The notes below the pieces were generated by a model, which searched no databases, was not told where the DNA came from, and saw only the letters and a program-made list of their open reading frames with translations. This document shows positions 1 through 64,000 of a stretch of 64,000 bases of DNA, piece by piece; the stretch's first letter is position 1, and each line of letters opens with the position of its first letter. Source of the stretch: Mucilaginibacter rubeus (lineage in GTDB: Bacteria; Bacteroidota; Bacteroidia; Sphingobacteriales; Sphingobacteriaceae); contig NZ_BMKD01000003.1 of the NCBI RefSeq assembly GCF_014643835.1, forward strand, positions 558,001 to 622,000. Direction: 5' to 3'. The position numbers and the translations under genes were made by a program.

Positions 1-459
1 GGTTTCCAGCAATAAAAATTTATTGTTGATCGGGTCGCCCAAGATGTAGCCATGAAGGTTATCGGCAAAATCCATAGCGTCTAAAAAATAGGTAGTATCC
101 GTTTTTCGATATTTTTCATGCCAGGTTTGTCCGCCATCAATTGTTTTCAAGATGAGGGACGGCGTGCCCGAACTCATGATTACAGCCTCTTTGTCGTTGA
201 AAGCTTCAATATCCCGAAAGTCGGATTTTTCATAACCCTTTATTTGTTGCCAGCTCCAGGTTTTGCCGCCGTCGTTTGTTTTGGCGATGTATCCTTTGCT
301 GCCGCTTATCCATGCCATATTATCATCAACTACAGATAAACCGCGGATGCTTGTTGGCTTATCCTGTTGTAAAACGGTAATAGTTTGTGCTTTCAGGGCA
401 GAATTGAACCACAAAGAAAAAAGTAGGGTGCCTGAAATAAAAATGCGGTTTAGTTTCAT
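1..459 (-). CDS. Secreted BNR/YCF48-like repeat protein (3' truncated by window edge)
   Basis: An ATG at 457-459 opens a reading frame on the minus strand that stays open to base 1, giving 153 residues with no stop. The N-terminus is a signal peptide (MKLNRIFISG, then a hydrophobic stretch ending near ALKAQ). It is followed by repeats of the type NDGGKTW and DGGQTW, about 50 residues apart, each preceded by a short strand. That pattern is typical of BNR/YCF48-like beta-propeller proteins, often labelled photosystem II assembly factor-like or oxidoreductase in Bacteroidota. It is probably exported; the substrate is unknown. The gene is complete at its start only, and its remainder lies outside the window. 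Confidence 0.75.
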   Translation of the reverse strand, partial: MKLNRIFISGTLLFSLWFNSALKAQTITVLQQDKPTSIRGLSVVDDNMAWISGSKGYIAKTNDGGKTWSWQQIKGYEKSDFRDIEAFNDKEAVIMSSGTPSLILKTIDGGQTWHEKYRKTDTTYFLDAMDFADNLHGYILGDPINNKFLLLET

Positions 460-547
460 TACGTTTGATATAAAGAGTTTTATGAAACCTAAGTTAGATT
501 TTCAAAGGCCGTTAAACAACATAATATTGATTTTTTAATTTATTAAG

Positions 548-576
548 TTGCAATTTGCCGGAAACGATTATATTTG
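548..576 (+). promoter_or_regulatory. Promoter of the tRNA-Leu genes
   Basis: TATATTTG at 569-576 matches the Bacteroidota -7 consensus TAnnTTTG. A TTG at 548-550, 18 bases upstream, fits the -33 element. The tRNA starts 24 bases downstream. Confidence 0.55.
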
Positions 577-599
577 CACGCTTGTTAATAAAACGATAA

Positions 600-683
600 G
601 CCCGGATGGCGAAATTGGTAAACGTTGCGGTCTCAGAAGCCGTTGAGAATTGTCTCTTGAGAGTTCGAGTCTCTCTTCGGGCA
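600..683 (+). tRNA. tRNA-Leu (CAG)
   Basis: The acceptor stem GCCCGGA pairs with TTCGGGC at 676-682 and is followed by discriminator A683; CCA is not encoded. The anticodon loop CTCAGAA gives anticodon CAG, closed by a five-pair stem with two G-U pairs. The variable arm is long, as expected for leucine, and the T arm is standard (GTTCGAGTC). Confidence 0.93.
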
Positions 684-747
684 CGCCTTTTTTAAAGTAA
701 GAAAAATTAGAATGTGAGAATTGAAAGATTCTCACATTTTATTAAAA

Positions 748-831
748 GCCCAGGTGGCGAAATTGGTAGACGCACCATCTTGAGGGGGTGGCATTCGTAA
801 GGATGTACGAGTTCGAATCTCGTTCTGGGCA
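748..831 (+). tRNA. tRNA-Leu (GAG)
   Basis: The acceptor stem GCCCAGG pairs with TCTGGGC at 824-830 and is followed by discriminator A831; CCA is not encoded. The loop TTGAGGG, closed by CCATC/GGTGG, gives anticodon GAG. The long variable arm is present. The phage-derived late-gene block begins 19 bases past its 3' end, so this tRNA is a candidate integration site. Confidence 0.93.
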
Positions 832-850
832 CACCTCTTAAACAATTTAT

Positions 851-1102
851 TTAAGATCTCTTCCCCTCTTTTAATCCACTGACTTCCTGTTGTAATACAT
901 TAACTTGTCCTTCCAGTACTTTCAACCTGATCTCATTGATCCTGCTTTGTGTTTCCTGCGATGAACGGATATCTTTAATGTCGCCTTTCAATTGGAAGTA
1001 GCCTGTCATTACCGAAACAACAATGCTTACGGTGCTGGCTATGGTGACTATCATATTCTTTATGGTAATGCCCCTGATCTCTCTGTGTTCAAATGTTGTC
1101 AT
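851..1102 (-). CDS. Holin-like / XhlA-like small membrane protein (83 aa)
   Basis: Residues about 15-38 form one hydrophobic membrane segment (TIKNMIVTIASTVSIVVSVM). A charged, heptad-rich C-terminus follows that looks like a coiled coil (ending LQQEVSGLKEG). This layout resembles hemolysin XhlA or holin-accessory proteins found at the end of phage late operons. It is the last gene of the late block and lies next to tRNA-Leu (GAG). No endolysin gene accompanies it, which is unusual for a lysis cassette. The role in lysis is inferred from shape and position only. Confidence 0.5.
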   Translation of the reverse strand: MTTFEHREIRGITIKNMIVTIASTVSIVVSVMTGYFQLKGDIKDIRSSQETQSRINEIRLKVLEGQVNVLQQEVSGLKEGKRS

Positions 1103-1257
1103 GATGTAGATATTATAAATTGGTTAAAGAAGCACAGCATTTGTGCTATAATGGTTGTGGATGCTCCCTGAATTTATTGGAGGGGCATTTATTCCTGTGA
1201 CTTGTACCCGTAGGTGAGGTAATTTGGCTATGTTAAAACAGTAAAAGTATTTGTATT

Positions 1258-1980
1258 TTAAAACGCAATTGAACCATTAATAAATTGCTTAATACAATCT
1301 CTCCACAAAAGATATCCCTGCCCATTCAGGTGTAAACCATCGCCGCAGTCATATCGCGGGTTTAATCCGTTTCCTTTTAATAACAAGCTAAACAAATTGA
1401 CATAGATACAATCACTTTTATCACTTAACGCTTGTAGGTGCTTATTCAGCTCAACTATATTATTTAAAACAGGCTTCTGATCTTTATACTTATTCCAGCT
1501 TGTCGGAAAAACACTTTGAATAAAGATCAACGTTTGAGGTGACACGCTTTTTATTTGCTTAATCATCTTGTTAACGTCGTTTGTAACAATCCGCGGCTGA
1601 ACACCACTTAATAAATCATTTATTCCGATTTGGATAAATATCTTTCGAGGGTGTTTATCGACTATGTAATTGATCCTACTTAATACAGAGGCGGTGCCGT
1701 CTAAAGCTATGCCTCTGTTTTTAACATGAATATCATTAAACGCTTCTGCAATTTCAAAATTTTGAGTTTGACTATCACCAATAAAAACAATTGAATTACT
1801 ATCTATTTCAAAGGCTTTAAATTCAGAGTTCCGAATTTTCCAAATGATATTTTCATTTGGAAAATTTGTAGACTTCGGTGCTAAACTATTATAGAATTGA
1901 ATTTTCCTAACTAGATACATACTGGCCAGAGGCAAGCAAATAATATTTAGGACAATAGATGCCAAAAGCATTTTTTTCAT
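1258..1980 (-). CDS. SGNH/GDSL-family hydrolase, membrane-anchored or secreted
   Basis: The start at 1980 (MKKMLLAS) places a hydrophobic signal or anchor directly at the N-terminus; a start at 1995 is also open. The SGNH blocks are visible in order: IGDSQTQN (nucleophile Ser), NRGIALDG (block II Gly), QIGINDLL (block III Asn) and DGLHLNGQG (block V Asp/His). Such enzymes are esterases or O-deacetylases of polysaccharides. It sits directly after the tail-fibre gene, with 21 bases between the fibre stop and this start, and the fibre carries its own SGNH domain. The pair probably acts on host surface glycan acetyl groups. Confidence 0.8.
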   Translation of the reverse strand: MKKMLLASIVLNIICLPLASMYLVRKIQFYNSLAPKSTNFPNENIIWKIRNSEFKAFEIDSNSIVFIGDSQTQNFEIAEAFNDIHVKNRGIALDGTASVLSRINYIVDKHPRKIFIQIGINDLLSGVQPRIVTNDVNKMIKQIKSVSPQTLIFIQSVFPTSWNKYKDQKPVLNNIVELNKHLQALSDKSDCIYVNLFSLLLKGNGLNPRYDCGDGLHLNGQGYLLWRDCIKQFINGSIAF

Positions 1981-2001
1981 AGTCAAATATAACAATCGTT
2001 G

Positions 2002-4872
2002 TTATACCAAGGTTATTTGTTTCCAAGCCTGCCAACTACCGCCTAAACCCGTATAACCGACGCGGATATACATAACTGTAGCGGTATCATATGTAGTTAG
2101 CTCCTGCCTAACTAATTGCGAAGCACATTTTACAGTGGTAAGCAACCCGTTTATAGGAAAGCCATCGCTTGCTAGAGCAAAATCAGTTGAATAGCCGTTA
2201 GGCCAAAGATTAGGTAATTTTGTAGCGGTAATGCCTGACATACCGCTATCAAAATACGTCTGAACAGGCGCTGCTAATTGAACCGGTTTAAAATCTTGCC
2301 AGCCACTCGTTCCGAAGTTATCATAAGAACCAACCCGTATGTACTCAACTGTAGGATTTTGATAATTTGTCAATCTTTGAATAGCAGCAACTGCTCCATA
2401 AGCCCCTTTTGTTGTTAATAACATTCCGCTAATTGGCCATCCGTCACTATTAAAAACAAAATCCACCGATATACCAAACGGATAAGTAGACATCGCTGTC
2501 GTTAATGTTTTCCCGGAATTACCACTGTCAATATACGTGGGAGTTACAACTTTCTGTACTTTTTCCCAAGGGGTAAAAGTATCACCCTGTTCAGCAAATC
2601 CAGTTCTAAAATATTCAACAGATTCGCTACCTCCATAACTATTCAATCTTTGTATGACTTGACTATTTCCTTGTCCACCCCTTGTTGTCATCATAAGGCC
2701 ATTGATGGGAAAGCCATTCGATACTAAAACAAAATCCAATGATATGGCTAATGGATAAGTAGACGGCTTTGCTGCATTTGTAATTCCGGTCGCTCCCCTG
2801 TTATTAACTCCGCCATTTCGATAATATATAGGAAACAAAACTTCAAATGTTTTGGCTGCAATTTCTACGTAAAGCGTGTTTTTTGGATGGATATTACCAT
2901 TACTATAAACAAGTAAATAATCATCAGAATTTTTGCTATCTTGAAGTATCCCGTAAATATCCATAAAACAACATTGATATTTACGAGCCAGAGCCCTTAA
3001 GCCATTATTCAACTCCTCATTCCATATTTGACCGCGGTGATCCATATTATCATCCTGCGTGGTGTTTTGTGATTGCAAGATAATGGAAAGTTTATCCTGC
3101 GTAAAGCTAGCATTTGTCCTAATTATCGATAAGCCAGTATCAATACGATCAATGACATCTTTTGATGTTCCGGGATGTATCCAACCATCATTTATTCCCC
3201 ACCTTAAAATTAATACATCTGGGTTCGCTGCCAAGTCCGCTGCTAAATAAGTATCCAACCATTGTTGTGTCGTTTTTCCTGACTGCCCATTATTAACATA
3301 TGTAACTGCTGATTGAACATATTGACGAGCTGTCATATCTCTTAATAAACTAACTGGGTCATATCCTGTTGTTGACCCATTACCGTAAGTAGTGCTATCA
3401 CCTGACAACACAATTGTTGTAGCGGTTTTTGCTATTAGTTTTTTATGGAAAGCTGATAAATATTCTTCGCCAAAGATCATTGGAGAATCGGCGTAGGCAG
3501 TGTTAGTTTGCTGCTTTGTATTAATTGTTTGCTGTAATATCCTTGCACCTCCTAATATTTTACATCCATATTTATTAACCAAATTGGTTACTAAAAAGTC
3601 ACCAGTATCGAAAATTACAGTGTTTACCGCCAAAGCAGCATTAACCGCCGCCGTATCATCCGTCACACCATCCCCAACAGCTCCATAATCAACCCTGAAA
3701 GATTTAATCTGCCCGGATGGTTCAGACGAGCCGCCCCCGCCACTACCGGAAGGCGCATTAATCCAATGCAAATCACCATCAGTATTGCTGTTTTTTGCCA
3801 GGATCTGCCCACTTGCCCCTCCCGAAGGAATCTTAAATAAACCGGTAATTTGAGCCTGCAGCTTCCCTAATGCCTGTAAAATGCTATCGGTTGCTGATAT
3901 TGCCGAGGCGCTTCCGAATCCGATACCTGTAAGTACAGCGTTTAAAACCCTCGATACCGTGAAATATTTGTTTGTCGCGCCTTCGGGTACAGCATCGGTA
4001 GTACCGGGCGACGCGACAATTTGGATGTATGCCGATCCGCCCCACCTGTATTCATTGTTGGTATCGGTAGTAATATAGATTTTTCCGGTTTCTCCGAGCG
4101 CCGGCAGGGATGCATAATTGGCAATCTCCAGTACATCATCAACATAGCCGGGGAGTTGGGCTGCCGAAATCTTTCCGCTGCCATCTAAACCCGCATAGCC
4201 GTTGGGTGTATTTTTGTTTTCAATTTCCTCAAATTGTGCGCCCGAAACTATCAATGAAATTCCGCTGCCCCAGATACCGGCGGTCTTGGGGCCGAAAAAG
4301 TAATAAGAGGAGGTATTGATATAAAAATCGCCGTCGGTACCCAGGTTGTTTGCCGGATTGGTTGTTCCGTTTAATATGGTTTTGCCGTTTGTACCATTGG
4401 TACCATCCGTTCCGCTTGCTCCTTGTGGTCCCTGCGGGCCTGTTTGCATGGAGAATACCTGGTTCCATGCTCCGGCGGTCTTTTTGTAAAATATGCCGCT
4501 TACGGTGTTTATAAATGTATCGCCATTATTACCGGTTGACGAACTGGGGCTGGTTGTGCCGTATAGCACGGTGGTATCGCCGCTGCTTCCGGTGGCTATG
4601 GTGTAAACAATTGTCCAAACACCTGCTATTTTTTGCGCAAAGGAGCCTGCTGCAGTGTTTATAAATACGTCCCCGTTTTTACCGCTTGTGTTTTGCGGAA
4701 GCACCGGGCCGAAGGTTAGGTTAGCTCCGGCGTTTAGCCCTGAATTGATAAATTGAAGCAGGGTGGCAAAATCGAATTGATAATCGGCATTGTTGCTGAT
4801 CAGGATTGATCTGTCTTCGGTATTTATAGTTTCTGCTATCGGGAGCTCGCTTATTTTTTTATCGTTCGCCAT
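2002..4872 (-). CDS. Phage tail fibre / receptor-binding protein with embedded SGNH esterase and three C-terminal knob repeats
   Basis: This 956-aa mosaic protein has, in order: an N-terminal attachment motif (KKISELPIAETI); three GNNGDTFINT..K.AG.W repeats between about residues 60 and 205; a short collagen-like stretch (GPQGPQGASGTDGTNG, about 145-165); a pectate-lyase-like entry motif (GAVGDGVTDDTAAV, about 395-410); and an SGNH esterase with LSGDSTTYG (about 489), NNGQSG, RWGINDGW (about 559) and NIHPKN (about 661). Three tandem repeats of about 85 residues follow, with the signature DFV..SDGWPI.GML.T and Y.RVG....W..WK. They resemble pyocin-knob receptor-binding domains. It overlaps the upstream connector gene by one base (stop/start). 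It probably binds and deacetylates the host surface. Confidence 0.8.
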   Translation of the reverse strand: MANDKKISELPIAETINTEDRSILISNNADYQFDFATLLQFINSGLNAGANLTFGPVLPQNTSGKNGDVFINTAAGSFAQKIAGVWTIVYTIATGSSGDTTVLYGTTSPSSSTGNNGDTFINTVSGIFYKKTAGAWNQVFSMQTGPQGPQGASGTDGTNGTNGKTILNGTTNPANNLGTDGDFYINTSSYYFFGPKTAGIWGSGISLIVSGAQFEEIENKNTPNGYAGLDGSGKISAAQLPGYVDDVLEIANYASLPALGETGKIYITTDTNNEYRWGGSAYIQIVASPGTTDAVPEGATNKYFTVSRVLNAVLTGIGFGSASAISATDSILQALGKLQAQITGLFKIPSGGASGQILAKNSNTDGDLHWINAPSGSGGGGSSEPSGQIKSFRVDYGAVGDGVTDDTAAVNAALAVNTVIFDTGDFLVTNLVNKYGCKILGGARILQQTINTKQQTNTAYADSPMIFGEEYLSAFHKKLIAKTATTIVLSGDSTTYGNGSTTGYDPVSLLRDMTARQYVQSAVTYVNNGQSGKTTQQWLDTYLAADLAANPDVLILRWGINDGWIHPGTSKDVIDRIDTGLSIIRTNASFTQDKLSIILQSQNTTQDDNMDHRGQIWNEELNNGLRALARKYQCCFMDIYGILQDSKNSDDYLLVYSNGNIHPKNTLYVEIAAKTFEVLFPIYYRNGGVNNRGATGITNAAKPSTYPLAISLDFVLVSNGFPINGLMMTTRGGQGNSQVIQRLNSYGGSESVEYFRTGFAEQGDTFTPWEKVQKVVTPTYIDSGNSGKTLTTAMSTYPFGISVDFVFNSDGWPISGMLLTTKGAYGAVAAIQRLTNYQNPTVEYIRVGSYDNFGTSGWQDFKPVQLAAPVQTYFDSGMSGITATKLPNLWPNGYSTDFALASDGFPINGLLTTVKCASQLVRQELTTYDTATVMYIRVGYTGLGGSWQAWKQITLV

Positions 4873-5486
4873 CAGTTTAAAAATTCGGTTATTGGTAAAT
4901 TGTAATTGTTAATTGTGCCCGGATAGTTGAAATCATTTTTGTCGATACCACGAATCCGTGGACCGGACTGGCGGCTGCTTTTATTCTTTTCGTTGTAGCG
5001 CCAAAGCGGAAAGTTTTCCTGGTTATCTCTTAAAAATTTTTCTATATCATTGGCATAAGCATTGGCTATACTGCGCTGCTGCTGCACCAGTTTTACAATC
5101 TCGGGCGATGAAAGGGCATTGCCGTTATCGTGGCGTTTAATAACTGGTCCAGTTGCAGTGTAGTGTACAGCGTCGTTTTCAATAAAGCGGGCAAAGGTGA
5201 AATAAACCAGGGCGGGAGCGAGGCCTTCGTATAATACGATGCGGCCATACTCGTCAAGATATTCGCTGCCGTTTAACAGATCTTTATAAGCCTGCGGCGC
5301 ATCATCTTTTATAGTGCCGTCATCATTGCAATAGGTTATTAGCTGGTAGTACAAAGCATATCCTAAAAATGGTTTTAGGTCAAGCTCCTGGGCCTTTTTG
5401 ATAAATACTTTGAGCCGTTCGGGTTTAATATTTATGTTAATGTCTTCGTATTGCTGAAATATGGTTTGATTGATTAAATAGATCAT
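4872..5486 (-). CDS. Putative head-tail connector protein (DUF6712-like)
   Basis: This 204-aa protein starts MIYLINQTIFQQY and is largely alpha-helical (KKAQELDLKPFLGYALYYQL, then YEGLAPALVYFTFARFIEND). It resembles connector or adaptor proteins that Bacteroidota phages carry beside the portal. The position just downstream of the portal supports a head-completion role. The family name is from memory of similar sequences, and no structural motif proves it. Confidence 0.5.
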   Translation of the reverse strand: MIYLINQTIFQQYEDININIKPERLKVFIKKAQELDLKPFLGYALYYQLITYCNDDGTIKDDAPQAYKDLLNGSEYLDEYGRIVLYEGLAPALVYFTFARFIENDAVHYTATGPVIKRHDNGNALSSPEIVKLVQQQRSIANAYANDIEKFLRDNQENFPLWRYNEKNKSSRQSGPRIRGIDKNDFNYPGTINNYNLPITEFLN

Positions 5487-5543
5487 AGCATGGCCTCCTA
5501 ACTCCCGTTACGGGATTTGAAAATGTTGTTTATGATTGTGTTT

Positions 5544-5663
5544 AAGTCTTAGTTCTAAGTCTTGAGTTGGAAGTCTTAAGTCGTTTTTTGTTTAAATTAG
5601 AATGATGAAAATGATAAGGCTTAAGCAGCTTTTAGAACTTACGACTAAAGACTGATGACTTAA
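5544..5663. repeat. Heptad-periodic inverted repeat in the portal-connector spacer
   Basis: The left half (about 5544-5586) reads as successive 7-mers around the word AGTCTTA, for example AAGTCTT, AGTTCTA, AGTCTTG, AGTCTTA. The right half (about 5633-5663) carries the reverse-complement words, TACGACT, AAAGACT, GATGACT. AGTCTTAAGTCG (5574-5585) can pair with CGACTAAAGACT (5641-5652) with one mismatch. It lies between the portal stop and the connector start, so it may form a structure in the late mRNA. Confidence 0.6.
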
Positions 5664-6947
5664 TTAAGCGCACATTGCTTCGGCTTCGGCTTGTTTAAAA
5701 CCATAGGCGTATATCAACGCAGCTATTTTGTTTTTTTGAGGAATGGCCGATTGCAGGAGCCCGTTGATGGCGTTTCCGGCCTTGATACCCGGGCTATCAT
5801 CGGCTGCTATCGCTGTTACGGGTACGATGTTCCAGTTATTACCGGGATTTATATTTCTGTAAAAACGATTGAAAATTTCAGCTAAAGTTTCTGACAGGTC
5901 AAGCCTGTCGGCCGCGGTATTGTCATTGAACTCAAGAATTGCCTGCTTCTTTTCGCTGCCGTTGCTTAACCCTGATGATTTTTCGGCGTTAATCAATTCT
6001 TTTGGTACCGAAAAGCCTTTAATGATGCGGGCTTCGACAGATCGTTCCGTCGTTTCAAACAGCTTATCGTTATTCTGAATAGGGTAGGCTTTGAATTCCG
6101 GTTTTGAGTTTTCATCTTCATATTCAATTACGATGATCTTTTGCGCGCTTTTTGCACCCTGAAATGCGCCGAGGTCTTTTTCAAGCTGCGATGGGATATT
6201 GGCCGCTGAGTACTCATCGGCATCAGGCCTGGTGTTTTCGGCCTCCTCGCGGCGCGACTGCATAAAAAGCATGGTTGATGGCAGAAACCCGGTGGTTACC
6301 TCCCTGTTGTTGAAAATCTTGATCCCGGCCTCGGTTTCAAAATCTTCCCATACCGAATCTGCTTCAATTAACGGGTAATCATCAACTTCCGGATTAAAAT
6401 AAAACAACTGTCCTTTGTAATGTTCCCATCCGCCGGCCCGGGATACCTGTTCCCGGATCACCTGCGGATCAGGATTATACCTGTCTAAAAACGTGATCTT
6501 GCTGCGCATGATGTTTTTCCAGGTTTTGCGGCCCCAATCCGAGTATAGTGCGTATTTATCGGCTGTTTCCGGGGCATCAGTATCACCCATGCGGATATCT
6601 TCGAACTTCACATAGCTTACTGATACAATCTTAAAATCAGCATTGTAATTTAGGTGAATGCCGAAACCAGTGAAAAGTGCTTTGTCGGTAGCCAATGCCT
6701 TTAATAGTTTGGCAAGGGTCAAGCCTTTAGAGTTAATTACCTGTTTGCCGAGGTCCCTTTGTTCAAACCCGTTACCGGCAATGAATTTTGTTCGTTTGTT
6801 CCAGCAGTCTTTTGCTGTAGGTGATCCGGCTACCAACTCGAGCATGCGCTGCGGATAAGCATTATCCAGGTCATAATTAAGAATACCATAGGTTTGGTTT
6901 GGCCTTACCAGTATTCGCCGTTCAATTTGCGGAAGGTAGGTTTTCAT
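5664..6947 (-). CDS. Putative phage portal protein
   Basis: This 427-aa protein is shorter than many HK97-type portals but has their look. The C-terminal third has ARIIKGFSVPKELIN, then SGLSNGSEKKQAILEFNDNT, matching the portal pattern of a G-x-P-x-x-L segment followed by a Ser/Asn-rich loop and a long helix (DLSETLAEIFNRFY). The dodecameric portal is the DNA entry channel and terminase dock. Its neighbours are a connector downstream and small virion genes upstream. Its start overlaps the previous ORF by 4 bases (ATGA). It is unusual that it lies far downstream of the terminase. Confidence 0.62.
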   Translation of the reverse strand: MKTYLPQIERRILVRPNQTYGILNYDLDNAYPQRMLELVAGSPTAKDCWNKRTKFIAGNGFEQRDLGKQVINSKGLTLAKLLKALATDKALFTGFGIHLNYNADFKIVSVSYVKFEDIRMGDTDAPETADKYALYSDWGRKTWKNIMRSKITFLDRYNPDPQVIREQVSRAGGWEHYKGQLFYFNPEVDDYPLIEADSVWEDFETEAGIKIFNNREVTTGFLPSTMLFMQSRREEAENTRPDADEYSAANIPSQLEKDLGAFQGAKSAQKIIVIEYEDENSKPEFKAYPIQNNDKLFETTERSVEARIIKGFSVPKELINAEKSSGLSNGSEKKQAILEFNDNTAADRLDLSETLAEIFNRFYRNINPGNNWNIVPVTAIAADDSPGIKAGNAINGLLQSAIPQKNKIAALIYAYGFKQAEAEAMCA

Positions 6948-7192
6948 TTTGAACCTCCTTTGTTTGAATCTTTATTAGCCATTGATTTGCGCCTATTCTT
7001 AGATTGGATTATAACTCCCCCTTCAGGGTGACGGGGGGCAAACAGCGCTTCTATATGTGGATATCGTTGTAAGTACCATTCTGCTTCTTCATCGCTCAGG
7101 TTTTCATTGCAATGTATTGCTGCCGAACCAGGTACAAATTGATGAAAGTCGGGTTTAAGCATGTATTTCTTTGTTATTGCGTCATCAGTCAT
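6944..7192 (-). CDS. Small phage protein of unknown function (82 aa)
   Basis: The product is small and hydrophilic, with an acidic middle (NLSDEEAEWYLQRYPHIEALF) and a Lys-rich C-terminus (KNRRKSMANKDSNKGGSK). It is translationally coupled to the portal by a 4-base overlap. The segment that encodes RHPEGGVI contains a C-run/G-run palindrome (about 7017-7038) of the type seen in spacers elsewhere in this block, so the C-terminal part may have been extended by a repeat. No function is recognisable. Confidence 0.6.
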   Translation of the reverse strand: MTDDAITKKYMLKPDFHQFVPGSAAIHCNENLSDEEAEWYLQRYPHIEALFAPRHPEGGVIIQSKNRRKSMANKDSNKGGSK

Positions 7193-7227
7193 TTGGTCAT
7201 TAGTTTTAGGTTATAGAAAAAAGATCT

Positions 7228-7276
7228 TTTAATGGTCATTAGCCATTATACAATGACTAATGACCTCATGACACAA
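7228..7276. repeat. Inverted repeat upstream of the 82-aa phage gene
   Basis: GGTCATTAG at about 7233-7241 pairs exactly with CTAATGACC at about 7256-7264. The surrounding words (AGCCATT, GACTAAT, GACCTCA) again repeat at about 7 bases. It lies between the tube-like gene stop and the 82-aa gene start. Confidence 0.55.
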
Positions 7277-7279
7277 TGA

Positions 7280-7867
7280 TTATGCTGTAACCAGCGCCTC
7301 GATAGCTGATAAAGTGCTGGCATAAGTGGCACTGCCGGTGCCGGGAGCAATAGATACCGCGCGGGGAGGGTAGGGCTCTTTCATTTTATCAGGATTGGTA
7401 AGCTTCAGTTTGTAACCACCGTCAAGTGATTCGTCTGCGGCATTACGTTCGGCATCGGTTAGTATCAATCCGTTTACCGCGCCAAAAAGTTCAATAGCTG
7501 AATCACTCGATTTGTAATTGTTAACCGCTATGGCGCGTACACGGCCATATCCCATGGCCATAAGCTGGCCTTTGATATCAACAGATAAACCTGCTATGTT
7601 GAAATCTATCTCTTCGGTATAACGCGGGCCTACCTGTGTTTTTGTTTGTTTGGAAGTAGTATTGAAACTGTTATTTGTTCCTTCAAATTTGTAAACTTTG
7701 GCATTGCTCACAGCGGTTAATCCTTTAACAATAAGCGGGTTGGTAGTGTCATAAGTGAGCACAACATCATCCGCATTGAAAATATAGATCACATCCTCAA
7801 TACCCGAGGTAATAGGTTCATCAGTGCCCAGGCTAAAACCTGCGTTTATTTTATTATAAATTGACAT
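7280..7867 (-). CDS. Putative tail tube / major virion protein
   Basis: This 195-aa protein is beta-rich with little helix. It starts SIYNKINAGFSLGTDEPITSGIED and has alternating strands such as VYKFEGTNNSFNTTSKQTKT. Its size and composition fit a tail tube protein, and it is encoded directly after the major capsid gene. An alternative is a head decoration or connector protein. No diagnostic motif was found, so the role is inferred from context. Confidence 0.45.
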   Translation of the reverse strand: MSIYNKINAGFSLGTDEPITSGIEDVIYIFNADDVVLTYDTTNPLIVKGLTAVSNAKVYKFEGTNNSFNTTSKQTKTQVGPRYTEEIDFNIAGLSVDIKGQLMAMGYGRVRAIAVNNYKSSDSAIELFGAVNGLILTDAERNAADESLDGGYKLKLTNPDKMKEPYPPRAVSIAPGTGSATYASTLSAIEALVTA

Positions 7868-7902
7868 GTTATTATTGGTTGATTAAGTTAATGGTTGATT
7901 AA

Positions 7903-7968
7903 GTTGATTGGGTTAGTTAGGGATAGGGTAAAGAGTTAATAACCACTCACCTAACCAACCCAATCAAC
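7903..7968. repeat. 19-bp inverted repeat between capsid and tube-like genes
   Basis: GTTGATTGGGTTAGTTAGG at 7903-7921 pairs with CCTAACCAACCCAATCAAC at 7950-7968, with one mismatch across 19 positions. The 5' flank (7875-7902) repeats the words GGTTGATTAAGTTAAT. It lies wholly in the capsid-tube spacer. It could act as an attenuator or processing hairpin that sets the relative amounts of the two proteins. Confidence 0.65.
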
Positions 7969-7974
7969 AATTCA

Positions 7975-9183
7975 CTAAGCAGAGAGGTAGAACAGTTCGT
8001 TGGCAAATTTGAAATTTACGGCCGCTTTCATACGGGCTTTCATGCGTACCACGTTATCGTTGGTGTAAGGCTTCAGGTAAACGGTTGATAGCTCAGAAGC
8101 ATCACCTAACAGGTCGACACCAAGGAACAGGTTTGACGACCTTGCACCTAAAATGGTATTAGCCTGCCAGTGGTTCATGATCTGAAGCGGGATACCCAGG
8201 TAATCCATCTTTTTCATATCGGTAAAGGCGTTGATAACGTTTAATGCCTTGTTTGCCTGCGCCTGGGCATACGCATAACCCACATGTAAAGGAATCTGTA
8301 AGTTAAAATCTTCCTGAATCCTATCGGCAGGGTCAAGCTGGGCATAAACGCTGCCCAGCACCTGCAATACATTGCTTACGTTAATGTAGTTTACTATAGC
8401 CGCGGTAGCTGTGCCGCTAAAAGCTGCAGGTTTGCGACTGTTAACCTCGTTGTAGTTACGCACCAGCTTAAACGAGGTGGCATTCGCTACCTGAATAAAG
8501 TAAGATTGGCCCTGAACAGCGATACCTGGCGCGCCATTGGTAGTATCCTTGCTGGTGCCGGTTACCGCGGTGATTGTAACAACATCGCCATCAGCGAGGG
8601 TTGAGGTATCGGCCACGGTTACAATGCCATTCGCATCAATTGCGGTGGCTGCTAATGAGGTGGCAGGTTTACTTAAACCTACCTTATAAACGCCTGAAGC
8701 CGCAGCTATTGATGGGAGCAGGCCGGGGAAATCGGCGGTAAAGGCTGCTTCTTTAGTGGCACCTTTGCCAAGCCAGTACAAGCGTTCGTTAGCAATCTGG
8801 ATTTTTGTTAAATAACGCTGCACCATAAAGTCCGACAGGTCAACCACACCTTCATAATCCATAAAGGCTCCTGGTTTAAGGGATTGGGCTTCCCAGCTTT
8901 GGGCCAGCTTATCCCATTGTTCCTGTTTCATAAATTCGTAAACCACGGGGTCAAGATAGCTTTCGGTTTGGTGAGCGGTTGTACCCTGATCGGTAAAGAT
9001 ACCCGAAGGGTTTTGCAGTACAACGTCGTCATCAACATCAAGGATCACCTTGCGGGCTTTTACGTCGTTAATTACGGTGAGCAGGCCACGCTTAACCGAA
9101 TCTGCTTCGAGTAATGTGCTTGCCATAAATCCTGCCAGCGCTTCGCCGGCGTAGGTGTTGTTTGTAAATGTAAATTGAGCCAT
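7975..9183 (-). CDS. Major capsid protein with an inserted domain
   Basis: This 402-aa protein starts MAQFTFTNNTYAGEALAGFM and has helix-rich N-terminal and C-terminal parts around a beta-rich insert. Residues about 176-265 are Thr/Ala/Val-rich (GIVTVADTSTLADGDVVTIT and following) and look like a surface Ig- or BACON-like insertion. The remainder (ANERLYWLGKGA, then DRIQEDFNLQIPLHVGYAYA, then ANTILGARSSNLFLG) fits a virion shell protein. Its position directly downstream of the protease/scaffold gene is the classical place for the major capsid. Confidence 0.65.
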   Translation of the reverse strand: MAQFTFTNNTYAGEALAGFMASTLLEADSVKRGLLTVINDVKARKVILDVDDDVVLQNPSGIFTDQGTTAHQTESYLDPVVYEFMKQEQWDKLAQSWEAQSLKPGAFMDYEGVVDLSDFMVQRYLTKIQIANERLYWLGKGATKEAAFTADFPGLLPSIAAASGVYKVGLSKPATSLAATAIDANGIVTVADTSTLADGDVVTITAVTGTSKDTTNGAPGIAVQGQSYFIQVANATSFKLVRNYNEVNSRKPAAFSGTATAAIVNYINVSNVLQVLGSVYAQLDPADRIQEDFNLQIPLHVGYAYAQAQANKALNVINAFTDMKKMDYLGIPLQIMNHWQANTILGARSSNLFLGVDLLGDASELSTVYLKPYTNDNVVRMKARMKAAVNFKFANELFYLSA

Positions 9184-9297
9184 AAAGTTTAGCCCCCCGG
9201 CCCCCTAAAGGGAGAGCTTTTGATTGTTTTAAACGTATAGGGATAGTGAGAATGGGTTAATTAGATATGAGAAGGATAAGGTAATGTGGTAGTAGCT
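9184..9297. repeat. C-run/G-run palindromic repeat upstream of the capsid gene
   Basis: CCCCCCGGCCCCCTAAAGGG at 9193-9212 can fold on its C and G runs. Similar C-run/AAA/G-run words are common intergenic repeats in this bacterial group, from general knowledge. Nothing else is recognisable in the 114-base spacer. Confidence 0.4.
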
Positions 9298-9894
9298 TTA
9301 GGAAGCTATTGCTTTTTTAACCGCGTTTTTCGCGATTTCAGTTTGCGGGGCAAAAAACGGAGCGGGCTCTGAGTGGGTTTTATTGCTGCGCTTTGAGCTT
9401 TCGGGTATAAAGGTTGATTTGATTTCGTTCTTTACTTCAGTACGTGTTTTCTGCAGGCGGTTGTTGGCTTCCTCAAGCGCGCTACGGGCTTCTGTTAACA
9501 GTGCGTTTTGCGCGTGTAAGCGGGCTTTTAATTGTTGCATGCGGTTTTGCACATCGGCAGGCTTTTTAGCTGATTTAGATTTGCTTTCCGGCAGATCCTC
9601 GTCTTCGTCTTCTGCTTCCGGTGCATTTTCGGGATCGGCAGGTGTTACTGTCTGAATCTTTCCCTGTTTAACGTCCAGTTGTTTGCCATCGGCGCAGGTA
9701 TAAGTATCACTTATGGCAGGTGTAGTCATGTCTTCGTCCTGATAAACCTCGGCGCCTTCTTCAATTTGGCCTGCGTGATGGAGCGTTCCCTTATCGGTGA
9801 TGGTTTGCTTGTTTACCACTTTTTTAAAAAAGTTCATGATCTTGTCTAATACCGATGTGGTCTTTTCAATGAGTTCTTTGTTTTCGATGTTCAT
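9298..9894 (-). CDS. Candidate internally initiated scaffold protein (198 aa)
   Basis: This is in frame with the C-terminal half of the protease gene. The ATG at 9892-9894 (product begins MNIENKELIEKTT) follows a linker rich in Asn codons that looks like an untranslated spacer. Nested scaffold genes inside protease genes are well known from lambda-type phages (gene C/Nu3). Here only the position and sequence of the start support it. Confidence 0.4.
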   Translation of the reverse strand: MNIENKELIEKTTSVLDKIMNFFKKVVNKQTITDKGTLHHAGQIEEGAEVYQDEDMTTPAISDTYTCADGKQLDVKQGKIQTVTPADPENAPEAEDEDEDLPESKSKSAKKPADVQNRMQQLKARLHAQNALLTEARSALEEANNRLQKTRTEVKNEIKSTFIPESSKRSNKTHSEPAPFFAPQTEIAKNAVKKAIAS

Positions 9895-10500
9895 GCTGTT
9901 GTTATTTATGTTTAAGATTTTGTTGATGCATCGCTGGTAAACTGCTGGGGCAGCGTTTGTATAGTTTTTAATAAGCGCGCTGTTAGTGATCTCTGTTTGA
10001 TAATCTTCTATTTGGTTGATAAAGCCGAGATCAAGGGCCTGATCGGCAGTCATCCAAGTGACGGAGTTGATCAAGCTGTTTACGGTAACTCCGTCTAACC
10101 CGGATTTGTCCATGTAGATCTGTGCCAGGCGCTCCTGAACTACATTTAACATTTGTACATCTTTTAAGAGTTCATCGGCGTTGCCGCCTGTGCCAACCAT
10201 AGGTTTGTGAATCATAAGCAATGCGTATTTGCTCATGATCACTTTTCTGCCGCCCATTGCAACAACTGAAGCTGCCGAGGCGGCCAGCGCGTCGATATAG
10301 GTAGTAACTTTACCGGGATACTTTTTAAGCAGATCATAAATAGCGATGGCATCAAATGCACTGCCGCCTACCGAACTGATGTGTACTTCAACGTCATCGC
10401 CCGCTGCCGCCCCAAGTTGGGTTTGTATGTAAACTGATGATAAATTACCCGAACCAATGCAGTCGGTTTCGGTATCGTATAAATAAATTTTGTAGCTCAT
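9298..10500 (-). CDS. ClpP-like prohead maturation protease fused to a scaffold domain
   Basis: Residues 1-190 are a ClpP-fold serine protease: the oxyanion segment ISSVGGSAFDA, nucleophile Ser75 in LAASAAS, and His98 in LLMIHKP. Residues about 200-400 form a low-complexity, acidic then helical region (DEDEDLPESKSKS, then LKARLHAQNALLTEARSALE) typical of scaffolds. The protease cleaves the scaffold and capsid during prohead maturation. An internal ATG at 9894, preceded by an A-rich stretch like a normal spacer, would produce the scaffold half alone (198 aa). The capsid gene follows 115 bases downstream. Confidence 0.8.
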   Translation of the reverse strand: MSYKIYLYDTETDCIGSGNLSSVYIQTQLGAAAGDDVEVHISSVGGSAFDAIAIYDLLKKYPGKVTTYIDALAASAASVVAMGGRKVIMSKYALLMIHKPMVGTGGNADELLKDVQMLNVVQERLAQIYMDKSGLDGVTVNSLINSVTWMTADQALDLGFINQIEDYQTEITNSALIKNYTNAAPAVYQRCINKILNINNNSMNIENKELIEKTTSVLDKIMNFFKKVVNKQTITDKGTLHHAGQIEEGAEVYQDEDMTTPAISDTYTCADGKQLDVKQGKIQTVTPADPENAPEAEDEDEDLPESKSKSAKKPADVQNRMQQLKARLHAQNALLTEARSALEEANNRLQKTRTEVKNEIKSTFIPESSKRSNKTHSEPAPFFAPQTEIAKNAVKKAIAS

Positions 10501-10822
10501 ATAGGTATTGTTTTTGTCCGAAAGTCGGGAAGTCAGAAAGTCCTGAAGATGGACTGGGGATTGTTAATTAGCTTGTAATAGCGGCCGTTTTTTTTACGTC
10601 TTATAACGCCGGCTGGCATGTATCAAAGGTCGTTGTTATTTTTTGTTTGGATGGTGACAGTGTTTTGTCAGTTGTTTATCTGACCCCGAATTTTTTGAAT
10701 GAATTGAATTTGCTTCGGCTGATTCTGGCTATGGGCTATTTTTTGTTTAGCTGATTGATATAACAAATGTCGATACAAATTTCTTTTAATCTGGTGACAG
10801 TGTTTTGTCAGTGGAAGAATTT
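10501..10822. repeat. 322-bp spacer with two copies of a hairpin-forming direct repeat
   Basis: GGTGACAGTGTTTTGTCAGT occurs at 10653-10672 and again at 10793-10812, exactly 140 bases apart and identical. Each copy contains TGACA and TGTCA six bases apart, an inverted half-site arrangement like an operator. The spacer also holds a GAAAGTC-like short repeat near 10518-10555. No gene is visible. The repeat next to the 79-aa gene is 11 bases past its stop codon. Confidence 0.75.
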
Positions 10823-11062
10823 TTAAGCTGCTTTTTCAGAAAAACAGTTGAGTGCCCGCCAAATCGTGCGTTCGTCTTTATTAAACTTGATTTCGGCTTC
10901 AAGTACTGCCTGATTTTTAGAAATACCGCGCGTTTGTTGCTGGGCATTTACCCATAAATAAATTTCACGATACACAAATACTTTAGTAGTGATGAACCCT
11001 GCTTTATACATGGCCGAGAAAATGCCTTCATCAAACAGGGTGTTTGCGATTTGAATATCCAT
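10823..11062 (-). CDS. Small putative HTH protein in the late block (79 aa)
   Basis: The C-terminal half (VNAQQQTRGISKNQAVLEAE, then FNKDERTIWRALNCF) reads like a short helix-turn-helix domain of the kind that ends in an 'ERTI.RAL' recognition helix. The gene is flanked upstream by the 17-copy heptamer array and downstream by the TGACA-n6-TGTCA direct repeats. It could be a regulator binding one of them, but that is inference. It lies between tape measure and protease genes. Confidence 0.5.
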   Translation of the reverse strand: MDIQIANTLFDEGIFSAMYKAGFITTKVFVYREIYLWVNAQQQTRGISKNQAVLEAEIKFNKDERTIWRALNCFSEKAA

Positions 11063-11064
11063 AG

Positions 11065-11183
11065 CGGTTAGAGGTTAGAGGTTAGAGGTTAGAGGTTAGC
11101 GGTTAGCGGTTAGCGGTTAGAGGTTAGAGGTTAGAGGTTAGAGGTTAGAGGTTAGAGGTTAGAGGTTAGAGGTTAGAGGTTAG
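11065..11183. repeat. 17-copy tandem heptamer repeat
   Basis: Seventeen contiguous 7-bp units of the form (A/C)GGTTAG span 119 bases without indels: thirteen AGGTTAG and four CGGTTAG (units starting at 11065, 11100, 11107 and 11114). The array fills the spacer between the tape-measure stop and the 79-aa gene start, so it lies immediately upstream of that start on the minus strand. Copy-number change here would alter the leader or promoter spacing, as in a phase-variable locus. Confidence 0.95.
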
Positions 11184-11216
11184 AGGTATGTTAACTATGA
11201 TAATTGGCATAGTTTG

Positions 11217-13646
11217 CTACAAATTTACCCTGTTTATAGTTTGAGCGAGAATATTTTGCTGGTTGTTAATATCCTTAACATCCACATAAACAGGAGGGAA
11301 GTTATTGATCATTTGGTAAGCGAGGGTATTGGCCAGGTCCTTCACATCATTGACTGGTTGATTATAATAACGGTTAGCGTTGCCTCCGTCGGTAAATATA
11401 CCTCCTATGGCATAACCGCGGCTTGGATTGGGTATCGAAAAGTCACGACCACCATGCGCCACGTTAATTGCACTTACCAAATTACGGGCCCAGGGATTAC
11501 GCATGGCTTCAGACACAACAATAGCTTCACCCGAACGGAGGTATGCGTTTGTATTATCGGTACGGCTATAACCGGGCAATAATGCCCCCCGACCGTCGGA
11601 CTGATAGTGTAAGCCGCCTTTAGCATATTGAGGTGGTTTTTGAGCTACAATAGTGGCTACTTGTATAGCTGTAGAGGCGATGATGCCTGGTATAACAAAG
11701 GGAGCAAGTATACCCGTTTGTGACGTTGCTTTGGTAATGGCCAATGCACCGTTAATAACGGCTTGTAATATCGATGCTTTCTGTTCTGCCTTAAAGGCCT
11801 TGACTTTTTCTGCAGCTTCCTTTTTTTGATACTTATCTTCAATCGCTTTTTTCTGGGTGTTTGTCAGGTTTTTATTGCTTAGTTCGGCTGATTTGTCTTT
11901 TTCCAACCCTCTTATCCTGGCATCGCTTTGAGTTTTAATGTTGTTTTGAATGATAGAAAAAGCTTTATCGGCCACTTGTTGTGCGCTTTGCAATGCAAAC
12001 TCTTTACGTTGTTGCTCGTATTGCTGAGTTAACGCTGTAATATCCTTTTGCTTTTGATCTTCTAATTCTTTAATCTTGTCGACGTTGCCGGCGGCCAGTT
12101 TAATCTCGTAACTATATTTATCATCAATGAGTTGTTTTTCAGCTTCTAATTTCTGACCGGGCAGCAAGGCCTTGTCAACCTTTTTCTCATCCTTTGCCAT
12201 AGTATCCTCGTGTTGATGGGCATCTATTACGGCCTGCATTTGCTTTTGAGCTTCTGTGAAATCATTCTTATTGAAAAACTGGATCTTATCGCCAATAGCG
12301 AGGTGAAGTTTTTCCTGAAGTTGTTCACTTTTTTTGTTGTATTCTTCCTGGCTGATTAATTTTTTATTGAGTTGTTCATTTAACAGATTAAGCTCCCTAT
12401 CATAATTTTGTTTATCAAGCTCAACTTGCTTGGTAAAGTCAATTGCTTTAGCTTGTAGCATCTCAGTACTTCGTGAAGATGCTGTCTTTTTTCTTCGTTT
12501 AGCGTGTTCTTCTTCGCTTATATGTATTTTAACAGATGTACCGTAATTAGACGAGTTTTTATTACTATCCGAATCTGTTTCGATACCATTCAACTGATCA
12601 AGTTGCTTTTGTAAGTTTTGCAAGTTTACAAATGTCTTTGAACCTATGACACCTGCATCGGTCTGTTTTTTTAACTCCTCAATCTGTTTTTTTATTTTAT
12701 TAATTGGGCTTTGCTGATCAAATTTGGCCCATTTTGTCTCAAGGTCTGCGGCAGCTGCCAACAATTCATTAGCTTTGTCTTCATAAGGCTTTGCTGCGTC
12801 GTTTCTGTTTTTTTCTGCACGTTTCTGATAAATCTTTTTTATTTTAGGGTCACTTGAGTTGGCTAACCCACTGTCCCAATAGTTACTGCTTTCTTCATCG
12901 GATTTTGCCCTTTCTTTTGCAGCCAAAACCTGATTTTCAGCGGCTTCTTTAACAGCGGCCATCGCTGCCGCCTTGTACATCATTGATTTAATATAGTTTG
13001 CAGAATTGTTTTTTAATATGGTTTCAACCTCATCAAGGGTTTTAACCTGCCCAATGGTTTGCCCGATGGTGCTATTATATTCTTTTACAACTTCTGATTT
13101 GTCAATCATTTCCTTCCTTGCAAGTCCCACTTTGATGCGAAGCATATCAACATTTTCGATAGCATGTGAATAGTCAGTTGATGCTAATCCCTTGTTAAGA
13201 TTGCTTAAACTAAGCGTGGCAACATCAATAGCTTCTTTTCCTTTAAAAAGAGCCATTGCCCAGTTAATTATTTCGGGGCCATATACCGCCAGGATAGCCA
13301 AACCTCCTGTTAATGCGCCTTCAAAAAGTGTGAATGCTCCCTCAGCCAGTTCTGAGCCTTTTTTAATTAAGTCCAGTATGTCTTTCCAGTTAAGAAACGC
13401 GCTAATCATATCAGGGATCTTATTGGCAACTTTGTCGCCTGAATCAGCCAGTTTGAGATTTTGAGTATTTAATTTGTCAATGGCATCAGTCAGTTTAGGA
13501 AGATCGGAGCTTAAAGTATTCAAAGGTTTTGACATATCAGCTATAGCATTGCGGAAGTTGACAAAGGCTTTGGTATATAGGTCGAGCTGTCTTTGTCCAT
13601 CGCTGTTAACCTTAACATCGACGGTTATTTTTTTTTCATCTGGCAT
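11217..13646 (-). CDS. Tail tape measure protein
   Basis: This 809-aa protein starts MPDEKKITVDVKVNSDGQRQL. Residues about 105-135 form a hydrophobic segment (LTGGLAILAVYGPEIINWAM). Long Lys/Glu/Gln-rich coiled coil fills about 180-640. A second hydrophobic patch (ILAPFVIPGIIASTAIQVAT) is followed by a Gly-rich C-terminus with RSGEAIVVSEAMRNPWA. This plan is typical of Bacteroidota phage tape measures, whose length sets tail length. At about 800 aa a tail of roughly 120 nm is expected from the general rule of 1.5 angstrom per residue. Confidence 0.8.
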   Translation of the reverse strand: MPDEKKITVDVKVNSDGQRQLDLYTKAFVNFRNAIADMSKPLNTLSSDLPKLTDAIDKLNTQNLKLADSGDKVANKIPDMISAFLNWKDILDLIKKGSELAEGAFTLFEGALTGGLAILAVYGPEIINWAMALFKGKEAIDVATLSLSNLNKGLASTDYSHAIENVDMLRIKVGLARKEMIDKSEVVKEYNSTIGQTIGQVKTLDEVETILKNNSANYIKSMMYKAAAMAAVKEAAENQVLAAKERAKSDEESSNYWDSGLANSSDPKIKKIYQKRAEKNRNDAAKPYEDKANELLAAAADLETKWAKFDQQSPINKIKKQIEELKKQTDAGVIGSKTFVNLQNLQKQLDQLNGIETDSDSNKNSSNYGTSVKIHISEEEHAKRRKKTASSRSTEMLQAKAIDFTKQVELDKQNYDRELNLLNEQLNKKLISQEEYNKKSEQLQEKLHLAIGDKIQFFNKNDFTEAQKQMQAVIDAHQHEDTMAKDEKKVDKALLPGQKLEAEKQLIDDKYSYEIKLAAGNVDKIKELEDQKQKDITALTQQYEQQRKEFALQSAQQVADKAFSIIQNNIKTQSDARIRGLEKDKSAELSNKNLTNTQKKAIEDKYQKKEAAEKVKAFKAEQKASILQAVINGALAITKATSQTGILAPFVIPGIIASTAIQVATIVAQKPPQYAKGGLHYQSDGRGALLPGYSRTDNTNAYLRSGEAIVVSEAMRNPWARNLVSAINVAHGGRDFSIPNPSRGYAIGGIFTDGGNANRYYNQPVNDVKDLANTLAYQMINNFPPVYVDVKDINNQQNILAQTINRVNL

Positions 13647-14077
13647 ATAATGTAAGTTGTTTTAATTGGTTGATCGTTGTTGGAAATAGGAATGAGGGGT
13701 AGGAGGTGTTGGAAAGAGCTACTGTCGGTATGCGTTTTGCAGGATGGAAAGAGGGTTTTCTGTTTGAGTTAAAGATGTTAATGTCGTTTTTGCTTGTAAG
13801 CCAATTGTTTGTGACTACTGAACGGGTTTTATGCTTATGAATGTAGTTCCATATGGCATATTTATTACGCCGTTAAATACATCAGGTTTGGTGGTTTTTT
13901 AGAAAATTTGCCATCTCAAGTTATGGCTTATTTGACGGAAGAAGTAAATTGGAATGAACAAACAAATAGCATGGATTAACCTGTAGTGTGACCATAGCCA
14001 TTTACTATTTATGAGGTAATATCCTATAATTACGTACACTAAATCATTTAGCCAGCAGTTTTTCTTAACGGTTTAAA
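13647..14077. other. 431-bp spacer without a supported gene
   Basis: It lies between the tape-measure start and the lipoprotein stop. A minus-strand stretch around 13815-13895 reads DVFNGVINMPYGTTFISIKP before a stop and may be the tail of a decayed gene. Nothing else is recognisable. Confidence 0.4.
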
Positions 14078-14650
14078 TCATGGTCGTTTGGTTATGCTTT
14101 GAATATTAAATTTAAACGTAGGGCTGTTAAAGCCTTCATGTAAATCGATGATATTATCAAAATCAATATTGTTTACGATATCCCTTACAAAGGTTCCTGA
14201 AACAATTACTCTGTCTCCGTCTTTCATTTCTTTCAAGGCATTTTTTACTGCGCCTGCGCTATCAATTTGAGCATCAAATATTATTGTACCAAATTCAGGA
14301 ACTTTTTCGTCTAAATAATTATTCCTCGGAATCAATAATCTTACGCTGGTATCATAATCATCGTCTACAAGCGGTGTCGTTTTTATTGTCTCTATAACCG
14401 CTAACCATTGTTTTACATTCCCCTGCAAAGTATCTTGTACAAATTTTAAAATAGCCGCTTTATGGTATTTGACGGCATCGCCTTTTTTGATTGGGTTATC
14501 GTTAACTACTTTAGCGGAGTCGGCAATTTCAACTCTTTTAATGAGGGCCAGTTCCGGAGCAGGCATGTTTTTCAATTGGTCTCCCTGTTGTGTACTATCA
14601 CTACAAGCAGCAAGGCAAAACAAAACGGGAATTAATCGTGATAATTTCAT
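14078..14650 (-). CDS. Lipoprotein of unknown function carried in the phage block (190 aa)
   Basis: The signal peptide with lipobox is clear (LIPVLFCLAACSD, Cys16), so the product is a lipid-anchored exported protein. The mature part has mixed alpha/beta character (KFVQDTLQGNVKQWLAVIET, then KDGDRVIVSGTFV) and resembles small OB-like periplasmic proteins. It is not a virion gene type and sits between the tape measure and a large tail gene, so it is a likely moron (cargo) gene expressed from the lysogen. A perfect 16-bp palindrome lies 17 bases upstream of its start. Confidence 0.7.
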   Translation of the reverse strand: MKLSRLIPVLFCLAACSDSTQQGDQLKNMPAPELALIKRVEIADSAKVVNDNPIKKGDAVKYHKAAILKFVQDTLQGNVKQWLAVIETIKTTPLVDDDYDTSVRLLIPRNNYLDEKVPEFGTIIFDAQIDSAGAVKNALKEMKDGDRVIVSGTFVRDIVNNIDFDNIIDLHEGFNSPTFKFNIQSITKRP

Positions 14651-14666
14651 GATGTAGGTTTATTGA

Positions 14667-14682
14667 TTTATTGTACAATAAA
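14667..14682. promoter_or_regulatory. Perfect 16-bp palindrome upstream of the phage-borne lipoprotein gene
   Basis: TTTATTGTACAATAAA equals its own reverse complement. It lies 17 bases before the minus-strand start at 14650 and is a candidate operator. The AT-rich region upstream (14690-14740) could hold the promoter. Confidence 0.45.
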
Positions 14683-14752
14683 ATGCTAATTTTTTTGGTA
14701 AATATACCATTTATATAATATCATACAAATGCTATTTAACAATTAATAATTA

Positions 14753-16801
14753 TCATCCCAACTTCACCAATTCAACCTTCGTCGGCTGTCCTTTTCGCCA
14801 GCTATCAATTTTGTTGATGTAGTAATAACAACTATCCTGTTCAAGATAAACAGGAATAAGTAAATCGAGCTCAAGGATATCGCGGGGTGTAAGCAAAAAA
14901 TATCTGACTACCTTTTTGGTTTGCGTAAGTATTTTTTCGAGCTGCGGATAATACTTTGTTTTTAAGCCAGACTGTATGCTACCGTTAACTCCCGGTTTAT
15001 CGCTAAAGCAAAGGTTAAATTCACCGTCGGGTTTATAAAAATAAGGTACCGATACAACGTCATTTACCTCAACAGTTTTCTCGCCATCGGTAAATTTTAC
15101 AGTAGGGTAGTTTTTAAGACTAAGCAGGTTTAACTTTTGATCTATCAATATTCTTGGCGATGTCCCGATACTAAAATCGTTGTTATCGCTGTCAGGATCG
15201 AGTTTTTTGATTTGAGCTATGGTTCCACCAGTAAAAGCCCGGTTAAGGGTAGGGGCAAATTGGCTTTCAAACAAATCTGCACTGGCCGGCAAGGTTTTGT
15301 CATTAACCACAATTTCTGCGTCGGCAAACTTTTTAGGCAGTACATTATCATCATCCTTGTATTTCATGTAGTTAACCTGTGCATAGCCACCAAGCTGGAA
15401 GCTAATAGTTTTGCCCTGATCGATGCATTTGCTGGTCCAGTTTTTTGCGATTGGGATATTATCTACAATATCAGCAAATGAGTTAAACGACACGGTGCGG
15501 GTACTGTTATCTGTTTGGCATACAATGCCGAAACGTTGTAGCGTATCCTTCAATAAATCCTTCTGACTAATATCCGGAAAAATACGTTCGCATTGAACCT
15601 GTTGACCGTATAAAATTGGTTTCTGGTCAACATCAAACCTAAATGCAGCACCTTTGTGAATGAATACCGTTGTATTGTAACGGTGCAGGTGATAAGAGAT
15701 AAAAACCGAATCCCCTTTATTAAGTTCAAAATCGTATGTGAGTTTTAAGTTCTTAACCGGTTCTGTGCGCTCCCTGGTGTTAGGCGGATAGGCCTTGTCG
15801 GTAAAGTTTATCGTTTGTTTTGTTGAAACATTTTCATGCCCATTTGCATCGCGATAGTTGATAATGAGTTCAAAATACCCATTATCGCCAGTATTGGCAA
15901 TACCATGCATATCCAAATCCAATATCAGGCTTGCTGTTCCGTTAACCCGCTCTTTTGCGTGGTATTCCTGAAACCCAATTGGTAATGTTCTATCCGTATT
16001 GTTGTTAGCATGCATGCCTAATTGCCCGCCATCTATTACGAGGTCGTTATTTGTTACATACAACATCGATGCTGATTTACTCAAGCCTTCAACAGAATTT
16101 TGAAAATCTGAGCCATGCTCAAATTCGTCATTGGCAAACTGGCAAATAAGTTTAGGATATAACTCATTTTTAAGCAAGGAGCCTGTTGCTTTATAACCTG
16201 TGTTTTTGATCATTAGTTCGATTGCTGTTTTAATGAAAAAGCCGGGGCGCATGGTGTACACATCTAAAGGTTTATCAAAATAAACTTCGTTTATCGATCC
16301 ATAGTCCACAACGGGCCATATCCAGCCGTCTGCCTTTTTTTGTGAGGCGATAATAGTATCCAGATTCCAGGGGTGGTCAAAAGCCTGCCACGGCAGGTTT
16401 TTACCCAAATTGGATGTTGGGCTGCTGCTATCGCCCATGTCATAGATTTTTCCCTCCAACGCATCAAAAAAATCAACGTTACCGCTTAGTATGGTGATGT
16501 TGGCCATATCCTGTTCAATGCTGTTAAGTACAGCCAGCCCGTAAGGAATAATCTCCAGCCCATCCTGGATGATTTTTGCCTGGTAATTATCATAAGGGAG
16601 CATAGTAGTAAAAGCTATATCATCCGGGAAACCCAGGATTTGACGGTTACGCTGTGTTAGCGGGATCTTAAACTGGTTGCTGGTATTGCCCTGCTGGTTT
16701 TTAACTTCGGCCAGGTTATTGATCTGGAAGGTAAGCGCAATAGGGCTGTCATCAGTTAAATCAACCACTTGGTCATTAATATAAAGTTGTATCTGATTCA
16801 T
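14753..16801 (-). CDS. Large phage tail protein (682 aa), Bacteroidota type
   Basis: The N-terminus reads QIQLYINDQVVDLTDDSPIA followed by NQQGNTSNQFKIPLTQRNR, a signature I associate with large minor-tail or baseplate-hub proteins of Bacteroidota prophages. The rest is beta-rich with several DIL/FDV strands and no catalytic motif. It lies upstream of the tape measure and may be a distal tail or hub component. The exact role is not determinable by eye. Confidence 0.55.
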   Translation of the reverse strand: MNQIQLYINDQVVDLTDDSPIALTFQINNLAEVKNQQGNTSNQFKIPLTQRNRQILGFPDDIAFTTMLPYDNYQAKIIQDGLEIIPYGLAVLNSIEQDMANITILSGNVDFFDALEGKIYDMGDSSSPTSNLGKNLPWQAFDHPWNLDTIIASQKKADGWIWPVVDYGSINEVYFDKPLDVYTMRPGFFIKTAIELMIKNTGYKATGSLLKNELYPKLICQFANDEFEHGSDFQNSVEGLSKSASMLYVTNNDLVIDGGQLGMHANNNTDRTLPIGFQEYHAKERVNGTASLILDLDMHGIANTGDNGYFELIINYRDANGHENVSTKQTINFTDKAYPPNTRERTEPVKNLKLTYDFELNKGDSVFISYHLHRYNTTVFIHKGAAFRFDVDQKPILYGQQVQCERIFPDISQKDLLKDTLQRFGIVCQTDNSTRTVSFNSFADIVDNIPIAKNWTSKCIDQGKTISFQLGGYAQVNYMKYKDDDNVLPKKFADAEIVVNDKTLPASADLFESQFAPTLNRAFTGGTIAQIKKLDPDSDNNDFSIGTSPRILIDQKLNLLSLKNYPTVKFTDGEKTVEVNDVVSVPYFYKPDGEFNLCFSDKPGVNGSIQSGLKTKYYPQLEKILTQTKKVVRYFLLTPRDILELDLLIPVYLEQDSCYYYINKIDSWRKGQPTKVELVKLG

Positions 16802-16907
16802 GAAATTAGCAAATGTTAGTTGTTGATCGTTGTTTAAAACAATTGGTTTATTATCAATAATTTATTTAAGTTTATGATCCCGACCAATTAACCTGAAACA
16901 GCATTCA

Positions 16908-17357
16908 ATGCATGTAAAGTATCTTTTGATAATTGCCATATTGGTATGTTGCCTGGTATCATGCAAAAAAGATGATAAGGCTGCTAACCCTGTAGTTACT
17001 ATTACAGGTAAATGGTACCTGAAAAAATATCATACCCGCAGTTATAAAAACAATGTACTATTGAGAGATACTGCCCGTACAGATTACTCGGCTGCTGATT
17101 TTGAAATTTTTAATAATGATGGTTCAGGTTATACGTCAAACCGCACTCCGTCGGGCGAAACGGCGCTTATTAAATATCAATACACTTTGAAGGATAAAGT
17201 ATTAACCATAAGTAAAACAACACCGGCATTTTATGAAGGCACTTATACCGTTAATACACTTAGCGAAAATGCACTTGAAGTAAGTTATGAAAGTAGTATA
17301 ACTGTTGATGGTGATTATTACTATGGGATTGATAACATTAGTTTTACGAAAGAATAG
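16908..17357 (+). CDS. Lipocalin-like lipoprotein on the opposite strand of the phage block (149 aa)
   Basis: The signal peptide with lipobox LVSC is followed directly by KKDDKAANP, a common Bacteroidota surface-lipoprotein start. The mature part (ITGKWYLKKYHTRSY, then YTLKDKVLTISKTTPAFYEG, then ENALEVSYES) has the repeated strand pattern of lipocalin-like proteins (starting G.W.L). It is the only plus-strand gene in the late block and ends 5 bases from the convergent 701-aa tail gene. Its own promoter region (16802-16907) lies between two tail genes. It is a probable lysogenic-conversion gene. Confidence 0.75.
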   Translation: MHVKYLLIIAILVCCLVSCKKDDKAANPVVTITGKWYLKKYHTRSYKNNVLLRDTARTDYSAADFEIFNNDGSGYTSNRTPSGETALIKYQYTLKDKVLTISKTTPAFYEGTYTVNTLSENALEVSYESSITVDGDYYYGIDNISFTKE

Positions 17358-17362
17358 GGCGG

Positions 17363-19468
17363 TTACTGGCTTTGAATATTTATCGACGGCATGTTGAATG
17401 TTACGCTAAACGGGGCCTGCCCGTTGCGGGTTTCATATTCGCTGTAGGTAGCCGTATTTATCACAATGGTTTGCCACCTGACAGGATTTTTATTTACCAG
17501 CATTTGTACCTTTGGCGAATATTTAATTGACTGCAGCCCGCGGATATCATTTACAGAAAGGTCTTCGGCCATAACCTTCATTTTTTGCCCTGCACTTTTG
17601 CTGATCACTTCTTCAATTCCTTCCTGGGTTTGCCAGTTTTGTACAAAGTTTTTAATTATAACAGCATTTTGAACATCCAGGCTTATTTCCTGGTTAAATA
17701 CAAAACGATAGTAATTCCAGGAACCACTAAGCCCGATCCATCTCAGGTATACTGAATTATCATCAACAGCATCATCTATCCGTATAGTTTGTGCTTTGGT
17801 TAACGAATGCGAGCCATTTTCATCATCATACCTGATCTGGATATTGAAGTAATAGGCCACGGCCGGGAAGTTTGCATTAACCATAAGCCGGTGCAGGCCG
17901 GCGGGACCTGTTAAAGGCATGATAAAAGATGTCTGGTTCCCAATACTAAATTTGCTGCCATCTTCATTCAATATCCATGAATCATCTTCGTTTTGTAAAT
18001 AATCGGGTTGTGAACCACCCGGTAGCGGGTTCCGGTTAATATCAAGCAAAGTAAGCAGGCAATAGGGTTGGAGGCCGGCCATCTCATCGGTGCAGATAAA
18101 CCCAATATCGAATGGGTACCCGGCCGAATACACAGGTTCTTTAAAATCTGTTATCCATTGTGCAGGTGAGTTAACGTTTGGTACATAAGCTGCAAGGTTG
18201 CCGCCATATTTATCCCCGAGCTGTTTGGCCGCATAAACCACATAGTACGGATACCGAATTTGACTGAAGCTGCTTGTAAATCCTTCGTTTGAGCCATCAT
18301 CATAATGCTGGGCGTACTCAACCGTATAAGCGGCGCAGAGATTGGTATCGCGATGATCAACCTGGTTGTAATCGCTGCTGTCGGCCGGGCGCAGCAAACT
18401 CTGTAAAAAGTTTGACAGGTCCGCTTTTACTAAGCCGGTATTATCCGGCCGGTTTACTGATTTTATAGCGGATAGGTTATTGGTAAGCGGATCGTTATAG
18501 GTAATGCGGGTATGTAGCTCATAATACGGGTACATGCTGTTGATATTAATAAAACCGGTAGTGTCACCGTTTATAAAGGAAGTATCAATCACTATGCTAT
18601 TGGTGCCGGTTACTTTTTCAATGGTATAAACTCCTTTATAAGCGTTCGTATTCAGATAGATTTTATCCCCTTCCTTGACTTTAACCAAACCTGTATTGGT
18701 GTCTTTAAAATTGGCGTTAACACTGATGCAGGCATGCCCTTTTTCGCCGTCGGCTGTTATGTTGTTAATCGTGAAATCTTTTCTTTGATAGGTAAACACG
18801 ATAGGATTGAACGCCGCGCTCCAGCGTGATATATATCCATCGGGGAGCATTACCGAAGGGTCACCGGTTAACAGATTGGTGGATGTTGAAATACTAACCT
18901 CCGCAGTGTCTGTACAGCCTAAGGGGTTACTGTCTTTTACAAGTATGTGTTTTAACCCTCCGCTTAGGTTTGTGAAAACAGGAGACGCCTGCCAGTTTAC
19001 ACCCAGATCGATACTATACAATATGGATGCAAAACTTGAGGTCGCGTTAACTGTAATCTGAGCGTCGGCAGCTCCCGGGGCCGACTCGATCTTATTAATA
19101 GCTATATAATTTATCTTCAGATTACAAACAGAGGGATTGGGGGAAGGATTGTCACCGGCTTTGACAGCAATTATGCTGAACGATACATAATTACTCCGAA
19201 TCATATCGCCCTGGGGACTATATTCGTAATCCCTGATGATACCTGAATAAAGTGGGAATGATTGCCCGGCTACAATAACGGTGAAGGTGCTTGTATACCC
19301 GTTTTCGTTACGCTGATAGGTGACTTCGCAGTTATTGCCATTGGTAGGCTGCCTGGTATCAGCATCAATAATGCTGATGAATACATCGCCCTGATCGATT
19401 TGTCCCCCGTTTTGGTCGGGGTAGGTTGTTGAGCTGATGGTTTCATTAATAGTGGCTGTTATATTCAT
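17363..19468 (-). CDS. Large phage tail/virion protein (701 aa)
   Basis: The N-terminus is beta-rich (MNITATINETISSTTYPDQN). A middle Ig-like part carries the SprB-like words KIESAPGAADAQITVNATSS and ASPVFTNLSGGLKHILVKDS, suggesting adhesin-type repeat sequence borrowed from surface proteins. The C-terminal third (SVYLRWIGLSGSWNYYRF, then EYETRNGQAPFSVTF) resembles conserved segments of Bacteroidota phage tail proteins. A distal tail or baseplate role is likely. Its start is 23 bases from the stop of the upstream 146-aa gene. Confidence 0.5.
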   Translation of the reverse strand: MNITATINETISSTTYPDQNGGQIDQGDVFISIIDADTRQPTNGNNCEVTYQRNENGYTSTFTVIVAGQSFPLYSGIIRDYEYSPQGDMIRSNYVSFSIIAVKAGDNPSPNPSVCNLKINYIAINKIESAPGAADAQITVNATSSFASILYSIDLGVNWQASPVFTNLSGGLKHILVKDSNPLGCTDTAEVSISTSTNLLTGDPSVMLPDGYISRWSAAFNPIVFTYQRKDFTINNITADGEKGHACISVNANFKDTNTGLVKVKEGDKIYLNTNAYKGVYTIEKVTGTNSIVIDTSFINGDTTGFININSMYPYYELHTRITYNDPLTNNLSAIKSVNRPDNTGLVKADLSNFLQSLLRPADSSDYNQVDHRDTNLCAAYTVEYAQHYDDGSNEGFTSSFSQIRYPYYVVYAAKQLGDKYGGNLAAYVPNVNSPAQWITDFKEPVYSAGYPFDIGFICTDEMAGLQPYCLLTLLDINRNPLPGGSQPDYLQNEDDSWILNEDGSKFSIGNQTSFIMPLTGPAGLHRLMVNANFPAVAYYFNIQIRYDDENGSHSLTKAQTIRIDDAVDDNSVYLRWIGLSGSWNYYRFVFNQEISLDVQNAVIIKNFVQNWQTQEGIEEVISKSAGQKMKVMAEDLSVNDIRGLQSIKYSPKVQMLVNKNPVRWQTIVINTATYSEYETRNGQAPFSVTFNMPSINIQSQ

Positions 19469-19491
19469 TTTTTATTGGTTAGAATGAGGGT

Positions 19492-19932
19492 TTAAAAAGC
19501 ATCAAAATACATGGCCGATAACGCTATGGTTAAACCAATACCGGTGGTGTTAACATCAAACTTGTTATAAACCGGCACACATTTGGCTTTTTGCCCTGCT
19601 TTGACCCTGAAGTACCGGCCTTCGCCTTCCCTGTATTTTGAGGCTTTTACCACAAATTGGTTAGCCATTTGCAGTGCCTGCGATATACAGGTTTCATTTT
19701 CGGCCGTGAACTGTCCAAAATCTGTTTTGAACAGAAACTCCATATAAACGGTGAACGTATTATCAACCGAGCCATTAACCTGCGGACTTACCTCAATAGG
19801 CTGAAGGGGGTAAAGAAATACGCAGGGAAAGCTGATATCATCTGCAAGGGTATTCAGTTCGGCCTGGGTGCCATAGGCAAAAGCCAGGTTGCCATTAAGT
19901 GTTTGTACAATAGCTTCTATTTGGTTACGCAT
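19492..19932 (-). CDS. Putative tail terminator / minor tail protein (146 aa)
   Basis: The size, an N-terminal helix (MRNQIEAIVQTLNG) and a central strand segment (VYMEFLFKTDFGQFTAENET) fit a tail terminator or neck-type protein. The position, directly downstream of the frameshifting chaperone-like gene, agrees. No catalytic motif is seen. The function is by position and general shape. Confidence 0.4.
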   Translation of the reverse strand: MRNQIEAIVQTLNGNLAFAYGTQAELNTLADDISFPCVFLYPLQPIEVSPQVNGSVDNTFTVYMEFLFKTDFGQFTAENETCISQALQMANQFVVKASKYREGEGRYFRVKAGQKAKCVPVYNKFDVNTTGIGLTIALSAMYFDAF

Positions 19933-20001
19933 AATAATTCAGGCCCCGATCCCTGGGTTGGGGTGGTTTGGTATTTAATAGCCTTGCAGGGATAAGGCGC
20001 T

Positions 20002-20864
20002 TTAAGTTGTAGTTTGAGATAGCTCGCTATATCGTTTTTGATATTCAGCTTCAGTTTTGTTAAGCAGCAGTTTGGTAAGCAAGCGCTCATATGGCATACT
20101 CATGATCAAGTCCCATTTGGTAATATCGCCGCCTGCTAATGAGTTTACAGTGTTGATGTATTTGAATTTTTCGAACGACTGGATTCCTGCCCTTTTTTCC
20201 AATACGGTAGGAACCGATGCCAAAAGCTTATTCTCGGCATCGATAAGCTGGGATAACAGGTAAAAAAATGCTTTGAGATGGGCAGTGCCTCCGTTACCCG
20301 TAGCTTTTTAACTTCATCAATAAAGTTTTCGACTTCATATTCGTTATATTTTTTACCCGTAGCCCGGCAATAAAAGTATTGTGCCAATACCTGGCAGCAG
20401 GCGTTTAATGATGGGTTAAAATGTTCCTGCCAATCATCTTCGCCATGGGTTTTTATATGGGTATTTATTTCTTCGGCTATGATATCGCGGGCTGCCATAA
20501 AAGCGCCAGCAGGCTCAACCGAAAGGTTTTGCATTACTTTTACCTTTGTTTTTTGGAATGGTGCCCCGCTGTCCCCAGATAGCATAAAAATTACCTCTTT
20601 GGGGATCTCGTTACTGTTGTACAGGTGTTTAATCTGGTAGGATAAAGAAAGCACGGCATCGCCAAACTGGTGCAGATCATCATAGTTTTTGATGTTATGA
20701 AGCTCAATAACCGGGATGCCCGAAAGTATGCTGATGGCCTCCAAATCTGTTATATCGGGCCGGGCCTGCAAATCCATTAGTTGGCCCAGGGTTACTTCAT
20801 TTAATTGCGTTGGTATCCGGACCCGCAACTTGCCCTGGGTTGTTTTTAATATTTGTTCTGTCAT
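20002..20864 (-). CDS. Tail assembly chaperone-like protein, -1 frameshift fusion (about 287 aa)
   Basis: The first frame starts at 20864 and, if read straight, ends at 20145 (239 aa). A second frame, one base back, stays open from the slip site to 20002. At 20268-20262 the minus strand reads T TTT TTT in phase (CAT TTT TTT ACC), a canonical -1 slippery heptamer. After slipping, translation continues YLLSQLIDAENKLLASVPTV to a C-terminus of 86 residues. The straight-frame tail (CYPSLSMPRISFW and on) looks like non-coding composition, whereas the -1 frame looks like normal protein. Tail chaperones upstream of tape measures commonly use such slips. The alternative is an indel in the homopolymer. 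Confidence 0.6.
20262..20268 (-). other. T7 slippery heptamer (candidate programmed -1 frameshift site)
   Basis: Seven consecutive T on the minus strand, phased T_TTT_TTT in the zero frame. Both P- and A-site tRNAs can re-pair after a -1 slip. Confidence 0.6.
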
Positions 20865-20909
20865 ATCTATTAAGCCTGTATCGGTTTTGTGGTTTTTGAT
20901 TATGGATGT

Positions 20910-22169
20910 TTAGATCAGCCCGTGTAAAACCCCTGCCTGTTGAATGCTTTGCCTGTGCGGCAGGCGCGAGTGGAGTTTTCCGGTACCGTTTATTTTTAGT
21001 TTATTAAGGGCGATATACCTTAAGGGGTCTATCAAATGATTCCATGAGTCAACCGGTTCATTGATGGTTTTGCCTGTTACATTTACGCGCCATTTATAAC
21101 GGTTAAGCTCGTTGCGCAGGTTTGTACTATTGCGGGTTATATTTATTTTGTAGCGTTTAAGGATATCAATAGAGTTTTTAACACTATCGGCACCTTTTTT
21201 TGCAGCTGTAACACGCCACCCCAGGCGTTTTAATTCTTCTATTGATTTGGGTTCTGCACTATCTGCAATAATTTCGCAGTTAAAACCTACACCGGCCTCT
21301 TTTAATTTTGAGGAAATATCTGTGTTGGTGAGGCCTGTTTTGTAGAGTAACTCGTTTACCCACAATTCGCCGTTTTGCTGGTATACTTCAATGCATCCGG
21401 TTTCATCATTGGTAAAACCAAAATCTAAGCCCAGGGCTATCAAACGGGCATCGGCCGGGATAGATTCGCAGATATACCAGTTGTCAAATATAAGCCCGGT
21501 TATTTTGCCGGTTAAACCACGGGCGTATACTTTCCATAGTTCAATATCAACAGTTTTTAACGCTTCTATTTTATCACGTACTTCCTGACCTAAAAACGGG
21601 TTATGCCGATGGTCGGACACTATAAGTTGTACCCCCGGTTTACCAATTAAGTGCTCATGTACCCAAAAGCCGGTATTGGGGTTATAGTCAATAAAAATGC
21701 GCTTTTTGGTACGCAGGGCCAATTCTGTATATACGTCCCATGTAAGGCCATTGGCTTCGTTGATAAACAGGTAGTCGCGCTTTCCGGATTTTGCGTCCTG
21801 TCCGTTGTCGTAGCTTTTAAACTCAATTATGCTACCGTTGAGAAACTCGAAAATACGGTCGCTTTTATTATAGCTTTTAATTTTTGCCTGTAATACCGGC
21901 GAAGAGCTGTATATATTTAGAGCATCGCGCAGGGCGCCTGCTTTAAGGTTAGGGATATCCTGTCCAACTATGGTGATCACCTGTTTGGGGTTTTCGCAGG
22001 CAAGGCAAAACAGCGCCTGCTCAATGGCAAATGTTTTACCGCTGCTGGTGCCTCCCTGGTTAATTACCACATGCGCGGTTGAAAGATAATTTTGTTTGAA
22101 CAGGACAGAGCAGTGAAAACCTTCCGGTTCTTTAAATGGAATGTCGGTGATTATTTCTTCATCGGTCAT
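20910..22169 (-). CDS. terL: Terminase large subunit
   Basis: This 419-aa protein packages DNA into proheads. The N-terminal ATPase has Walker A GGTSSGKT (residues 39-46) and Walker B-like YLFINEAN. The C-terminal RNase H-like nuclease has LGLDFGFTNDETG and IIADSAEP, carrying the metal-binding acidic residues. It belongs to the PBSX/Terminase_3 type. The small subunit lies 48 bases upstream, and the tail chaperone-like gene follows 45 bases downstream. Confidence 0.92.
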   Translation of the reverse strand: MTDEEIITDIPFKEPEGFHCSVLFKQNYLSTAHVVINQGGTSSGKTFAIEQALFCLACENPKQVITIVGQDIPNLKAGALRDALNIYSSSPVLQAKIKSYNKSDRIFEFLNGSIIEFKSYDNGQDAKSGKRDYLFINEANGLTWDVYTELALRTKKRIFIDYNPNTGFWVHEHLIGKPGVQLIVSDHRHNPFLGQEVRDKIEALKTVDIELWKVYARGLTGKITGLIFDNWYICESIPADARLIALGLDFGFTNDETGCIEVYQQNGELWVNELLYKTGLTNTDISSKLKEAGVGFNCEIIADSAEPKSIEELKRLGWRVTAAKKGADSVKNSIDILKRYKINITRNSTNLRNELNRYKWRVNVTGKTINEPVDSWNHLIDPLRYIALNKLKINGTGKLHSRLPHRQSIQQAGVLHGLI

Positions 22170-22217
22170 TGTTACTGATTTTAATCTGATAGCTGAGGTT
22201 GCAAACGGGTACCGGAG

Positions 22218-22709
22218 TTATAGTTTTACTTCTTTTTCGCTGCCGGCAGGGGGAGGTCCTGAGCTAAAGACCTTTACTGTTAAAATGTTCCCTGCTTCTG
22301 TATTTGGTAATTGATCATGTTTTTCGCTCCACCCCATATTTTTTAGCGCGAACATTGCCCCGGTTACATTTTGGTGCAGATGGGCTTCATAGCAGGCTTC
22401 TACGCGTAAAACGCCCTGTTTAGCTGCCTGTGAAAACGGGCCGTGCTGTACATAAGTATAAAACTCCTGCCGGCTGCTAAAGCCAAGGGCAAGGGCCAGC
22501 CCTGATAATGTTGCAGGTTCGGGTTCACGGTCCCAAACCTTTTGTTCAATAGTTTCTGCATTGTCTTTACTGTTTTTTACCGGTTTTTGTTCAATATGAT
22601 ATTTCCCCTTTATATAGGCGAAATATTTGTCAATAAGCCGCTCAACCTGGGCCGCGTTATCAAAGGAAAATATATAGGGCTTCATTATGTTGTAAATGCC
22701 GATTGGCAT
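22218..22709 (-). CDS. terS: Terminase small subunit-like protein
   Basis: This 163-aa helical protein contains a DNA-binding-like segment (PATLSGLALALGFSSRQEFY) typical of small terminases that recognise packaging sites. It has a Gln/Glu-rich middle and a Pro-rich C-terminus. The start at 22685 (MKPYIFSFDNAAQVERL) is also possible and places the conserved part at the N-terminus. It is the promoter-proximal gene of the whole late block. Confidence 0.75.
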   Translation of the reverse strand: MPIGIYNIMKPYIFSFDNAAQVERLIDKYFAYIKGKYHIEQKPVKNSKDNAETIEQKVWDREPEPATLSGLALALGFSSRQEFYTYVQHGPFSQAAKQGVLRVEACYEAHLHQNVTGAMFALKNMGWSEKHDQLPNTEAGNILTVKVFSSGPPPAGSEKEVKL

Positions 22710-22815
22710 AAAAGAATAATCAAATGTCGGGAATATTTTTTACAATTGCTAATTTTATTGGTAATTTTTTATTTAAGCAGATACAAGTGGATAGGCATAG
22801 GCGGTGGAATAAATA

Positions 22816-22857
22816 AAATGTAAATATTTTCTTTTTTAATAGAAAATATTTACATTT
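22816..22857. promoter_or_regulatory. 17-bp inverted-repeat operator and -7 box of the xre-res pair
   Basis: AAATGTAAATATTTTCT (22816-22832) pairs perfectly with AGAAAATATTTACATTT (22841-22857) across an 8-base loop. The right arm overlaps TACATTTG (22851-22858), a TAnnTTTG -7 box, only 3 bases before the ATG at 22862. This fits autorepression by the antitoxin and a leaderless mRNA. Confidence 0.7.
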
Positions 22858-22861
22858 GTGT

Positions 22862-23365
22862 ATGAGCAAAGCAATTAAACGTAATACAGCTATTGAAGGC
22901 AGGCAAGGGCAGGCTGCATCCCGCCCGTATGTATTTACCGATGCGCCTATGCAGGTTTTTAATGATCTGCTGATGCCTTATGAAACCTATTTTAAATCGC
23001 CTTTGGCCAAGCTTGGGGCTATAAAACAAGGGTTGCGTTCAAATTCCATCACTGATTTAGTAAAGGTAACCGGTGCTACTCAAAGTGATATTGCCAAATG
23101 GTTGCATATAACCGAGCCTACTTTGCGTAAGCATTTACAAAGCACACATGAGCTAAACCAGGGGCTGAGTGAGCACATCATTCAACTGTTTGAGCTTTTT
23201 GACAAGGGCCTGGATACCTTTGGCTCCCTTGATGAGTTTAAAGGCTGGCTAAAACATTATAATCCGGGTATTGATGCTATCCCATTTGATTTACTCGATA
23301 CCATAACAGGCATTGGTATTGTAATAAGTCAGCTTATCCGTATTGATTACGGTGTGCTTGCCTAA
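22862..23365 (+). CDS. Xre/MbcA/ParS-type antitoxin (DUF2384)
   Basis: This 167-aa protein (MSKAIKRN start) has a central HTH (TDLVKVTGATQSDIAKWLHITEPTLRKHL) followed by the DUF2384 toxin-binding part (ELFELFDKGLDTFGSLDEFKGWLK, ending GIGIVISQLIRIDYGVLA). It neutralises the RES toxin encoded 97 bases downstream and represses its own promoter through the upstream inverted repeat. The TTG at 22856 that could extend the ORF is part of the -7 box and is rejected as start. The pair lies just beyond the terminase end of the phage block and may be a stabiliser of that region or a chromosomal system. Confidence 0.88.
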   Translation: MSKAIKRNTAIEGRQGQAASRPYVFTDAPMQVFNDLLMPYETYFKSPLAKLGAIKQGLRSNSITDLVKVTGATQSDIAKWLHITEPTLRKHLQSTHELNQGLSEHIIQLFELFDKGLDTFGSLDEFKGWLKHYNPGIDAIPFDLLDTITGIGIVISQLIRIDYGVLA

Positions 23366-23462
23366 AAATAATTATTGAATTAATGATTTAGTGAATTATT
23401 GATTGCATTTTTAACGCAAATTTATGATCACTAAATAGGTTATTAATCTTTCCTTCTATCTT

Positions 23463-23927
23463 TTGAACGTTTACCGGATAAGTCAAACCAAATATGCCCA
23501 TGACCGCAAAGGCTCAGGAATTGACGGCCGATGGAATTCATTGGGACAATATATGATCTATACAGGCGGTTCATTGGCTCTTTCATGCCTTGAAAAACTG
23601 GCGCACTCGCCTGGCACTGCTTTATATGCAGGTGATTTTTCGGTTATTATATTTCAGATACCGGATAACCTGCCTGTTTTTGAAATCACTGTAAACAAAC
23701 TCCAAAAACTTAATGCCAATTGGCACAAGGTAATTAACTACCCGGTTACTCAATTGCTTGGCGATACCTGGCTTCGTAAAATGGAAACGGCCGTATTAAA
23801 AGTACCATCGGCAATTATTGACCTGGAATATAATTACCTGCTTAATCCGGCCCATCCCGATTATAACAAAATAACTATCAGCAGTGTAAATAAGTTCACT
23901 TTTGATCCGCGGCTTAAAGCTCAATAA
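23463..23927 (+). CDS. RES-domain toxin (NAD+-degrading)
   Basis: This 154-aa protein has the three family-defining polar residues: Arg23 in GRWNS, Glu44 in LSCLEKL and Ser116 in VPSAI. The flanking segments VYRIS and IYTGGSLALSCLE are typical. RES toxins of Xre-RES systems degrade NAD+. No ATG is available before the conserved VYRI, and an in-frame stop lies at 23436, so TTG at 23463 is the likely start, which implies weak translation. A possible promoter sits in the 97-base gap. Confidence 0.85.
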   Translation: MNVYRISQTKYAHDRKGSGIDGRWNSLGQYMIYTGGSLALSCLEKLAHSPGTALYAGDFSVIIFQIPDNLPVFEITVNKLQKLNANWHKVINYPVTQLLGDTWLRKMETAVLKVPSAIIDLEYNYLLNPAHPDYNKITISSVNKFTFDPRLKAQ

Positions 23928-24010
23928 AATCTTGTACAAACAAATAACTTAAATAATTATTTTATAATTGCACGGATAAACCTTTACTTTTCCTGCATCG
24001 AATAATTATA

Positions 24011-25255
24011 ATGGGTATTAATAAAACAAGCATTTTAATTTTTGCAGGGCTGCTCATAAGTATCAGAGTACACGCCCAGGATAAAAGATACATCCCGATA
24101 GGGCACACTAAATATAAAGATACAATACTGGTTACCCATCCCGATACCACTTTTGAAAAAGATATATTTGACGTTATAGGATCCATTTTTGGTGAAAGCA
24201 AGAAGCCCGGCAAAGTTGATTCTGTAACTTCAAAACCGGTAATATCAATTATTCCGGCTATAGGTTACACTTTACAAACAGGGCTGGCGGGTACTATATC
24301 AGGCAATGTGATTTTCAGATTAGCACCCGATACCCGGATCTCCACCATAACAGTAAACCCTGCCTACACTCAAAATAAGCAGGTGATCGTCCCCATCCAA
24401 TCAAACATATGGTCGAAAAATAATAAATATGATTTTATAGGCGATTTCAGGTTTTACAAATATCCGCAAAGCAGTTTTGGCTTAGGCAGTAATTCTGACA
24501 GGGATAATGAAAATCCCCTGGTTTATAGTTTTTTTCGTTTTCATGAAACTGTTTTGCGCAATATAACCGGAAATTTTTACGCCGGTTTGGGATATATTTT
24601 TGATGACAGGTGGAATATGTACGAGAAAGGGCAGTTAAACGGAAAAACGTCCGACTATGAAAGGTACGGCCCTGTTAGCCGCGCTATATCAACCGGGATA
24701 ACGTTTAGCGGGCTCTATGACAGTCGCGATAACCCGATCAATGCGTCGCGCGGATTTTACACCTCGTTACAGTACCGGGATAATTATACTTTTTTAGGTA
24801 GTACAACTGCCTGGCGCTCTTTAATTGTTGATGTGCGCAAATACTTCAGGTTTCCGGAAAGCTCGGATAACGTGCTGGCCTTTTGGTCATATAATTGGCT
24901 GGTAATTAATGGACGGCCGGCATATCTCGATCTGCCCGCTACGGGGCACGACCCAGGCTTTACTACCGGGCGCGGATACATACAGGGCAGGTTTAGAGGG
25001 GCGCAAATGGTTTACCTTGAAAGCGAATACCGGTTTAAAATAACCCGTAATGGTTTACTTGGAGGGGTAGCTTTTGTAAACGGCGAGTCGTTTTCGGCGG
25101 CACCGGGTACGGCTTTGCAAACTGTGCAACCCGGTTTTGGGGCCGGTTTAAGGGTTAAACTAAATAAGGTATCCAAAACAAACATAGCCATTGATTATGG
25201 TTTCGGGCGCGAAGGGTCAAAAGGCTTGTTTATTAATGTGGGCGAAGTGTTTTAA
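24011..25255 (+). CDS. Omp85/BamA-family outer-membrane barrel without POTRA domains
   Basis: This 414-aa protein has a signal peptide ending RVHAQ and, from about residue 75, a beta-barrel with repeated TGLAGTISGNVIF-like strands. The conserved C-terminal part has GRGYIQGRFRGAQMVYLESE, the (V/G)R(G/F)(Y/R)G lid motif of Omp85 proteins, and it ends in an aromatic residue (VGEVF). POTRA domains are absent and the N-terminal linker is short, so it is a TamA/patatin-barrel-like or surface-antigen D15-type protein rather than BamA. The substrate is unknown. It is monocistronic. Confidence 0.8.
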   Translation: MGINKTSILIFAGLLISIRVHAQDKRYIPIGHTKYKDTILVTHPDTTFEKDIFDVIGSIFGESKKPGKVDSVTSKPVISIIPAIGYTLQTGLAGTISGNVIFRLAPDTRISTITVNPAYTQNKQVIVPIQSNIWSKNNKYDFIGDFRFYKYPQSSFGLGSNSDRDNENPLVYSFFRFHETVLRNITGNFYAGLGYIFDDRWNMYEKGQLNGKTSDYERYGPVSRAISTGITFSGLYDSRDNPINASRGFYTSLQYRDNYTFLGSTTAWRSLIVDVRKYFRFPESSDNVLAFWSYNWLVINGRPAYLDLPATGHDPGFTTGRGYIQGRFRGAQMVYLESEYRFKITRNGLLGGVAFVNGESFSAAPGTALQTVQPGFGAGLRVKLNKVSKTNIAIDYGFGREGSKGLFINVGEVF

Positions 25256-25529
25256 TTGGTCGATATTGATTTGATTAACAGCATGTTGCCTGTAATTTGT
25301 ATTTTAATTTTTACATTTTGGATGGTGAAAATCCCTGAAAATAGGCCGTAGCTTGTCTGTTTTTTGCATTTTTATTAAAAGTGCATTACCGCGCGTAAAC
25401 CGGCAACTTTAGCATGACTATTGACGTATATTCATATAAAAGTTAAAAAAAGTTAAAAAATTAATTCGTTTAACCATATTTAATGAAATTTGTAATTATT
25501 TATTGCTATGTTTATTTGCCAATAAGCCT

Positions 25530-26126
25530 ATGATACGTACCAGTTTTACTAAATGGTTTGTTTTACTAAGTTTATCCATCTCGGTGGCTTTAACTTCCTG
25601 CCAAAAAGACGAGGAAGTGAAAGATATCAGCGCGGTTAAAACATCAGGCAGTAAGGACAGCGTATCGTCAGTAAACATTATCAATACTCCGGGTAATTTT
25701 CTTGCAGGCAAAGGTACTTTAAAAGTTACCATCGAAGATTCAACTTACACTTTCGATGCCAGCCAGGATTCAATCGCATTCATAAACGTGCATAATGGCG
25801 ATAACAAATACTTTGGCATCACAGCGATCAATAAAGCGCATAACATGAGTTTTGGCATCAGCTCGTTAGGATTGGCTTCTGTGAAAACCAGCAGCGACGT
25901 AGCCGGAAGTCAGTTTTTGTTTAAGGTTGATGAAAAAAAACCTTTGCTTCAATATACCCTGACCAAATATGCCGGACAACAGGATTTTGGTAAGATTGAT
26001 ATAGATCAGTATAATCACGAAAATATGATTGCTAAAGGTACTTTCTTTACCTTTTTAGCTAAAGACGATAAGTCTGACTCTCCCTTTTACCGCGTTGAGG
26101 GAAGCTTCGAGCTACAACTCAAATAA
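25530..26126 (+). CDS. Lipoprotein of unknown function (198 aa)
   Basis: The start at 25530 (MIRTSFTKWF) gives a signal peptide with lipobox ALTSC and an acidic mature start QKDEEVKD. The mature part is beta-rich (GTLKVTIEDSTYTFDASQDS, then MSFGISSLGLASVKTSS) and resembles small periplasmic or surface lipoproteins of Bacteroidota. No known domain is recognisable. An upstream TTG at 25503 would add 9 residues and is rejected. The 274-base upstream region holds nothing else I can identify. Confidence 0.7.
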   Translation: MIRTSFTKWFVLLSLSISVALTSCQKDEEVKDISAVKTSGSKDSVSSVNIINTPGNFLAGKGTLKVTIEDSTYTFDASQDSIAFINVHNGDNKYFGITAINKAHNMSFGISSLGLASVKTSSDVAGSQFLFKVDEKKPLLQYTLTKYAGQQDFGKIDIDQYNHENMIAKGTFFTFLAKDDKSDSPFYRVEGSFELQLK

Positions 26127-26271
26127 AATCCGGTTCTGTTTTTAACATTGGTTTGGAAATTTTACTCAGTAATATGAAGGTAAAAAAGCCATTACCTAAT
26201 CATCATTAGTGCCGGGCGAGGCAGGAATCCGGCTCTTTTTTTGTACCTTTACGCAAATTTTAAAAACATTG

Positions 26272-26562
26272 ATGAAAGTATTTATTGCAGGTCTTCCTTT
26301 AGAAGTAGATGAGGCCGAATTAACAGCTGTGTTTGGTGATTTTGGGCCGGTTAAATCGCTCAGGATCATTAAAGATCGCGAAACAAAAGAGAGTAAGGGT
26401 TTTGGTTTTGTGGAGATGGTTAACGAGGATGAAGCGAAAGAAGCGATACGTTGCATGAATGGAGCAAGTTATTATGGCCGCAGGATCACGGTTAACGTAG
26501 CCGAAGATAAAGGTCCTGGCTTTAACGGCGGTGGCCAAAAAGGTGGCTTCAGACGTAATTAA
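26272..26562 (+). CDS. RRM-type RNA-binding protein
   Basis: This 96-aa protein is a single RRM with RNP2 (KVFIAGLP, residues 2-9) and RNP1 (SKGFGFVEM, about 39-47), followed by a Gly-rich tail (GPGFNGGGQKGGFRRN). Such single-domain proteins are common in cyanobacteria and Bacteroidota and are often cold-inducible RNA chaperones. The start at 26272 puts RNP2 at the N-terminus; the longer ORF from 26209 is rejected. A terminator follows at 26601. Confidence 0.9.
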   Translation: MKVFIAGLPLEVDEAELTAVFGDFGPVKSLRIIKDRETKESKGFGFVEMVNEDEAKEAIRCMNGASYYGRRITVNVAEDKGPGFNGGGQKGGFRRN

Positions 26563-26600
26563 TACCAACTAAAACATTATTCTTCTTTTTTAAAAATATT

Positions 26601-26624
26601 AGCCGGCTTAGTCCGGCTTTTTTG
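26601..26624 (+). terminator. Rho-independent terminator after the RRM gene
   Basis: AGCCGG and CCGGCT form a six-pair stem with a 6-base loop and a T run behind (TTTTTT). Confidence 0.8.
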
Positions 26625-26659
26625 TTTTTGGTGATGTCGGATTTTATAATTTAAATTAA

Positions 26660-26809
26660 TTTGTTGCTTTCCAAACAACAGCCCTGAAATTGATCTGTTT
26701 ACGTGCGCAATTTAATGGGTACGTGCTGCCGGCCGGGACTTATTATTACGTGGTTGATCTTAAAGATGGTAAGAAACCGCTGTCGGGGTATGTAACACTT
26801 TTAAAGTGA
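26660..26809 (+). pseudogene. Remnant of a gliding-motility-type C-terminal sorting domain (CHU_C)
   Basis: A short plus-strand frame ends QFNGYVLPAGTYYYVVDLKD, then KKPLSGYVTLLK and a stop. That is the characteristic end of the type B sorting domain of type 9 secretion substrates (NGK.LPAGTYYYV.DLKDG..PLTGYVTLLR). The frame opens only at 26660 behind a stop and has no start, so this is a decayed 3' fragment of a large secreted protein. Confidence 0.75.
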
Positions 26810-26844
26810 TATATGCGAGCCGGCGCAATTAAGTAACTTATTGT

Positions 26845-27192
26845 TTATGATGCTTGTGCCAGTGAATTGTTAACATCGAGGTTACTAAGTAAGTTGTCAA
26901 GCTTGAGGTTAAATTCTTTCAATTTGATATCGCCTTTTTCAAAAGCCCCTGTTAAGCGTGTTAACTCCTGTTCAATACTTGTTACAATGGTATTGTTGGT
27001 ATTGGCAGCATTCTTTTGCAAATCTTCAATTACTTCTATTTTATGTTCTGCAGCTTTAAGCAGGTATAGCTGTTGCACATCGGCGGTTATATGACTACTA
27101 TCGCCAGCTTTTGTGTTTTGCCGTTTGTTAAATTCAACTAAAATTATGGCAGCAATAATAGCCGCGATTACCAGTATCATGATAGGTTCCAT
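26845..27192 (-). CDS. Small single-pass membrane protein with coiled coil (115 aa)
   Basis: Residues 4-20 form a hydrophobic membrane segment (MILVIAAIIAAIILVEF), and the rest is helical and charged, ending KEFNLKLDNLLSNLD. The C-terminus resembles that of the 30784-31119 protein (YNDKLGELLENLG), as does the single N-terminal membrane segment, so the two may be paralogues. No function is known. Confidence 0.6.
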   Translation of the reverse strand: MEPIMILVIAAIIAAIILVEFNKRQNTKAGDSSHITADVQQLYLLKAAEHKIEVIEDLQKNAANTNNTIVTSIEQELTRLTGAFEKGDIKLKEFNLKLDNLLSNLDVNNSLAQAS

Positions 27193-27409
27193 CTTCTTCT
27201 CTTTTATTACAACTTTATCACTCCGGCAGAGGCCTGCGGTTTATAATTACTATAAATATAATTGAATAAAGAATAAACTAAAAAGCTATTGTTGATAAAA
27301 TGCCCATTTGTGAATAACTATTGAGAAATGGTTGTAAGTTTTGTGTAAATATGTGAAGCTTTAAATAGATGGAAACAGGTTAGCCATGCCGGATAGCTGT
27401 TGTAATTTG

Positions 27410-27934
27410 TTATTGTTTGCTATTGAGCCGCTTTTCGTAGCACAAAAAACTTAAACCCGGCCTTATATCCAGGCTAATTTCGCCGGCCAAAACATAGCCC
27501 AGCTTTGGGAATAGCTTTTGCGTTGCCATGTTCGCAGTATTGGTGTCAATTCGTAATGTATTTATTCCTCGCTGTATAGCTTCATGTTCGGCCTGCTTGA
27601 GAAGTGCTGTGGCGACGCCCCGGCCCTGGTAGTTAATGTTTACAGCAAGCCGATGCGTAACTATAGCAGCTTCACCGATATCAAGCCCGGCCTGCGCATA
27701 TTCTGCATCCTGATCGGTAGTTAGGGCAGCCACACCCGCAATTGCTCCTGTAACTTCGGCCACCCAAAGTTGGTTAAGGTTAATGTCATCTGTAAATACT
27801 TGTTTATTGGGATAGTCGTCATTCCATTGAAAATTACCTGCTGCTTTCATGCCAGGTATTACTTCAGCTACAAAAGCTAATATCTGGGGTATATCATTGA
27901 GGGTAGCCAGCCGGATTGTCATTTTATCTGTCAA
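27410..27934 (-). CDS. GNAT-family N-acetyltransferase
   Basis: This 174-aa protein has the acetyl-CoA binding motif A region RLAVNINYQGRGVATALL, with the Q-x-x-G-x-A core, followed by motif B (INTLRIDTNTANMATQKLFPKLGY). The substrate is not predictable. It is transcribed away from the S24 repressor gene's stop; the 28081-28124 hairpin separates them. Confidence 0.88.
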   Translation of the reverse strand: MTDKMTIRLATLNDIPQILAFVAEVIPGMKAAGNFQWNDDYPNKQVFTDDINLNQLWVAEVTGAIAGVAALTTDQDAEYAQAGLDIGEAAIVTHRLAVNINYQGRGVATALLKQAEHEAIQRGINTLRIDTNTANMATQKLFPKLGYVLAGEISLDIRPGLSFLCYEKRLNSKQ

Positions 27935-28080
27935 ATAAATTGTAATTAAAAATAGGGAAGTGTTTAAGATATGATAGCTTGCCTTTTGTAATAATGATCA
28001 GCTTATTTCGCCGTAGGGTTTTTATACGGTTTTCGGTATTCATTTTATAAGTATGATAACTGGTCACCGGGCAGGTAATA

Positions 28081-28124
28081 ATGGCGGTAGAATTTGTTTT
28101 TCTTTTAACAAATTCTACCGCCAT
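28081..28124 (-). terminator. 18-bp perfect hairpin downstream of the S24 repressor gene
   Basis: ATGGCGGTAGAATTTGTT (28081-28098) and AACAAATTCTACCGCCAT (28107-28124) pair perfectly across an 8-base loop. It starts 6 bases past the stop at 28130. There is no long T run, so it may protect mRNA ends as well as terminate. Confidence 0.7.
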
Positions 28125-28129
28125 GCGGG

Positions 28130-28831
28130 TTAATGGTTATGCTTTTTGTGGATATCTTTAACAAGGCAAAGTTTTTTGATGTCGGCTACTTTTATAATAA
28201 ATGGGGCATATTTAAGCCGGTTGCCAACCATCTCGGTTGTATTATCTGAATGTGCAATTACTTCATCAGGGCTATCCCCTGCAAGCAGGCGTTTATACAT
28301 GCGGTAATCTCCCCACTCAATGTAATAAACCTCGCCGGGTAGGATCTTTTTGTCATGAATTATTTTTAGTGCAACCCAGCAGCCGTTTTCAAGGTATGGA
28401 TACATGCTGTGCCCCCAAACCGGAAGTGCGAAATCGCAGTCCTCAATGCCCGGGAAATTCATATGACCAACAGGCTGTGAATCATTAATGTCGTTATATA
28501 CTTCTACGCCTGAAGCGGTTGCAGAAATTTCATACATAGGTATGCCCTCACTGTGTTTGGATACAGGCTTTGATTCAGGAAAATTCTGTGTTTTATCTCC
28601 TGCTATGTAGTCTTTGTATTTTTCTTTGAAAATACGGAGTTTTTCTGGATCTATGTTCTGTCGGCTCTTTATTATTTCAGTGATCGAGCTTGGTGAATTA
28701 AAGCCTAACGCTTCAGCTAATTGAGCATTTCCGTTAAAAGCTTTTCCCTTAAGCTGATTATAAAGTATGATGAACTCCAATGTTTCGGGCCGTACAATCT
28801 TTATTTTGTTTGGTTTTATCTCGTTTTCCAT
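28130..28831 (-). CDS. CI/LexA-like S24 repressor
   Basis: This 233-aa protein has an N-terminal HTH (GNAQLAEALGFNSPSSITEI, about 34-54) and a C-terminal S24 peptidase fold with nucleophile Ser142 in GHSMYPYL and Lys180 in YRMYKRLL. The linker has a possible self-cleavage region around residues 100-110. Such proteins repress stress or phage genes until RecA-stimulated cleavage. A perfect 18-bp palindrome lies 23 bases upstream of its start, next to a divergent promoter. It could be a remnant of a phage switch or a free-standing regulator. Confidence 0.85.
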   Translation of the reverse strand: MENEIKPNKIKIVRPETLEFIILYNQLKGKAFNGNAQLAEALGFNSPSSITEIIKSRQNIDPEKLRIFKEKYKDYIAGDKTQNFPESKPVSKHSEGIPMYEISATASGVEVYNDINDSQPVGHMNFPGIEDCDFALPVWGHSMYPYLENGCWVALKIIHDKKILPGEVYYIEWGDYRMYKRLLAGDSPDEVIAHSDNTTEMVGNRLKYAPFIIKVADIKKLCLVKDIHKKHNH

Positions 28832-28845
28832 GGATGAAATAATTT

Positions 28846-28888
28846 AAAGATTTTTCTTTATTATAATAAAGATTATTCTGTATATTTG
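28846..28888. promoter_or_regulatory. Operator palindrome and divergent plus-strand promoter at the S24 repressor
   Basis: TCTTTATTATAATAAAGA (28855-28872) is a perfect 18-bp palindrome, and AAAGATTTTTCTTT (28846-28859) gives a second overlapping half-site pair. TATATTTG (28881-28888) is a -7 box directed rightwards; its -33 region falls inside the palindrome. Repressor binding would block transcription of the genes from 29037 on. Confidence 0.65.
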
Positions 28889-29036
28889 TTTCGTTGATAA
28901 TTGCTAATGTAAGTCAAATTATTCACAAATCAAAATGTTCGGTTCGTTTTATAAAGAGTATTCTTTTAGTTAAATACAATGTTCTGTAATTTAAAATCAA
29001 GAAATAATATCAATAAATAATCAATATCATACTACC

Positions 29037-29231
29037 ATGCATATAGCATTTTCGGCCTTGCGGCAATTGACAGGAGTTAATAACAATCAAGATAGTCGGG
29101 ATACTTTGAATGAACATGAGGCTTTGCAGCGCTTTGAGGGTTACAAAACTGCATGTGAAAAATATAGAGATGAAATTGCTGCTATCCAAAAGTATATGCC
29201 GGGATGGATGCCCGCTTTTAAACGGTCATAA
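29037..29231 (+). CDS. Small protein controlled by the S24 operator (64 aa)
   Basis: It is helical and charged, with a segment EALQRFEGYKTACEKYRDEI and an aromatic end (MPGWMPAFKRS). It is the first gene downstream of the promoter at 28881 and is followed by the frameshifted 29299 gene. No family is recognised. The position suggests it is part of a small repressor-controlled operon. Confidence 0.55.
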   Translation: MHIAFSALRQLTGVNNNQDSRDTLNEHEALQRFEGYKTACEKYRDEIAAIQKYMPGWMPAFKRS

Positions 29232-29298
29232 CCTGGTTGCAGGTATTACGGTCTAAAATGCTCAATTAAAATAATACGAAATCAATACACTAATTATC

Positions 29299-29714
29299 AT
29301 GATAAAAATTTCTCAAAAACTTAAAAGCCAGCTTTGGTGGCTTATTATATCGGTTGATTATGATTACAGCCGGATAACTATTGCCGAACACGATATTACC
29401 GATGAAGTGCTTACTTTGTGGCTGGAAGATAAACAGGATTTTAAAAACTCAATTGATGAATGCCTTCAGGTAGATATCCGGATCCGTGACCTTGCCCGGA
29501 TCATTAAAGCCGAAAATCTGAATAGTTACGAGGGTACCAAATTACACCCAACCAAAAACTTTGCCTACAAGGCCCGCATCGAAATTAACACCCCTTGCAA
29601 TGGTATAAAGAGGATGCCTCGTCACCCGAACAGCAATGGACCCGCGAAGCTGTATTGAAAGCTTTGCTTACACAACTTGTAGAAGAAGGTGCAGCAAGCG
29701 ATTATACTTATTAA
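29299..29714 (+). pseudogene. Frameshifted gene of unknown function (about 138 aa if restored)
   Basis: The frame from 29299 reads normally (KISQKLKSQLWWLIISVDYD, then KNFAYKARIEINTP) and ends out of frame at 29658. One base back, the next frame continues LQWYKEDASSPEQQWTREAV, then LLTQLVEEGAASDYTY, and stops at 29714. The junction is at the run ACCCCT near 29590: one extra C restores a continuous protein. It is either a point deletion or a natural slip. No domain is recognised. Confidence 0.6.
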
Positions 29715-29806
29715 ATTAGCTGTAAAATATGCTATTTGGCATTTATTACATAATTGACCGTGTTGTTAAAATTGCTTTAAATACTGTTTCATAGGCTTGA
29801 AATCAT

Positions 29807-30113
29807 TCACCGTCCATGAGTTACGGTTTTACCTGATTGGGCGTAACCAGGCAAATCAATCGTAATAACCAGGCATTTATTACCAAAGGATTTTACGTGA
29901 TTTGTTAAAGTAGCTTTTGTTAATGCGCCATCCATGTACAAAAAGCAATGCGGTATCACCTTTACCCGAATCTGTGTAAGCAATGTTAACTTCATGGTTG
30001 CTGATTTTTACAGCAGACTTATCAACAGCGTTTTTGTTTTTCGGGTGCTGGGTGCAGGCATACCACAATCCAATTGAGGTTGCCAGTGAAAACAATGCGG
30101 GTAACTTTTTCAT
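29807..30113 (-). pseudogene. Decayed alpha/beta-hydrolase gene
   Basis: The minus strand starts MKKLPALFSLATSIG, a lipoprotein-like signal (LWYACTQ), and runs to LLFVHGWRINKSYF, the oxyanion strand of alpha/beta hydrolases. It then shifts frame to TNHVKSFGNKCLVITIDLPG, and again to NSWTVNDFKP. Two frameshifts are visible, and everything after the nucleophile region is missing. It is a dead remnant. Confidence 0.75.
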
Positions 30114-30253
30114 ACAGACCGATAATTATATGCAGCAGTTTCGCTATATAAATATCCGTTTATGAATAGGTTGCGGCCAAATGTTTAACTTATTTTAACA
30201 AAGTAATTATGGTATGCCTAAAGGAGGCCCGGTATGCAGGCTTCTACACTATT

Positions 30254-30586
30254 TTACTTAACCAGCTGTTGTTCTTTTTCAATATGCTCAACAAGCTCCA
30301 AATCTTCGCTAACAGCTTCGGCTTCAGGACTTGCGTAGTTTAGCTTGCGGAAACGCCACTGGGCAAAAGCAGGTTCCTGGAAGCGGTTTATCAGTTTAAA
30401 AAATTTGGGGAAATTGTGTACTTCTTCCAACAACAGGCCGGTTACAATACCATTGTTATCAAGTATTTCGCGTATGGTGTATTCCTTATCTTTGGTGATC
30501 CAAATCTCAAAGTCCTGCCGTATTTCAGCCATCTTTTCAGGATCTATTTTGTCGTTTATACAAATTACCTTATCGCCCGGTTTCAT
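30254..30586 (-). CDS. Conserved hypothetical protein (110 aa)
   Basis: It starts MKPGDKVICINDKIDPEKM and has a short beta-barrel-like N-terminal part (DKEYTIREILDNNGIVTGLL), followed by an acidic helical tail (EAEAVSEDLELVEHIEKEQQ). The N-terminus looks like an SH3-like or KOW-type fold. No function is known. Confidence 0.6.
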   Translation of the reverse strand: MKPGDKVICINDKIDPEKMAEIRQDFEIWITKDKEYTIREILDNNGIVTGLLLEEVHNFPKFFKLINRFQEPAFAQWRFRKLNYASPEAEAVSEDLELVEHIEKEQQLVK

Positions 30587-30783
30587 AATGATCGCAATTT
30601 TATGTATCCCTTTTGTTAAGGGATTATGAATGTAAAGGTCGGCTTTTTATGCGTATTTTAAAATTTGTGCAGAAGGATTTTTGTCGTTGAGAAATATTTG
30701 AAAAAAGTTTTTAATATTATGCAACCTTATTTTATTGACTTCGTATTAAAATGTATAATGAATGTTTAATATCAGTGCTTTAT

Positions 30784-31119
30784 ATGGATTATTTTTATTT
30801 GTTTATGATAGCGGGGCTCGGACTGGTATTTGTTATTTTACAGTTTGATAAGCAACAACGCAGCAGGGTTAATTTATTGCTGAAAAACGCGAATGATGTG
30901 CAGCCGTTACTGATGAAACGATGCATGGATCAAAAAATAAGTAAAATTAATGCGGGGCTCAGTGCTGATACCTGTCATATGAATATTCGTAACGATGCGA
31001 AGCAAAAAATAGGGACAAACCTGCAACAGATAGCAGATGAGTACCATGCAGGAAAGATCAGTTTGCCGGTTTATAATGATAAGCTTGGCGAGCTGCTTGA
31101 AAATTTAGGAAATAAATAA
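30784..31119 (+). CDS. Small single-pass membrane protein (111 aa)
   Basis: The start at 30784 (MDYFYLFMIAGLGLVFVIL) gives an immediate membrane segment followed by a basic, helical tail ending VYNDKLGELLENLG. Membrane segment plus similar C-terminus suggest a paralogue of the 26845-27192 protein. An upstream start at 30751 is also open. A terminator follows at 31183. Confidence 0.55.
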   Translation: MDYFYLFMIAGLGLVFVILQFDKQQRSRVNLLLKNANDVQPLLMKRCMDQKISKINAGLSADTCHMNIRNDAKQKIGTNLQQIADEYHAGKISLPVYNDKLGELLENLGNK

Positions 31120-31182
31120 TTTATGGTTTAACCTGAGTTTATTTTATTGTCATATATAGTTTTTGTTGGTTAGTTTTACTTT

Positions 31183-31217
31183 AAGGTCATTTGCTGTTGG
31201 GGCATTTGACCTTTTTT
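31183..31217 (+). terminator. Rho-independent terminator
   Basis: AAGGTCA pairs with TGACCTT, followed by a T run (TTTT). It ends the 30784-31119 gene. Confidence 0.65.
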
Positions 31218-31290
31218 GTTTTGGGTGCTTATTCAATAAAGTAATTATATATTGCATGGATAAACAAAATGATTATTATTGCAGTCACTT

Positions 31291-31653
31291 ATGTCTGACG
31301 AAGCGATTATAAAACGGTTAAAGGTAGTTGTAAAAGAGCACGGCGGCCAGCTGGGGCTTGCCGGGGCCATTGGTGTTGATCAGGGTTTCATTAGCAAGGT
31401 GATCAACAAAAAGCAGGATATTAGCTATTATCTTATCCGGAAGCTCTGTTTTCAGCTTAAATACTCGCCCGAATGGCTTATTCTTGGTACGGGCGAAAAA
31501 ATGATCAACAAACCCGAATCGGCCAAGCTTATTACCGAAATACAAATGATGCGTACCGAGGTTGATATTTTACAGGCCCGTATGCGCGCCTACGAAATGG
31601 AATTGAAAGAGCTGCGCGCGCAATTACATATAGAAGATAAGAAGGCGGTATAA
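31291..31653 (+). CDS. HTH (Xre-type) protein with C-terminal coiled coil
   Basis: This 120-aa protein has an N-terminal HTH (QLGLAGAIGVDQGFISKVIN, about 20-40) and a C-terminal heptad-rich helix (LITEIQMMRTEVDILQARMR) that probably dimerises it. The start at 31291 is ATG (MSDEAI), and the TTG at 31279 is rejected. A terminator follows. The regulated genes are unknown. Confidence 0.75.
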   Translation: MSDEAIIKRLKVVVKEHGGQLGLAGAIGVDQGFISKVINKKQDISYYLIRKLCFQLKYSPEWLILGTGEKMINKPESAKLITEIQMMRTEVDILQARMRAYEMELKELRAQLHIEDKKAV

Positions 31654-31676
31654 CCACTCCAAATCCGCGTAAATGT

Positions 31677-31697
31677 AAAAGCCCCTTTCGGGGCTTG
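31677..31697 (+). terminator. Rho-independent terminator
   Basis: A hairpin formed by AGCCCC and GGGGCT, with a 4-base loop TTTC, lies 24 bases past the HTH gene stop. Confidence 0.65.
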
Positions 31698-31761
31698 ATT
31701 GTTATTTATAGATCAGTTAATAGTTACTTATTATACGAGTATTGTAAATGAAAAGTTATTG

Positions 31762-33996
31762 TTATTTGCAATATTTTATAATAAAATCAGATGCTTCTTT
31801 TACGCCCATACTTAAAGCTTTATTCATATCGGCGCAGCCGCCGGTTTTATCATCAAGGGTTATTTTTGCAAGCCCCCTTTGTAGATAAGCACGGCCATTT
31901 TTCGCGTCAAGGCTTATAGCGGTATTACAGTCTAAAATTGCTCCGTTCAGATCTTTTAAATTTATTTTGGCGGCAGCCCTGTCAATATATAGATCAGGAT
32001 TGTTAGGGGCAAGTTTAACCACGGCTGCAAAATCTTCTTTCACTCCCTGGGCATCCCCGAGATTACTTTTAGCAATACCGCTATGTGAGTAAGCTTTTAC
32101 ATTGGTATCGTTCATATAAATGGCATTATGATAATCATCGGCAGCGCCGGCATAATCCTTCATAGCCATTTTAGTATCGCCCCTGATTAAAAAGGTTTCG
32201 TCGTTTGAGTAAATTGACACGGCACGGTCGAGATCAGCGAGGGCGCCTTTATAGTTTTTAAGTTTGGCTTTTACAAACCCCCGCGCTTGCCATACTAAAG
32301 CCGTTGAATCTGATAATGAGTCAATTTTTAGTGCGTTGTTCAAATCGGCTATGGCGCCGTTGTTGTCTTCAGCGTCTGCTTTGGCCAGGCCCCGCTTCAA
32401 CAATAGCGTTATATTTTTAGGGGCTTTTAGTACACCGGTATTATAATCGGCCATGGCCCCTTTGGCATCGCCGGTGGCGGCTTTTGCTTCACCCCGATAA
32501 AGGTAAAAATCAGCATTTGCAGGGTTAAGTGCTATAGCCTTGTTAAATATTTGTACGCCATTGTTAGTGTATTTATAAAAATTATTGATTTTACCCAATC
32601 GTGAATAACCATTTTGTTGTTGTGGGGCAATACTGATCAGTTTTTCGAGGTCAGTTACAGCCGCGGCATAATCGCCCAGTTTGGTTTTTTCAATAGCCCG
32701 GTTTAAAAAGGCGTAAGTATAAACCGGGTTTATAGCAATGGCCTTGGTATAGTCGTTAATAGCAGCTAAGGGAGCCCCTAAATCGCGATAAGCATCGCCG
32801 CGCGACAGGTAAGCTTCATCACTTTTACCGTTCAGGCCGATTGCTTTTGTTAAATCGGCAATCACTCCCGCGGTATCCTTCATGGCCATTTTAGCTTTGC
32901 TCAAGGTTACGTAAGCACTTATGCTGTTGGGGTTTATTTTAATTGCCGAATCGGCATCAGCTCTGGCGCCTTCGTAATTGCCTAATGCCAGCTTTGAAAA
33001 TGAACGACTTTGGTATGCATCGCCGTTTTTGGAGTCAAGGGCAATAGCTTTGTTAAAATCTTCCAACGCGGCATTATTATCTTTTTTGTCGCTTTTAATA
33101 ATTCCACGATAAAGGTACAGATTTGCATTCCGGGGAAATTGAGCAATTGCCTTGTTGAAATAATCAAGAGCTCCATTTGAATCGCCCAGGCTGCTTTGGG
33201 CATTGGCCATGTAAAGCAAAAGGTTTTTAAGGTTGGGGTTGATAGCGGCCGCTTTTTTATAATCATCAACCGCGCCTTTAAAATCATTTAGTTTTGCCCT
33301 GGTATTTGCCCGATAGAAGTATGCTTCAGCGTTATCGGGATTAAGCGATAGTGTTTTGGTATAATCAGCAATAGCGCCATTATAATCGTTTATGCTGGCC
33401 TTGCTGCCTGCCATGTATTGATAGATTTCGGCGCTGTTAGGGCTTAGTTTAACAGCCATGTTATAATCAGCAATGGCCCCGGTAAAATCGTTATTATTGT
33501 TTTTGGCCAGGCCCCGGTACTTGTAAAGATCGGAGTTGTTTGGTGTAAATTGAAGTGCCGTGGTAAAATCGGCAATAGCGCCGGTATAATCGCTCATGTT
33601 ACTTTTAGCATTGCCTCTGTAGTGGAACATGTCTGGAGTTTTTGGTCCCAGCGCTATCGCGCGGTCAAAATCAATAATGGCCGCCTGATAGTCTTGCATG
33701 GCAGCCTCTGCATTGGCTTTATACAGGTAGGCGTTGGTCAAATCGGCTTTCAGGGCAATGGCCTGAGCATAATCATTAATAGCTGCTTTATAGTTTTTGA
33801 GGTTGCCATATGCATTGGCCCTGTAATAAAAAACGTCCGCGTTTTTGTTGTTTAATTCTATAGCACGTGTAAAATCTTGTATGGCATCTTTGTAATTCCC
33901 TACATTGGCTTTTGAGTTTCCCTCCTGAATATACTTACTTGCTGTTTGGGCAAGTGAACATAGCGGCAAAAAAAGCAGAAATAGAATTTTTTTCAT
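31762..33996 (-). CDS. Secreted tetratricopeptide (TPR) repeat protein
   Basis: The start at 33996 (MKKILFLLFLPLCSLAQ) gives a signal peptide. The rest, to residue about 744, is about 21 tandem 34-residue TPR units of the type NYKAAINDYAQAIALKAD...AYLYRANA. Such proteins are protein-protein interaction platforms at or outside the inner membrane. The longer start at 34002 adds two residues. No enzymatic domain is attached, and the C-terminus ends FIIKYCK. Confidence 0.9.
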   Translation of the reverse strand: MKKILFLLFLPLCSLAQTASKYIQEGNSKANVGNYKDAIQDFTRAIELNNKNADVFYYRANAYGNLKNYKAAINDYAQAIALKADLTNAYLYKANAEAAMQDYQAAIIDFDRAIALGPKTPDMFHYRGNAKSNMSDYTGAIADFTTALQFTPNNSDLYKYRGLAKNNNNDFTGAIADYNMAVKLSPNSAEIYQYMAGSKASINDYNGAIADYTKTLSLNPDNAEAYFYRANTRAKLNDFKGAVDDYKKAAAINPNLKNLLLYMANAQSSLGDSNGALDYFNKAIAQFPRNANLYLYRGIIKSDKKDNNAALEDFNKAIALDSKNGDAYQSRSFSKLALGNYEGARADADSAIKINPNSISAYVTLSKAKMAMKDTAGVIADLTKAIGLNGKSDEAYLSRGDAYRDLGAPLAAINDYTKAIAINPVYTYAFLNRAIEKTKLGDYAAAVTDLEKLISIAPQQQNGYSRLGKINNFYKYTNNGVQIFNKAIALNPANADFYLYRGEAKAATGDAKGAMADYNTGVLKAPKNITLLLKRGLAKADAEDNNGAIADLNNALKIDSLSDSTALVWQARGFVKAKLKNYKGALADLDRAVSIYSNDETFLIRGDTKMAMKDYAGAADDYHNAIYMNDTNVKAYSHSGIAKSNLGDAQGVKEDFAAVVKLAPNNPDLYIDRAAAKINLKDLNGAILDCNTAISLDAKNGRAYLQRGLAKITLDDKTGGCADMNKALSMGVKEASDFIIKYCK

Positions 33997-34200
33997 GAAC
34001 ACGGCAGCGGTTTATCAAATATCAATAAAAAACTGTTATTGACTATGGCAAAACTTATACCATCATGAAATATCTAAAACTAATAAGAAAGGAGCGGGGG
34101 GCAATGGGCATTGGGGGTAAAATTGGGGCGTAAAAGCCCCAATTTTAAAGAGTTTAATTACAACCGGACAGGAATATTCCTTTATTTTTTAATCAATGGA

Positions 34201-34422
34201 TCAGGAAAAAGAAGCTTCGTTCGTTCTGCCCTGATTCCGTTTTTTTCCATATGCTATTGCGGCTGTACAAAGCGCAATGCACACCAATAATGCTACCTCA
34301 ATTACAATGTGAATTACCGGAACCTTGCCAGGGAAGTTTGACAACAAAATACCTGCATCCGGAACCAACAGACCAACAAGCGGGAAGCAAAAGAACATTC
34401 TTAATATTATTAATTTTTCCAT
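34201..34422 (-). CDS. Small two-segment membrane protein, paralogue 1 (73 aa)
   Basis: Starting at 34422 it reads MEKLIILRMFFCFPLVGLLV, then a Pro-Asp, a short hydrophilic stretch, and a second hydrophobic helix (VALLVCIALCTAAIAYGK) with a basic tail. The same plan and near-identical N-terminus occur in the proteins at 36486 and 42045. The function is unknown. The 312-base region upstream is described separately. Confidence 0.75.
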   Translation of the reverse strand: MEKLIILRMFFCFPLVGLLVPDAGILLSNFPGKVPVIHIVIEVALLVCIALCTAAIAYGKKRNQGRTNEASFS

Positions 34423-34702
34423 AATTATTAACATTTAGTATGACAATGCTAAGGTACGTATTATTTCTTTGTAATTTAAATAAAATTGCATTCATTTAAT
34501 TGAAACCTTCAAAACCAGCCAGGTAACTATTTTGAAGGCATCTTTATAAAATGCCTCTTTAATTTTTAGTAATTATTAATTAAGTGATGATAGAACATTG
34601 CATTCCCGGTTATTGTTTTAACGTTCGTGTTTTTTATGGATTTTTTTTAGGATGATACAAGTTTTTAGCCTATATCCGAAAGGAATAAAAATAAATTTTT
34701 AA
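34423..34702. other. Intergenic region with two small hairpins
   Basis: CCTTCAAAA (34506-34514) pairs with TTTTGAAGG (34530-34538), and GGCAT/ATGCC form another stem at 34537-34555. No gene is visible. The TetR operator and promoter lie just beyond at 34703. Confidence 0.5.
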
Positions 34703-34727
34703 ATAAGCGAACGCTCACTTATCTTTG
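34703..34727 (+). promoter_or_regulatory. TetR-type operator overlapping a -7 box
   Basis: ATAAGCGAACGCTCACTTAT (34703-34722) is a near-palindrome with GCG/CGC core as in many TetR-family operators. It overlaps TATCTTTG (34720-34727), a TAnnTTTG -7 box, 7 bases before the TetR start codon. Autorepression is expected. Confidence 0.65.
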
Positions 34728-34734
34728 TGTTGAA

Positions 34735-35325
34735 ATGAGGCCACGTGACGAACATAAAGAATACCAAATACGCCAAAAGGCGATAGAATTGATAGTGGCT
34801 GAAGGTCTTGACGGTTTTGGGGTGAATAAGCTTGCGCGGTCGGCAGGAGTGTCACCAGCTACCATCTATATCTATTATAAGGATAAAGAAGAATTAATAA
34901 GCAGTATTTGCGTTGGTGTAGCCGAAAAGATGATGACTTTTAGTCTTCAAAATTTTTCGCCTGATATGGATTTTGCAGATGGGCTGAGGGTACAATGGCG
35001 CAACCGTCTCGAGTATTTCATGCAATGTCCGTTAGATATGGAGTTTATTGAAATTATGCGCTATACACATTTTTATGAAAAAGTAACCGCTATGCTTACC
35101 GTTAATTTTGGGCAGGTACTGGGCGCATTTATGCGTAATGCAGAAGAAAAGCAGCAATTGATACCACTGCCTTTTGAGGTTTATTGGGCAGTAGCATATG
35201 CGCCGCTTTATCAGCTCATCAAATTTCATAACCAGGGCAACAGCTATGTGAACAGTAGTTTTAAATTGGATGATAAACTGATGGAACAAGCACTGGGGTT
35301 GGTTTTAAAAGCATTAAAGCCCTAA
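34735..35325 (+). CDS. TetR/AcrR-family transcriptional repressor
   Basis: This 196-aa protein has the TetR HTH (VNKLARSAGVSPATIYIYYKDKEELI, residues about 26-50). The ligand domain is helical, with an aromatic cluster (MEFIEIMRYTHFYEKVTA). Its promoter contains the matching operator. Four bases separate it from the VOC gene, so it is the first gene of a TetR-VOC-YciI operon that probably senses and handles a small molecule. Confidence 0.9.
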   Translation: MRPRDEHKEYQIRQKAIELIVAEGLDGFGVNKLARSAGVSPATIYIYYKDKEELISSICVGVAEKMMTFSLQNFSPDMDFADGLRVQWRNRLEYFMQCPLDMEFIEIMRYTHFYEKVTAMLTVNFGQVLGAFMRNAEEKQQLIPLPFEVYWAVAYAPLYQLIKFHNQGNSYVNSSFKLDDKLMEQALGLVLKALKP

Positions 35326-35329
35326 TAAT

Positions 35330-35713
35330 ATGTCAGCAACAACTATTAAACTTAATCATGTTAATTTGCCGGTGACCGATGTTGCCGCCTGCTCCGAATT
35401 TTTTGAGCAATATTTTAACTTTAAATGTACCGGTGTAAAAGGTAATAATATGCTGGCCGTAATGGAAGGCAAGGATGGTTTTATCCTGGTGCTTATGGCT
35501 GATACCTTTAACCGGAATGGCAATAACAGTTACCCCGATGCTTTTCATATCGGTTTTTTGGTTGACAGCCATGAACAGGTTGCCGAAGTTTATGACCGGC
35601 TGGTAAAAGGGGGAGTAGCTGTAACGCAAGCTCCTGCGCCTTTGCGTGGTGGCTATGGGTTTTATTTTAATGCTCCGGGTAATATATTAACAGAGGTTAC
35701 TTGTTTAGCTTAA
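35330..35713 (+). CDS. VOC-family (glyoxalase-like) protein
   Basis: This 127-aa protein has paired beta-alpha-beta-beta-beta units: KLNHVNLPVTDVAACSEFFE, then DAFHIGFLVDSHEQVAEVYD, then GYGFYFNAPGNILTEVTC. It has His/Glu positions at the metal-binding sites (HVNLPV, ITEVT-like end). The family includes glyoxalases, dioxygenases and antibiotic-binding proteins. The operon with TetR suggests small-molecule resistance or catabolism. Confidence 0.85.
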   Translation: MSATTIKLNHVNLPVTDVAACSEFFEQYFNFKCTGVKGNNMLAVMEGKDGFILVLMADTFNRNGNNSYPDAFHIGFLVDSHEQVAEVYDRLVKGGVAVTQAPAPLRGGYGFYFNAPGNILTEVTCLA

Positions 35714-35752
35714 TCAGTTTAATAATTAAGTATTAAATAAAATAGTCAACTT

Positions 35753-36034
35753 ATGGTACATGCATCAGCCTATAAAGACCCGCATCACGTGATGCTTTTT
35801 TTTGAAGAGATTGGCAGCCTTGCGGATAACGAACAATGTTTAGTTGATAGAAATGGTTATTACGCTGACCTTAAAAGCAATGGCAAAGTTGTTATAAGCG
35901 GTAGTTTCTGGAACCAGGATAAAAATTTTGTAATTGTTTCTGTGTCAGACGATAATGAGCTTGTTCAGATCATTGAAAACGATCCTGCAATAAAACAAAA
36001 TGTACTTGAATTGGTAAAAGCAATGCCTTTTTAA
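35753..36034 (+). CDS. YciI-like protein
   Basis: This 93-aa protein resembles the YciI/DGPF-like dimeric ferredoxin-fold family: HVMLFFEEIGSLADNEQCLVDRNGY, then GKVVISGSFWNQDKNFVIVSV, then LVKAMPF. It follows the VOC gene with a 39-base gap and is probably co-transcribed with TetR and VOC. The enzymatic role is unknown. Confidence 0.55.
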   Translation: MVHASAYKDPHHVMLFFEEIGSLADNEQCLVDRNGYYADLKSNGKVVISGSFWNQDKNFVIVSVSDDNELVQIIENDPAIKQNVLELVKAMPF

Positions 36035-36134
36035 CCCTTTTTTAGGGTGAAAATACGTAGTGTAAAATGGGTTAAAATACGGGGTGCGTGGAGCTTGTAT
36101 ATCCGTATACTGCACAATATTTTTGTGTAAACGG

Positions 36135-36356
36135 ATGCCCATGGAGCCTTTTGAACTAAGAGTTAATAAGCGGACTTATAAAATTATACCTTCGGTTGTT
36201 AATGAAACTACCTTCAGTGTATTGAACTACTCGGCTTTTTACACCATAACCCGGTTAACAAAAGGTTACTGGGAAATTATTGAGCATCGTTTTGGAGATC
36301 ATCTGATCCCACTGCAGGAAATAGGCCGCTCAATTGAGGAATATTATAAACTCTGA
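36135..36356 (+). CDS. Small hypothetical protein (73 aa)
   Basis: TATTTTTG at 36118-36125 is a -7 box directly upstream of the ATG at 36135 (or 36141), so the longer ORF from 36084 is rejected. It is a basic protein with an aromatic middle (NYSAFYTITRLTKGYWEI). No family recognised. Confidence 0.55.
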   Translation: MPMEPFELRVNKRTYKIIPSVVNETTFSVLNYSAFYTITRLTKGYWEIIEHRFGDHLIPLQEIGRSIEEYYKL

Positions 36357-36485
36357 TGCCGTTTAAATCTATAAAAGCTTACATTAACCATATCGAAAAT
36401 ATTTATTGCTTTTTAATAAATATTATTTTTTTTATTGTTCTCTAAAGTGTTAAATTAGAGGTATTAACTGATACCTTAAAATATT

Positions 36486-36701
36486 ATGGAAAAATTAGCA
36501 ATTTTAAGAATGTTTGCCGGCTTTCCATTGTTCGGCTTATTACTGCCTGATATTTCTACTTTTATAGTTGGCCGTTTTCAAGATATTTCGCCGTTTCATA
36601 TATACATTGAATGCTTTTTATTTCTTTTTATAATTGCTTGTACATTGGGCATAGCCTATATCCGGAAACTTGGCGACAGGCCTGGTTCGCAGTTGCAATA
36701 A
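36486..36701 (+). CDS. Small two-segment membrane protein, paralogue 2 (71 aa)
   Basis: It starts MEKLAILRMFAGFPLFGLLL, then PD, and has a second hydrophobic helix (ECFLFLFIIACTLGIAY) and a basic tail. It is clearly homologous to the proteins at 34201 and 42045. The function is unknown. A terminator follows at 36790. Confidence 0.75.
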   Translation: MEKLAILRMFAGFPLFGLLLPDISTFIVGRFQDISPFHIYIECFLFLFIIACTLGIAYIRKLGDRPGSQLQ

Positions 36702-36789
36702 TAAATTACGGGCCTCGCCGGTTACCCGTAGTTTTTAACATTAATCATTATAAACCAAATATATTGTTTAGTACCCTTAAAGCCCTGTT

Positions 36790-36818
36790 GCCCGGTTTAT
36801 TTAGGTCGGGCTTTTTTG
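36790..36818 (+). terminator. Rho-independent terminator
   Basis: GCCCG and CGGGC form the stem, followed by TTTTTT. It lies 88 bases past the 36486-36701 gene. Confidence 0.7.
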
Positions 36819-36939
36819 TGGCTTTACATGTTATGAAATTAATTTAGTGTTCGGGGTTAACTTTTTTTTTTATTTTTACGGGTAAATGAACCCTAAACAC
36901 CATTATCTAACTTCTACCCGTAAGGCGCACTTACTCCTC

Positions 36940-37635
36940 ATGAAAAAATCAGCTGTCTGTTTTAAGATATTTTTAATAGTTATACTGTTTTGTTGTTTTA
37001 ATGCTGCTATGGCCCAGCATCATTCAAGCCGGGCATTAACATATGGTGGGGGAGGCAGCGGCGCTGTTAATTTTAGCGATGGCTGGGGCATAGCCGCAGG
37101 TACAGGTGTCGATATTCCGCAAGGTAACTTTAATTATACCTTTAAACCTGCCATTAATTTTAATGCCAGCGTTTACAGGTTCTTAGGCCCTTTTACAGCA
37201 AATCTGAGCGTAGGGTACATGAACTTTAAGCCCGATGAATATTTAATTTCAGAAGAAGTTGAAGGTACCGGCTCAACTGCAAATACGTATTATGCGGATA
37301 TGCCCGTAATTGCCGCGTATGGAGGTGCTGCTTATAATATTGATATAGCCGATAACTTCAGGGTATATGGCGGCGTGAACTTAGGGGTATATTTTACTGA
37401 TTTTGCTGTGGGGTATGAAATTGATGGCGTAGATCCATTTGTTTATGATAAATGGTCGCAATCATTATATTATGCTCCTAAAGTAGGGGTAATATTTCCG
37501 ATAACTCCTAAATTAGGGATCAGCATCGAATCAAAATACAATTTCTTTTCCCAGAAACTAACTTTGGGTGATGTTTCGGGAAAACAAAACTGGAACTCGC
37601 TTTCGCTTGGTGCCGAACTGGTTTTTAAATTTTAA
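36940..37635 (+). CDS. Outer-membrane beta-barrel protein (porin-family, OmpA/W-like)
   Basis: Starting at 36940 (MKKSAVCFK) there is a signal peptide ending AAMAQ. The mature part has alternating strands with aromatic ends (SVYRFLGPFTANLSVGYMNF, then YAAYGGAAYNIDIADNFRVY, then SLSLGAELVFKF). It ends in Phe as barrel proteins do. It resembles the outer-membrane protein beta-barrel family common in Bacteroidota. A start at 36886 is rejected. Confidence 0.75.
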   Translation: MKKSAVCFKIFLIVILFCCFNAAMAQHHSSRALTYGGGGSGAVNFSDGWGIAAGTGVDIPQGNFNYTFKPAINFNASVYRFLGPFTANLSVGYMNFKPDEYLISEEVEGTGSTANTYYADMPVIAAYGGAAYNIDIADNFRVYGGVNLGVYFTDFAVGYEIDGVDPFVYDKWSQSLYYAPKVGVIFPITPKLGISIESKYNFFSQKLTLGDVSGKQNWNSLSLGAELVFKF

Positions 37636-37720
37636 ATTGTTATAAATAATAGCATAACAATTTACAGCCCCTGGTGTTATCAATCTCAATTTATTGATAT
37701 TTGCACAAAAAATTGTATTG

Positions 37721-38092
37721 ATGAAAGGCTTGCGTACTGTTACATTTCTGTTTATATCCAACACCTTTATGACATTTGCGTGGTATGGGCACCTTAAGTT
37801 TAAGGAGTATGATTGGGGCAAAAACCTAAGCTTAATAGCCATTATACTTATAAGCTGGGGATTGGCGTTTTTTGAATACCTGTTCCAGGTACCTGCTAAC
37901 GAAGGAGGCTTTAAGGAAAACGGCGGCCCCTTTACCCTGGTTGAATTAAAAACCATTCAGGAAGCCATTACACTTACGGTGTTTATGATATTCACAACCC
38001 TGCTTTTCAAAAATGAAAAACTGGGCTGGAACCATTTGGTAGGCTTCGGGCTAATTGTGCTGGCGGTATTTGTTATTTTTAAAAAATGGTAA
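37721..38092 (+). CDS. DMT-superfamily protein (DUF486)
   Basis: This 123-aa protein has four predicted membrane segments: RTVTFLFISNTFMTFAWYGH, LIAIILISWGLAFFEYLFQV, ITLTVFMIFTTLLF, and LVGFGLIVLAVFVIFK. It has the conserved VPANEGG segment and the GPFTLVELKTIQE loop of DUF486. It is a small membrane protein of unknown transport function. The start at 37721 is ATG; the TTG 27 bases earlier is rejected. Confidence 0.85.
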   Translation: MKGLRTVTFLFISNTFMTFAWYGHLKFKEYDWGKNLSLIAIILISWGLAFFEYLFQVPANEGGFKENGGPFTLVELKTIQEAITLTVFMIFTTLLFKNEKLGWNHLVGFGLIVLAVFVIFKKW

Positions 38093-38259
38093 TTAACTAA
38101 CACTTAGGTAAAGCGGTCTGAATGATACGCTGTAAAACTTACTGCCCGCTTCCCGTTTTCATATTTGCTGGACTACCTGCTTTCTTAATCCTGGCTTATT
38201 GGGATAATACGGATGCTGTTTACATTTGATTAAAAGCTTGTAGACAACTCAATAACAAT

Positions 38260-38658
38260 ATGGAAATAACTTATAAAACCGGTACAATACCATCCGCCCG
38301 GCAAGTGATAGAACTTTATGATACAGCCGGGCTGAAACGCCCAACCCATGACGAGCAGCGGATTGCCAGGATGTACCAAAACTCAAACCTTGTGGTAAGC
38401 GCCTGGGATGGTGATAAACTGGTAGGCATATCTCGAGCGCTGACCGATTTTTGTTACAGCTGCTATCTTTCAGACCTGGCAGTTACTAAAGCTTATCAAA
38501 AAGAAGGGATAGGCAAAAAGCTGATTGAACTAACTAAGGAAGCCATTGGCGATGAAACTATGCTTTTACTGCTTTCGGCCACAACCGCTATGGAATATTA
38601 CCCTAAAGTAGGTATGGAAACTGTTCATAACGGCTTTATCATCCATAGGGTAAAATAA
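38260..38658 (+). CDS. GNAT-family N-acetyltransferase
   Basis: This 132-aa protein has the motif A segment LAVTKAYQKEGIGKKLIE with Q-K-E-G-I-G at the acetyl-CoA pyrophosphate loop, followed by ATTAMEYYPKVGME. The substrate is unknown. It has no operon partners. Confidence 0.88.
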   Translation: MEITYKTGTIPSARQVIELYDTAGLKRPTHDEQRIARMYQNSNLVVSAWDGDKLVGISRALTDFCYSCYLSDLAVTKAYQKEGIGKKLIELTKEAIGDETMLLLLSATTAMEYYPKVGMETVHNGFIIHRVK

Positions 38659-38706
38659 AATAAGGGCAGCAGGGATATAAATGTTGCCTCCTGCCTTCAT
38701 TTATTT

Positions 38707-39528
38707 TTAGTTACCCTCCAAATTATTACGGTATTGCTTTAGCGCTGTTAGGATTGATCGTACAATTTCGTTTTGTCCGCTGGCCGAGTTCAGGTATGCT
38801 TCATCAGATGGATTATTGATAAACCCGGTTTCAACCAATACGGCGGGCATACCGCTTTGTGCTAATACCAAAACACCCTGCTCCTTTACACCCAAACTAT
38901 GCCTTCCATTGGTTTTGCGGAACTGGTTATCAACCAAATCGCCAAACTGGATGCTTTGCTTGCGGTATTTTTGCTGAAACGCGTTAAGTACAATAGTATT
39001 TACCGCAGCGTCATCGCCATAGCCATTATATTTTTCTTTGTAATCCTTCTCTATAAATATCGAAGCATTTTCGCGCAAGGCTTCACGCTGCTCCTGGCTG
39101 CGGTGAAAGCCGTATACAAGCAACAATGTTCCTCTCGATGATCCTTTTCGCTGGGGGGATGAATTACAATGAATGGAAATGAACAGGTTGCCGTGATTGT
39201 CGTTAGCGATATCGGTACGTTTGTGCAACTCAATAAAAACATCGGTACTGCGGGTCATTACTACTTTAATGCCGCTCATTTCATCATTTATGGCATCCCT
39301 TAACTTTTTGGCGATACTTAATGAAACGTTTTTTTCCTTTGAATAAGCCCCGTGCGATCCTGGGTCTTTTCCTCCGTGCCCGGCATCGATAATAACTGTT
39401 TTAAATTTGAAACGATTGGGGCTTGCTGTTGCAGACTGTTGCCCGAAACACCTGGCGGCGAAAAGCACGCATAGCAAAGAAAAAAGCGAAATAAATATTT
39501 TATATTTTTTAGGAAAGGAAGCAGGCAT
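38707..39528 (-). CDS. N-acetylmuramoyl-L-alanine amidase (Amidase_3, AmiC/CwlM-like)
   Basis: The start at 39528 (MPASFPKKYK) places a signal peptide (FISLFSLLCVLFAARCFGQ) at the N-terminus. The catalytic zinc site is clear: IDAGHGGKDPGSHG (His ligand), an MTRSTD block, SIHCNSS (second His ligand), and VETGFINNPSDEAYL (catalytic Glu). It cleaves the amide between muramic acid and the peptide stem in the periplasm. Starts at 39534 and 39558 are also open. Confidence 0.93.
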   Translation of the reverse strand: MPASFPKKYKIFISLFSLLCVLFAARCFGQQSATASPNRFKFKTVIIDAGHGGKDPGSHGAYSKEKNVSLSIAKKLRDAINDEMSGIKVVMTRSTDVFIELHKRTDIANDNHGNLFISIHCNSSPQRKGSSRGTLLLVYGFHRSQEQREALRENASIFIEKDYKEKYNGYGDDAAVNTIVLNAFQQKYRKQSIQFGDLVDNQFRKTNGRHSLGVKEQGVLVLAQSGMPAVLVETGFINNPSDEAYLNSASGQNEIVRSILTALKQYRNNLEGN

Positions 39529-39751
39529 GAACATATATGTATACAGGTTTATAAACATTCATTCTATAACAAATAATTATAGGTATGATATTGTTTTAAC
39601 CGTATGGTTTAAAAAGCGCATTTGTTAAAGTGCGCAAATATAATACATGTTTGATTTACAGCACTATCTAAAAAATAATAGCCTGGGTCCGTAACAGAAG
39701 TTTAAACTTTGCATTATGTATGTATATTTAATGACTTAAACAGGTGTGATC

Positions 39752-40573
39752 ATGATGTTAAAAAAGTTGTTGTTAATTGTATTGGTATGTCAGGCATTTT
39801 TGGCCTGCAGCCAGCAAAAAGGTATTGTTTATGGCGATAATGCCGCTGCCGGTAAGTATTATGATGTTAGGGGGATAAAACTTTATGCCGAAGTTTATGG
39901 TAAAGGCAAACCCCTGCTGATGATACATGGCAACAGTAGCAGCATCAATGCCTTTAAAAAAAATATACCCTATTTTGCAAAGAAGTACAAAGTAATAGCT
40001 GTTGACAGCCGTGCACATGGCAAGTCCACCGATCCGCGCGATTCACTTACTTTTGAAATGATGGCCGATGATTTTGCTGCTTTGCTCGATTTAATGCATA
40101 TCGATTCGGCTTATGTGATAGGATGGAGTGACGGTGGCATTAACGCGCTGGTGATGGCTATGCGCCATCCCAACAAAGTAATAAAACTGGCCTCGACCGG
40201 TGCCAACCTCTGGCCCGATTCTACAGCGCTGATCCCTTCCTTATGGAAGGATATGGAAAAGGAATATGCCAGCAAAAAGGATTATCATTTTATCACTGCC
40301 AAAGAAAAGAACGACAGGAAGGTGTTTCTGCTTGATTATAAAGAACCCAATATTAAACTATCGGCATTGAAAACTATTAAATGCCCGTCGCTTATTATTG
40401 CCGGCGACCATGACCTTATCGTAACAACACACACCGTTCAGATAGCCGAGAATATTCCGAACGCTTATTTATGGATCCTGCCCAATTCGGGTCATGGCAC
40501 ATTGGTCGAACATACCGATGAGTTTAATAAAAAAGTGGATGAGTTTTTTGAGCAACCGTTTCACCGGCGTTAA
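39752..40573 (+). CDS. Secreted or lipid-anchored alpha/beta hydrolase
   Basis: This 273-aa protein has a lipoprotein-like signal (VLVCQAFLACSQQ, lipobox LAC). The hydrolase core shows oxyanion HGNSSS, nucleophile elbow GWSDGG, acid in GDHDLI and histidine in NSGHGTL. It resembles the decayed hydrolase at 29807. The substrate is unknown. A GTG start at 39746 is also in frame and not preferred. Confidence 0.85.
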   Translation: MMLKKLLLIVLVCQAFLACSQQKGIVYGDNAAAGKYYDVRGIKLYAEVYGKGKPLLMIHGNSSSINAFKKNIPYFAKKYKVIAVDSRAHGKSTDPRDSLTFEMMADDFAALLDLMHIDSAYVIGWSDGGINALVMAMRHPNKVIKLASTGANLWPDSTALIPSLWKDMEKEYASKKDYHFITAKEKNDRKVFLLDYKEPNIKLSALKTIKCPSLIIAGDHDLIVTTHTVQIAENIPNAYLWILPNSGHGTLVEHTDEFNKKVDEFFEQPFHRR

Positions 40574-40620
40574 AGGAATATAAAAAGAGGGGGTAATTGG
40601 TTATAAAGCCTTTAAAAAAA

Positions 40621-40650
40621 AGATAGCCCGGTTATTAGGCCGGGCTATCT
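40621..40650. terminator. 11-bp GC-rich hairpin after the hydrolase gene
   Basis: AGATAGCCCGG (40621-40631) pairs with CCGGGCTATCT (40640-40650). The A run just upstream makes it a better terminator for the minus strand; on the plus strand it lacks a T run but may still act. Confidence 0.55.
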
Positions 40651-40840
40651 CACATAATTACTTTATTTTAGTAAAATCTCAATTATTTTAGGCAACAATT
40701 TTATTTGCCTTAGGTTTTATAAAATTTGCGTTACATAGGCTTTTGGTGCAAAAATACTATAATAATTACGGCCTGCTGCCGTTTTCACAATAACTCAACC
40801 GTAAGCTAACCTGCAGCTTTTACTGTTTAAGTAAAGTAAT

Positions 40841-40954
40841 ATGGAATCAAAAAACCAAAGGCTGCTTATCGACACGCTCTTAGCTATCTCATTTCTTTTA
40901 ATAGTTTTACTTGCCGTAATTATGGTTTTTCAGCCCGGTGTTTATGCCAATTAA
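40841..40954 (+). CDS. Tiny single-pass membrane protein (37 aa)
   Basis: The ORF starts MESKNQRLLIDTLLA and has one membrane helix (ISFLLIVLLAVIMVFQ) before ending GVYAN. No family is recognised. It is supported by the composition and an in-frame ATG only. The 267 bases upstream hold only the hairpin at 40621. Confidence 0.4.
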   Translation: MESKNQRLLIDTLLAISFLLIVLLAVIMVFQPGVYAN

Positions 40955-40992
40955 TATTATCTTTATCGGCAAGTAAACCCAGATGAAAAACC

Positions 40993-41214
40993 ATGCTTAA
41001 ACCCGGCGAACATATTGAAGGTACACCTGCCGAACTGCAGGCCCTGCTTGACAACGATGCTGAAGCCCATGCGTTTTTTGCAAGCCTGTCCAAATCATAC
41101 AAACAAGGTTATTGTGATTGGGTAGGTTCGGCTAAACAGGAGGCTACCCGTAAAGTAAGGGCCGATAAGGCATTGAGCATGCTCCGTAACAAACAAAAAA
41201 CCTTAAAAACCTAA
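40993..41214 (+). CDS. YdeI/OmdA-like small protein (73 aa)
   Basis: The sequence EGTPAELQALLDNDAEAHAF, then SKSYKQGYCDWVGSAKQEATRK matches the C-terminal half of the bacteriocin-protection YdeI/OmpD-associated family. It lacks the N-terminal half, so it is a short family member or fragment. Confidence 0.6.
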   Translation: MLKPGEHIEGTPAELQALLDNDAEAHAFFASLSKSYKQGYCDWVGSAKQEATRKVRADKALSMLRNKQKTLKT

Positions 41215-41385
41215 GTATAAATCTCCCCGGAAATAGTTTGTTTTTCTTGTAAGTTCTACTAAAATGGTAGTATATTGTCATCCGATTTCAATAAAAACAT
41301 GTTTAAACATTTATTTTATTTGAAGTCCGGATCATTTACATACTTTTGAGCCATAAATCAAAAACAAAAAAAAGAAATTAAAACA

Positions 41386-41961
41386 ATGAAAAAGATTTTT
41401 ATCCTGTTAGCAGCAGCATTCACCTACACGGCGGCATCAGCACAAACTACCTGGACTGTAGACAAAGCTCACTCAAACGTTAAATTTACAGTAACCCACT
41501 TAATGGTATCTGATGTTGATGGTATTTTTAAAAACTATGATGCAACCATCACTGCCGCTAAACCTGATTTCAGCGACGCTAAATTTCAGATCAGCATACA
41601 AACAGCCTCAGTAACTACAGATAATGATCAGCGCGATAAACACATCACAAGCCCTGATTTTTTTGATGTTGCTACTTACCCAACTATTACTTTTACCAGC
41701 ACCGGTATCACCAAAACATCTGATAAGCACTACAAACTTACCGGTAACTTAACTTTACACGGTGTAACCAAACCGGCTTCATTTGATTTATGGTACCGTG
41801 GTACTATCCAAAACCCAATGAGCAAAGCTGATGATGCAGGTTTTCAGTTAACCGGCACCATCAAACGTTCTGATTTTAACTTCGGTTCAAAATTTGGCAA
41901 CGCTATGGTAAGCGACGAAGTTGCTATTAAAGCAAATGGTGAGTTTGGCAAAGCCAAATAA
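41386..41961 (+). CDS. YceI-family periplasmic isoprenoid-binding protein
   Basis: This 191-aa protein has a signal peptide ending SAQ, then TWTVDKAHSNVKFTVTHLMV, IDTNP-like EHITSPDFFDVATYPTIT, and the GNLTLHGVTKPASFDL segment. This is the YceI lipocalin-like fold that binds polyprenyl compounds. Bacteroidota carry several copies. It is monocistronic. Confidence 0.92.
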   Translation: MKKIFILLAAAFTYTAASAQTTWTVDKAHSNVKFTVTHLMVSDVDGIFKNYDATITAAKPDFSDAKFQISIQTASVTTDNDQRDKHITSPDFFDVATYPTITFTSTGITKTSDKHYKLTGNLTLHGVTKPASFDLWYRGTIQNPMSKADDAGFQLTGTIKRSDFNFGSKFGNAMVSDEVAIKANGEFGKAK

Positions 41962-42044
41962 TTGCAAAAATATATTAACAGGAACGGCGCGGATAACCCG
42001 CGCTGTTTTCTTGTTTTATGATACAGGCAGTGGAAGATCTATGC

Positions 42045-42260
42045 TTAGGAATGCAGATACTGCATTTTTAATCCCTGTTTTTTTTGATAGCGGATTATTA
42101 AGGAGCAAACGCTAATTATTGAAATAAGGGCCGCGCTTGCTACGACATGTGTAAAGGATACTTTAAACTCCGGATTGATAAGCGTTTCGGTTATGTCAGG
42201 AATGATGATTGCGATGAGGGGCAAGCAGGAGAATAGCCTCAGGAAACCAAGTTTTTTCAT
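42045..42260 (-). CDS. Small two-segment membrane protein, paralogue 3 (71 aa)
   Basis: The start at 42260 (MKKLGFLRLFSCLPLIAIII, then PD) is chosen by alignment with the 34201 and 36486 proteins; the longer ORF to 42380 is rejected. A second hydrophobic helix (VVASAALISIISVCSLIIRY) and a basic end follow. The function is unknown. Confidence 0.7.
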   Translation of the reverse strand: MKKLGFLRLFSCLPLIAIIIPDITETLINPEFKVSFTHVVASAALISIISVCSLIIRYQKKQGLKMQYLHS

Positions 42261-42433
42261 AAAAAAGTGATAATGGTATTTAGCGCAAATAATGCGCTGC
42301 AAATATGTCACTATGTTTCTTTTTATAAAATACCCGTTACACGGTATTTTTACAACCTGAATTGGTAATTTGCTGAGCAACTGCTTAGCTTTGAAAGAAG
42401 CGCCGGTAAAAAGAGGGAGAAAAGAAAGTCCAA

Positions 42434-42832
42434 TTAGGCTTTGCGGGAAAGCAGTTGCTTTAGGGTATTAAACCACAATTGATTTTTAGCTCCAAAAAGG
42501 GTATGGTCAACAATAAGATATAATGTAATAAGCTCTTCTTTTAGCCTGTAGCGTAATCTTAACGGTTGCCAGAATAAACCATTGTTCCGTACCATCGAAC
42601 GTTTGTATAGCTCGTCAAAACCTAAATATAATTGCTCAAGGCTATCAAGGGGGATATGTTCATAACTATCACCGTCAAGTACAAGGCTTTTAGGGGTAAG
42701 TATAATTTCGCCGTTATAATGGTGTGGTGGCGGGGTAAATGCAAATAATGCTCCTCCGTCATTTGCCAACCCTAATGTGGCCAGGTCATAATCGTGACTC
42801 CACATTACCTTTCCAATTCTCAATATCTGCAT
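42434..42832 (-). CDS. Conserved hypothetical protein (132 aa)
   Basis: The protein starts MQILRIGKVMWSHDYDLATL and has a Pro/His-rich stretch (AFTPPPHHYNGEIIL), then a helical end (NQLWFNTLKQLLSRK). A PH-like or beta-sandwich fold is possible. No family is recognised. Confidence 0.55.
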   Translation of the reverse strand: MQILRIGKVMWSHDYDLATLGLANDGGALFAFTPPPHHYNGEIILTPKSLVLDGDSYEHIPLDSLEQLYLGFDELYKRSMVRNNGLFWQPLRLRYRLKEELITLYLIVDHTLFGAKNQLWFNTLKQLLSRKA

Positions 42833-43069
42833 GTTATAAACTTCGGTATTTTAAACGGCATTTACAACAGATTGTTATCATTGTAGTTTCATTTTGTTAC
42901 AATAATGTTAATACCCCTCATGAGTTACATATCATCTGCTAAACAGTAAAATCCCTATCTTTGATTTACAGGAAATATTTTCCTTTTATTAAGTGATTGA
43001 ATAATATCAATAATCAAGTTATTAGCTTAAAGCTTTGTGCATCCTGCTCTCAGCTTTTATATAAATAAT

Positions 43070-44320
43070 ATGGCTACAGAAGTTAAGTGCCCAAGTTGTG
43101 GTTTCGGTTTTCCGATAGAAGAGGTAATGGCCGAGGAGTATAAAAAAGAGCTCAGGGTTAAAATGATGGATTATACCCGTCAAAAAGAAGAAGAATACCG
43201 CAAAAAGGATGAGGAGTTTTTAAATAAGGAGCGCCAACAGCAGGCAGCCTTTGAACAAAGGCTTAACAACGAAAAAAAGCAATTGCAGCAAACGCTTGAA
43301 GACAACCTGCGTAAAACCATAAGCCAGGATTTTGAGAACCAGCTTGTACTGCTTAAAAATTCAGCCGCTGAAACTGAGGAAAAACTAAAACTATCACGCC
43401 AGAAAGAGCTGGAGTTTTTGCAGCGCGAGAAACAACTGCATCAAAAGGAAGAGGAAATGGAGCTTGCCATACAGCGCAAGCTGCAGGAGCAACGGAACGA
43501 ACTTACCGACCAGATCCGCAAGCAGGAAGCCGAACGCCACAGCATAAAAGATACCGAATACCAGCTAAAGGTAAAGGAGCTTGAAAAACAGCTTGACGAC
43601 CAGAAGAAACTGGCCGATGAAATGAAGCGCAAAGCCGAGCAGGGTTCTATGCAGTTGCAGGGCGAAGCCCAGGAACTGATACTGGAAGAGTTATTACGCA
43701 ATTATTTCCCGTTCGATATCATAAGCGAAGTAGGGAAGGGCGTACGCGGTGCCGACTGCGTACAAACTGTGCGTAACCAGTTTGGCCAGGAGTGCGGCCG
43801 CATTATTTATGAAAGCAAGCGTACCAATGCTTTTTCGGCAGACTGGATCGAGAAGCTTAAAAAAGACATGCGAAGCATGGGGGTTGATGTAGCCGTTATT
43901 GTAACCCAATGCTACCCAAAAGGCATGGATTGTTTTGGCGAGCGTGACGGGGTTTGGATTTGTAGTTTTGATGAGGTAAAGGCAGTATCCTACATTTTAA
44001 GGGATGGCGTGATGAAATTATCAAACCTGGCCAAATCACAGGATAATAAAGGTGATAAAATGCACCTGTTGTATGATTACCTTACCAGCAGCGAGTTTTC
44101 GGAGCAATGGAAGGCTATTCGTGAAGGATATATGAGCATGCGCCAATCCATTCAGCGCGAACGCGATGCCATGGAAAAACTCTGGAAAGCCCGCGAAAAG
44201 CAATTGGATAAAGTGCTGCTAAGTGCCGCTCACATCCGCGGCAGTATTGAAGGGATTGCGGGGAGTGATACTATTCAGCTTAACCTTACCGATGATGAGG
44301 ATGCGTTGCTGTTGGAGTAA
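43070..44320 (+). CDS. DUF2130-family protein (coiled coil plus PD-(D/E)XK-like nuclease)
   Basis: The start at 43070 is followed by a CPSCGFGF zinc-ribbon half-site, then a long coiled coil (about residues 25-210), then the DUF2130 core (LILEELLRNYFPFDIISEVG, GADCVQTVRN, IIYESKRTNAFSADWIEKLK). E, D and E-x-K placements agree with a PD-(D/E)XK nuclease fold. A C-terminal helical part ends in LLLE. The biological role is not known. It lies upstream of the LanB cluster, 438 bases away. Confidence 0.85.
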   Translation: MATEVKCPSCGFGFPIEEVMAEEYKKELRVKMMDYTRQKEEEYRKKDEEFLNKERQQQAAFEQRLNNEKKQLQQTLEDNLRKTISQDFENQLVLLKNSAAETEEKLKLSRQKELEFLQREKQLHQKEEEMELAIQRKLQEQRNELTDQIRKQEAERHSIKDTEYQLKVKELEKQLDDQKKLADEMKRKAEQGSMQLQGEAQELILEELLRNYFPFDIISEVGKGVRGADCVQTVRNQFGQECGRIIYESKRTNAFSADWIEKLKKDMRSMGVDVAVIVTQCYPKGMDCFGERDGVWICSFDEVKAVSYILRDGVMKLSNLAKSQDNKGDKMHLLYDYLTSSEFSEQWKAIREGYMSMRQSIQRERDAMEKLWKAREKQLDKVLLSAAHIRGSIEGIAGSDTIQLNLTDDEDALLLE

Positions 44321-44758
44321 TTAATGTAGTTTCAGTCGGTCCATATGCTATCGCGAACGTCGTCGCTTGTGGTTATCATGCTGTGTCATGCGGATTGCTT
44401 GCAAATTGATAACCCGAACCTCGGCTATAAGTGAAGGCCCTGGAATCAAGTGTGCTTAATTACCGAAGGATGATATTTTTGTAAGTTTTTGCTGCCCTAT
44501 TTAGGATAGTGTACTTGCATGGCAAACATTTTGATCGCCTTGTTAATATATCAATTTTTGCGTTAAATACAAAGGCATGAAGCAGGGCGATATTAACTAA
44601 ATTGATTAATCATTCTTGTTGAAATGATTAATCAATTTAGTTTTATAGTAACCATATTATAAACAAAGAAATAGACAGCACCCATAACAAACCTGCCAAT
44701 AAAAATAGCTTTTACTTAAATTAGCTGTTTACATACTGAACCTTGCCTGTACATCCAG
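44321..44758. other. 438-bp region with one large hairpin and no supported gene
   Basis: It contains the 44595-44642 hairpin and short frames (for example a 29-codon frame near 44346) with no leader-like sequence. No lanthipeptide-precursor-like frame is visible upstream of LanB1. Confidence 0.6.
44595..44642. repeat. 20-bp perfect inverted repeat upstream of LanB1
   Basis: AACTAAATTGATTAATCATT (44595-44614) pairs perfectly with its complement (44623-44642) across an 8-base loop. It is followed by TTTTAT. It may be a terminator or an operator. Confidence 0.75.
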
Positions 44759-47743
44759 ATGAAAGTTAATTTTATTAACGGTTTAATTTTACGCTCTGCT
44801 GCTTTGTCGTACAGGCAAAAGCTTGATAAAAAAAGCTTGCTTACATTATGGAATAACAGGTTAATCAAAGAAAGTATTTACCTGGCAAGTAAATCGCTTT
44901 ATAATGAACTGGATGCTTTTTTTGCAAACGGGCAGCAAACGAAAGCTAAAGAAGCTCAATTACTATCAAGTTTTTATAAATATATGGCCCGTATGGCAAA
45001 CCGGGCTACGCCGTTTGGGCTGTTTGCGGGTTGTTCATCGGTTTACTGGGGGGCTGCAAATAAAGTAAAACTTACGGCAAAGTTCAGGAGACATGTAGTG
45101 CCCGACGCTGTGGTGAGTTTCTCGCTTGCCAAACAAATTGAAAACTCCAATCAATTATCTGCAGGATATAAGCTGAATAATACCCTTTATAAAGTTGGGG
45201 GCGATTTGCGATTTATTACTTATCAAATTATTGATAACCAGAGGGTTTACCAGGTGAGCGCCATTGCCTGCAATGAGGTGCTTGATGACATAATTGCCGT
45301 TGTTGGTGATAAAATATGGAATAAACAACAACTGCTCGAAAAATTCCCGGATTTTGAGCCTGATGATTTCATTGTGTTTATTAATGACCTTATTGAAGGG
45401 CAACTGCTAAAACCGGCATTTGAGCCGGCAATAGGGTATGATTTTCCGGTCTTTTTGCAAAAGACTGATGATCCGGGATTAAGGGATACCATTAATGAAT
45501 TGGTCGATTTGCTTAATAAAATTAATAATGGAGATGTTGAAAGCTCAAACTGGTTTTCGTTATATACTGCTATTGAACAAATTACTAATCACATAACCGG
45601 CAGGGAACTTAAAGACCAGGTACATGTAACCAGGTTTAACGAGATGGAAAGCCGGGAGCTTGACCAATCATTGCAATGGAAAATAACTAAGGCGATTGTA
45701 TTGCTTAATAATGTGAGTGCCGTGGCTCCCAATAAAAGGATTGAGCAGTTTAAAGGCAGGTTCAGGAAAAGGTATGAGGAGCAGAGCGTACCGCTGCTGG
45801 AGGCATTTGACACCGATACAGGAATCGAATACGGACAATGGTATGAGCATGAAACCCTTTTTACAGAAGGGCTGTACACCGGAAGTGAAGGGGGCCCTTC
45901 GTGGGTGGATTATACAGAAATAGATTTTAAAATGCTCAACCTGTTAAACCGCGCCAAAATTGAAAAACAGTATAAAGTTATTATACCTGATAATTTTGCC
46001 AGGGAACGCAGCCCGGATCATTTGCCATTTTCCATGTCGGCGGTTTTTCAGCTTTTTGAAAACGATATGGTATACCTGGAGAGAGTTACCGGGCCCGGCG
46101 CTTTAAACATGATAGCACGGTTTGCAGTTGGGGATGCCGAAATTTATAAAACAGGTTTAGAGATAGCGGCAAAGGAGATCGCCAACTGCCCGGATGCCAT
46201 GTTTGCCGAAGTGATCCATATGCCCGAAGAACGGATCTTAAACGTCATGATGCACCCGCCTTTCTGGCCCCATGAACTGGCTTATATTGATGATGCCAAG
46301 GGAAGTTCAGTTTTGAGGCTTGACGATATCTACATAAAGCTTGAGCAGGGCGTTTTTAAATTGTTTTCAAAAAAACATCAGCGGGAAGTAGTTCCGCGCT
46401 TAAGCAGTGCTTATAATTATAACAGGTCGCAGCACCCCATTTACACCTTTTTGTGCGATATCCAGCATCAGCGGGGCAATGGCAGCTTAAGTTTTAACTG
46501 GGGGGCACTCTCTACAGATTTTGTATTTTTTCCACGCGTTGAAACCAGCTTTGGCGTTATCCTGCACCGTGCCACCTGGAAGTTTACGCCCGCTATCTTG
46601 GGTGAACTTTGCAAGGCTGAAAAATTCATGGATAAATTCGGCGATTTGTTTAACAGCTTTAGGAATGAGTGGTTACTGCCCGATAAATTTTATATAATAA
46701 AGGGCGATAATGAATTACTGATTGATACTGAAAATGAGATTAGTATACAGGTACTTGCAAAGGAAATAGCAAGGCAGGACCCGGTTTTGATTTTATCTGA
46801 GTGTATTCACCTTCAGCATGAGGCTATTGTACGAGATGTGGATGGCGATCCTTACATGCACCAGTTTGTTGCACCCTTCCATTTCGACAGGCCTTTGAAG
46901 CCCCCATATTTCCAATATATTGAAAATACGCTTCAGCGTAATTTTTTTCCCGGAAGCGAGTGGTTATTTATCAAGCTATATCTCAGCAGTAACATCGCCA
47001 ACGAGGTGCTGTTAAAATTGGATGAACTGTTAAATTATTCAGGTACTGTTAAAATAAAACAATGGTTTTTTATCCGGTACCATGACCCGGATAATCACAT
47101 CCGGGTTAGGATTAATTTGCTTGATGAGGGTGATTTTCAGGATGTTTACCTGGCTGTGCGCGAGGTATTGTCGCCATTTTTGACAAGCGGGCAGCTTCAT
47201 GTTGTACAACTTGATACCTACGTGCGCGAACTGGAACGTTACGGGCAACAAATTGAACAAGCCGAGGGCCTTTTTTGCATTGAAACTTCGTTTTGCTGCA
47301 GCGTATTCAGGCTGCTTGAAAGCAACCGCTATGATACGGAAGACTGGCTCCTGATTTTTTGGCTGATCAAAGATTACCTAAACCTGATGAGCAATGACCT
47401 AAACGACCAACTGCAATTTGTTGAAAGGCAGCAGGCTTATTTTTTTGCCGAGTTTGATGATAAGGCGGTTAAAATACAGATTGATCAATTATATAGAAAA
47501 TATCATGGCAGCCTTAATAACCTGCTTTTAGCATATGATGACCTGCTTCGGCAAAAAAGAATGCAGGTAGAATTACTGCTGCAAAACTACACTATTGATT
47601 GGAATGCGAAGTTTTTGAGCAGCGTGATCCACATGGCAGTTAACCGCTATTTTAGCAGCCGGCAGCGCCTGCATGAGTGCATCCTGTACGGGATGCTCTT
47701 AAAGTTCCTTAAATCGGAAAAAGCCCGTAAAGGGAAAGTATAG
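44759..47743 (+). CDS. LanB1: full-length class I lanthipeptide dehydratase (994 aa)
   Basis: The N-terminal glutamylation part carries NRATPFGLFAGC (residues 81-92), a hallmark of LanB. The C-terminal elimination part (SpaB_C, starting FFPGSEWLFIKLYLSS) has HIRVRI (R782, R784), RELERYG (E824, R827) and IHMAVNR (H958). These align in position with the NisB residues reported for glutamate elimination (Arg786, Arg826, His961). LanB enzymes use glutamyl-tRNA to dehydrate Ser/Thr. The gene lies alone on the plus strand, convergent with the response regulator (1-base gap). Confidence 0.93.
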   Translation: MKVNFINGLILRSAALSYRQKLDKKSLLTLWNNRLIKESIYLASKSLYNELDAFFANGQQTKAKEAQLLSSFYKYMARMANRATPFGLFAGCSSVYWGAANKVKLTAKFRRHVVPDAVVSFSLAKQIENSNQLSAGYKLNNTLYKVGGDLRFITYQIIDNQRVYQVSAIACNEVLDDIIAVVGDKIWNKQQLLEKFPDFEPDDFIVFINDLIEGQLLKPAFEPAIGYDFPVFLQKTDDPGLRDTINELVDLLNKINNGDVESSNWFSLYTAIEQITNHITGRELKDQVHVTRFNEMESRELDQSLQWKITKAIVLLNNVSAVAPNKRIEQFKGRFRKRYEEQSVPLLEAFDTDTGIEYGQWYEHETLFTEGLYTGSEGGPSWVDYTEIDFKMLNLLNRAKIEKQYKVIIPDNFARERSPDHLPFSMSAVFQLFENDMVYLERVTGPGALNMIARFAVGDAEIYKTGLEIAAKEIANCPDAMFAEVIHMPEERILNVMMHPPFWPHELAYIDDAKGSSVLRLDDIYIKLEQGVFKLFSKKHQREVVPRLSSAYNYNRSQHPIYTFLCDIQHQRGNGSLSFNWGALSTDFVFFPRVETSFGVILHRATWKFTPAILGELCKAEKFMDKFGDLFNSFRNEWLLPDKFYIIKGDNELLIDTENEISIQVLAKEIARQDPVLILSECIHLQHEAIVRDVDGDPYMHQFVAPFHFDRPLKPPYFQYIENTLQRNFFPGSEWLFIKLYLSSNIANEVLLKLDELLNYSGTVKIKQWFFIRYHDPDNHIRVRINLLDEGDFQDVYLAVREVLSPFLTSGQLHVVQLDTYVRELERYGQQIEQAEGLFCIETSFCCSVFRLLESNRYDTEDWLLIFWLIKDYLNLMSNDLNDQLQFVERQQAYFFAEFDDKAVKIQIDQLYRKYHGSLNNLLLAYDDLLRQKRMQVELLLQNYTIDWNAKFLSSVIHMAVNRYFSSRQRLHECILYGMLLKFLKSEKARKGKV

Positions 47744-47744
47744 C

Positions 47745-48482
47745 TTACTTGAACATCTTATTATTGAGCAGTGCGAAAAAGCTGTCGCGGTAAGTAACCC
47801 CTATGGGGATCTTTTCTTTAATCTTATCAAAGATCACCATGTTGCCATCAATAGCTTTAATGCGTTTTAAAGCAATAATGTACGATTTATGGGTCCGCGC
47901 AAAATTTTCCTGGGGTAGGGTATCAACCAAGGTTTTCATGCTCACCAACGAGATATGCCGTTCATTTTCTGTAAAAACCGAACAGTAATTTTTAAGTCCT
48001 TCTATATAAATGATATCCTCAAAGTTGATGCGCACAATTTTACCGTGATCGGTTTTCAGGTAAAATGAGTCGGGCTTTGGCTGCAGGTCAATTACCGGCG
48101 CTGGCTTATTAGATGAAAGCAGTATTAGCTTGTCAAGGGCTTTTTGTGAAGCCTGTAAAAACCTGTCGAAAGCGAAGGGCTTAAGCAGGTAATCGAGCAC
48201 ATTGTTTTCAAATCCCGCCAGCGCAAATTCACTAAAGGCTGATGTTATGATGATCTCCGTGCTTTTAGGCAGCATTTTAATAAGGTCGATACCCGAAAGC
48301 TCAGGCATGTTTATATCAAGAAAAATGAGGTCAGTGGCTGATCCTTTTAAATATAATAGTGCTTCAATAGGATTGGTAAACGTTTCGGTAAGGTTAATGA
48401 AAGGCACTTTTGATATAAAATCGCTTAAAATATCAATGGCATAAGGCTCGTCCTCAACTATAATACAGTTAATTACTTTCAT
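47745..48482 (-). CDS. LytTR-family response regulator
   Basis: This 245-aa protein has a receiver domain (VEDEP, phospho-acceptor Asp56 in LIFLDINMPE, DYLLKPF with Lys) and a C-terminal LytTR DNA-binding domain (EDIIYIEGLKNYCSVF, then LPQENFARTHKSYIIAL). The 14-base overlap with the histidine-kinase gene shows co-transcription. It probably regulates the lanthipeptide cluster, directly by position. Confidence 0.93.
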   Translation of the reverse strand: MKVINCIIVEDEPYAIDILSDFISKVPFINLTETFTNPIEALLYLKGSATDLIFLDINMPELSGIDLIKMLPKSTEIIITSAFSEFALAGFENNVLDYLLKPFAFDRFLQASQKALDKLILLSSNKPAPVIDLQPKPDSFYLKTDHGKIVRINFEDIIYIEGLKNYCSVFTENERHISLVSMKTLVDTLPQENFARTHKSYIIALKRIKAIDGNMVIFDKIKEKIPIGVTYRDSFFALLNNKMFK

Positions 48483-49551
48483 GATATTTTAAAGGCATGG
48501 TAAGTTTGCATTCATAGCTATTGTGCGTTTCATCCACCAGTAGTTCATATCCGTCCCGGCCATATTCGTCCGTTAATCTTTCGCGAATATAATTTAATCC
48601 TATCCCGTTCGATTGTATTTTGTTAACGCTGTTATTGTTTTTATAATTAAGCGAATAAAAATGCAGCTTCCCATCTACAACGGTAATGCTCAACACAGCC
48701 TCCTTTGTGCTTTGATTGAAAATGCCGTGCTTAAACATGTTTTCGATGAGGGTAATTAAAACCAATGATACTACCTTATACGGAATAACACCGCTTTCGA
48801 TACTTATCTTCATAAAAAAAGCTTTGCTGCGGTCTTCATGAATTTTTATGAAGTCTTTGATATAGGCAAGCTCACTTTCAAGGCTGCTAAACCCGTCCTC
48901 ATTTTTGGTTAATGCATACCGCATAATGTTTGAAAGTGTGATGATTGATTGTCCTACTTCCGGGAGTTTCTTATAAGTTTCAGCATATAAAAAGCCGAGT
49001 GTATTAAATACAAAGTGCGGATTGATCTGTGATTTTATTACATTTAGTTCGGCCTGAAGGGCTTTCTTTTCAAGCTTTTGCTGTTGTTCAAGTATCTGAG
49101 CCTTTTCTATACTGTGTTGAGCCACTTCGCGTTCCCGTTGTATCAGTTCTCTTGCAAAGCCAAATGCAGCCCCCATTCCGCCAAAATATATTGTGCGCAT
49201 AATAAGGCTGGAGATTTTATCAGGATCGGCCGAAACCTGAAACGACGTATGGTATATCAATGCATCAACCTCAAGCTTAAACAATACCGTTATAGCAATG
49301 ATAGCCGTGGATACTACAAATAAAACAGGTGCCAGAAAAAAAACATTAGTGATCTTCTTACTTATGGCCCTTAAAATTTTCCAGGTGTTATAAAATATAA
49401 TGGCATTTACAATAAAAGCAAAAACAGTGCTTATGTCAATTTTTGAAAAATAGACAACGGCCTCTTCATATAATATATAAATAAGCCATCCAAGCAGGTG
49501 TTGAAAGAATACCCTTATCCTGGATTTTGGCCGCTCTGCATTCGTTGTCAT
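48469..49551 (-). CDS. LytS-type sensor histidine kinase
   Basis: This 360-aa protein has about four membrane helices in residues 15-135, then a coiled coil. The His_kinase box INPHFVFNTLGFL has His179, and the C-terminal HATPase has VLITLIENMFKHG and SNGIGLNYIRERL. It lacks a large sensory domain, like other LytS-type kinases paired with LytTR regulators. It is transcribed divergently from the precursor peptide gene. Confidence 0.93.
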   Translation of the reverse strand: MTTNAERPKSRIRVFFQHLLGWLIYILYEEAVVYFSKIDISTVFAFIVNAIIFYNTWKILRAISKKITNVFFLAPVLFVVSTAIIAITVLFKLEVDALIYHTSFQVSADPDKISSLIMRTIYFGGMGAAFGFARELIQREREVAQHSIEKAQILEQQQKLEKKALQAELNVIKSQINPHFVFNTLGFLYAETYKKLPEVGQSIITLSNIMRYALTKNEDGFSSLESELAYIKDFIKIHEDRSKAFFMKISIESGVIPYKVVSLVLITLIENMFKHGIFNQSTKEAVLSITVVDGKLHFYSLNYKNNNSVNKIQSNGIGLNYIRERLTDEYGRDGYELLVDETHNSYECKLTMPLKYHESN

Positions 49552-49696
49552 AAATTTTTTGTCCTGCTTTTAATGGGTTTGGTCGTCCCCAACGGCGCAT
49601 TGGTACTAATTTTTTCCTCTCCTGCATCCGCTTAGCCACATTTATCCTATAACAACAGATAAATCATCATTCACACCCTTTAAAAAGCTTAAAAGT

Positions 49697-49864
49697 ATGA
49701 AAAATTATAGCAAAGCATCTTTACCAAAGATCCAAATTAAACAAGTGCAAATTTTAAACCGGGCACTTACAAATAACATTGGAAAAAATGGTGGCACTGT
49801 AGATTTCTATATGACTATGACGGGTACTACAACAGAAAAAACTTCAAGTTCAACAGGGTTCTAA
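49697..49864 (+). CDS. Candidate cysteine-free precursor peptide (55 aa)
   Basis: This short ORF is absent from length-limited gene calls. The leader-like N-terminus (KASLPKIQIKQVQILNRAL) is helical and charged and ends at Gly32-Gly33, a double-glycine-type boundary. The tail TVDFYMTMTGTTTEKTSSST ends in GF, and 11 of its 22 residues are Ser or Thr. There is no cysteine anywhere. It lies 63 bases upstream of LanB2 on the same strand and 145 bases from the divergent kinase start. Dehydration without lanthionine formation is the natural expectation. The alternatives are a decoy peptide or spurious ORF. Confidence 0.7.
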   Translation: MKNYSKASLPKIQIKQVQILNRALTNNIGKNGGTVDFYMTMTGTTTEKTSSSTGF

Positions 49865-49927
49865 GGACGAACTTAGATCATATTAAGTATGTCTGTTTTA
49901 TGATAAGAACCATCAGAGGTAACTACA

Positions 49928-52900
49928 ATGAAAACAGCCAAATTATCCGAACAATATAAATTCTCATCGGGCCTGATGTTCAGGTTTCCTGCATTTGATT
50001 GCGTGGAAACAGTTGATAAAGAAACCATCAGGGCATTCACAAAAGATGAATTGTTTATGCAGGCGCTTTGGCTTACCTCTAAAAACTTGTATGAAGCGGT
50101 TTTGCATATAGATGATATTACAGATGCGAAAAAACTGGAGAAGCTTGAAATAACCTTGGCCAAATTTATTAACAGGAGCGCTACTGGCACCAATCCATCA
50201 GGGTTATTTGCAGGTTGCGCTCCTGTTACCTGGGGGAATACGAGCGATTTACAGCTTGGTAATGCTTACCAGCATGTAAGGCTTAATGTTGCCGCAGCGG
50301 TTAATTTGAACGGCCAAATTTTAAATAATCGTGTCATACGGACATTGTTAAGTTACAAGGTAAATAAAACAATGTATACCTTAAACGGGACCTACCTTAA
50401 AATTGACCGTCAAACTGTAAACCGTTGTAAATACAAAGCATCGCCGGTAAAGATATCTGATGATCTGCGGGTGGTTATCGGGTTTTGTGAAAACGCCAGG
50501 ACATACAATTCGATATGCTTATTTATAACGCAAAAACTTGGCAAAACTCCGGAATGTGCCGCTGCTTTTTTGGATCAATTGATTAAAAACCAGGTTTTGT
50601 GGAGTGAGCTTGAACCGTGTATTGAGAGCGGGGAATACCTTGACCAGGCCATTGGCATTTTTACCCGGTTGGCATACCAAAGTGCACAGGCACAAAACTA
50701 TTTATCAAAACTGAAAACCGTTAAGCAGGTGCTGACCGGCACCGATAATGTAATTACAAAAAATAATAAGGTTGCTATGATTTTGAAAGATTTGCCAGGT
50801 GATGCCTCACAGGGGACATTACTGCAGGTTGATTATTTTAGGCAGGCAGATTCGGCTACGCTTGATAAAGCTTATGCTGATAAATTGCTCGATGCCATTG
50901 ATCTGCTTAACCGGATCACACCCAGGCATCAAAGTAAAAACCTGGAAACGTTTATAAAACGCTTCCGCGACCGGTATCATGAGCGCGAGATTTTGCTAAC
51001 AGAAGCGCTTGATCCTGAAAAAGGTATCGGCTATGCCATAAACTGTTATACAGAACCATCTGGCTTTGCAGCTGATAAGGAAGATCTGCAATATACCAGC
51101 GCCGTGAAGTGGCTTATCGGGCAAATTGTTAACAATCCCGGGCAGGAAATTATCCATTTGCAAAAGTCACAGTTTGACGGCGTTAAGGCTTACGATGATG
51201 AGTTACCCCCAAGTTTTTCGGTAATGTTTCGTATTTCGGGCCATGACGAGCCCTTGCTGTATCTTGAACATTGCGGATGGCCGGCCGGTACCTCAATGTT
51301 TGGCCGTTTGGCTAATGCCGAGCGGAATTTTGGCCAGATCCTTGATGAAATAGCCGAAACAGAAACCCGTATTTATGAGCCGGCTATAGTTGCCGAAATT
51401 GTACACACGCCTGATGACTACCTGGGGAGCTTTACCTCCGCACCATATCGGGATTACCGGTTTCAAACGCCGGTAAACACTGGTGACCAGGAAGTTAATA
51501 TAACAGATCTGCTTGTATCTGTTAAAGGAAATAATGTTGTGCTGCGCTCGGCCAAATTAGGCAAACGGATTATCCCCCGCTTAAATACAGCATATAATTA
51601 CGGAATGACAGCCTTACCCATGTACCGGTTCCTGGCCGATCTGCAATGTCAGGATTCAAAATACGAGTTGGGGTTTAATCTTGATATATTACCTAAACTT
51701 GGGGTAACCAAAACGCCAAGGGTAGTTTATGAAGGTGTAATATTAGCCTTAAAAACCTGGTACATCACCAATGCTGATTTACAGCAGCTGTTAAAAGAAC
51801 TGGCAGTTGATTACAACGAAGCGTGGGCGAAGTTTGTTAAATACTGGGATCTGCCTGAGGCTTTTGTTTTTACAGATATTGATAGTGAATTGGTCGTACA
51901 TACTAACAGCAGGCTTGAGGTTGCTGCATGGCTTTCGTCATGCAAGAAAAAGAATGAAATTATTTTAAAGGAATACATTGGCGAACGCGATAATATCATG
52001 CTTAAAAAGAAGGATGAAAAGCTTATCGGTAACCAATTTGTGGCTGTTTTAAAACGGGGCGAAAAGATAGCCGGCAAGTATACCGGTATGGGGCCGCTTA
52101 GTACAAATGCAGCTAAACGTCAGTTTTTCCCGGGGGATGAATGGTTGTATGTAAAACTGTATTGCGGTATTGAAACTGCCGAGCATGTGATAGGCAATGA
52201 GCTGATACAGCTAAGCAAAAAGCTTTACCATGAAGACTTGATTGATCAGTGGTTTTATGTACGTTATGCTGATCCTGAACCTCATATTCGTTTCAGGGTC
52301 CATCTGGCTTCTGTATTTGCATTGGGCAGGGTCATTCAAAATATTAACAATTGCTTTTCGGCCTCAATTAAATCAAAGCAGATCTGGAAGGTTCAGTTTG
52401 ATACCTACGAGCGCGAACTAGAACGTTACGGAGAAGCATCCATTGAGCTTGTTGAACAGTTGTTTTTTAACGATAGCCTTGCCATAGCCAGCCTCATATC
52501 AAGAGCGGATGTGACCGAAAACTTTGAAGAGGTGAGGTGGCTTTGGGGACTGTTATCAATTGACAGGCTGTTGAACGATTTTGATTTTCAGATCGAACAA
52601 AAAAACGAGCTTATGAAGCTGCTTGTAGCTTCATCATATCCGGGCGTTAATTATGATAACCTGCTTTCAAAGCAACTGACTTTTAAATACAGGCATTACC
52701 GTAACAAGATTGAGGGCCTATTTCCCGAAGGCGCCGCGGTTGCAGGCAACGACCTGCTCAGGTACCGGAGTTTAAACAACAGGCCGGCAGCTTTATTGCT
52801 TGCCGAACTTATTTCATCCGGAACGGTGCCGCAAGATTTGAACCTGCTTGTGATCAGCCTTATTCAAATGAGTATGAACCGCTTGTTTAAGACCAGCCAG

Positions 52901-53041
52901 CAGGTTCACGAACTGGGGGTGTACGATTTTCTGCTGCTTTATTATAAAACAGTTTTGCAAAACAAAGAAACGGGTTACAACAATAAATACATTGCCGGGG
53001 TTGTAAATGAGTACATGGCAGGCAGGCCATATCTTCAATAA
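49928..53041 (+). CDS. LanB2: divergent full-length lanthipeptide dehydratase (1037 aa)
   Basis: The SpaB_C elimination part (FFPGDEWLYVKLYCG, HIRFRV with R788/R790, YERELERYG with E830/R833) is clear. Two key places differ from LanB1. The N-terminal motif NR-ATPFGLFAG reads NRSATGTNPSGLFAG (81-96) with a 3-residue insertion. The HM..NR motif near the end reads IQMSMNR (Gln980), so the catalytic His is replaced. It could glutamylate only, act as a recognition partner, or be inactive. The likely operon partner is the 49697 peptide. A terminator follows at 53096. Confidence 0.9.
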   Translation: MKTAKLSEQYKFSSGLMFRFPAFDCVETVDKETIRAFTKDELFMQALWLTSKNLYEAVLHIDDITDAKKLEKLEITLAKFINRSATGTNPSGLFAGCAPVTWGNTSDLQLGNAYQHVRLNVAAAVNLNGQILNNRVIRTLLSYKVNKTMYTLNGTYLKIDRQTVNRCKYKASPVKISDDLRVVIGFCENARTYNSICLFITQKLGKTPECAAAFLDQLIKNQVLWSELEPCIESGEYLDQAIGIFTRLAYQSAQAQNYLSKLKTVKQVLTGTDNVITKNNKVAMILKDLPGDASQGTLLQVDYFRQADSATLDKAYADKLLDAIDLLNRITPRHQSKNLETFIKRFRDRYHEREILLTEALDPEKGIGYAINCYTEPSGFAADKEDLQYTSAVKWLIGQIVNNPGQEIIHLQKSQFDGVKAYDDELPPSFSVMFRISGHDEPLLYLEHCGWPAGTSMFGRLANAERNFGQILDEIAETETRIYEPAIVAEIVHTPDDYLGSFTSAPYRDYRFQTPVNTGDQEVNITDLLVSVKGNNVVLRSAKLGKRIIPRLNTAYNYGMTALPMYRFLADLQCQDSKYELGFNLDILPKLGVTKTPRVVYEGVILALKTWYITNADLQQLLKELAVDYNEAWAKFVKYWDLPEAFVFTDIDSELVVHTNSRLEVAAWLSSCKKKNEIILKEYIGERDNIMLKKKDEKLIGNQFVAVLKRGEKIAGKYTGMGPLSTNAAKRQFFPGDEWLYVKLYCGIETAEHVIGNELIQLSKKLYHEDLIDQWFYVRYADPEPHIRFRVHLASVFALGRVIQNINNCFSASIKSKQIWKVQFDTYERELERYGEASIELVEQLFFNDSLAIASLISRADVTENFEEVRWLWGLLSIDRLLNDFDFQIEQKNELMKLLVASSYPGVNYDNLLSKQLTFKYRHYRNKIEGLFPEGAAVAGNDLLRYRSLNNRPAALLLAELISSGTVPQDLNLLVISLIQMSMNRLFKTSQQVHELGVYDFLLLYYKTVLQNKETGYNNKYIAGVVNEYMAGRPYLQ

Positions 53042-53095
53042 TTAATAGCTAAGCGCTCCGAAATAATATTTTAACCTTCCCTACACAAATCTATT

Positions 53096-53130
53096 AAGTC
53101 TTCTGCTAACGCGGAAGGCTTTTTGTTTTA
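53096..53130 (+). terminator. Rho-independent terminator of the LanB2 operon
   Basis: AAGTCTTC (53096-53103) pairs with GAAGGCTT (53114-53121), with one G-U pair, followed by a T run. Confidence 0.75.
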
Positions 53131-53252
53131 TACAGGTGTTTCGGTCATTATTTTCTTAATAAAAGTTTAACAGAAATTCCCGTGGCTCACCAATATTATA
53201 AATGTATTTTTAACCCTCAAATTGCCTGAACCCGGGAGGCAGCTTTTATATT

Positions 53253-54155
53253 ATGGAAAGAAGATCAGCATTAAAAAATATAGGCGGCCTGCTTCTGGCA
53301 CCTTCATTAGCACTCGGCAATACAACACCGGCTGCAAAGCCATCATTGCGAATAGCCCACATTACCGATGTGCACCTGAAGGATAAGTTTGATGCCCCTG
53401 CCAGGTTTACCAGGTGCCTTCACCACCTGCAGCAACAAACGCCAAAGGTTGATATGGTATTAAATGGCGGCGACATTGTTTTTGATATGAACAAGGAAAA
53501 CATCAGTACCATCAATGATCAATGGAAGCTGGTGCAAAACATCATGAAAAACGAATGCAGTTTGCCCGTTCATTATTGTTTGGGCAACCACGATATCTGG
53601 TGGTACGAGGACGACAAGGGTCAGGCCATCTACGGAAAAAAATACGCACTGGATAAACTGCAGCTTGTAAAGCCTTATTACAGCATGGAAAAAAACGGCT
53701 GGAAGATCATTGTGCTGGACAGTGTGCACTTAGATATTGATAATACCTGGTATATAGGTAAGCTGGGCGATGAACAGCTTAACTGGCTCAGCGATGAGCT
53801 GAAAGCTACGGACGCCAATATGCCGGTAATGGTCATGTCGCACATACCGATATTGACGGCTTTACTGATGATAGAGGATGATATTGTAAACAAGTGGACA
53901 ATGCTTGGCGGCGATATGCATACCGATACTGCTAAGATCATTAACCTGTTTTACCAGCACCCCAATGTAAAACTATGTGTGAGCGGTCACTTGCATATGC
54001 GCGATAAAGTAGTTTATAACAATGTTACTTACCTGTGCAACGGCGCCGTTTCCGGTGCCTGGTGGGAGGGGAACCGCCGGGAAACAGCCCCCGGCTATGG
54101 TTTGATAGACCTGTATGCCGATGGTACTTTTGAAGAAAAATACGTGAATTATTAA
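53253..54155 (+). CDS. Tat-exported calcineurin-like metallophosphoesterase
   Basis: This 300-aa protein starts with a twin-arginine signal (RRSALKNIGGLLLAPSLAL). Metal-binding motifs are in order: ITDVHLKD (D-x-H), LNGGDIVFD (GGD), LGNHDIWW (GNHD), SHIPIL (H), and VSGHLHMRD (GHxH). This fits a purple-acid/Mre11-like phosphodiesterase active in the periplasm. It is not obviously linked to the LanB operon, as a terminator separates them. Confidence 0.9.
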   Translation: MERRSALKNIGGLLLAPSLALGNTTPAAKPSLRIAHITDVHLKDKFDAPARFTRCLHHLQQQTPKVDMVLNGGDIVFDMNKENISTINDQWKLVQNIMKNECSLPVHYCLGNHDIWWYEDDKGQAIYGKKYALDKLQLVKPYYSMEKNGWKIIVLDSVHLDIDNTWYIGKLGDEQLNWLSDELKATDANMPVMVMSHIPILTALLMIEDDIVNKWTMLGGDMHTDTAKIINLFYQHPNVKLCVSGHLHMRDKVVYNNVTYLCNGAVSGAWWEGNRRETAPGYGLIDLYADGTFEEKYVNY

Positions 54156-54216
54156 AGTATAAAAAAGGGCAGGCTAAATCAAATAGTCTGCCCCATGGCA
54201 TATATATGTTGGTTGT

Positions 54217-57200
54217 TTAGAGCTGGAGAATACTTTTAAACTTTTCGGCATAGTCATTAAGCTGTGTAATTATTTGACCGCTTAGTTCTTTTTGGTTGCC
54301 GTTTTGAGTAATGGCTGCCATATTATTGAGAAGTTGCATACTGATCTGCACATCGCGCGGACTTAACCGGCCTGTATCTTTTTGCAACTGATGGTAGTTA
54401 TAATCAAGCTTATCGGTTAGGTAGCTATTAACACTTTTAATGAGTTTATTGCCCAGCTTGGCATAGTCCAACTTATACGAGGTATCGGCCATTGTTATTT
54501 TGCCTTGTGCGGTCATGAAATTGGGGTTGATATCAGGCATCACCTCTTCATATTTGTGCAGGGTATTAAGTGCCAGGTTACGATGGCCTTCTTTCAGTAA
54601 TGTCGCCGACAGATCAGAAAAAGCAGACACCATTTGCGGAAAAAACATGGTTGTTGATTGCTGATCAAGGTATTTGGCTGTTTTGAAATTGCCGAACTTA
54701 AACTTATCCATCATGTTGCTGTACATCACCAGGCTGTTGATCTTTGAAAGCTGATCTCTTAACGATGAATCAGTTTTGAAAGGCAACAGGCGATAGGTAA
54801 AACCTTCCTGGTACAAATATGGCTGTAAGCCAACCATGCTTGTTTGCCCAATAGATGTAGTGAAACAAATTGGCCGTTTCCAGTCGTTATGGGCAAGTAT
54901 ATCTATCATGGCAAGGTTTTCTTTAGTGATATAATTAGGCGGGAATTTCCATTTCATAGTATCTGTTAACATACCCTTTTGCTCAGGCGTAATAACTTTA
55001 TTTTTCATTACATCATCGGCGTTAACTGCCAGCTTGAAGTTTTTGGTAGGCAGGTAGTTTTCGGTAGTGCCATTGGTATATTCAACGTGCGTACGTTTAT
55101 CATCCGAGGTGATAAAGTCAAATATATCTTTTACATCAACATAGCCCGGTATTTTGGCATCATTATACCTGATCACATCACGGGTACCCAGCTTGTATTT
55201 ATCAAAGCTCATGGTAATGGGCAGCGCGTCGGCCTGGTTTATTTTGCGCTGCATTTGCCTTACCGACCAGTCGGCACTCAACAGGCTCAGATTTACAATA
55301 CGTACATCCGGCCTGATGTTTTCCACCTCCTGATCATACCACAGTGAGTAAGTATCATTATCGCCCAGGTCAAATAAAATAGCATTTTTAGGGCAGGACA
55401 TGAGGTAATTGTAAGCCATATCATGCGCCGCCATTTTGGTTGAGCGGTCGTGGTTTTTCCATTCTTTACTTGCCAGCAAAACAGGGCCAACAATAGTACA
55501 AATAACCATAGCCCCAATGGTGGCAAACCGCGGACTGATCTTTTTAGGTATTATGTCAATCAGTGCTATCAATCCTAAACCAATCCAAATGGCAAATGCA
55601 TAAAATGAGCCAACGTATGAGTAATCACGCTCGCGCGGCTGTACAGATGGCTGGTTAACATATAATACTATAGCCAACCCGGTGAAAAAGAATAGCAACG
55701 TTATGACCAGAGCATCTTTCTTCCGTTTTTTGAAGTGATAAAACATGCCAAACAAGCCTACTACTAAAGGCAGTGCATAAAGGGGCGTATAGGTAACATT
55801 ATTCAATACAAACTTAGGCGTATTGGAGGCGTTGTTGAACAAGCCCGACGTCCAGTTACCGCCGATGCCATTCATGTTGGTCTGCCCTTCCATATCATCA
55901 TCGTTGTAGCGGCCAACAAAGTTCCACATAAAATAACGCCAGTACATCTGGTACATTTGCCAGCTGAACATCCACCTTAAATTATCCGAAAAGGTAGGCG
56001 TGGCATTATCGCTCAACTGCAGCCAGTCGCGGTAAAACTGCACGTCCTGGGCATAGGTGGTATTCTCCTCTGTCGACCACATGCGGGGCAGAATGCTGGT
56101 GTGGTCATAAACATAATTAGGCTTATTATAGGCTACCTCGTATTTGCTGTTTCCTTTACGATAAAGCGGTGTGCCATCTGTAACATCTGTTATTTTAGCA
56201 TCAAAGTATGGGCCCTTAAGTAAGGGAGTTTCGCCGTATTGGGTACGGTTAAGGTACTCATACATCGTAAACGCGTCGCTGGGGTGGGAGTTGTTAAGAT
56301 TGGTACCTGCCGAAGCCCTGATAGGGATATAAACAAAAGAACTGTAACCAAAGTAAACAAACACAATGCAAAGCAGGCCTATATTTAAAAGATGTTTCTG
56401 CTTGCGGATGCTGTACCGGATCCCGGCGATAAGCAAGCCGATGATCAGCAAAAAAAAGAACAAAACGCCGCTGCCAAAACCAAGTCCAAGACTGTTTACA
56501 AAAAACAGATCGAACCGGGCCGCGAGACCAATGGTATATCCCCTTATCCCGAACTGAACGAAGGCCAGGATCAGGATGCTCACGGCAAATGCTATCAGAC
56601 CGCTTTTAATATTGATGTTTTTATGCCTGCGGAAATAATAAACCATTACCAAAGCCGGTATGGTTAATAAATTGAGCAGATGTATGCCGATAGAAAGGCC
56701 GATTACATAAGCTATAAAAACCAGCCACCTGTCGGCTCGCGGCTCATCGGCAACGGCATCCCATTTTAAAATAGCCCAGAATACTATAGCTGTACATAAC
56801 GATGCCCAGGCAAAAACAATGGTTTCAACCGCCGAAAACCAAAAGGTATCGGTAAAGGTAAATGCAAGGGCGCCGGTTAGCCCGGCACCCATTATTTGTA
56901 AGGTTTGGGTTGTATTAACAGGAGTATTTTTTATAGCAAGCAGTTTTTTGGCGAGGGCGGTTATGCTCCAGAATAGAAACATAATGGTAGCCCCGCTGGC
57001 CAGTGCCGAACCAAGGTTGGTGAAATAGGCAACTTTTGTCCTGTCGCCCAGTGAGAGCAGGGAAAAAGCTTTACCTATCATGGCAAAAAGCGGGTAGCCC
57101 GGTTGGTGTGATACCTGGAGTTTGTAGGCACAGGAAATGAATTCGCCGCAGTCCCAAAAACTTACAGAGGGTTCTAAAGTAAGGATGTAAGTTAAGGATG

Positions 57201-57252
57201 CAAGGGTAAAACAAAGCCAGCCCAAAAGGTTGTTGATCTTGTTGTAGCTCAT
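54217..57252 (-). CDS. DUF2723-family membrane protein (GT117-like)
   Basis: This 1011-aa protein has an N-terminal PMT-like domain with the conserved EPSVSFWDCGEFISCAYKL, about 12 membrane segments through residue 620, and then a soluble Thr/Asn-rich domain (about 620-1011). The family is named glycosyltransferase 117-like. It is involved in surface glycan or protein glycosylation, from general knowledge. The TM-rich gene is single and well conserved in Bacteroidota. Confidence 0.88.
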   Translation of the reverse strand: MSYNKINNLLGWLCFTLASLTYILTLEPSVSFWDCGEFISCAYKLQVSHQPGYPLFAMIGKAFSLLSLGDRTKVAYFTNLGSALASGATIMFLFWSITALAKKLLAIKNTPVNTTQTLQIMGAGLTGALAFTFTDTFWFSAVETIVFAWASLCTAIVFWAILKWDAVADEPRADRWLVFIAYVIGLSIGIHLLNLLTIPALVMVYYFRRHKNINIKSGLIAFAVSILILAFVQFGIRGYTIGLAARFDLFFVNSLGLGFGSGVLFFFLLIIGLLIAGIRYSIRKQKHLLNIGLLCIVFVYFGYSSFVYIPIRASAGTNLNNSHPSDAFTMYEYLNRTQYGETPLLKGPYFDAKITDVTDGTPLYRKGNSKYEVAYNKPNYVYDHTSILPRMWSTEENTTYAQDVQFYRDWLQLSDNATPTFSDNLRWMFSWQMYQMYWRYFMWNFVGRYNDDDMEGQTNMNGIGGNWTSGLFNNASNTPKFVLNNVTYTPLYALPLVVGLFGMFYHFKKRKKDALVITLLFFFTGLAIVLYVNQPSVQPRERDYSYVGSFYAFAIWIGLGLIALIDIIPKKISPRFATIGAMVICTIVGPVLLASKEWKNHDRSTKMAAHDMAYNYLMSCPKNAILFDLGDNDTYSLWYDQEVENIRPDVRIVNLSLLSADWSVRQMQRKINQADALPITMSFDKYKLGTRDVIRYNDAKIPGYVDVKDIFDFITSDDKRTHVEYTNGTTENYLPTKNFKLAVNADDVMKNKVITPEQKGMLTDTMKWKFPPNYITKENLAMIDILAHNDWKRPICFTTSIGQTSMVGLQPYLYQEGFTYRLLPFKTDSSLRDQLSKINSLVMYSNMMDKFKFGNFKTAKYLDQQSTTMFFPQMVSAFSDLSATLLKEGHRNLALNTLHKYEEVMPDINPNFMTAQGKITMADTSYKLDYAKLGNKLIKSVNSYLTDKLDYNYHQLQKDTGRLSPRDVQISMQLLNNMAAITQNGNQKELSGQIITQLNDYAEKFKSILQL

Positions 57253-57340
57253 GATAAAGTGTAAAGTTTTTTCAAATAGTTAATACCAAATTAGGGCTTA
57301 AAATTGGTAACGTATTGAAATTTAACACTTTTAACATTTG

Positions 57341-57367
57341 TTAACACTTGGAGCCTTGAAGTGTTAA
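57341..57367. terminator. Palindromic hairpin between DUF2723 and TA genes
   Basis: TTAACACTT (57341-57349) pairs perfectly with AAGTGTTAA (57359-57367). Additional TTAACA words occur at 57322 and 57331. It may terminate TA transcription or be an operator. Confidence 0.45.
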
Positions 57368-57374
57368 ATGGTTG

Positions 57375-57656
57375 TTAAAACAGATCGGAGTGGCTTCCTG
57401 TTCGCACTAATTCTAAAAGATTGATCTGTTCATTCTCATCCCAGATAAGCAGGAGATCGGGTTTTACATGACATTCCCAATAGCCTTTGTAGCTACCACT
57501 TAACTTATGGGCTTTATGTTTTTTGTCGAGGCCCACATGACCTTTGTTGGCGAGTATGGTAATTACGTTCTGCAACAGCTGAAAATCGTTAAGCGAACGC
57601 TTTTTAAGTAATTTTAAATCTTTGAGGAATTTGGTTGAGGTGACGATCTCGAACAT
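57375..57656 (-). CDS. YafQ/RelE-family toxin (mRNA interferase)
   Basis: This protein of about 93 aa ends with HKLSGSYKGYWECHVKPDLL and IWDENEQINLLELVRTGSHS. This is the YafQ pattern (H..L.G.....G..ECH..PD.LLIW....L.R.GSH). The predicted RNase site includes the two His and the C-terminal His-Ser-Asp. The first two residues before MFEIV may be extra. It is coupled to the antitoxin (stop near 57664). Confidence 0.9.
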   Translation of the reverse strand: MFEIVTSTKFLKDLKLLKKRSLNDFQLLQNVITILANKGHVGLDKKHKAHKLSGSYKGYWECHVKPDLLLIWDENEQINLLELVRTGSHSDLF

Positions 57657-57663
57657 GATCAAA

Positions 57664-57861
57664 TTAGATACTTTTGAACAGTTCGTCTACACTTTTGAAT
57701 TTTTTGCCTTTGCCTGCTTTTAACTCGTCCATAGCGGCAATAGTTTCGGCATTAGGTGTTTTGTTCTCTTTTTTTACTTTAATAGTTACACCCAATTCTT
57801 TCAGGATATCCTTAACCAAACGTGTTTTATTATCAGGAACAATTATCTCGAGTGTTTGCAT
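57664..57861 (-). CDS. Antitoxin for the YafQ-type toxin
   Basis: This 65-aa protein has a short N-terminal strand (QTLEIIVPDNK) and a C-terminal basic helix (AGKGKKFKSVDELFKSI) that fits the toxin-binding end of a small antitoxin. The start at 57861 follows a TATTTTTG -7 box by 3 bases. The upstream TTG (57867) belongs to the -7 box and is rejected as start. Confidence 0.8.
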   Translation of the reverse strand: MQTLEIIVPDNKTRLVKDILKELGVTIKVKKENKTPNAETIAAMDELKAGKGKKFKSVDELFKSI

Positions 57862-57864
57862 ACA

Positions 57865-57872
57865 CAAAAATA
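57865..57872 (-). promoter_or_regulatory. -7 box of the YafQ TA operon
   Basis: On the minus strand TATTTTTG matches TAnnTTTG and lies 3 bases before the ATG at 57861, implying a leaderless transcript. Confidence 0.55.
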
Positions 57873-58045
57873 ATCAATAATCTGCTTAATTAATAGGCTT
57901 GTGCTGTTGTTTATCGCAGATGTTAAGCTGTTGTTTTATAGTTTTTTAATTGATGAAAGAAATGCTGACGCCATTAAAACAAACCCTTCCCCCCAATATG
58001 CGTTAAGCATAGGTGGTTTTATGCGGAAGCTAAACGATTTGTTTT

Positions 58046-58831
58046 ATGAAGATTGAAAAGTTTTATGAACAGGTATACATTTGGGTGATCCGTTATGCAC
58101 CCAGTTTTTTGATTGGGCTGGTGGTTTTATTCATCGGCCTTTGGCTCATTAACCTGCTGCTGAAATGGTGGCAGGCCCATATGCAAAAAAAGGAAATAGA
58201 CCCAACCATAAAGCCGTTTTTGCAAAGTCTTGTAGGAGTGGTATTGCGTGTGTTGCTCATTTTAGGAGTTGTGCAGATCATGGGTGTGCCTATCACTTTG
58301 TTCACTGCACTCGTGGGTGCTTTTGGTGTAGCCGCTGGTTTAGCCCTTTCGGGTACATTACAAAATTTTGCAAGCGGTGTGCTGATACTGCTGCTCAAGC
58401 CCTTTGTTGTGGGCGATAATATCATAGCTCAAGGCCTTGAAGGAACGGTTATCGCTATCCAGATCTTTTATACCATTGTTAAAACCTTTGATAACCGGAT
58501 AGTTATTATGCCTAACAGCAAGCTCTCAAACGAAGTGATTATTAACATCAGCAGGGAAGGCACCCGCAGGCTTGATATCGAGCTGAAGTTTACCAATAAT
58601 ATTGATTTTAATGAGGTGAAGTCGGTCATTAACTCTTCTATCGATAAATCAAAAAATATATTGGAAACTCCGGACAGGAGGATAGGTATTGCCGGTTTAG
58701 ATCCTGATGGTTATCGTGTAGGAGTTAATGTTTGGGTTCATGCCCATGGTTTCCAGGATACCAAACTGGCTGTACAGGAAAACATTTTGCAGGACTTGAA
58801 AGCTTCCGGGGTTAAAATACCAGGTTTATAA
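58046..58831 (+). CDS. mscS: Small-conductance mechanosensitive channel (MscS)
   Basis: This 261-aa protein has three membrane helices (PSFLIGLVVLFIGLWLINLL, FLQSLVGVVLRVLLILGVVQ, and the pore helix LFTALVGAFGVAAGLALSGT) and the conserved GVAAGLALSGTLQNFASG. A cytoplasmic beta domain with MPNSKLSNEVIINIS follows. It opens on hypo-osmotic shock. It is in operon with pyrophosphatase, 11 bases apart. Confidence 0.95.
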   Translation: MKIEKFYEQVYIWVIRYAPSFLIGLVVLFIGLWLINLLLKWWQAHMQKKEIDPTIKPFLQSLVGVVLRVLLILGVVQIMGVPITLFTALVGAFGVAAGLALSGTLQNFASGVLILLLKPFVVGDNIIAQGLEGTVIAIQIFYTIVKTFDNRIVIMPNSKLSNEVIINISREGTRRLDIELKFTNNIDFNEVKSVINSSIDKSKNILETPDRRIGIAGLDPDGYRVGVNVWVHAHGFQDTKLAVQENILQDLKASGVKIPGL

Positions 58832-58842
58832 AACATGTACGC

Positions 58843-59346
58843 ATGGATAATTTAGAAAATAAGATCACGGTGATTGTTGAAACGCCTAAAGGCTGCGGCC
58901 ATAAGTATGATTATGATGCCGCCACCAATCAGTTCAGGCTTAAAAAACTATTGCCGGCCGGTATGGTTTTTCCTTTTGATTTTGGTTTTATACCCGATAC
59001 AGTTGGGGGCGACGGCGATCCCTTGGATGTGCTGGTCATATCTGAGATCAGTACTTTTCCGGGCTGTGTGATAGATTGCCGGCTGATAGGAGCTTTTAAG
59101 GTAGAGCAAGCCGGTCCGGATGGGAAACGCTACCGGAACGACAGGTTGCTGGCAGTGCCGGTAGTATCAAAAATTTTTACCGGTTTGTATGATGCCGCAC
59201 AACTGCCGCACAGCCTTACCGACCAGATAGAGGCTTTTTTTATAAACTACAACCGCCTCGAATCTAAAGAATTTAATTTAATGGAACGCCTTGGTGCAGA
59301 AGGAGCTATGGAACTTCTTAATAATGCAACTACCGGTAATGGATAG
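58843..59346 (+). CDS. ppa: Inorganic pyrophosphatase, family I
   Basis: This 167-aa protein has the family I active site: KYDYDAATNQFRLKKLLPAG, FDFGFIPDT, and GDGDPLDVLVI with its Asp cluster. It hydrolyses PPi to phosphate. It is coupled to MscS. Confidence 0.95.
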   Translation: MDNLENKITVIVETPKGCGHKYDYDAATNQFRLKKLLPAGMVFPFDFGFIPDTVGGDGDPLDVLVISEISTFPGCVIDCRLIGAFKVEQAGPDGKRYRNDRLLAVPVVSKIFTGLYDAAQLPHSLTDQIEAFFINYNRLESKEFNLMERLGAEGAMELLNNATTGNG

Positions 59347-59426
59347 TTCGGGCTAATTTTATAAAACCCAATTACTGTTTGCTTGTAGTAACTATATAAA
59401 CATTGTTGAATTTAAATATAGCTACT

Positions 59427-59609
59427 ATGAAAGGTCAACAGCATTTTAAGAATAACACCGATGCACAGGGCAAACCAACTGCCGATCGTGCCTTTGCTAA
59501 CCAAAATGATGCCCAAAAGCAAAAAGGTATCAGTAATGCGGGCGGGCAGCGATCCGATCAAACATCAAGCCGGGATAGCGCTCATCGCCCCGAGAAGAAA
59601 AAAGCATAA
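59427..59609 (+). CDS. Hydrophilic small protein (60 aa)
   Basis: Starting at 59427 (MKGQQHFKN) it is Gln/Asn/Lys-rich (TADRAFANQNDAQKQKGISN) and ends RPEKKKA. It resembles intrinsically disordered stress-type proteins. No family. A terminator hairpin follows at 59633. Confidence 0.55.
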   Translation: MKGQQHFKNNTDAQGKPTADRAFANQNDAQKQKGISNAGGQRSDQTSSRDSAHRPEKKKA

Positions 59610-59632
59610 TGTTATTGTTTATAAAAGCGCTT

Positions 59633-59657
59633 TTGCTTACCAGGCAAAGGCGCTTTG
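59633..59657 (+). terminator. Terminator-like hairpin after the 60-aa gene
   Basis: AAAGCGC (59634-59640) pairs with GCGCTTT (59650-59656), and inner TTTGC/GCAAA pairs extend the stem. The T-run is weak. Confidence 0.65.
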
Positions 59658-59689
59658 TGCTTCTAAATTCTGAAGAGCTATTTACTACA

Positions 59690-60091
59690 TTATAATGAAA
59701 CTGCCATTGTTTTTTTGGCATCGGCTTCAGCCCGGCTCATTTGTTTAATATGTTCACGATGGTTCATGCCCCATTCGCGCAATTCTGAAACAACCTTACC
59801 AAGCGTATCAGCATATTCGGTACGTTCATAAATTACAGTTACCGGTGTGGTATCATAAACCGTCCGTTTAACAAAGCCATTTAGTTCAAGCTCCCTTAAC
59901 TCTTTCGAAAGTATTTTAGGCGTGATGCTTTCCAGATCGCGCTGAAGTTCCTTAAACCGTTTAGGGCCGGTCATCAGGCTTACCAGCATCGGCAGCTTCC
60001 ATTTACCGTTTACTACATAAAGCGTATCGCGTACTGCGGTTACAGAAGCTTTGCAGGTCTCTTTATTGTGAATGATTTGTTCGTTATTCAT
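59690..60091 (-). CDS. HxlR-family transcriptional regulator
   Basis: This 133-aa protein has the HxlR signature (VVNGKWKLPMLVSLMTGPKRF, LESITPKILSKELRELELNG, and YERTEYADTLGKVVSELREWG). It represses a divergent DoxX-like gene through the operator at 60116-60129. Redox or aldehyde stress is a common signal for this family. Confidence 0.9.
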   Translation of the reverse strand: MNNEQIIHNKETCKASVTAVRDTLYVVNGKWKLPMLVSLMTGPKRFKELQRDLESITPKILSKELRELELNGFVKRTVYDTTPVTVIYERTEYADTLGKVVSELREWGMNHREHIKQMSRAEADAKKTMAVSL

Positions 60092-60115
60092 ACTTGCTAT
60101 CCTTAACGATACCGG

Positions 60116-60129
60116 TATCCTTTAGGATA
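60116..60129. promoter_or_regulatory. HxlR operator palindrome
   Basis: TATCCT-TT-AGGATA is a perfect 6+6 palindrome in the 92-base divergent spacer; a half-site TATCCT recurs at 60099. Confidence 0.65.
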
Positions 60130-60183
60130 GTAGTATCTTTTTAATAGCAAAGGTAGCTAAGTTTGCGGCAAATAATTCATTAA

Positions 60184-60543
60184 ATGAAAGCAACTAAAAT
60201 TTTTTACTGGATACTGACCGCTATTGTAGCATTGATGATGGCTTTTTCATGCTATTCATACTTAACAAAGCCCGAAATGGCTGCAGCTTTTCATCATTTA
60301 GGCTTCCCCGATTACTTCAGGATTGAACTGGCAATAGCCAAGGTTATCGGTGCAATATTACTATTGGTACCAGTGCCTGCCAGGCTAAAAGAGTGGACTT
60401 ATGCAGGATTTACTTTTGTATTTGTTTCGGCGTTTATAGCACATAGTGCATCAGGTGATCCGGTAGCAAACCGTGTGATGCCGTTGGTGTTTCTGGCGAT
60501 TTTGGGAGGATCGTATGTGTTGTACTATAAGAAGCAGAATTAA
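60184..60543 (+). CDS. DoxX-like membrane protein
   Basis: This 119-aa protein has four hydrophobic helices. The conserved HHLGFPDYFRIELAIAKVIG, and LLLVPVPARLKEWTYAGFTF are typical DoxX segments. It is divergent from HxlR and probably repressed by it. Confidence 0.85.
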   Translation: MKATKIFYWILTAIVALMMAFSCYSYLTKPEMAAAFHHLGFPDYFRIELAIAKVIGAILLLVPVPARLKEWTYAGFTFVFVSAFIAHSASGDPVANRVMPLVFLAILGGSYVLYYKKQN

Positions 60544-60613
60544 GTAAATAATATTGTCAATATTAGATAGAAGTATTTTTAGAAGACTTTTCCAAACAAA
60601 TTGATCTGCTTAG

Positions 60614-60817
60614 CTATTGCAATTTTCTTCTAAAAATAATTTTCTCTATTTTGGTTGGAAAGGTTTTGCCTGATGAAATAAAATATAATCGCCTCAAGCG
60701 AACTACTTCCGCCAGTCGTTCCGAAGGGCTTTTGCTGAGCCAAAATTCCACATCCAGCGTATCTTCATCTTCTTTATGAACATGGCTGGCAGCTAAGGCA
60801 ATTTTTCTTTTGTACAA
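60614..60817 (-). CDS. Small hypothetical protein (67 aa)
   Basis: The frame carries VEFWLSKSPSERLAEVVRLR, a short motif common in small Bacteroidota proteins linked to nucleotidyltransferase (AbiEii-like) genes. No partner is adjacent. The start is TTG at 60817. The 3' end overlaps an inverted repeat (60575-60586 with 60626-60637). Confidence 0.5.
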   Translation of the reverse strand: MYKRKIALAASHVHKEDEDTLDVEFWLSKSPSERLAEVVRLRRLYFISSGKTFPTKIEKIIFRRKLQ

Positions 60818-60898
60818 CGTTTGTTCTTGTTTTTAACATCAATATACATATTTATTGCGTGTTAGAAAAGAGATATTGACTGGTTATTTTATTTAGTG

Positions 60899-61113
60899 CT
60901 TTTTGGCTAAAACCCTTTTACTTCTACCATACTTCCGTCGGTTAAAACCAACGGCAATGACGTTTTTTATTTTGTAGTAATAATGGCTGCACATCAGACA
61001 AAGGAGTGTTTTATATCTTTGTCTGAAAATATTTGTTTAAAGATTTGTTATTTCATTGCCGTCGGTTTTAACCGACGGTTTGTAATTTAAGGAGCGGCTG
61101 GCTTTAGCCCAAA
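60899..61113. repeat. Nested inverted-repeat element (about 215 bp)
   Basis: The outer arms are TTTTTGGCTAAAACCC (near 60899) and the complementary GGCTTTAGCCCAAA (near 61100). The middle arms are CCGTCGGTTAAAACCAACGG (60935-60954, extending to 60960) and its near-complement (61053-61078), with one mismatch over 26 bases. An inner stem is TCAGACAAAG (60994-61003) / CTTTGTCTGA (61017-61026), perfect. No ORF is present. It looks like a MITE or REP-type element. It fills the 330-base gap before the GH25 gene. Confidence 0.8.
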
Positions 61114-61147
61114 TCGTTGAGCAGTAATTTAACTAAGGAGATTTTAC

Positions 61148-62023
61148 TTACGGCACCAGCAATTTCTCAAACTCCGTACTATCACCCTTAAAAACATTAA
61201 AATCCACAACATGGTTAATACCATTAACATGGGCCTTATCCGAGTGCTGCCAAAACTTCCAGTTGGTTTTGTTGGATACAAGCAGTTTGGGCTGGTAGTA
61301 GTGTGCTATCCAAAGGGTATAACCATCAAAATAACCCTCCAGGTAGTCCTGGTAAAATTTCAGGTTGGTGTAGATGATGGGTTTGATCCCCGTACGGGTT
61401 TCAATAGTTTTGATAAAACTCTCCAATTGCTCGCGCATTTTTTCAGGACTGGTGCGATACAATCGTTCCACATCCACCACCATGGGCAGGTCGCCTTTTT
61501 CAGTTTTTACGGTTTGCAGGAAAAACTTAGCTTGCCATACACCACTTTTTTGCGGAAGAAAAAAATGATAAGCGCCGCACATGATGCCTGCCTTCGGCGC
61601 TTCGCGCCAGTTGCGCTGAAAATAAGGGTCGACACTTAATATACCTTCGGTTGCTTTTATAAATGCAAAGCTGATATGGACATCGCCCTCGCGCATGGCC
61701 TTTACCTGTTTCCAGTTAATGCGGCCCTGGTAGGATGACACATCAATACCATATACCGAATAACCGTCGGGAATATGGATAGCAAAGTTCTTATATTTTC
61801 GGTAATGGGTATCCTCACCCGCATCCATGATCCACCGCCAGGTGGCACTGCCGAATTTTAAAATATAGCCATAATAAAAAGGCGAAAGCAGGATAAGCAG
61901 CAACGCGCCTATAGCCACTATCCACTGGGTGGAGAAACTGGCCTGCTGTTTTGCTTTAACTACCGGCTTTTTACGGGCAGGCGCTTTCTTTCTTACGGGT
62001 GTTTTCTTTTCAGGAGCAGGCAC
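61148..62023 (-). CDS. GH25-family muramidase with N-terminal membrane anchor
   Basis: This 291-aa protein has a cationic head (APEKKTPVRKKAPARKKPVV), then one membrane helix, then GH25: YGIDVSSYQGRINW (Asp), FAFIKATEG, GAYHFF, LPMVVDVE (catalytic D-x-E pair), and PIIYTNLKFYQDY. The enzyme hydrolyses peptidoglycan glycan strands. It ends near the nested repeat. Confidence 0.92.
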   Translation of the reverse strand: MPAPEKKTPVRKKAPARKKPVVKAKQQASFSTQWIVAIGALLLILLSPFYYGYILKFGSATWRWIMDAGEDTHYRKYKNFAIHIPDGYSVYGIDVSSYQGRINWKQVKAMREGDVHISFAFIKATEGILSVDPYFQRNWREAPKAGIMCGAYHFFLPQKSGVWQAKFFLQTVKTEKGDLPMVVDVERLYRTSPEKMREQLESFIKTIETRTGIKPIIYTNLKFYQDYLEGYFDGYTLWIAHYYQPKLLVSNKTNWKFWQHSDKAHVNGINHVVDFNVFKGDSTEFEKLLVP

Positions 62024-62040
62024 GGGGTAAAAATAGCAAA

Positions 62041-62178
62041 TCTGAACCGGGATTTGAACCTTGATTTTTAGGATTAATGGATTCCCCTGATAGCAGGTTG
62101 TTTACCATTAAAATTATTGAGCAGTATCCAAAACCTAAATCAGGAAATCTTCAAATCAAGAAAATCAAGGTTTACATT
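62041..62178. repeat. Imperfect inverted repeat around a short-word AT-rich region
   Basis: AACCTTGATTTTTAGGATTA (near 62067) and its approximate complement ending AAAATCAAGGTT (near 62161-62172) form imperfect arms of about 35 bases. It lies before the MarR promoter. Confidence 0.4.
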
Positions 62179-62197
62179 CCCTTAACAAAATAATCTC

Positions 62198-62221
62198 TAT
62201 ATTTGTAAGGTAAACTTACAA
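62198..62221 (+). promoter_or_regulatory. MarR promoter and operator
   Basis: TATATTTG (62198-62205) is a -7 box. TTGTAAG (62203-62209) and CTTACAA (62215-62221) form a perfect 7-bp inverted repeat on top of the start site, the expected MarR autorepression site. Confidence 0.7.
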
Positions 62222-62239
62222 GTTTAACTGATTAATTGT

Positions 62240-62677
62240 ATGAGCGACGAAAAAGAGATCCAACTGGCTTCCGAATTGAGGTTTATCATTGGCAGGCTTA
62301 GTAAAAAGATCAGGAAGACTTCGGCTACTGCCGAAAAGCTTTCGCTTACCGAGCGGTCAACCATGGCACTGATCTTTCAGCATGAGGAGATCCTGCCTAA
62401 CGAGTTGGCAGCTATGGAGAAGATCACCACACAATCCATGTCGCAGGTATTAAGTAACCTGCTCAATCTCGGGCTGATCAAAAGGCGCATCTCCGAGCTG
62501 GATAAACGCAAGGTGATCATTTCACTTTCGGAAGAGGGGATCAGCCTCATCCATAAATCAAGAAGTGAAAAAGATGAATGGCTTAACCGCGCCCTCGAAG
62601 CCACCTGCACTGCCGAAGAGCAGGAGATCCTGAAAAAAGCGCTGGCACCTCTGGCCAAACTTGTTGACTTTGATTAA
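62240..62677 (+). CDS. MarR-family transcriptional regulator
   Basis: This 145-aa protein has the winged HTH LPNELAAMEKITTQSMSQVL, SNLLNLGLIKRRISELDKRK and a helical dimer interface at both ends. It is in operon with an MFS transporter (23-base gap) and presumably represses it until a ligand binds. Confidence 0.9.
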   Translation: MSDEKEIQLASELRFIIGRLSKKIRKTSATAEKLSLTERSTMALIFQHEEILPNELAAMEKITTQSMSQVLSNLLNLGLIKRRISELDKRKVIISLSEEGISLIHKSRSEKDEWLNRALEATCTAEEQEILKKALAPLAKLVDFD

Positions 62678-62700
62678 TAAAAACTGACAGAAAGGGATAA

Positions 62701-63960
62701 ATGAGTAAGCTAAGTACATTCAACGCTTTTAAAAGCCGCAACTACCGGCTGTATTTTGCCGGGCAATCCGTTTCATTGTTGGGTACCTGGATGCAGAAAA
62801 CCGCTGTAAGCTGGGTGATCTATTCGCAAACGCACTCCAAGTTTATGTTGGGGCTAACCTTGTTTGCAAGTTTGTTCCCCTCGTTTCTTTTTTCGTTTTT
62901 GGGCGGTGTGGTTTCTGACAGGTATAACCGCTTTAAAGTATTGTTGTTTACGCAAGTGGCTTCCATGGTACAAGCCATTTTGCTCACTGTGCTGGTGTTT
63001 TTCGGATATTATTCGGTTTGGGCTATCATGGCTTTGACTGCTGTTTTAGGACTGATTAACGCATTTGATGTTCCGGCAAGACAATCGTTGGTATATGAAA
63101 TGGTTGATGATAAATCCGACCTGCCTAATGCGCTTGCCCTTAACTCTTCCATGGTGAACCTGTCGCGGTTAATAGGGCCGGGGATAGCGGGCCTGATTAT
63201 TGAAAAATTTGGCGATTCGGTTTGTTTTGGGGCCAATGCTCTGAGCTTTATTCCGGTAATTGGCTCATTGCTGATGATGCGTTTGCCCGAATTTATGCCC
63301 AAGCCCCACGGTAAAAACGTATTTGCCGATCTGAAGGACGGCTTCGAATATATCCGGAATACTCCCACTATTATGTTTATGCTACTGATGCTTGCGTCGA
63401 TAAGCCTGTTTGTACTGCCATTCAGTACGCTGATACCGGTTTATGCTAAGGATATATTTAAAGGAACGGCGTCAACATTTGGGGTGATAGATAGTGTAAT
63501 AGGGCTTGGCGCTTTTAGCGGCGGCATTTTCCTGGCCTCATTAAGTGCCGGTACCGATCTTAAAAAGATCCTTGCAGTTAATACAGTAATATTTGCGGTG
63601 GGGCTGATAGCATTCTCACATATGCACAATTATCCTGTTGCGCTGTTTTTTTCAGCAATTATCGGTTTTGGCATGATGTCGCAGATCACTATAGGTAATA
63701 CTATTATCCAAACCACGGCAAGCCCGGAAATGCGCGGCCGGGTAATTAGCTTTTATGCTATGTCTTTTTTTGGAATGCAGCCGCTGGGCGGTCTGCTTAT
63801 TGGCGCGGTTTCGCAAAAGATAGGTGTGCCCGATACCGTTATGGCCGAAGGCATGATAGCACTGCTTTTAGGGGTTTTACATTTTGCTTTTTTAAGGCGC
63901 AGCAGGCTTAAAAAGAAAACTATGGAAGCCATGCAGCAGCCCGCCGAAGCAATTTCTTAA
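62701..63960 (+). CDS. MFS transporter (EntS/MFS_3-like exporter)
   Basis: This 419-aa protein has 12 membrane helices. The first is YFAGQSVSLLGTWMQKTAVS, followed by GGVVSDRYNRFKVL (motif A-like) and GFGMMSQITIGNTIIQTTAS in the second half. The type resembles EntS/siderophore or drug exporters. It is regulated by MarR. Confidence 0.9.
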   Translation: MSKLSTFNAFKSRNYRLYFAGQSVSLLGTWMQKTAVSWVIYSQTHSKFMLGLTLFASLFPSFLFSFLGGVVSDRYNRFKVLLFTQVASMVQAILLTVLVFFGYYSVWAIMALTAVLGLINAFDVPARQSLVYEMVDDKSDLPNALALNSSMVNLSRLIGPGIAGLIIEKFGDSVCFGANALSFIPVIGSLLMMRLPEFMPKPHGKNVFADLKDGFEYIRNTPTIMFMLLMLASISLFVLPFSTLIPVYAKDIFKGTASTFGVIDSVIGLGAFSGGIFLASLSAGTDLKKILAVNTVIFAVGLIAFSHMHNYPVALFFSAIIGFGMMSQITIGNTIIQTTASPEMRGRVISFYAMSFFGMQPLGGLLIGAVSQKIGVPDTVMAEGMIALLLGVLHFAFLRRSRLKKKTMEAMQQPAEAIS

Positions 63961-63979
63961 CATTAAACAATCAACTACC

Positions 63980-64000
63980 ATGATAACTACATTAGATCAA
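63980..64000 (+). CDS. Start of a further gene (5' fragment only)
   Basis: ATG at 63980 gives MITTLDQ to the window end. The beginning is compatible with an isochorismatase-type hydrolase start, but seven residues cannot prove this. It would be the third gene of the MarR-MFS operon. Confidence 0.4.

What the first reader, a model, noticed from the sequence alone, without database searches (positions are those of the whole stretch)
44759..53041. Two full-length LanB dehydratases around a cysteine-free Ser/Thr-rich peptide, with no LanC
Seen: LanB1 (44759-47743), LanB2 (49928-53041), LytTR/LytS genes, and a 55-aa ORF (49697-49864) with a Gly-Gly boundary and an 11/22 Ser/Thr tail lacking Cys. 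Known: class I lanthipeptides need LanB for dehydration, and LanC plus Cys for rings. Here the substrate cannot form lanthionine, and no LanC, LanT or LanP is within 8 kb. Inference: the product could be a linear dehydrated peptide, a Thr/Ser-modified signal, or the cluster uses cyclase or transport genes elsewhere.
Basis: partly seen in the sequence, partly recalled or inferred. Interest (0 to 1): 0.88.

Follow-up and report, generated by a model that had tools for sequence, protein, structure and literature searches.

The report
Exchangeable peptide-signal locus with LanB dehydratases
A soil bacterium (Mucilaginibacter, Bacteroidota) carries a gene group that looks like a self-tuned chemical signal: a small threonine-rich peptide, a dehydratase likely to modify it, and a membrane sensor whose outer half swaps between strains together with the peptide, a pattern known from quorum sensing in Gram-positive bacteria.

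Summary
In detail: two full-length LanB-like genes flank a LytTR regulator, a LytS-type kinase and a 55-aa Cys-free Ser/Thr-rich ORF, with no LanC nearby. The ORF is a real gene: the same ten of 149 Mucilaginibacter genomes carry it and LanB1, with a conserved leader and a variable core, Cys-free in 10 of 11. Two corrections: the Gly-Gly boundary is not conserved, and LanB2 is a conserved pseudo-dehydratase (NisB Y80, R87, H961 replaced), while LanB1 keeps the catalytic residues. The new result is a hypervariable cassette: against its nearest relative the locus is 93-99% identical on both sides but 52-57% (70% over the repeat and leader) across the LytS sensor, intergenic region and peptide; flank and cassette trees reject each other's grouping. 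This resembles agr-type pherotypes. A 21-bp-period LytTR-type repeat lies before the peptide, once per genome. Most likely: a LanB1-dehydrated peptide pheromone without lanthionine, sensed by LytS and autoinduced through LytTR, with LanB2 as adaptor. Similar LanC-less LanB/LytS/LytTR/Thr-rich-peptide loci are common in the genus and occur elsewhere in the family. Dehydration, export and signalling are untested.

The parts
44759..47743 (+). LanB1: full-length class I dehydratase, expected to be catalytically active
   Evidence: PF04738 3.7e-96, PF14028 3.7e-46; NisB Y80, R83, R87, T89, R464, R786, R826, H961 kept in 11 of 11
47745..48482 (-). LytTR-domain response regulator
   Evidence: PF00072 and PF04397; 85-100% identical in ten relatives
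48469..49551 (-). LytS-type histidine kinase: N-terminal membrane sensor (residues 1 to about 165, about 49,050-49,551) plus conserved kinase part
   Evidence: PF06580; 2-5 hydrophobic stretches in the sensor part, some overlapping; sensor only 37-49% identical to eight of ten relatives whose kinase part is 79-99% identical
49050..49967 (.). Hypervariable, exchangeable cassette: sensor half of LytS, divergent intergenic region, peptide gene, up to the LanB2 start; limits approximate (150-bp steps)
   Evidence: DNA profile against G001: 94-99% left, 52-57% (70% over the repeat and leader) inside, 93-99% right; reciprocal AU rejection
49579..49608 (+). LytTR-type direct repeat (TTGGTCGTC-12 bp-TTGGTACTA, 21-bp period), 88 bp before the peptide start codon
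   Evidence: Second half-site invariant in 11 aligned upstream regions, first half-site with one change in M. oryzae; once per genome with 0-1 mismatch, before the peptide, in 10 of 10 genomes; window match
49697..49864 (+). Precursor peptide: conserved leader MKN..KA.LPKIQIK..Q.LNR, variable Thr-rich core ending TGF/TGII/SGIF
   Evidence: Orthologues in 10 of 149 genus genomes; alignments of 8 and 11
49928..53041 (+). LanB2: full-length LanB-like pseudo-dehydratase, probable adaptor or altered enzyme
   Evidence: PF04738 5.2e-85, PF14028 2.3e-53; F at Y80 and loss of R87 in 10 of 10 that have the region, loss of H961 in 11 of 11; dN/dS 0.08-0.14 in the pairs computed

Best explanation
A self-contained peptide-pheromone (quorum-sensing type) locus. 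The 55-aa precursor is recognised through its conserved leader by LanB1, which dehydrates Thr/Ser in the core to Dhb/Dha; with no Cys and no LanC the product stays lanthionine-free, probably linear. LanB2 no longer has the residues for glutamylation or elimination and serves as a leader-binding or scaffolding partner, made just downstream of the peptide. The leader is removed and the peptide exported by functions encoded elsewhere. The mature peptide binds the membrane sensor of LytS, the kinase phosphorylates the LytTR regulator, and this binds the 21-bp-period repeat between lytS and the peptide gene and induces peptide-lanB2: a positive feedback loop. Sensor and core form one exchangeable specificity cassette (at least four types among 11 loci), while enzymes, kinase half and regulator are shared. 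Shown by sequence: gene content, conservation, residue losses, cassette exchange, single repeat. Inferred: dehydration, export, binding, autoinduction, LanB2's role.
For: (1) Peptide and LanB1 co-occur in the same 10 of 149 genomes, in one gene order. (2) Window vs G073: LanB1 97%, LytTR 99%, kinase part 99%, LanB2 93%, but sensor 41% and core 33%; vs G001 98/100/98/95 against 44/38; vs G019 the reverse, LanB1 85, LanB2 79 but sensor 90, core 76. (3) The DNA drop covers only about 49,050-49,967, with saturated or near-saturated dS there. (4) Flank tree rejects window+G184+G019 (p-AU 7e-38); cassette tree rejects window+G001+G073 (p-AU 5e-33). (5) Partial Mantel of core against sensor given LanB1: r 0.44, p 0.0028; kinase part, LytTR, LanB2 and downstream gene p 0.22-0.71. 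(6) Control: in 11 pairs of single-LanB loci at 60-93% LanB identity the sensor stays within 22 points of the kinase part. (7) LytTR-type repeat, once per genome with 0-1 mismatch, before the peptide, in 10 of 10; 9-bp repeats 12 bp apart are the usual LytTR form (PMC6193735, passages). (8) agr varies in just this way (PMC10482373, passages). (9) LanB1 keeps all eight catalytic residues tested.
Against: No exporter or leader protease at the locus; C39 peptidase proteins exist elsewhere in 10 of 10 genomes but no link is shown and GG is not conserved. No wet data. The covariation test has 11 sequences; raw Spearman core-sensor is 0.53, against 0.31-0.40 for core with the kinase part, LytTR, LanB1, LanB2 and downstream gene, and sensor correlates as well with the downstream gene (0.52) before correction. 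Linkage of neighbouring genes may explain part of it. G015 and G033 have sensors 77% but cores 91% identical, so the two do not always move together. The AU clades were chosen after seeing the identities. The single-LanB control has only one pair above 90% and three above 75% LanB identity, and those commoner loci do not show the cassette. No site beyond the peptide promoter was found, so the output of the signal is unknown.
Confidence: 0.55

Rival explanations
1. The peptide is a secreted antagonist (bacteriocin-like) or public good whose production is controlled by LytS/LytTR sensing something else; the sensor varies because its environmental or competitor ligand varies, and the core hitch-hikes or varies for target range.
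For: LanB products are classically antimicrobial (recalled); no regulator site beyond the peptide promoter was seen; physical linkage alone would keep sensor and core together after recombination; sensor and core differ in rate between G015 and G033.
Against: No immunity or exporter gene recognised at the locus. The variable block starts at the end of the sensor and stops near the LanB2 start, which matches a receptor-ligand unit; in the 11 pairs of other LanB/LytS loci the sensor does not behave so.
Confidence: 0.2
2. LanB2 is not an adaptor but a cyclase of the thiopeptide/pyritide kind (LanB-elimination-domain homologue doing a [4+2] reaction on two dehydroamino acids), so the product is a macrocycle without sulphur.
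For: LanB elimination-domain homologues do this in thiopeptides (PMC7268733, passage); pyritide clusters lack LanC and Cys in the precursor (PMC11002830, passages); LanB2 is under purifying selection.
Against: Known pyridine formation uses two Ser-derived Dha (recalled); 5 of 11 cores have fewer than two Ser and three have none. LanB2 has both domains, whereas pyritide clusters are described with truncated LanBs.
Confidence: 0.12
3. LanB1 does something other than full dehydration (for example glutamyl esters kept, or a tRNA-dependent amino acid added), or Dhb is attacked by a Lys or the N-terminal amine, giving another cross-link.
For: LanB relatives have other activities (PMC11002830, passages); each core holds 1-2 Lys.
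Against: LanB1 keeps the tested glutamylation and elimination residues in 11 of 11.
Confidence: 0.1
4. The locus is part of an ordinary class I lanthipeptide pathway whose LanC and precursor lie elsewhere in the genome.
For: 8 of the 10 locus-bearing genomes have LANC_like domains elsewhere.
Against: Two have none, one of them a single-contig genome; 10 of 11 cores have no Cys; the LANC_like domains in those genomes are mostly in 868-916-aa frames or near other LanBs.
Confidence: 0.03

Closest known systems
agr quorum sensing (Staphylococcus; AgrBDCA)
   Same: Small precursor, modifying enzyme, membrane kinase and LytTR regulator; one hypervariable block with peptide and sensor part of the kinase; autoinduced promoter (PMC10482373, passages)
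   Different: Modifier is LanB, not AgrB, and lies outside the variable block, whereas agrB is in it; the product cannot be a Cys thiolactone; kinase is LytS-type (PF06580); host is Gram-negative Bacteroidota; signalling untested
Nisin-type class I lanthipeptide system
   Same: LanB dehydratase with kept catalytic residues, precursor with leader, two-component system at the locus; nisin induces its own synthesis (PMC4341554, abstract start; NisRK recalled)
   Different: No LanC, no Cys, no LanT/LanP at the locus; an extra catalytically degenerate LanB
Pearlins and pyritides (LanB-like enzymes, no LanC, Cys-free precursors)
   Same: No LanC, no Cys in the precursor (PMC11002830, passages)
   Different: Those are described with truncated LanBs; here both LanBs are full length, and 3 of 11 cores have no Ser
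Two-LanB cluster of Pedobacter heparinus, and LanBs away from LanC in Spirosoma and Microscilla
   Same: Bacteroidota, more than one LanB, or LanBs not near a LanC (PMC3091789, passages)
   Different: The P. heparinus pair has a LanC and a LanA; the lone LanBs are not explained in the passages seen

Membership tests
Class I lanthipeptide cluster | Full-length LanB with glutamylation and elimination residues | tested here: met
   LanB1, 11 of 11; LanB2 fails
Class I lanthipeptide cluster | LanC cyclase | tested here: not met
   none at the locus; none in genomes G073 and G137; the window's own genome is not held
Class I lanthipeptide cluster | Cys in the core for thioether rings | tested here: not met
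   0 Cys in 10 of 11 cores, 1 in the eleventh
agr/com-type peptide pheromone locus | Small peptide gene next to membrane kinase and LytTR-type regulator | tested here: met
   window and 10 of 10 relatives
agr/com-type peptide pheromone locus | Hypervariable block with ligand core and sensor half, kinase half and regulator conserved | tested here: met
   weaker in the pair G015/G033
agr/com-type peptide pheromone locus | Regulator site at the peptide promoter (positive feedback) | tested here: inconclusive
   a LytTR-type 21-bp-period repeat is there in 10 of 10 genomes; binding and activation not tested
agr/com-type peptide pheromone locus | Exporter or processing protease at the locus | tested here: not met
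   none matched; C39 proteins elsewhere in 10 of 10
agr/com-type peptide pheromone locus | Extracellular peptide activates its kinase | not testable with these tools
   needs a reporter assay
Pyritide/thiopeptide | At least two Ser for the pyridine ring (requirement recalled) | tested here: not met
   fewer than two Ser in 5 of 11 cores; the window's own core has three
Pearlin (PEARL) | Short LanB without elimination domain | tested here: not met
   both LanBs have PF14028

The most novel reading that the evidence does not exclude
Full-length LanB enzymes without LanC form a large, unnamed class of signalling loci in Sphingobacteriaceae, making Dhb-rich uncyclised peptides that are sensed by LytS/LytTR pairs: a RiPP-pheromone quorum-sensing system in Bacteroidota, in which this locus has evolved exchangeable pherotypes and a pseudo-dehydratase partner.
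Probability: 0.5. Interest if true: 0.92.

Novelty: new variant of a known kind. Interest (0 to 1): 0.82.

Why it matters
Peptide pheromones with allelic specificity groups are known from Gram-positive bacteria (agr: PMC10482373, passages); none of the papers listed in my searches (an open-licence library, 12-20 titles shown per search of up to 261 hits) reports one for Bacteroidota, which is weak evidence of absence. If right, it gives (i) a signalling system in a soil and plant-associated genus, (ii) a function for LanBs without LanC, which mining that starts from LanC does not see (PMC7268733, passages), (iii) a dehydrated peptide as receptor ligand, and (iv) natural sensor/ligand pairs that make specificity directly testable by swaps.

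Tried and rejected
Own-genome search for LanC: the window's assembly is not held, so relatives were used. AlphaFold models of LytS (mean pLDDT 49.5) and LanB2 (39.7) are too poor and were not used as evidence. The weak matches of the 55-aa ORF (RnlA_toxin_N 0.0072; D-amino-acid transaminase 0.039, and 2 of 8 orthologues, best 0.0053) are below cut-off and were taken as chance. The metallophosphoesterase after LanB2 is not part of the system: a close match (E<=1e-80) is in 85 of 149 genus genomes, 75 of them without the locus. A regulon search with the repeat gave only the peptide promoter; the twelve 2-mismatch hits compare with 32 for the reversed control pattern. Counts of the window's own repeat motif upstream of other loci gave little (4 of 70 with TTGGT-N16-TTGGT). 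Canonical lanthipeptide, pearlin and pyritide readings were tested as in the membership table. A first residue table took the wrong strand for some comparison LanBs; it was redone on annotated ORFs, which the counts rest on.
Full report
1. What is there. The window holds LanB1 (44759-47743,+), a LytTR response regulator (47745-48482,-), a LytS-type kinase (48469-49551,-), a 55-aa ORF (49697-49864,+) and LanB2 (49928-53041,+). Both LanBs have the N- and C-terminal Pfam domains and TIGR03891. Solved structures matched by sequence are 9g04 and 5ehk for both, and NisB (4wd9, 6m7y) for LanB1 only. Among ORFs of 200 aa or more within 8 kb no LanC, C39 transporter or subtilase-type protease was matched.

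2. Host. The window's assembly is not held.

3. The peptide is a gene. A profile of eight orthologues matches 10 of 149 genus genomes at E<=0.01; LanB1 at E<=1e-150 matches the same 10 of 149. Gene order LanB1-LytTR-LytS-peptide-LanB2-metallophosphoesterase-TMEM260-like is the same in all ten. The leader is conserved, the core variable in sequence and length (26-36 residues after position 22), with 7-12 Ser/Thr. Ten of 11 cores have no Cys; M. gossypii has one. dN is well below dS in near pairs.

4. LanC. LANC_like domains occur in 50 of 149 genus genomes and LanB in 96 of 149. Of the ten locus-bearing genomes, eight have LANC_like domains elsewhere and two (G073, one contig; G137, about ten contigs) have none. 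The nearest on the same contig is in G070, about 34 kb away in an 897-aa frame.

5. LanB1 and LanB2 are not equal. Aligned to NisB, LanB1 has Y80, R83, R87, T89, R464, R786, R826 and H961 in 11 of 11. LanB2 has F for Y80 and G or S for R87 in 10 of 10 (the eleventh, M. oryzae, lacks the N-terminal part: 763 aa), and Q or E for H961 in 11 of 11; it keeps R464 in 11 and R786 and R826 in 10 of 11. Of 72 other LanBs linked to LytTR or LytS without LanC, H961 is kept in 72 and R87 in 71 (one gap, a truncated ORF); F at Y80 occurs in three of them, so F80 alone is not diagnostic. In NisB, Y80F and H961A gave no dehydration and R87A an incomplete pattern (PMC4341554, abstract and passages); R786A, R826A and H961A glutamylate without elimination (PMC4979651, one passage). 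LanB2 has dN/dS of 0.08-0.14 in the pairs computed, so it is kept by selection: a pseudoenzyme, not debris, except perhaps in M. oryzae.

6. The cassette. Pairwise identities show that the parts other than the LytS sensor and the peptide follow one history. In 150-bp steps the window and G001 are 94-99% identical from LanB1 to about 49,000, 85% in the step that spans the edge, then 52, 57, 55, 70 (LytTR repeat and leader), 53 and 56% to 49,967, then 93-99% again. Synonymous sites inside are saturated or nearly so, so this is replacement by an old allele, not recent drift. Trees conflict: the flank (LanB1+LytTR+kinase part) groups window+G001+G073 with support 100 and rejects window+G184+G019 (p-AU 6.7e-38); the cassette (sensor+peptide) groups window+G184+G019 with 100/99 and rejects the other (p-AU 4.9e-33). 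The clades were named after seeing the identities, but the likelihood differences are 155 and 185 units. Well-supported cassette groups are {window, G184, G019}, {G001, G015, G033}, {G137, G163} and {G070, G029} (the last is also a flank group), with G073 alone. Core ends follow the groups: TSSSTGF; TGII; TDTMxTxTGF; SGIF; G073 TNTGF. Against a strict one-to-one reading, G015 and G033 have sensors 77% but cores 91% identical.

7. Is this just a fast sensor? In the wider family of single-LanB loci (below) the 11 pairs with LanB identity of 60-93% have sensor/kinase identities from 0.99/0.99 and 0.91/0.91 to 0.42/0.64, never 0.41/0.99 as here; but only three of these pairs exceed 75% LanB identity. 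A partial Mantel test (11 sequences, 5000 permutations) links core to sensor given LanB1 (r 0.44, p 0.0028) and not core to kinase part, LytTR, LanB2 or the downstream gene (p 0.22-0.71). Raw Spearman values are less clear-cut (core-sensor 0.53, core with the others 0.31-0.40; sensor with the downstream gene 0.52). Linkage alone could add to the signal.

8. Control DNA. Ten of eleven aligned upstream regions share TTGGTC-N13-CATTGGTACTA, M. oryzae with one change: two 9-bp repeats 12 bp apart. In ten genomes it occurs with 0 mismatches (nine) or 1 (M. oryzae) only before the peptide; with 2 mismatches there are 12 more, against 32 for the reversed control pattern with up to 2 mismatches. In the window it is at 49579-49608; one further 3-mismatch match lies at 4376-4405, in the prophage-like part. 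LytTR regulators of the LRS type have 9-bp repeats mostly 12 bp apart (PMC6193735, passages).

9. A wider family. I fetched 88 regions around the other LanB places, 84 from the genus and 4 from two more distant genomes. Six peptides seen by eye seeded an HMM that, after four rounds over 6,430 small ORFs, gave 70 hits, the seeds' loci included; shuffled ORFs gave 0 at E<0.01 in five rounds. 62 of 70 lie divergently within 1.2 kb of LytS or LytTR (median 93 bp among the 63 with such a neighbour); 61 of 70 have no Cys in the last 28 residues and 43 of 70 none at all; Thr makes up 29% of that part. Of 88 LanB ORFs of 500 aa or more, 60 have LytTR, LytS and peptide and no LanC within 6 kb, 8 have LanC (two of these, both in L096, also with LytS and peptide), 20 are other combinations. 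A direct repeat at exactly 21 bp lies in the 300 bp before the peptide in 28 of 70 loci at 8 of 10 bases (other spacings 10.3 +- 2.8, highest 15) and 12 of 70 at 8 of 9 (3.7 +- 1.7), but 2 of 70 at 9 of 10, which is no excess (1.3 +- 1.1). Outside the genus I looked at 31 regions, picked by hand from the hits of a LytTR-type LanB and therefore biased: 25 have LanB+LytTR+LytS without LanC, 4 have LanC, 2 have LanB alone; peptide hits at E<0.1 in 22 of 31, shuffled controls 0-1 of 2,123 per round. The source search matched LanBs, of whatever kind, in 230 of 400 genomes of the order and 12 of 22 genera. Of 25 peptides scanned, none matched Pfam and one NCBIfam at E 0.038 (class I lanthipeptide leader). 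The wide HMM also matches the window-type peptides, from E 1.9e-8 (SMC90) to 0.28 (window) and 0.35 (G184), in a set of only 11 sequences, so kinship is likely for some and weak for the window's own form. The gene order LanB-LytTR-LytS-peptide is shared; the window locus adds LanB2.

10. Mechanism. LanB1 dehydrates; the leader is shared, so one enzyme could serve all types, which would explain why LanB1 and LanB2 lie outside the cassette, unlike agrB in agr (PMC10482373, passages). LanB2 starts 60-89 bp after the peptide stop and is probably co-transcribed: likely a partner or leader-binding scaffold. Sensor binding, phosphotransfer and autoinduction are inferred. Export and leader removal are unknown; C39 peptidase proteins exist elsewhere in 10 of 10 genomes.

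11. Literature. The titles and abstract starts listed (held open-licence library; 12-20 shown per search) include no paper on this kind of locus that I recognised. Mining from LANC_like (PMC7268733, passages) cannot see it; LanBs away from LanC in Spirosoma and Microscilla were noted in 2010 (PMC3091789, passages); the Bacteroidales genomes of one survey lack LanB (PMC10352776, passages). A 2020 paper by Caetano and others on Bacteroidetes lanthipeptides is cited there; I did not see it.

Noticed in passing
window 1258-22709 (-): Prophage-like block: terminase large subunit (20910-22169, PF17288/PF04466), Clp-type protease (9298-10500) and long ORFs on one strand; possibly why a virus record (G002) shares 29% of sampled window words, which was not checked.
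   Followed up: partly
L084 5005-5163, L143 10882-11034, L166 4361-4519: Some members of the wider peptide family have one Cys inside a DPTxxCTT core although no LanC was matched within 6 kb; chemistry unclear.
   Followed up: no
L143, L156, L166 LanBs: Three otherwise intact LytTR-linked LanBs carry F at the NisB Y80 position, a change that abolishes NisB dehydration (PMC4341554).
   Followed up: no
L041/L080 (M. oryzae): LanB2 is truncated at its N-terminal side (match starts at residue 277) and has further catalytic losses, while peptide, sensor and LanB1 are kept: LanB2 may be dispensable or on its way out there.
   Followed up: no
L217 10109-10453; L197 9053-9327: Two tandem near-identical peptide genes at one LanB locus outside Mucilaginibacter.
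   Followed up: no
L086 and L096: Canonical LanB + C39 transporter + LanC clusters lie within 10 kb of a LanB/LytS/LytTR/Thr-rich-peptide locus in two genomes; L096 also has a GG, Cys-rich precursor (4697-4888).
   Followed up: no
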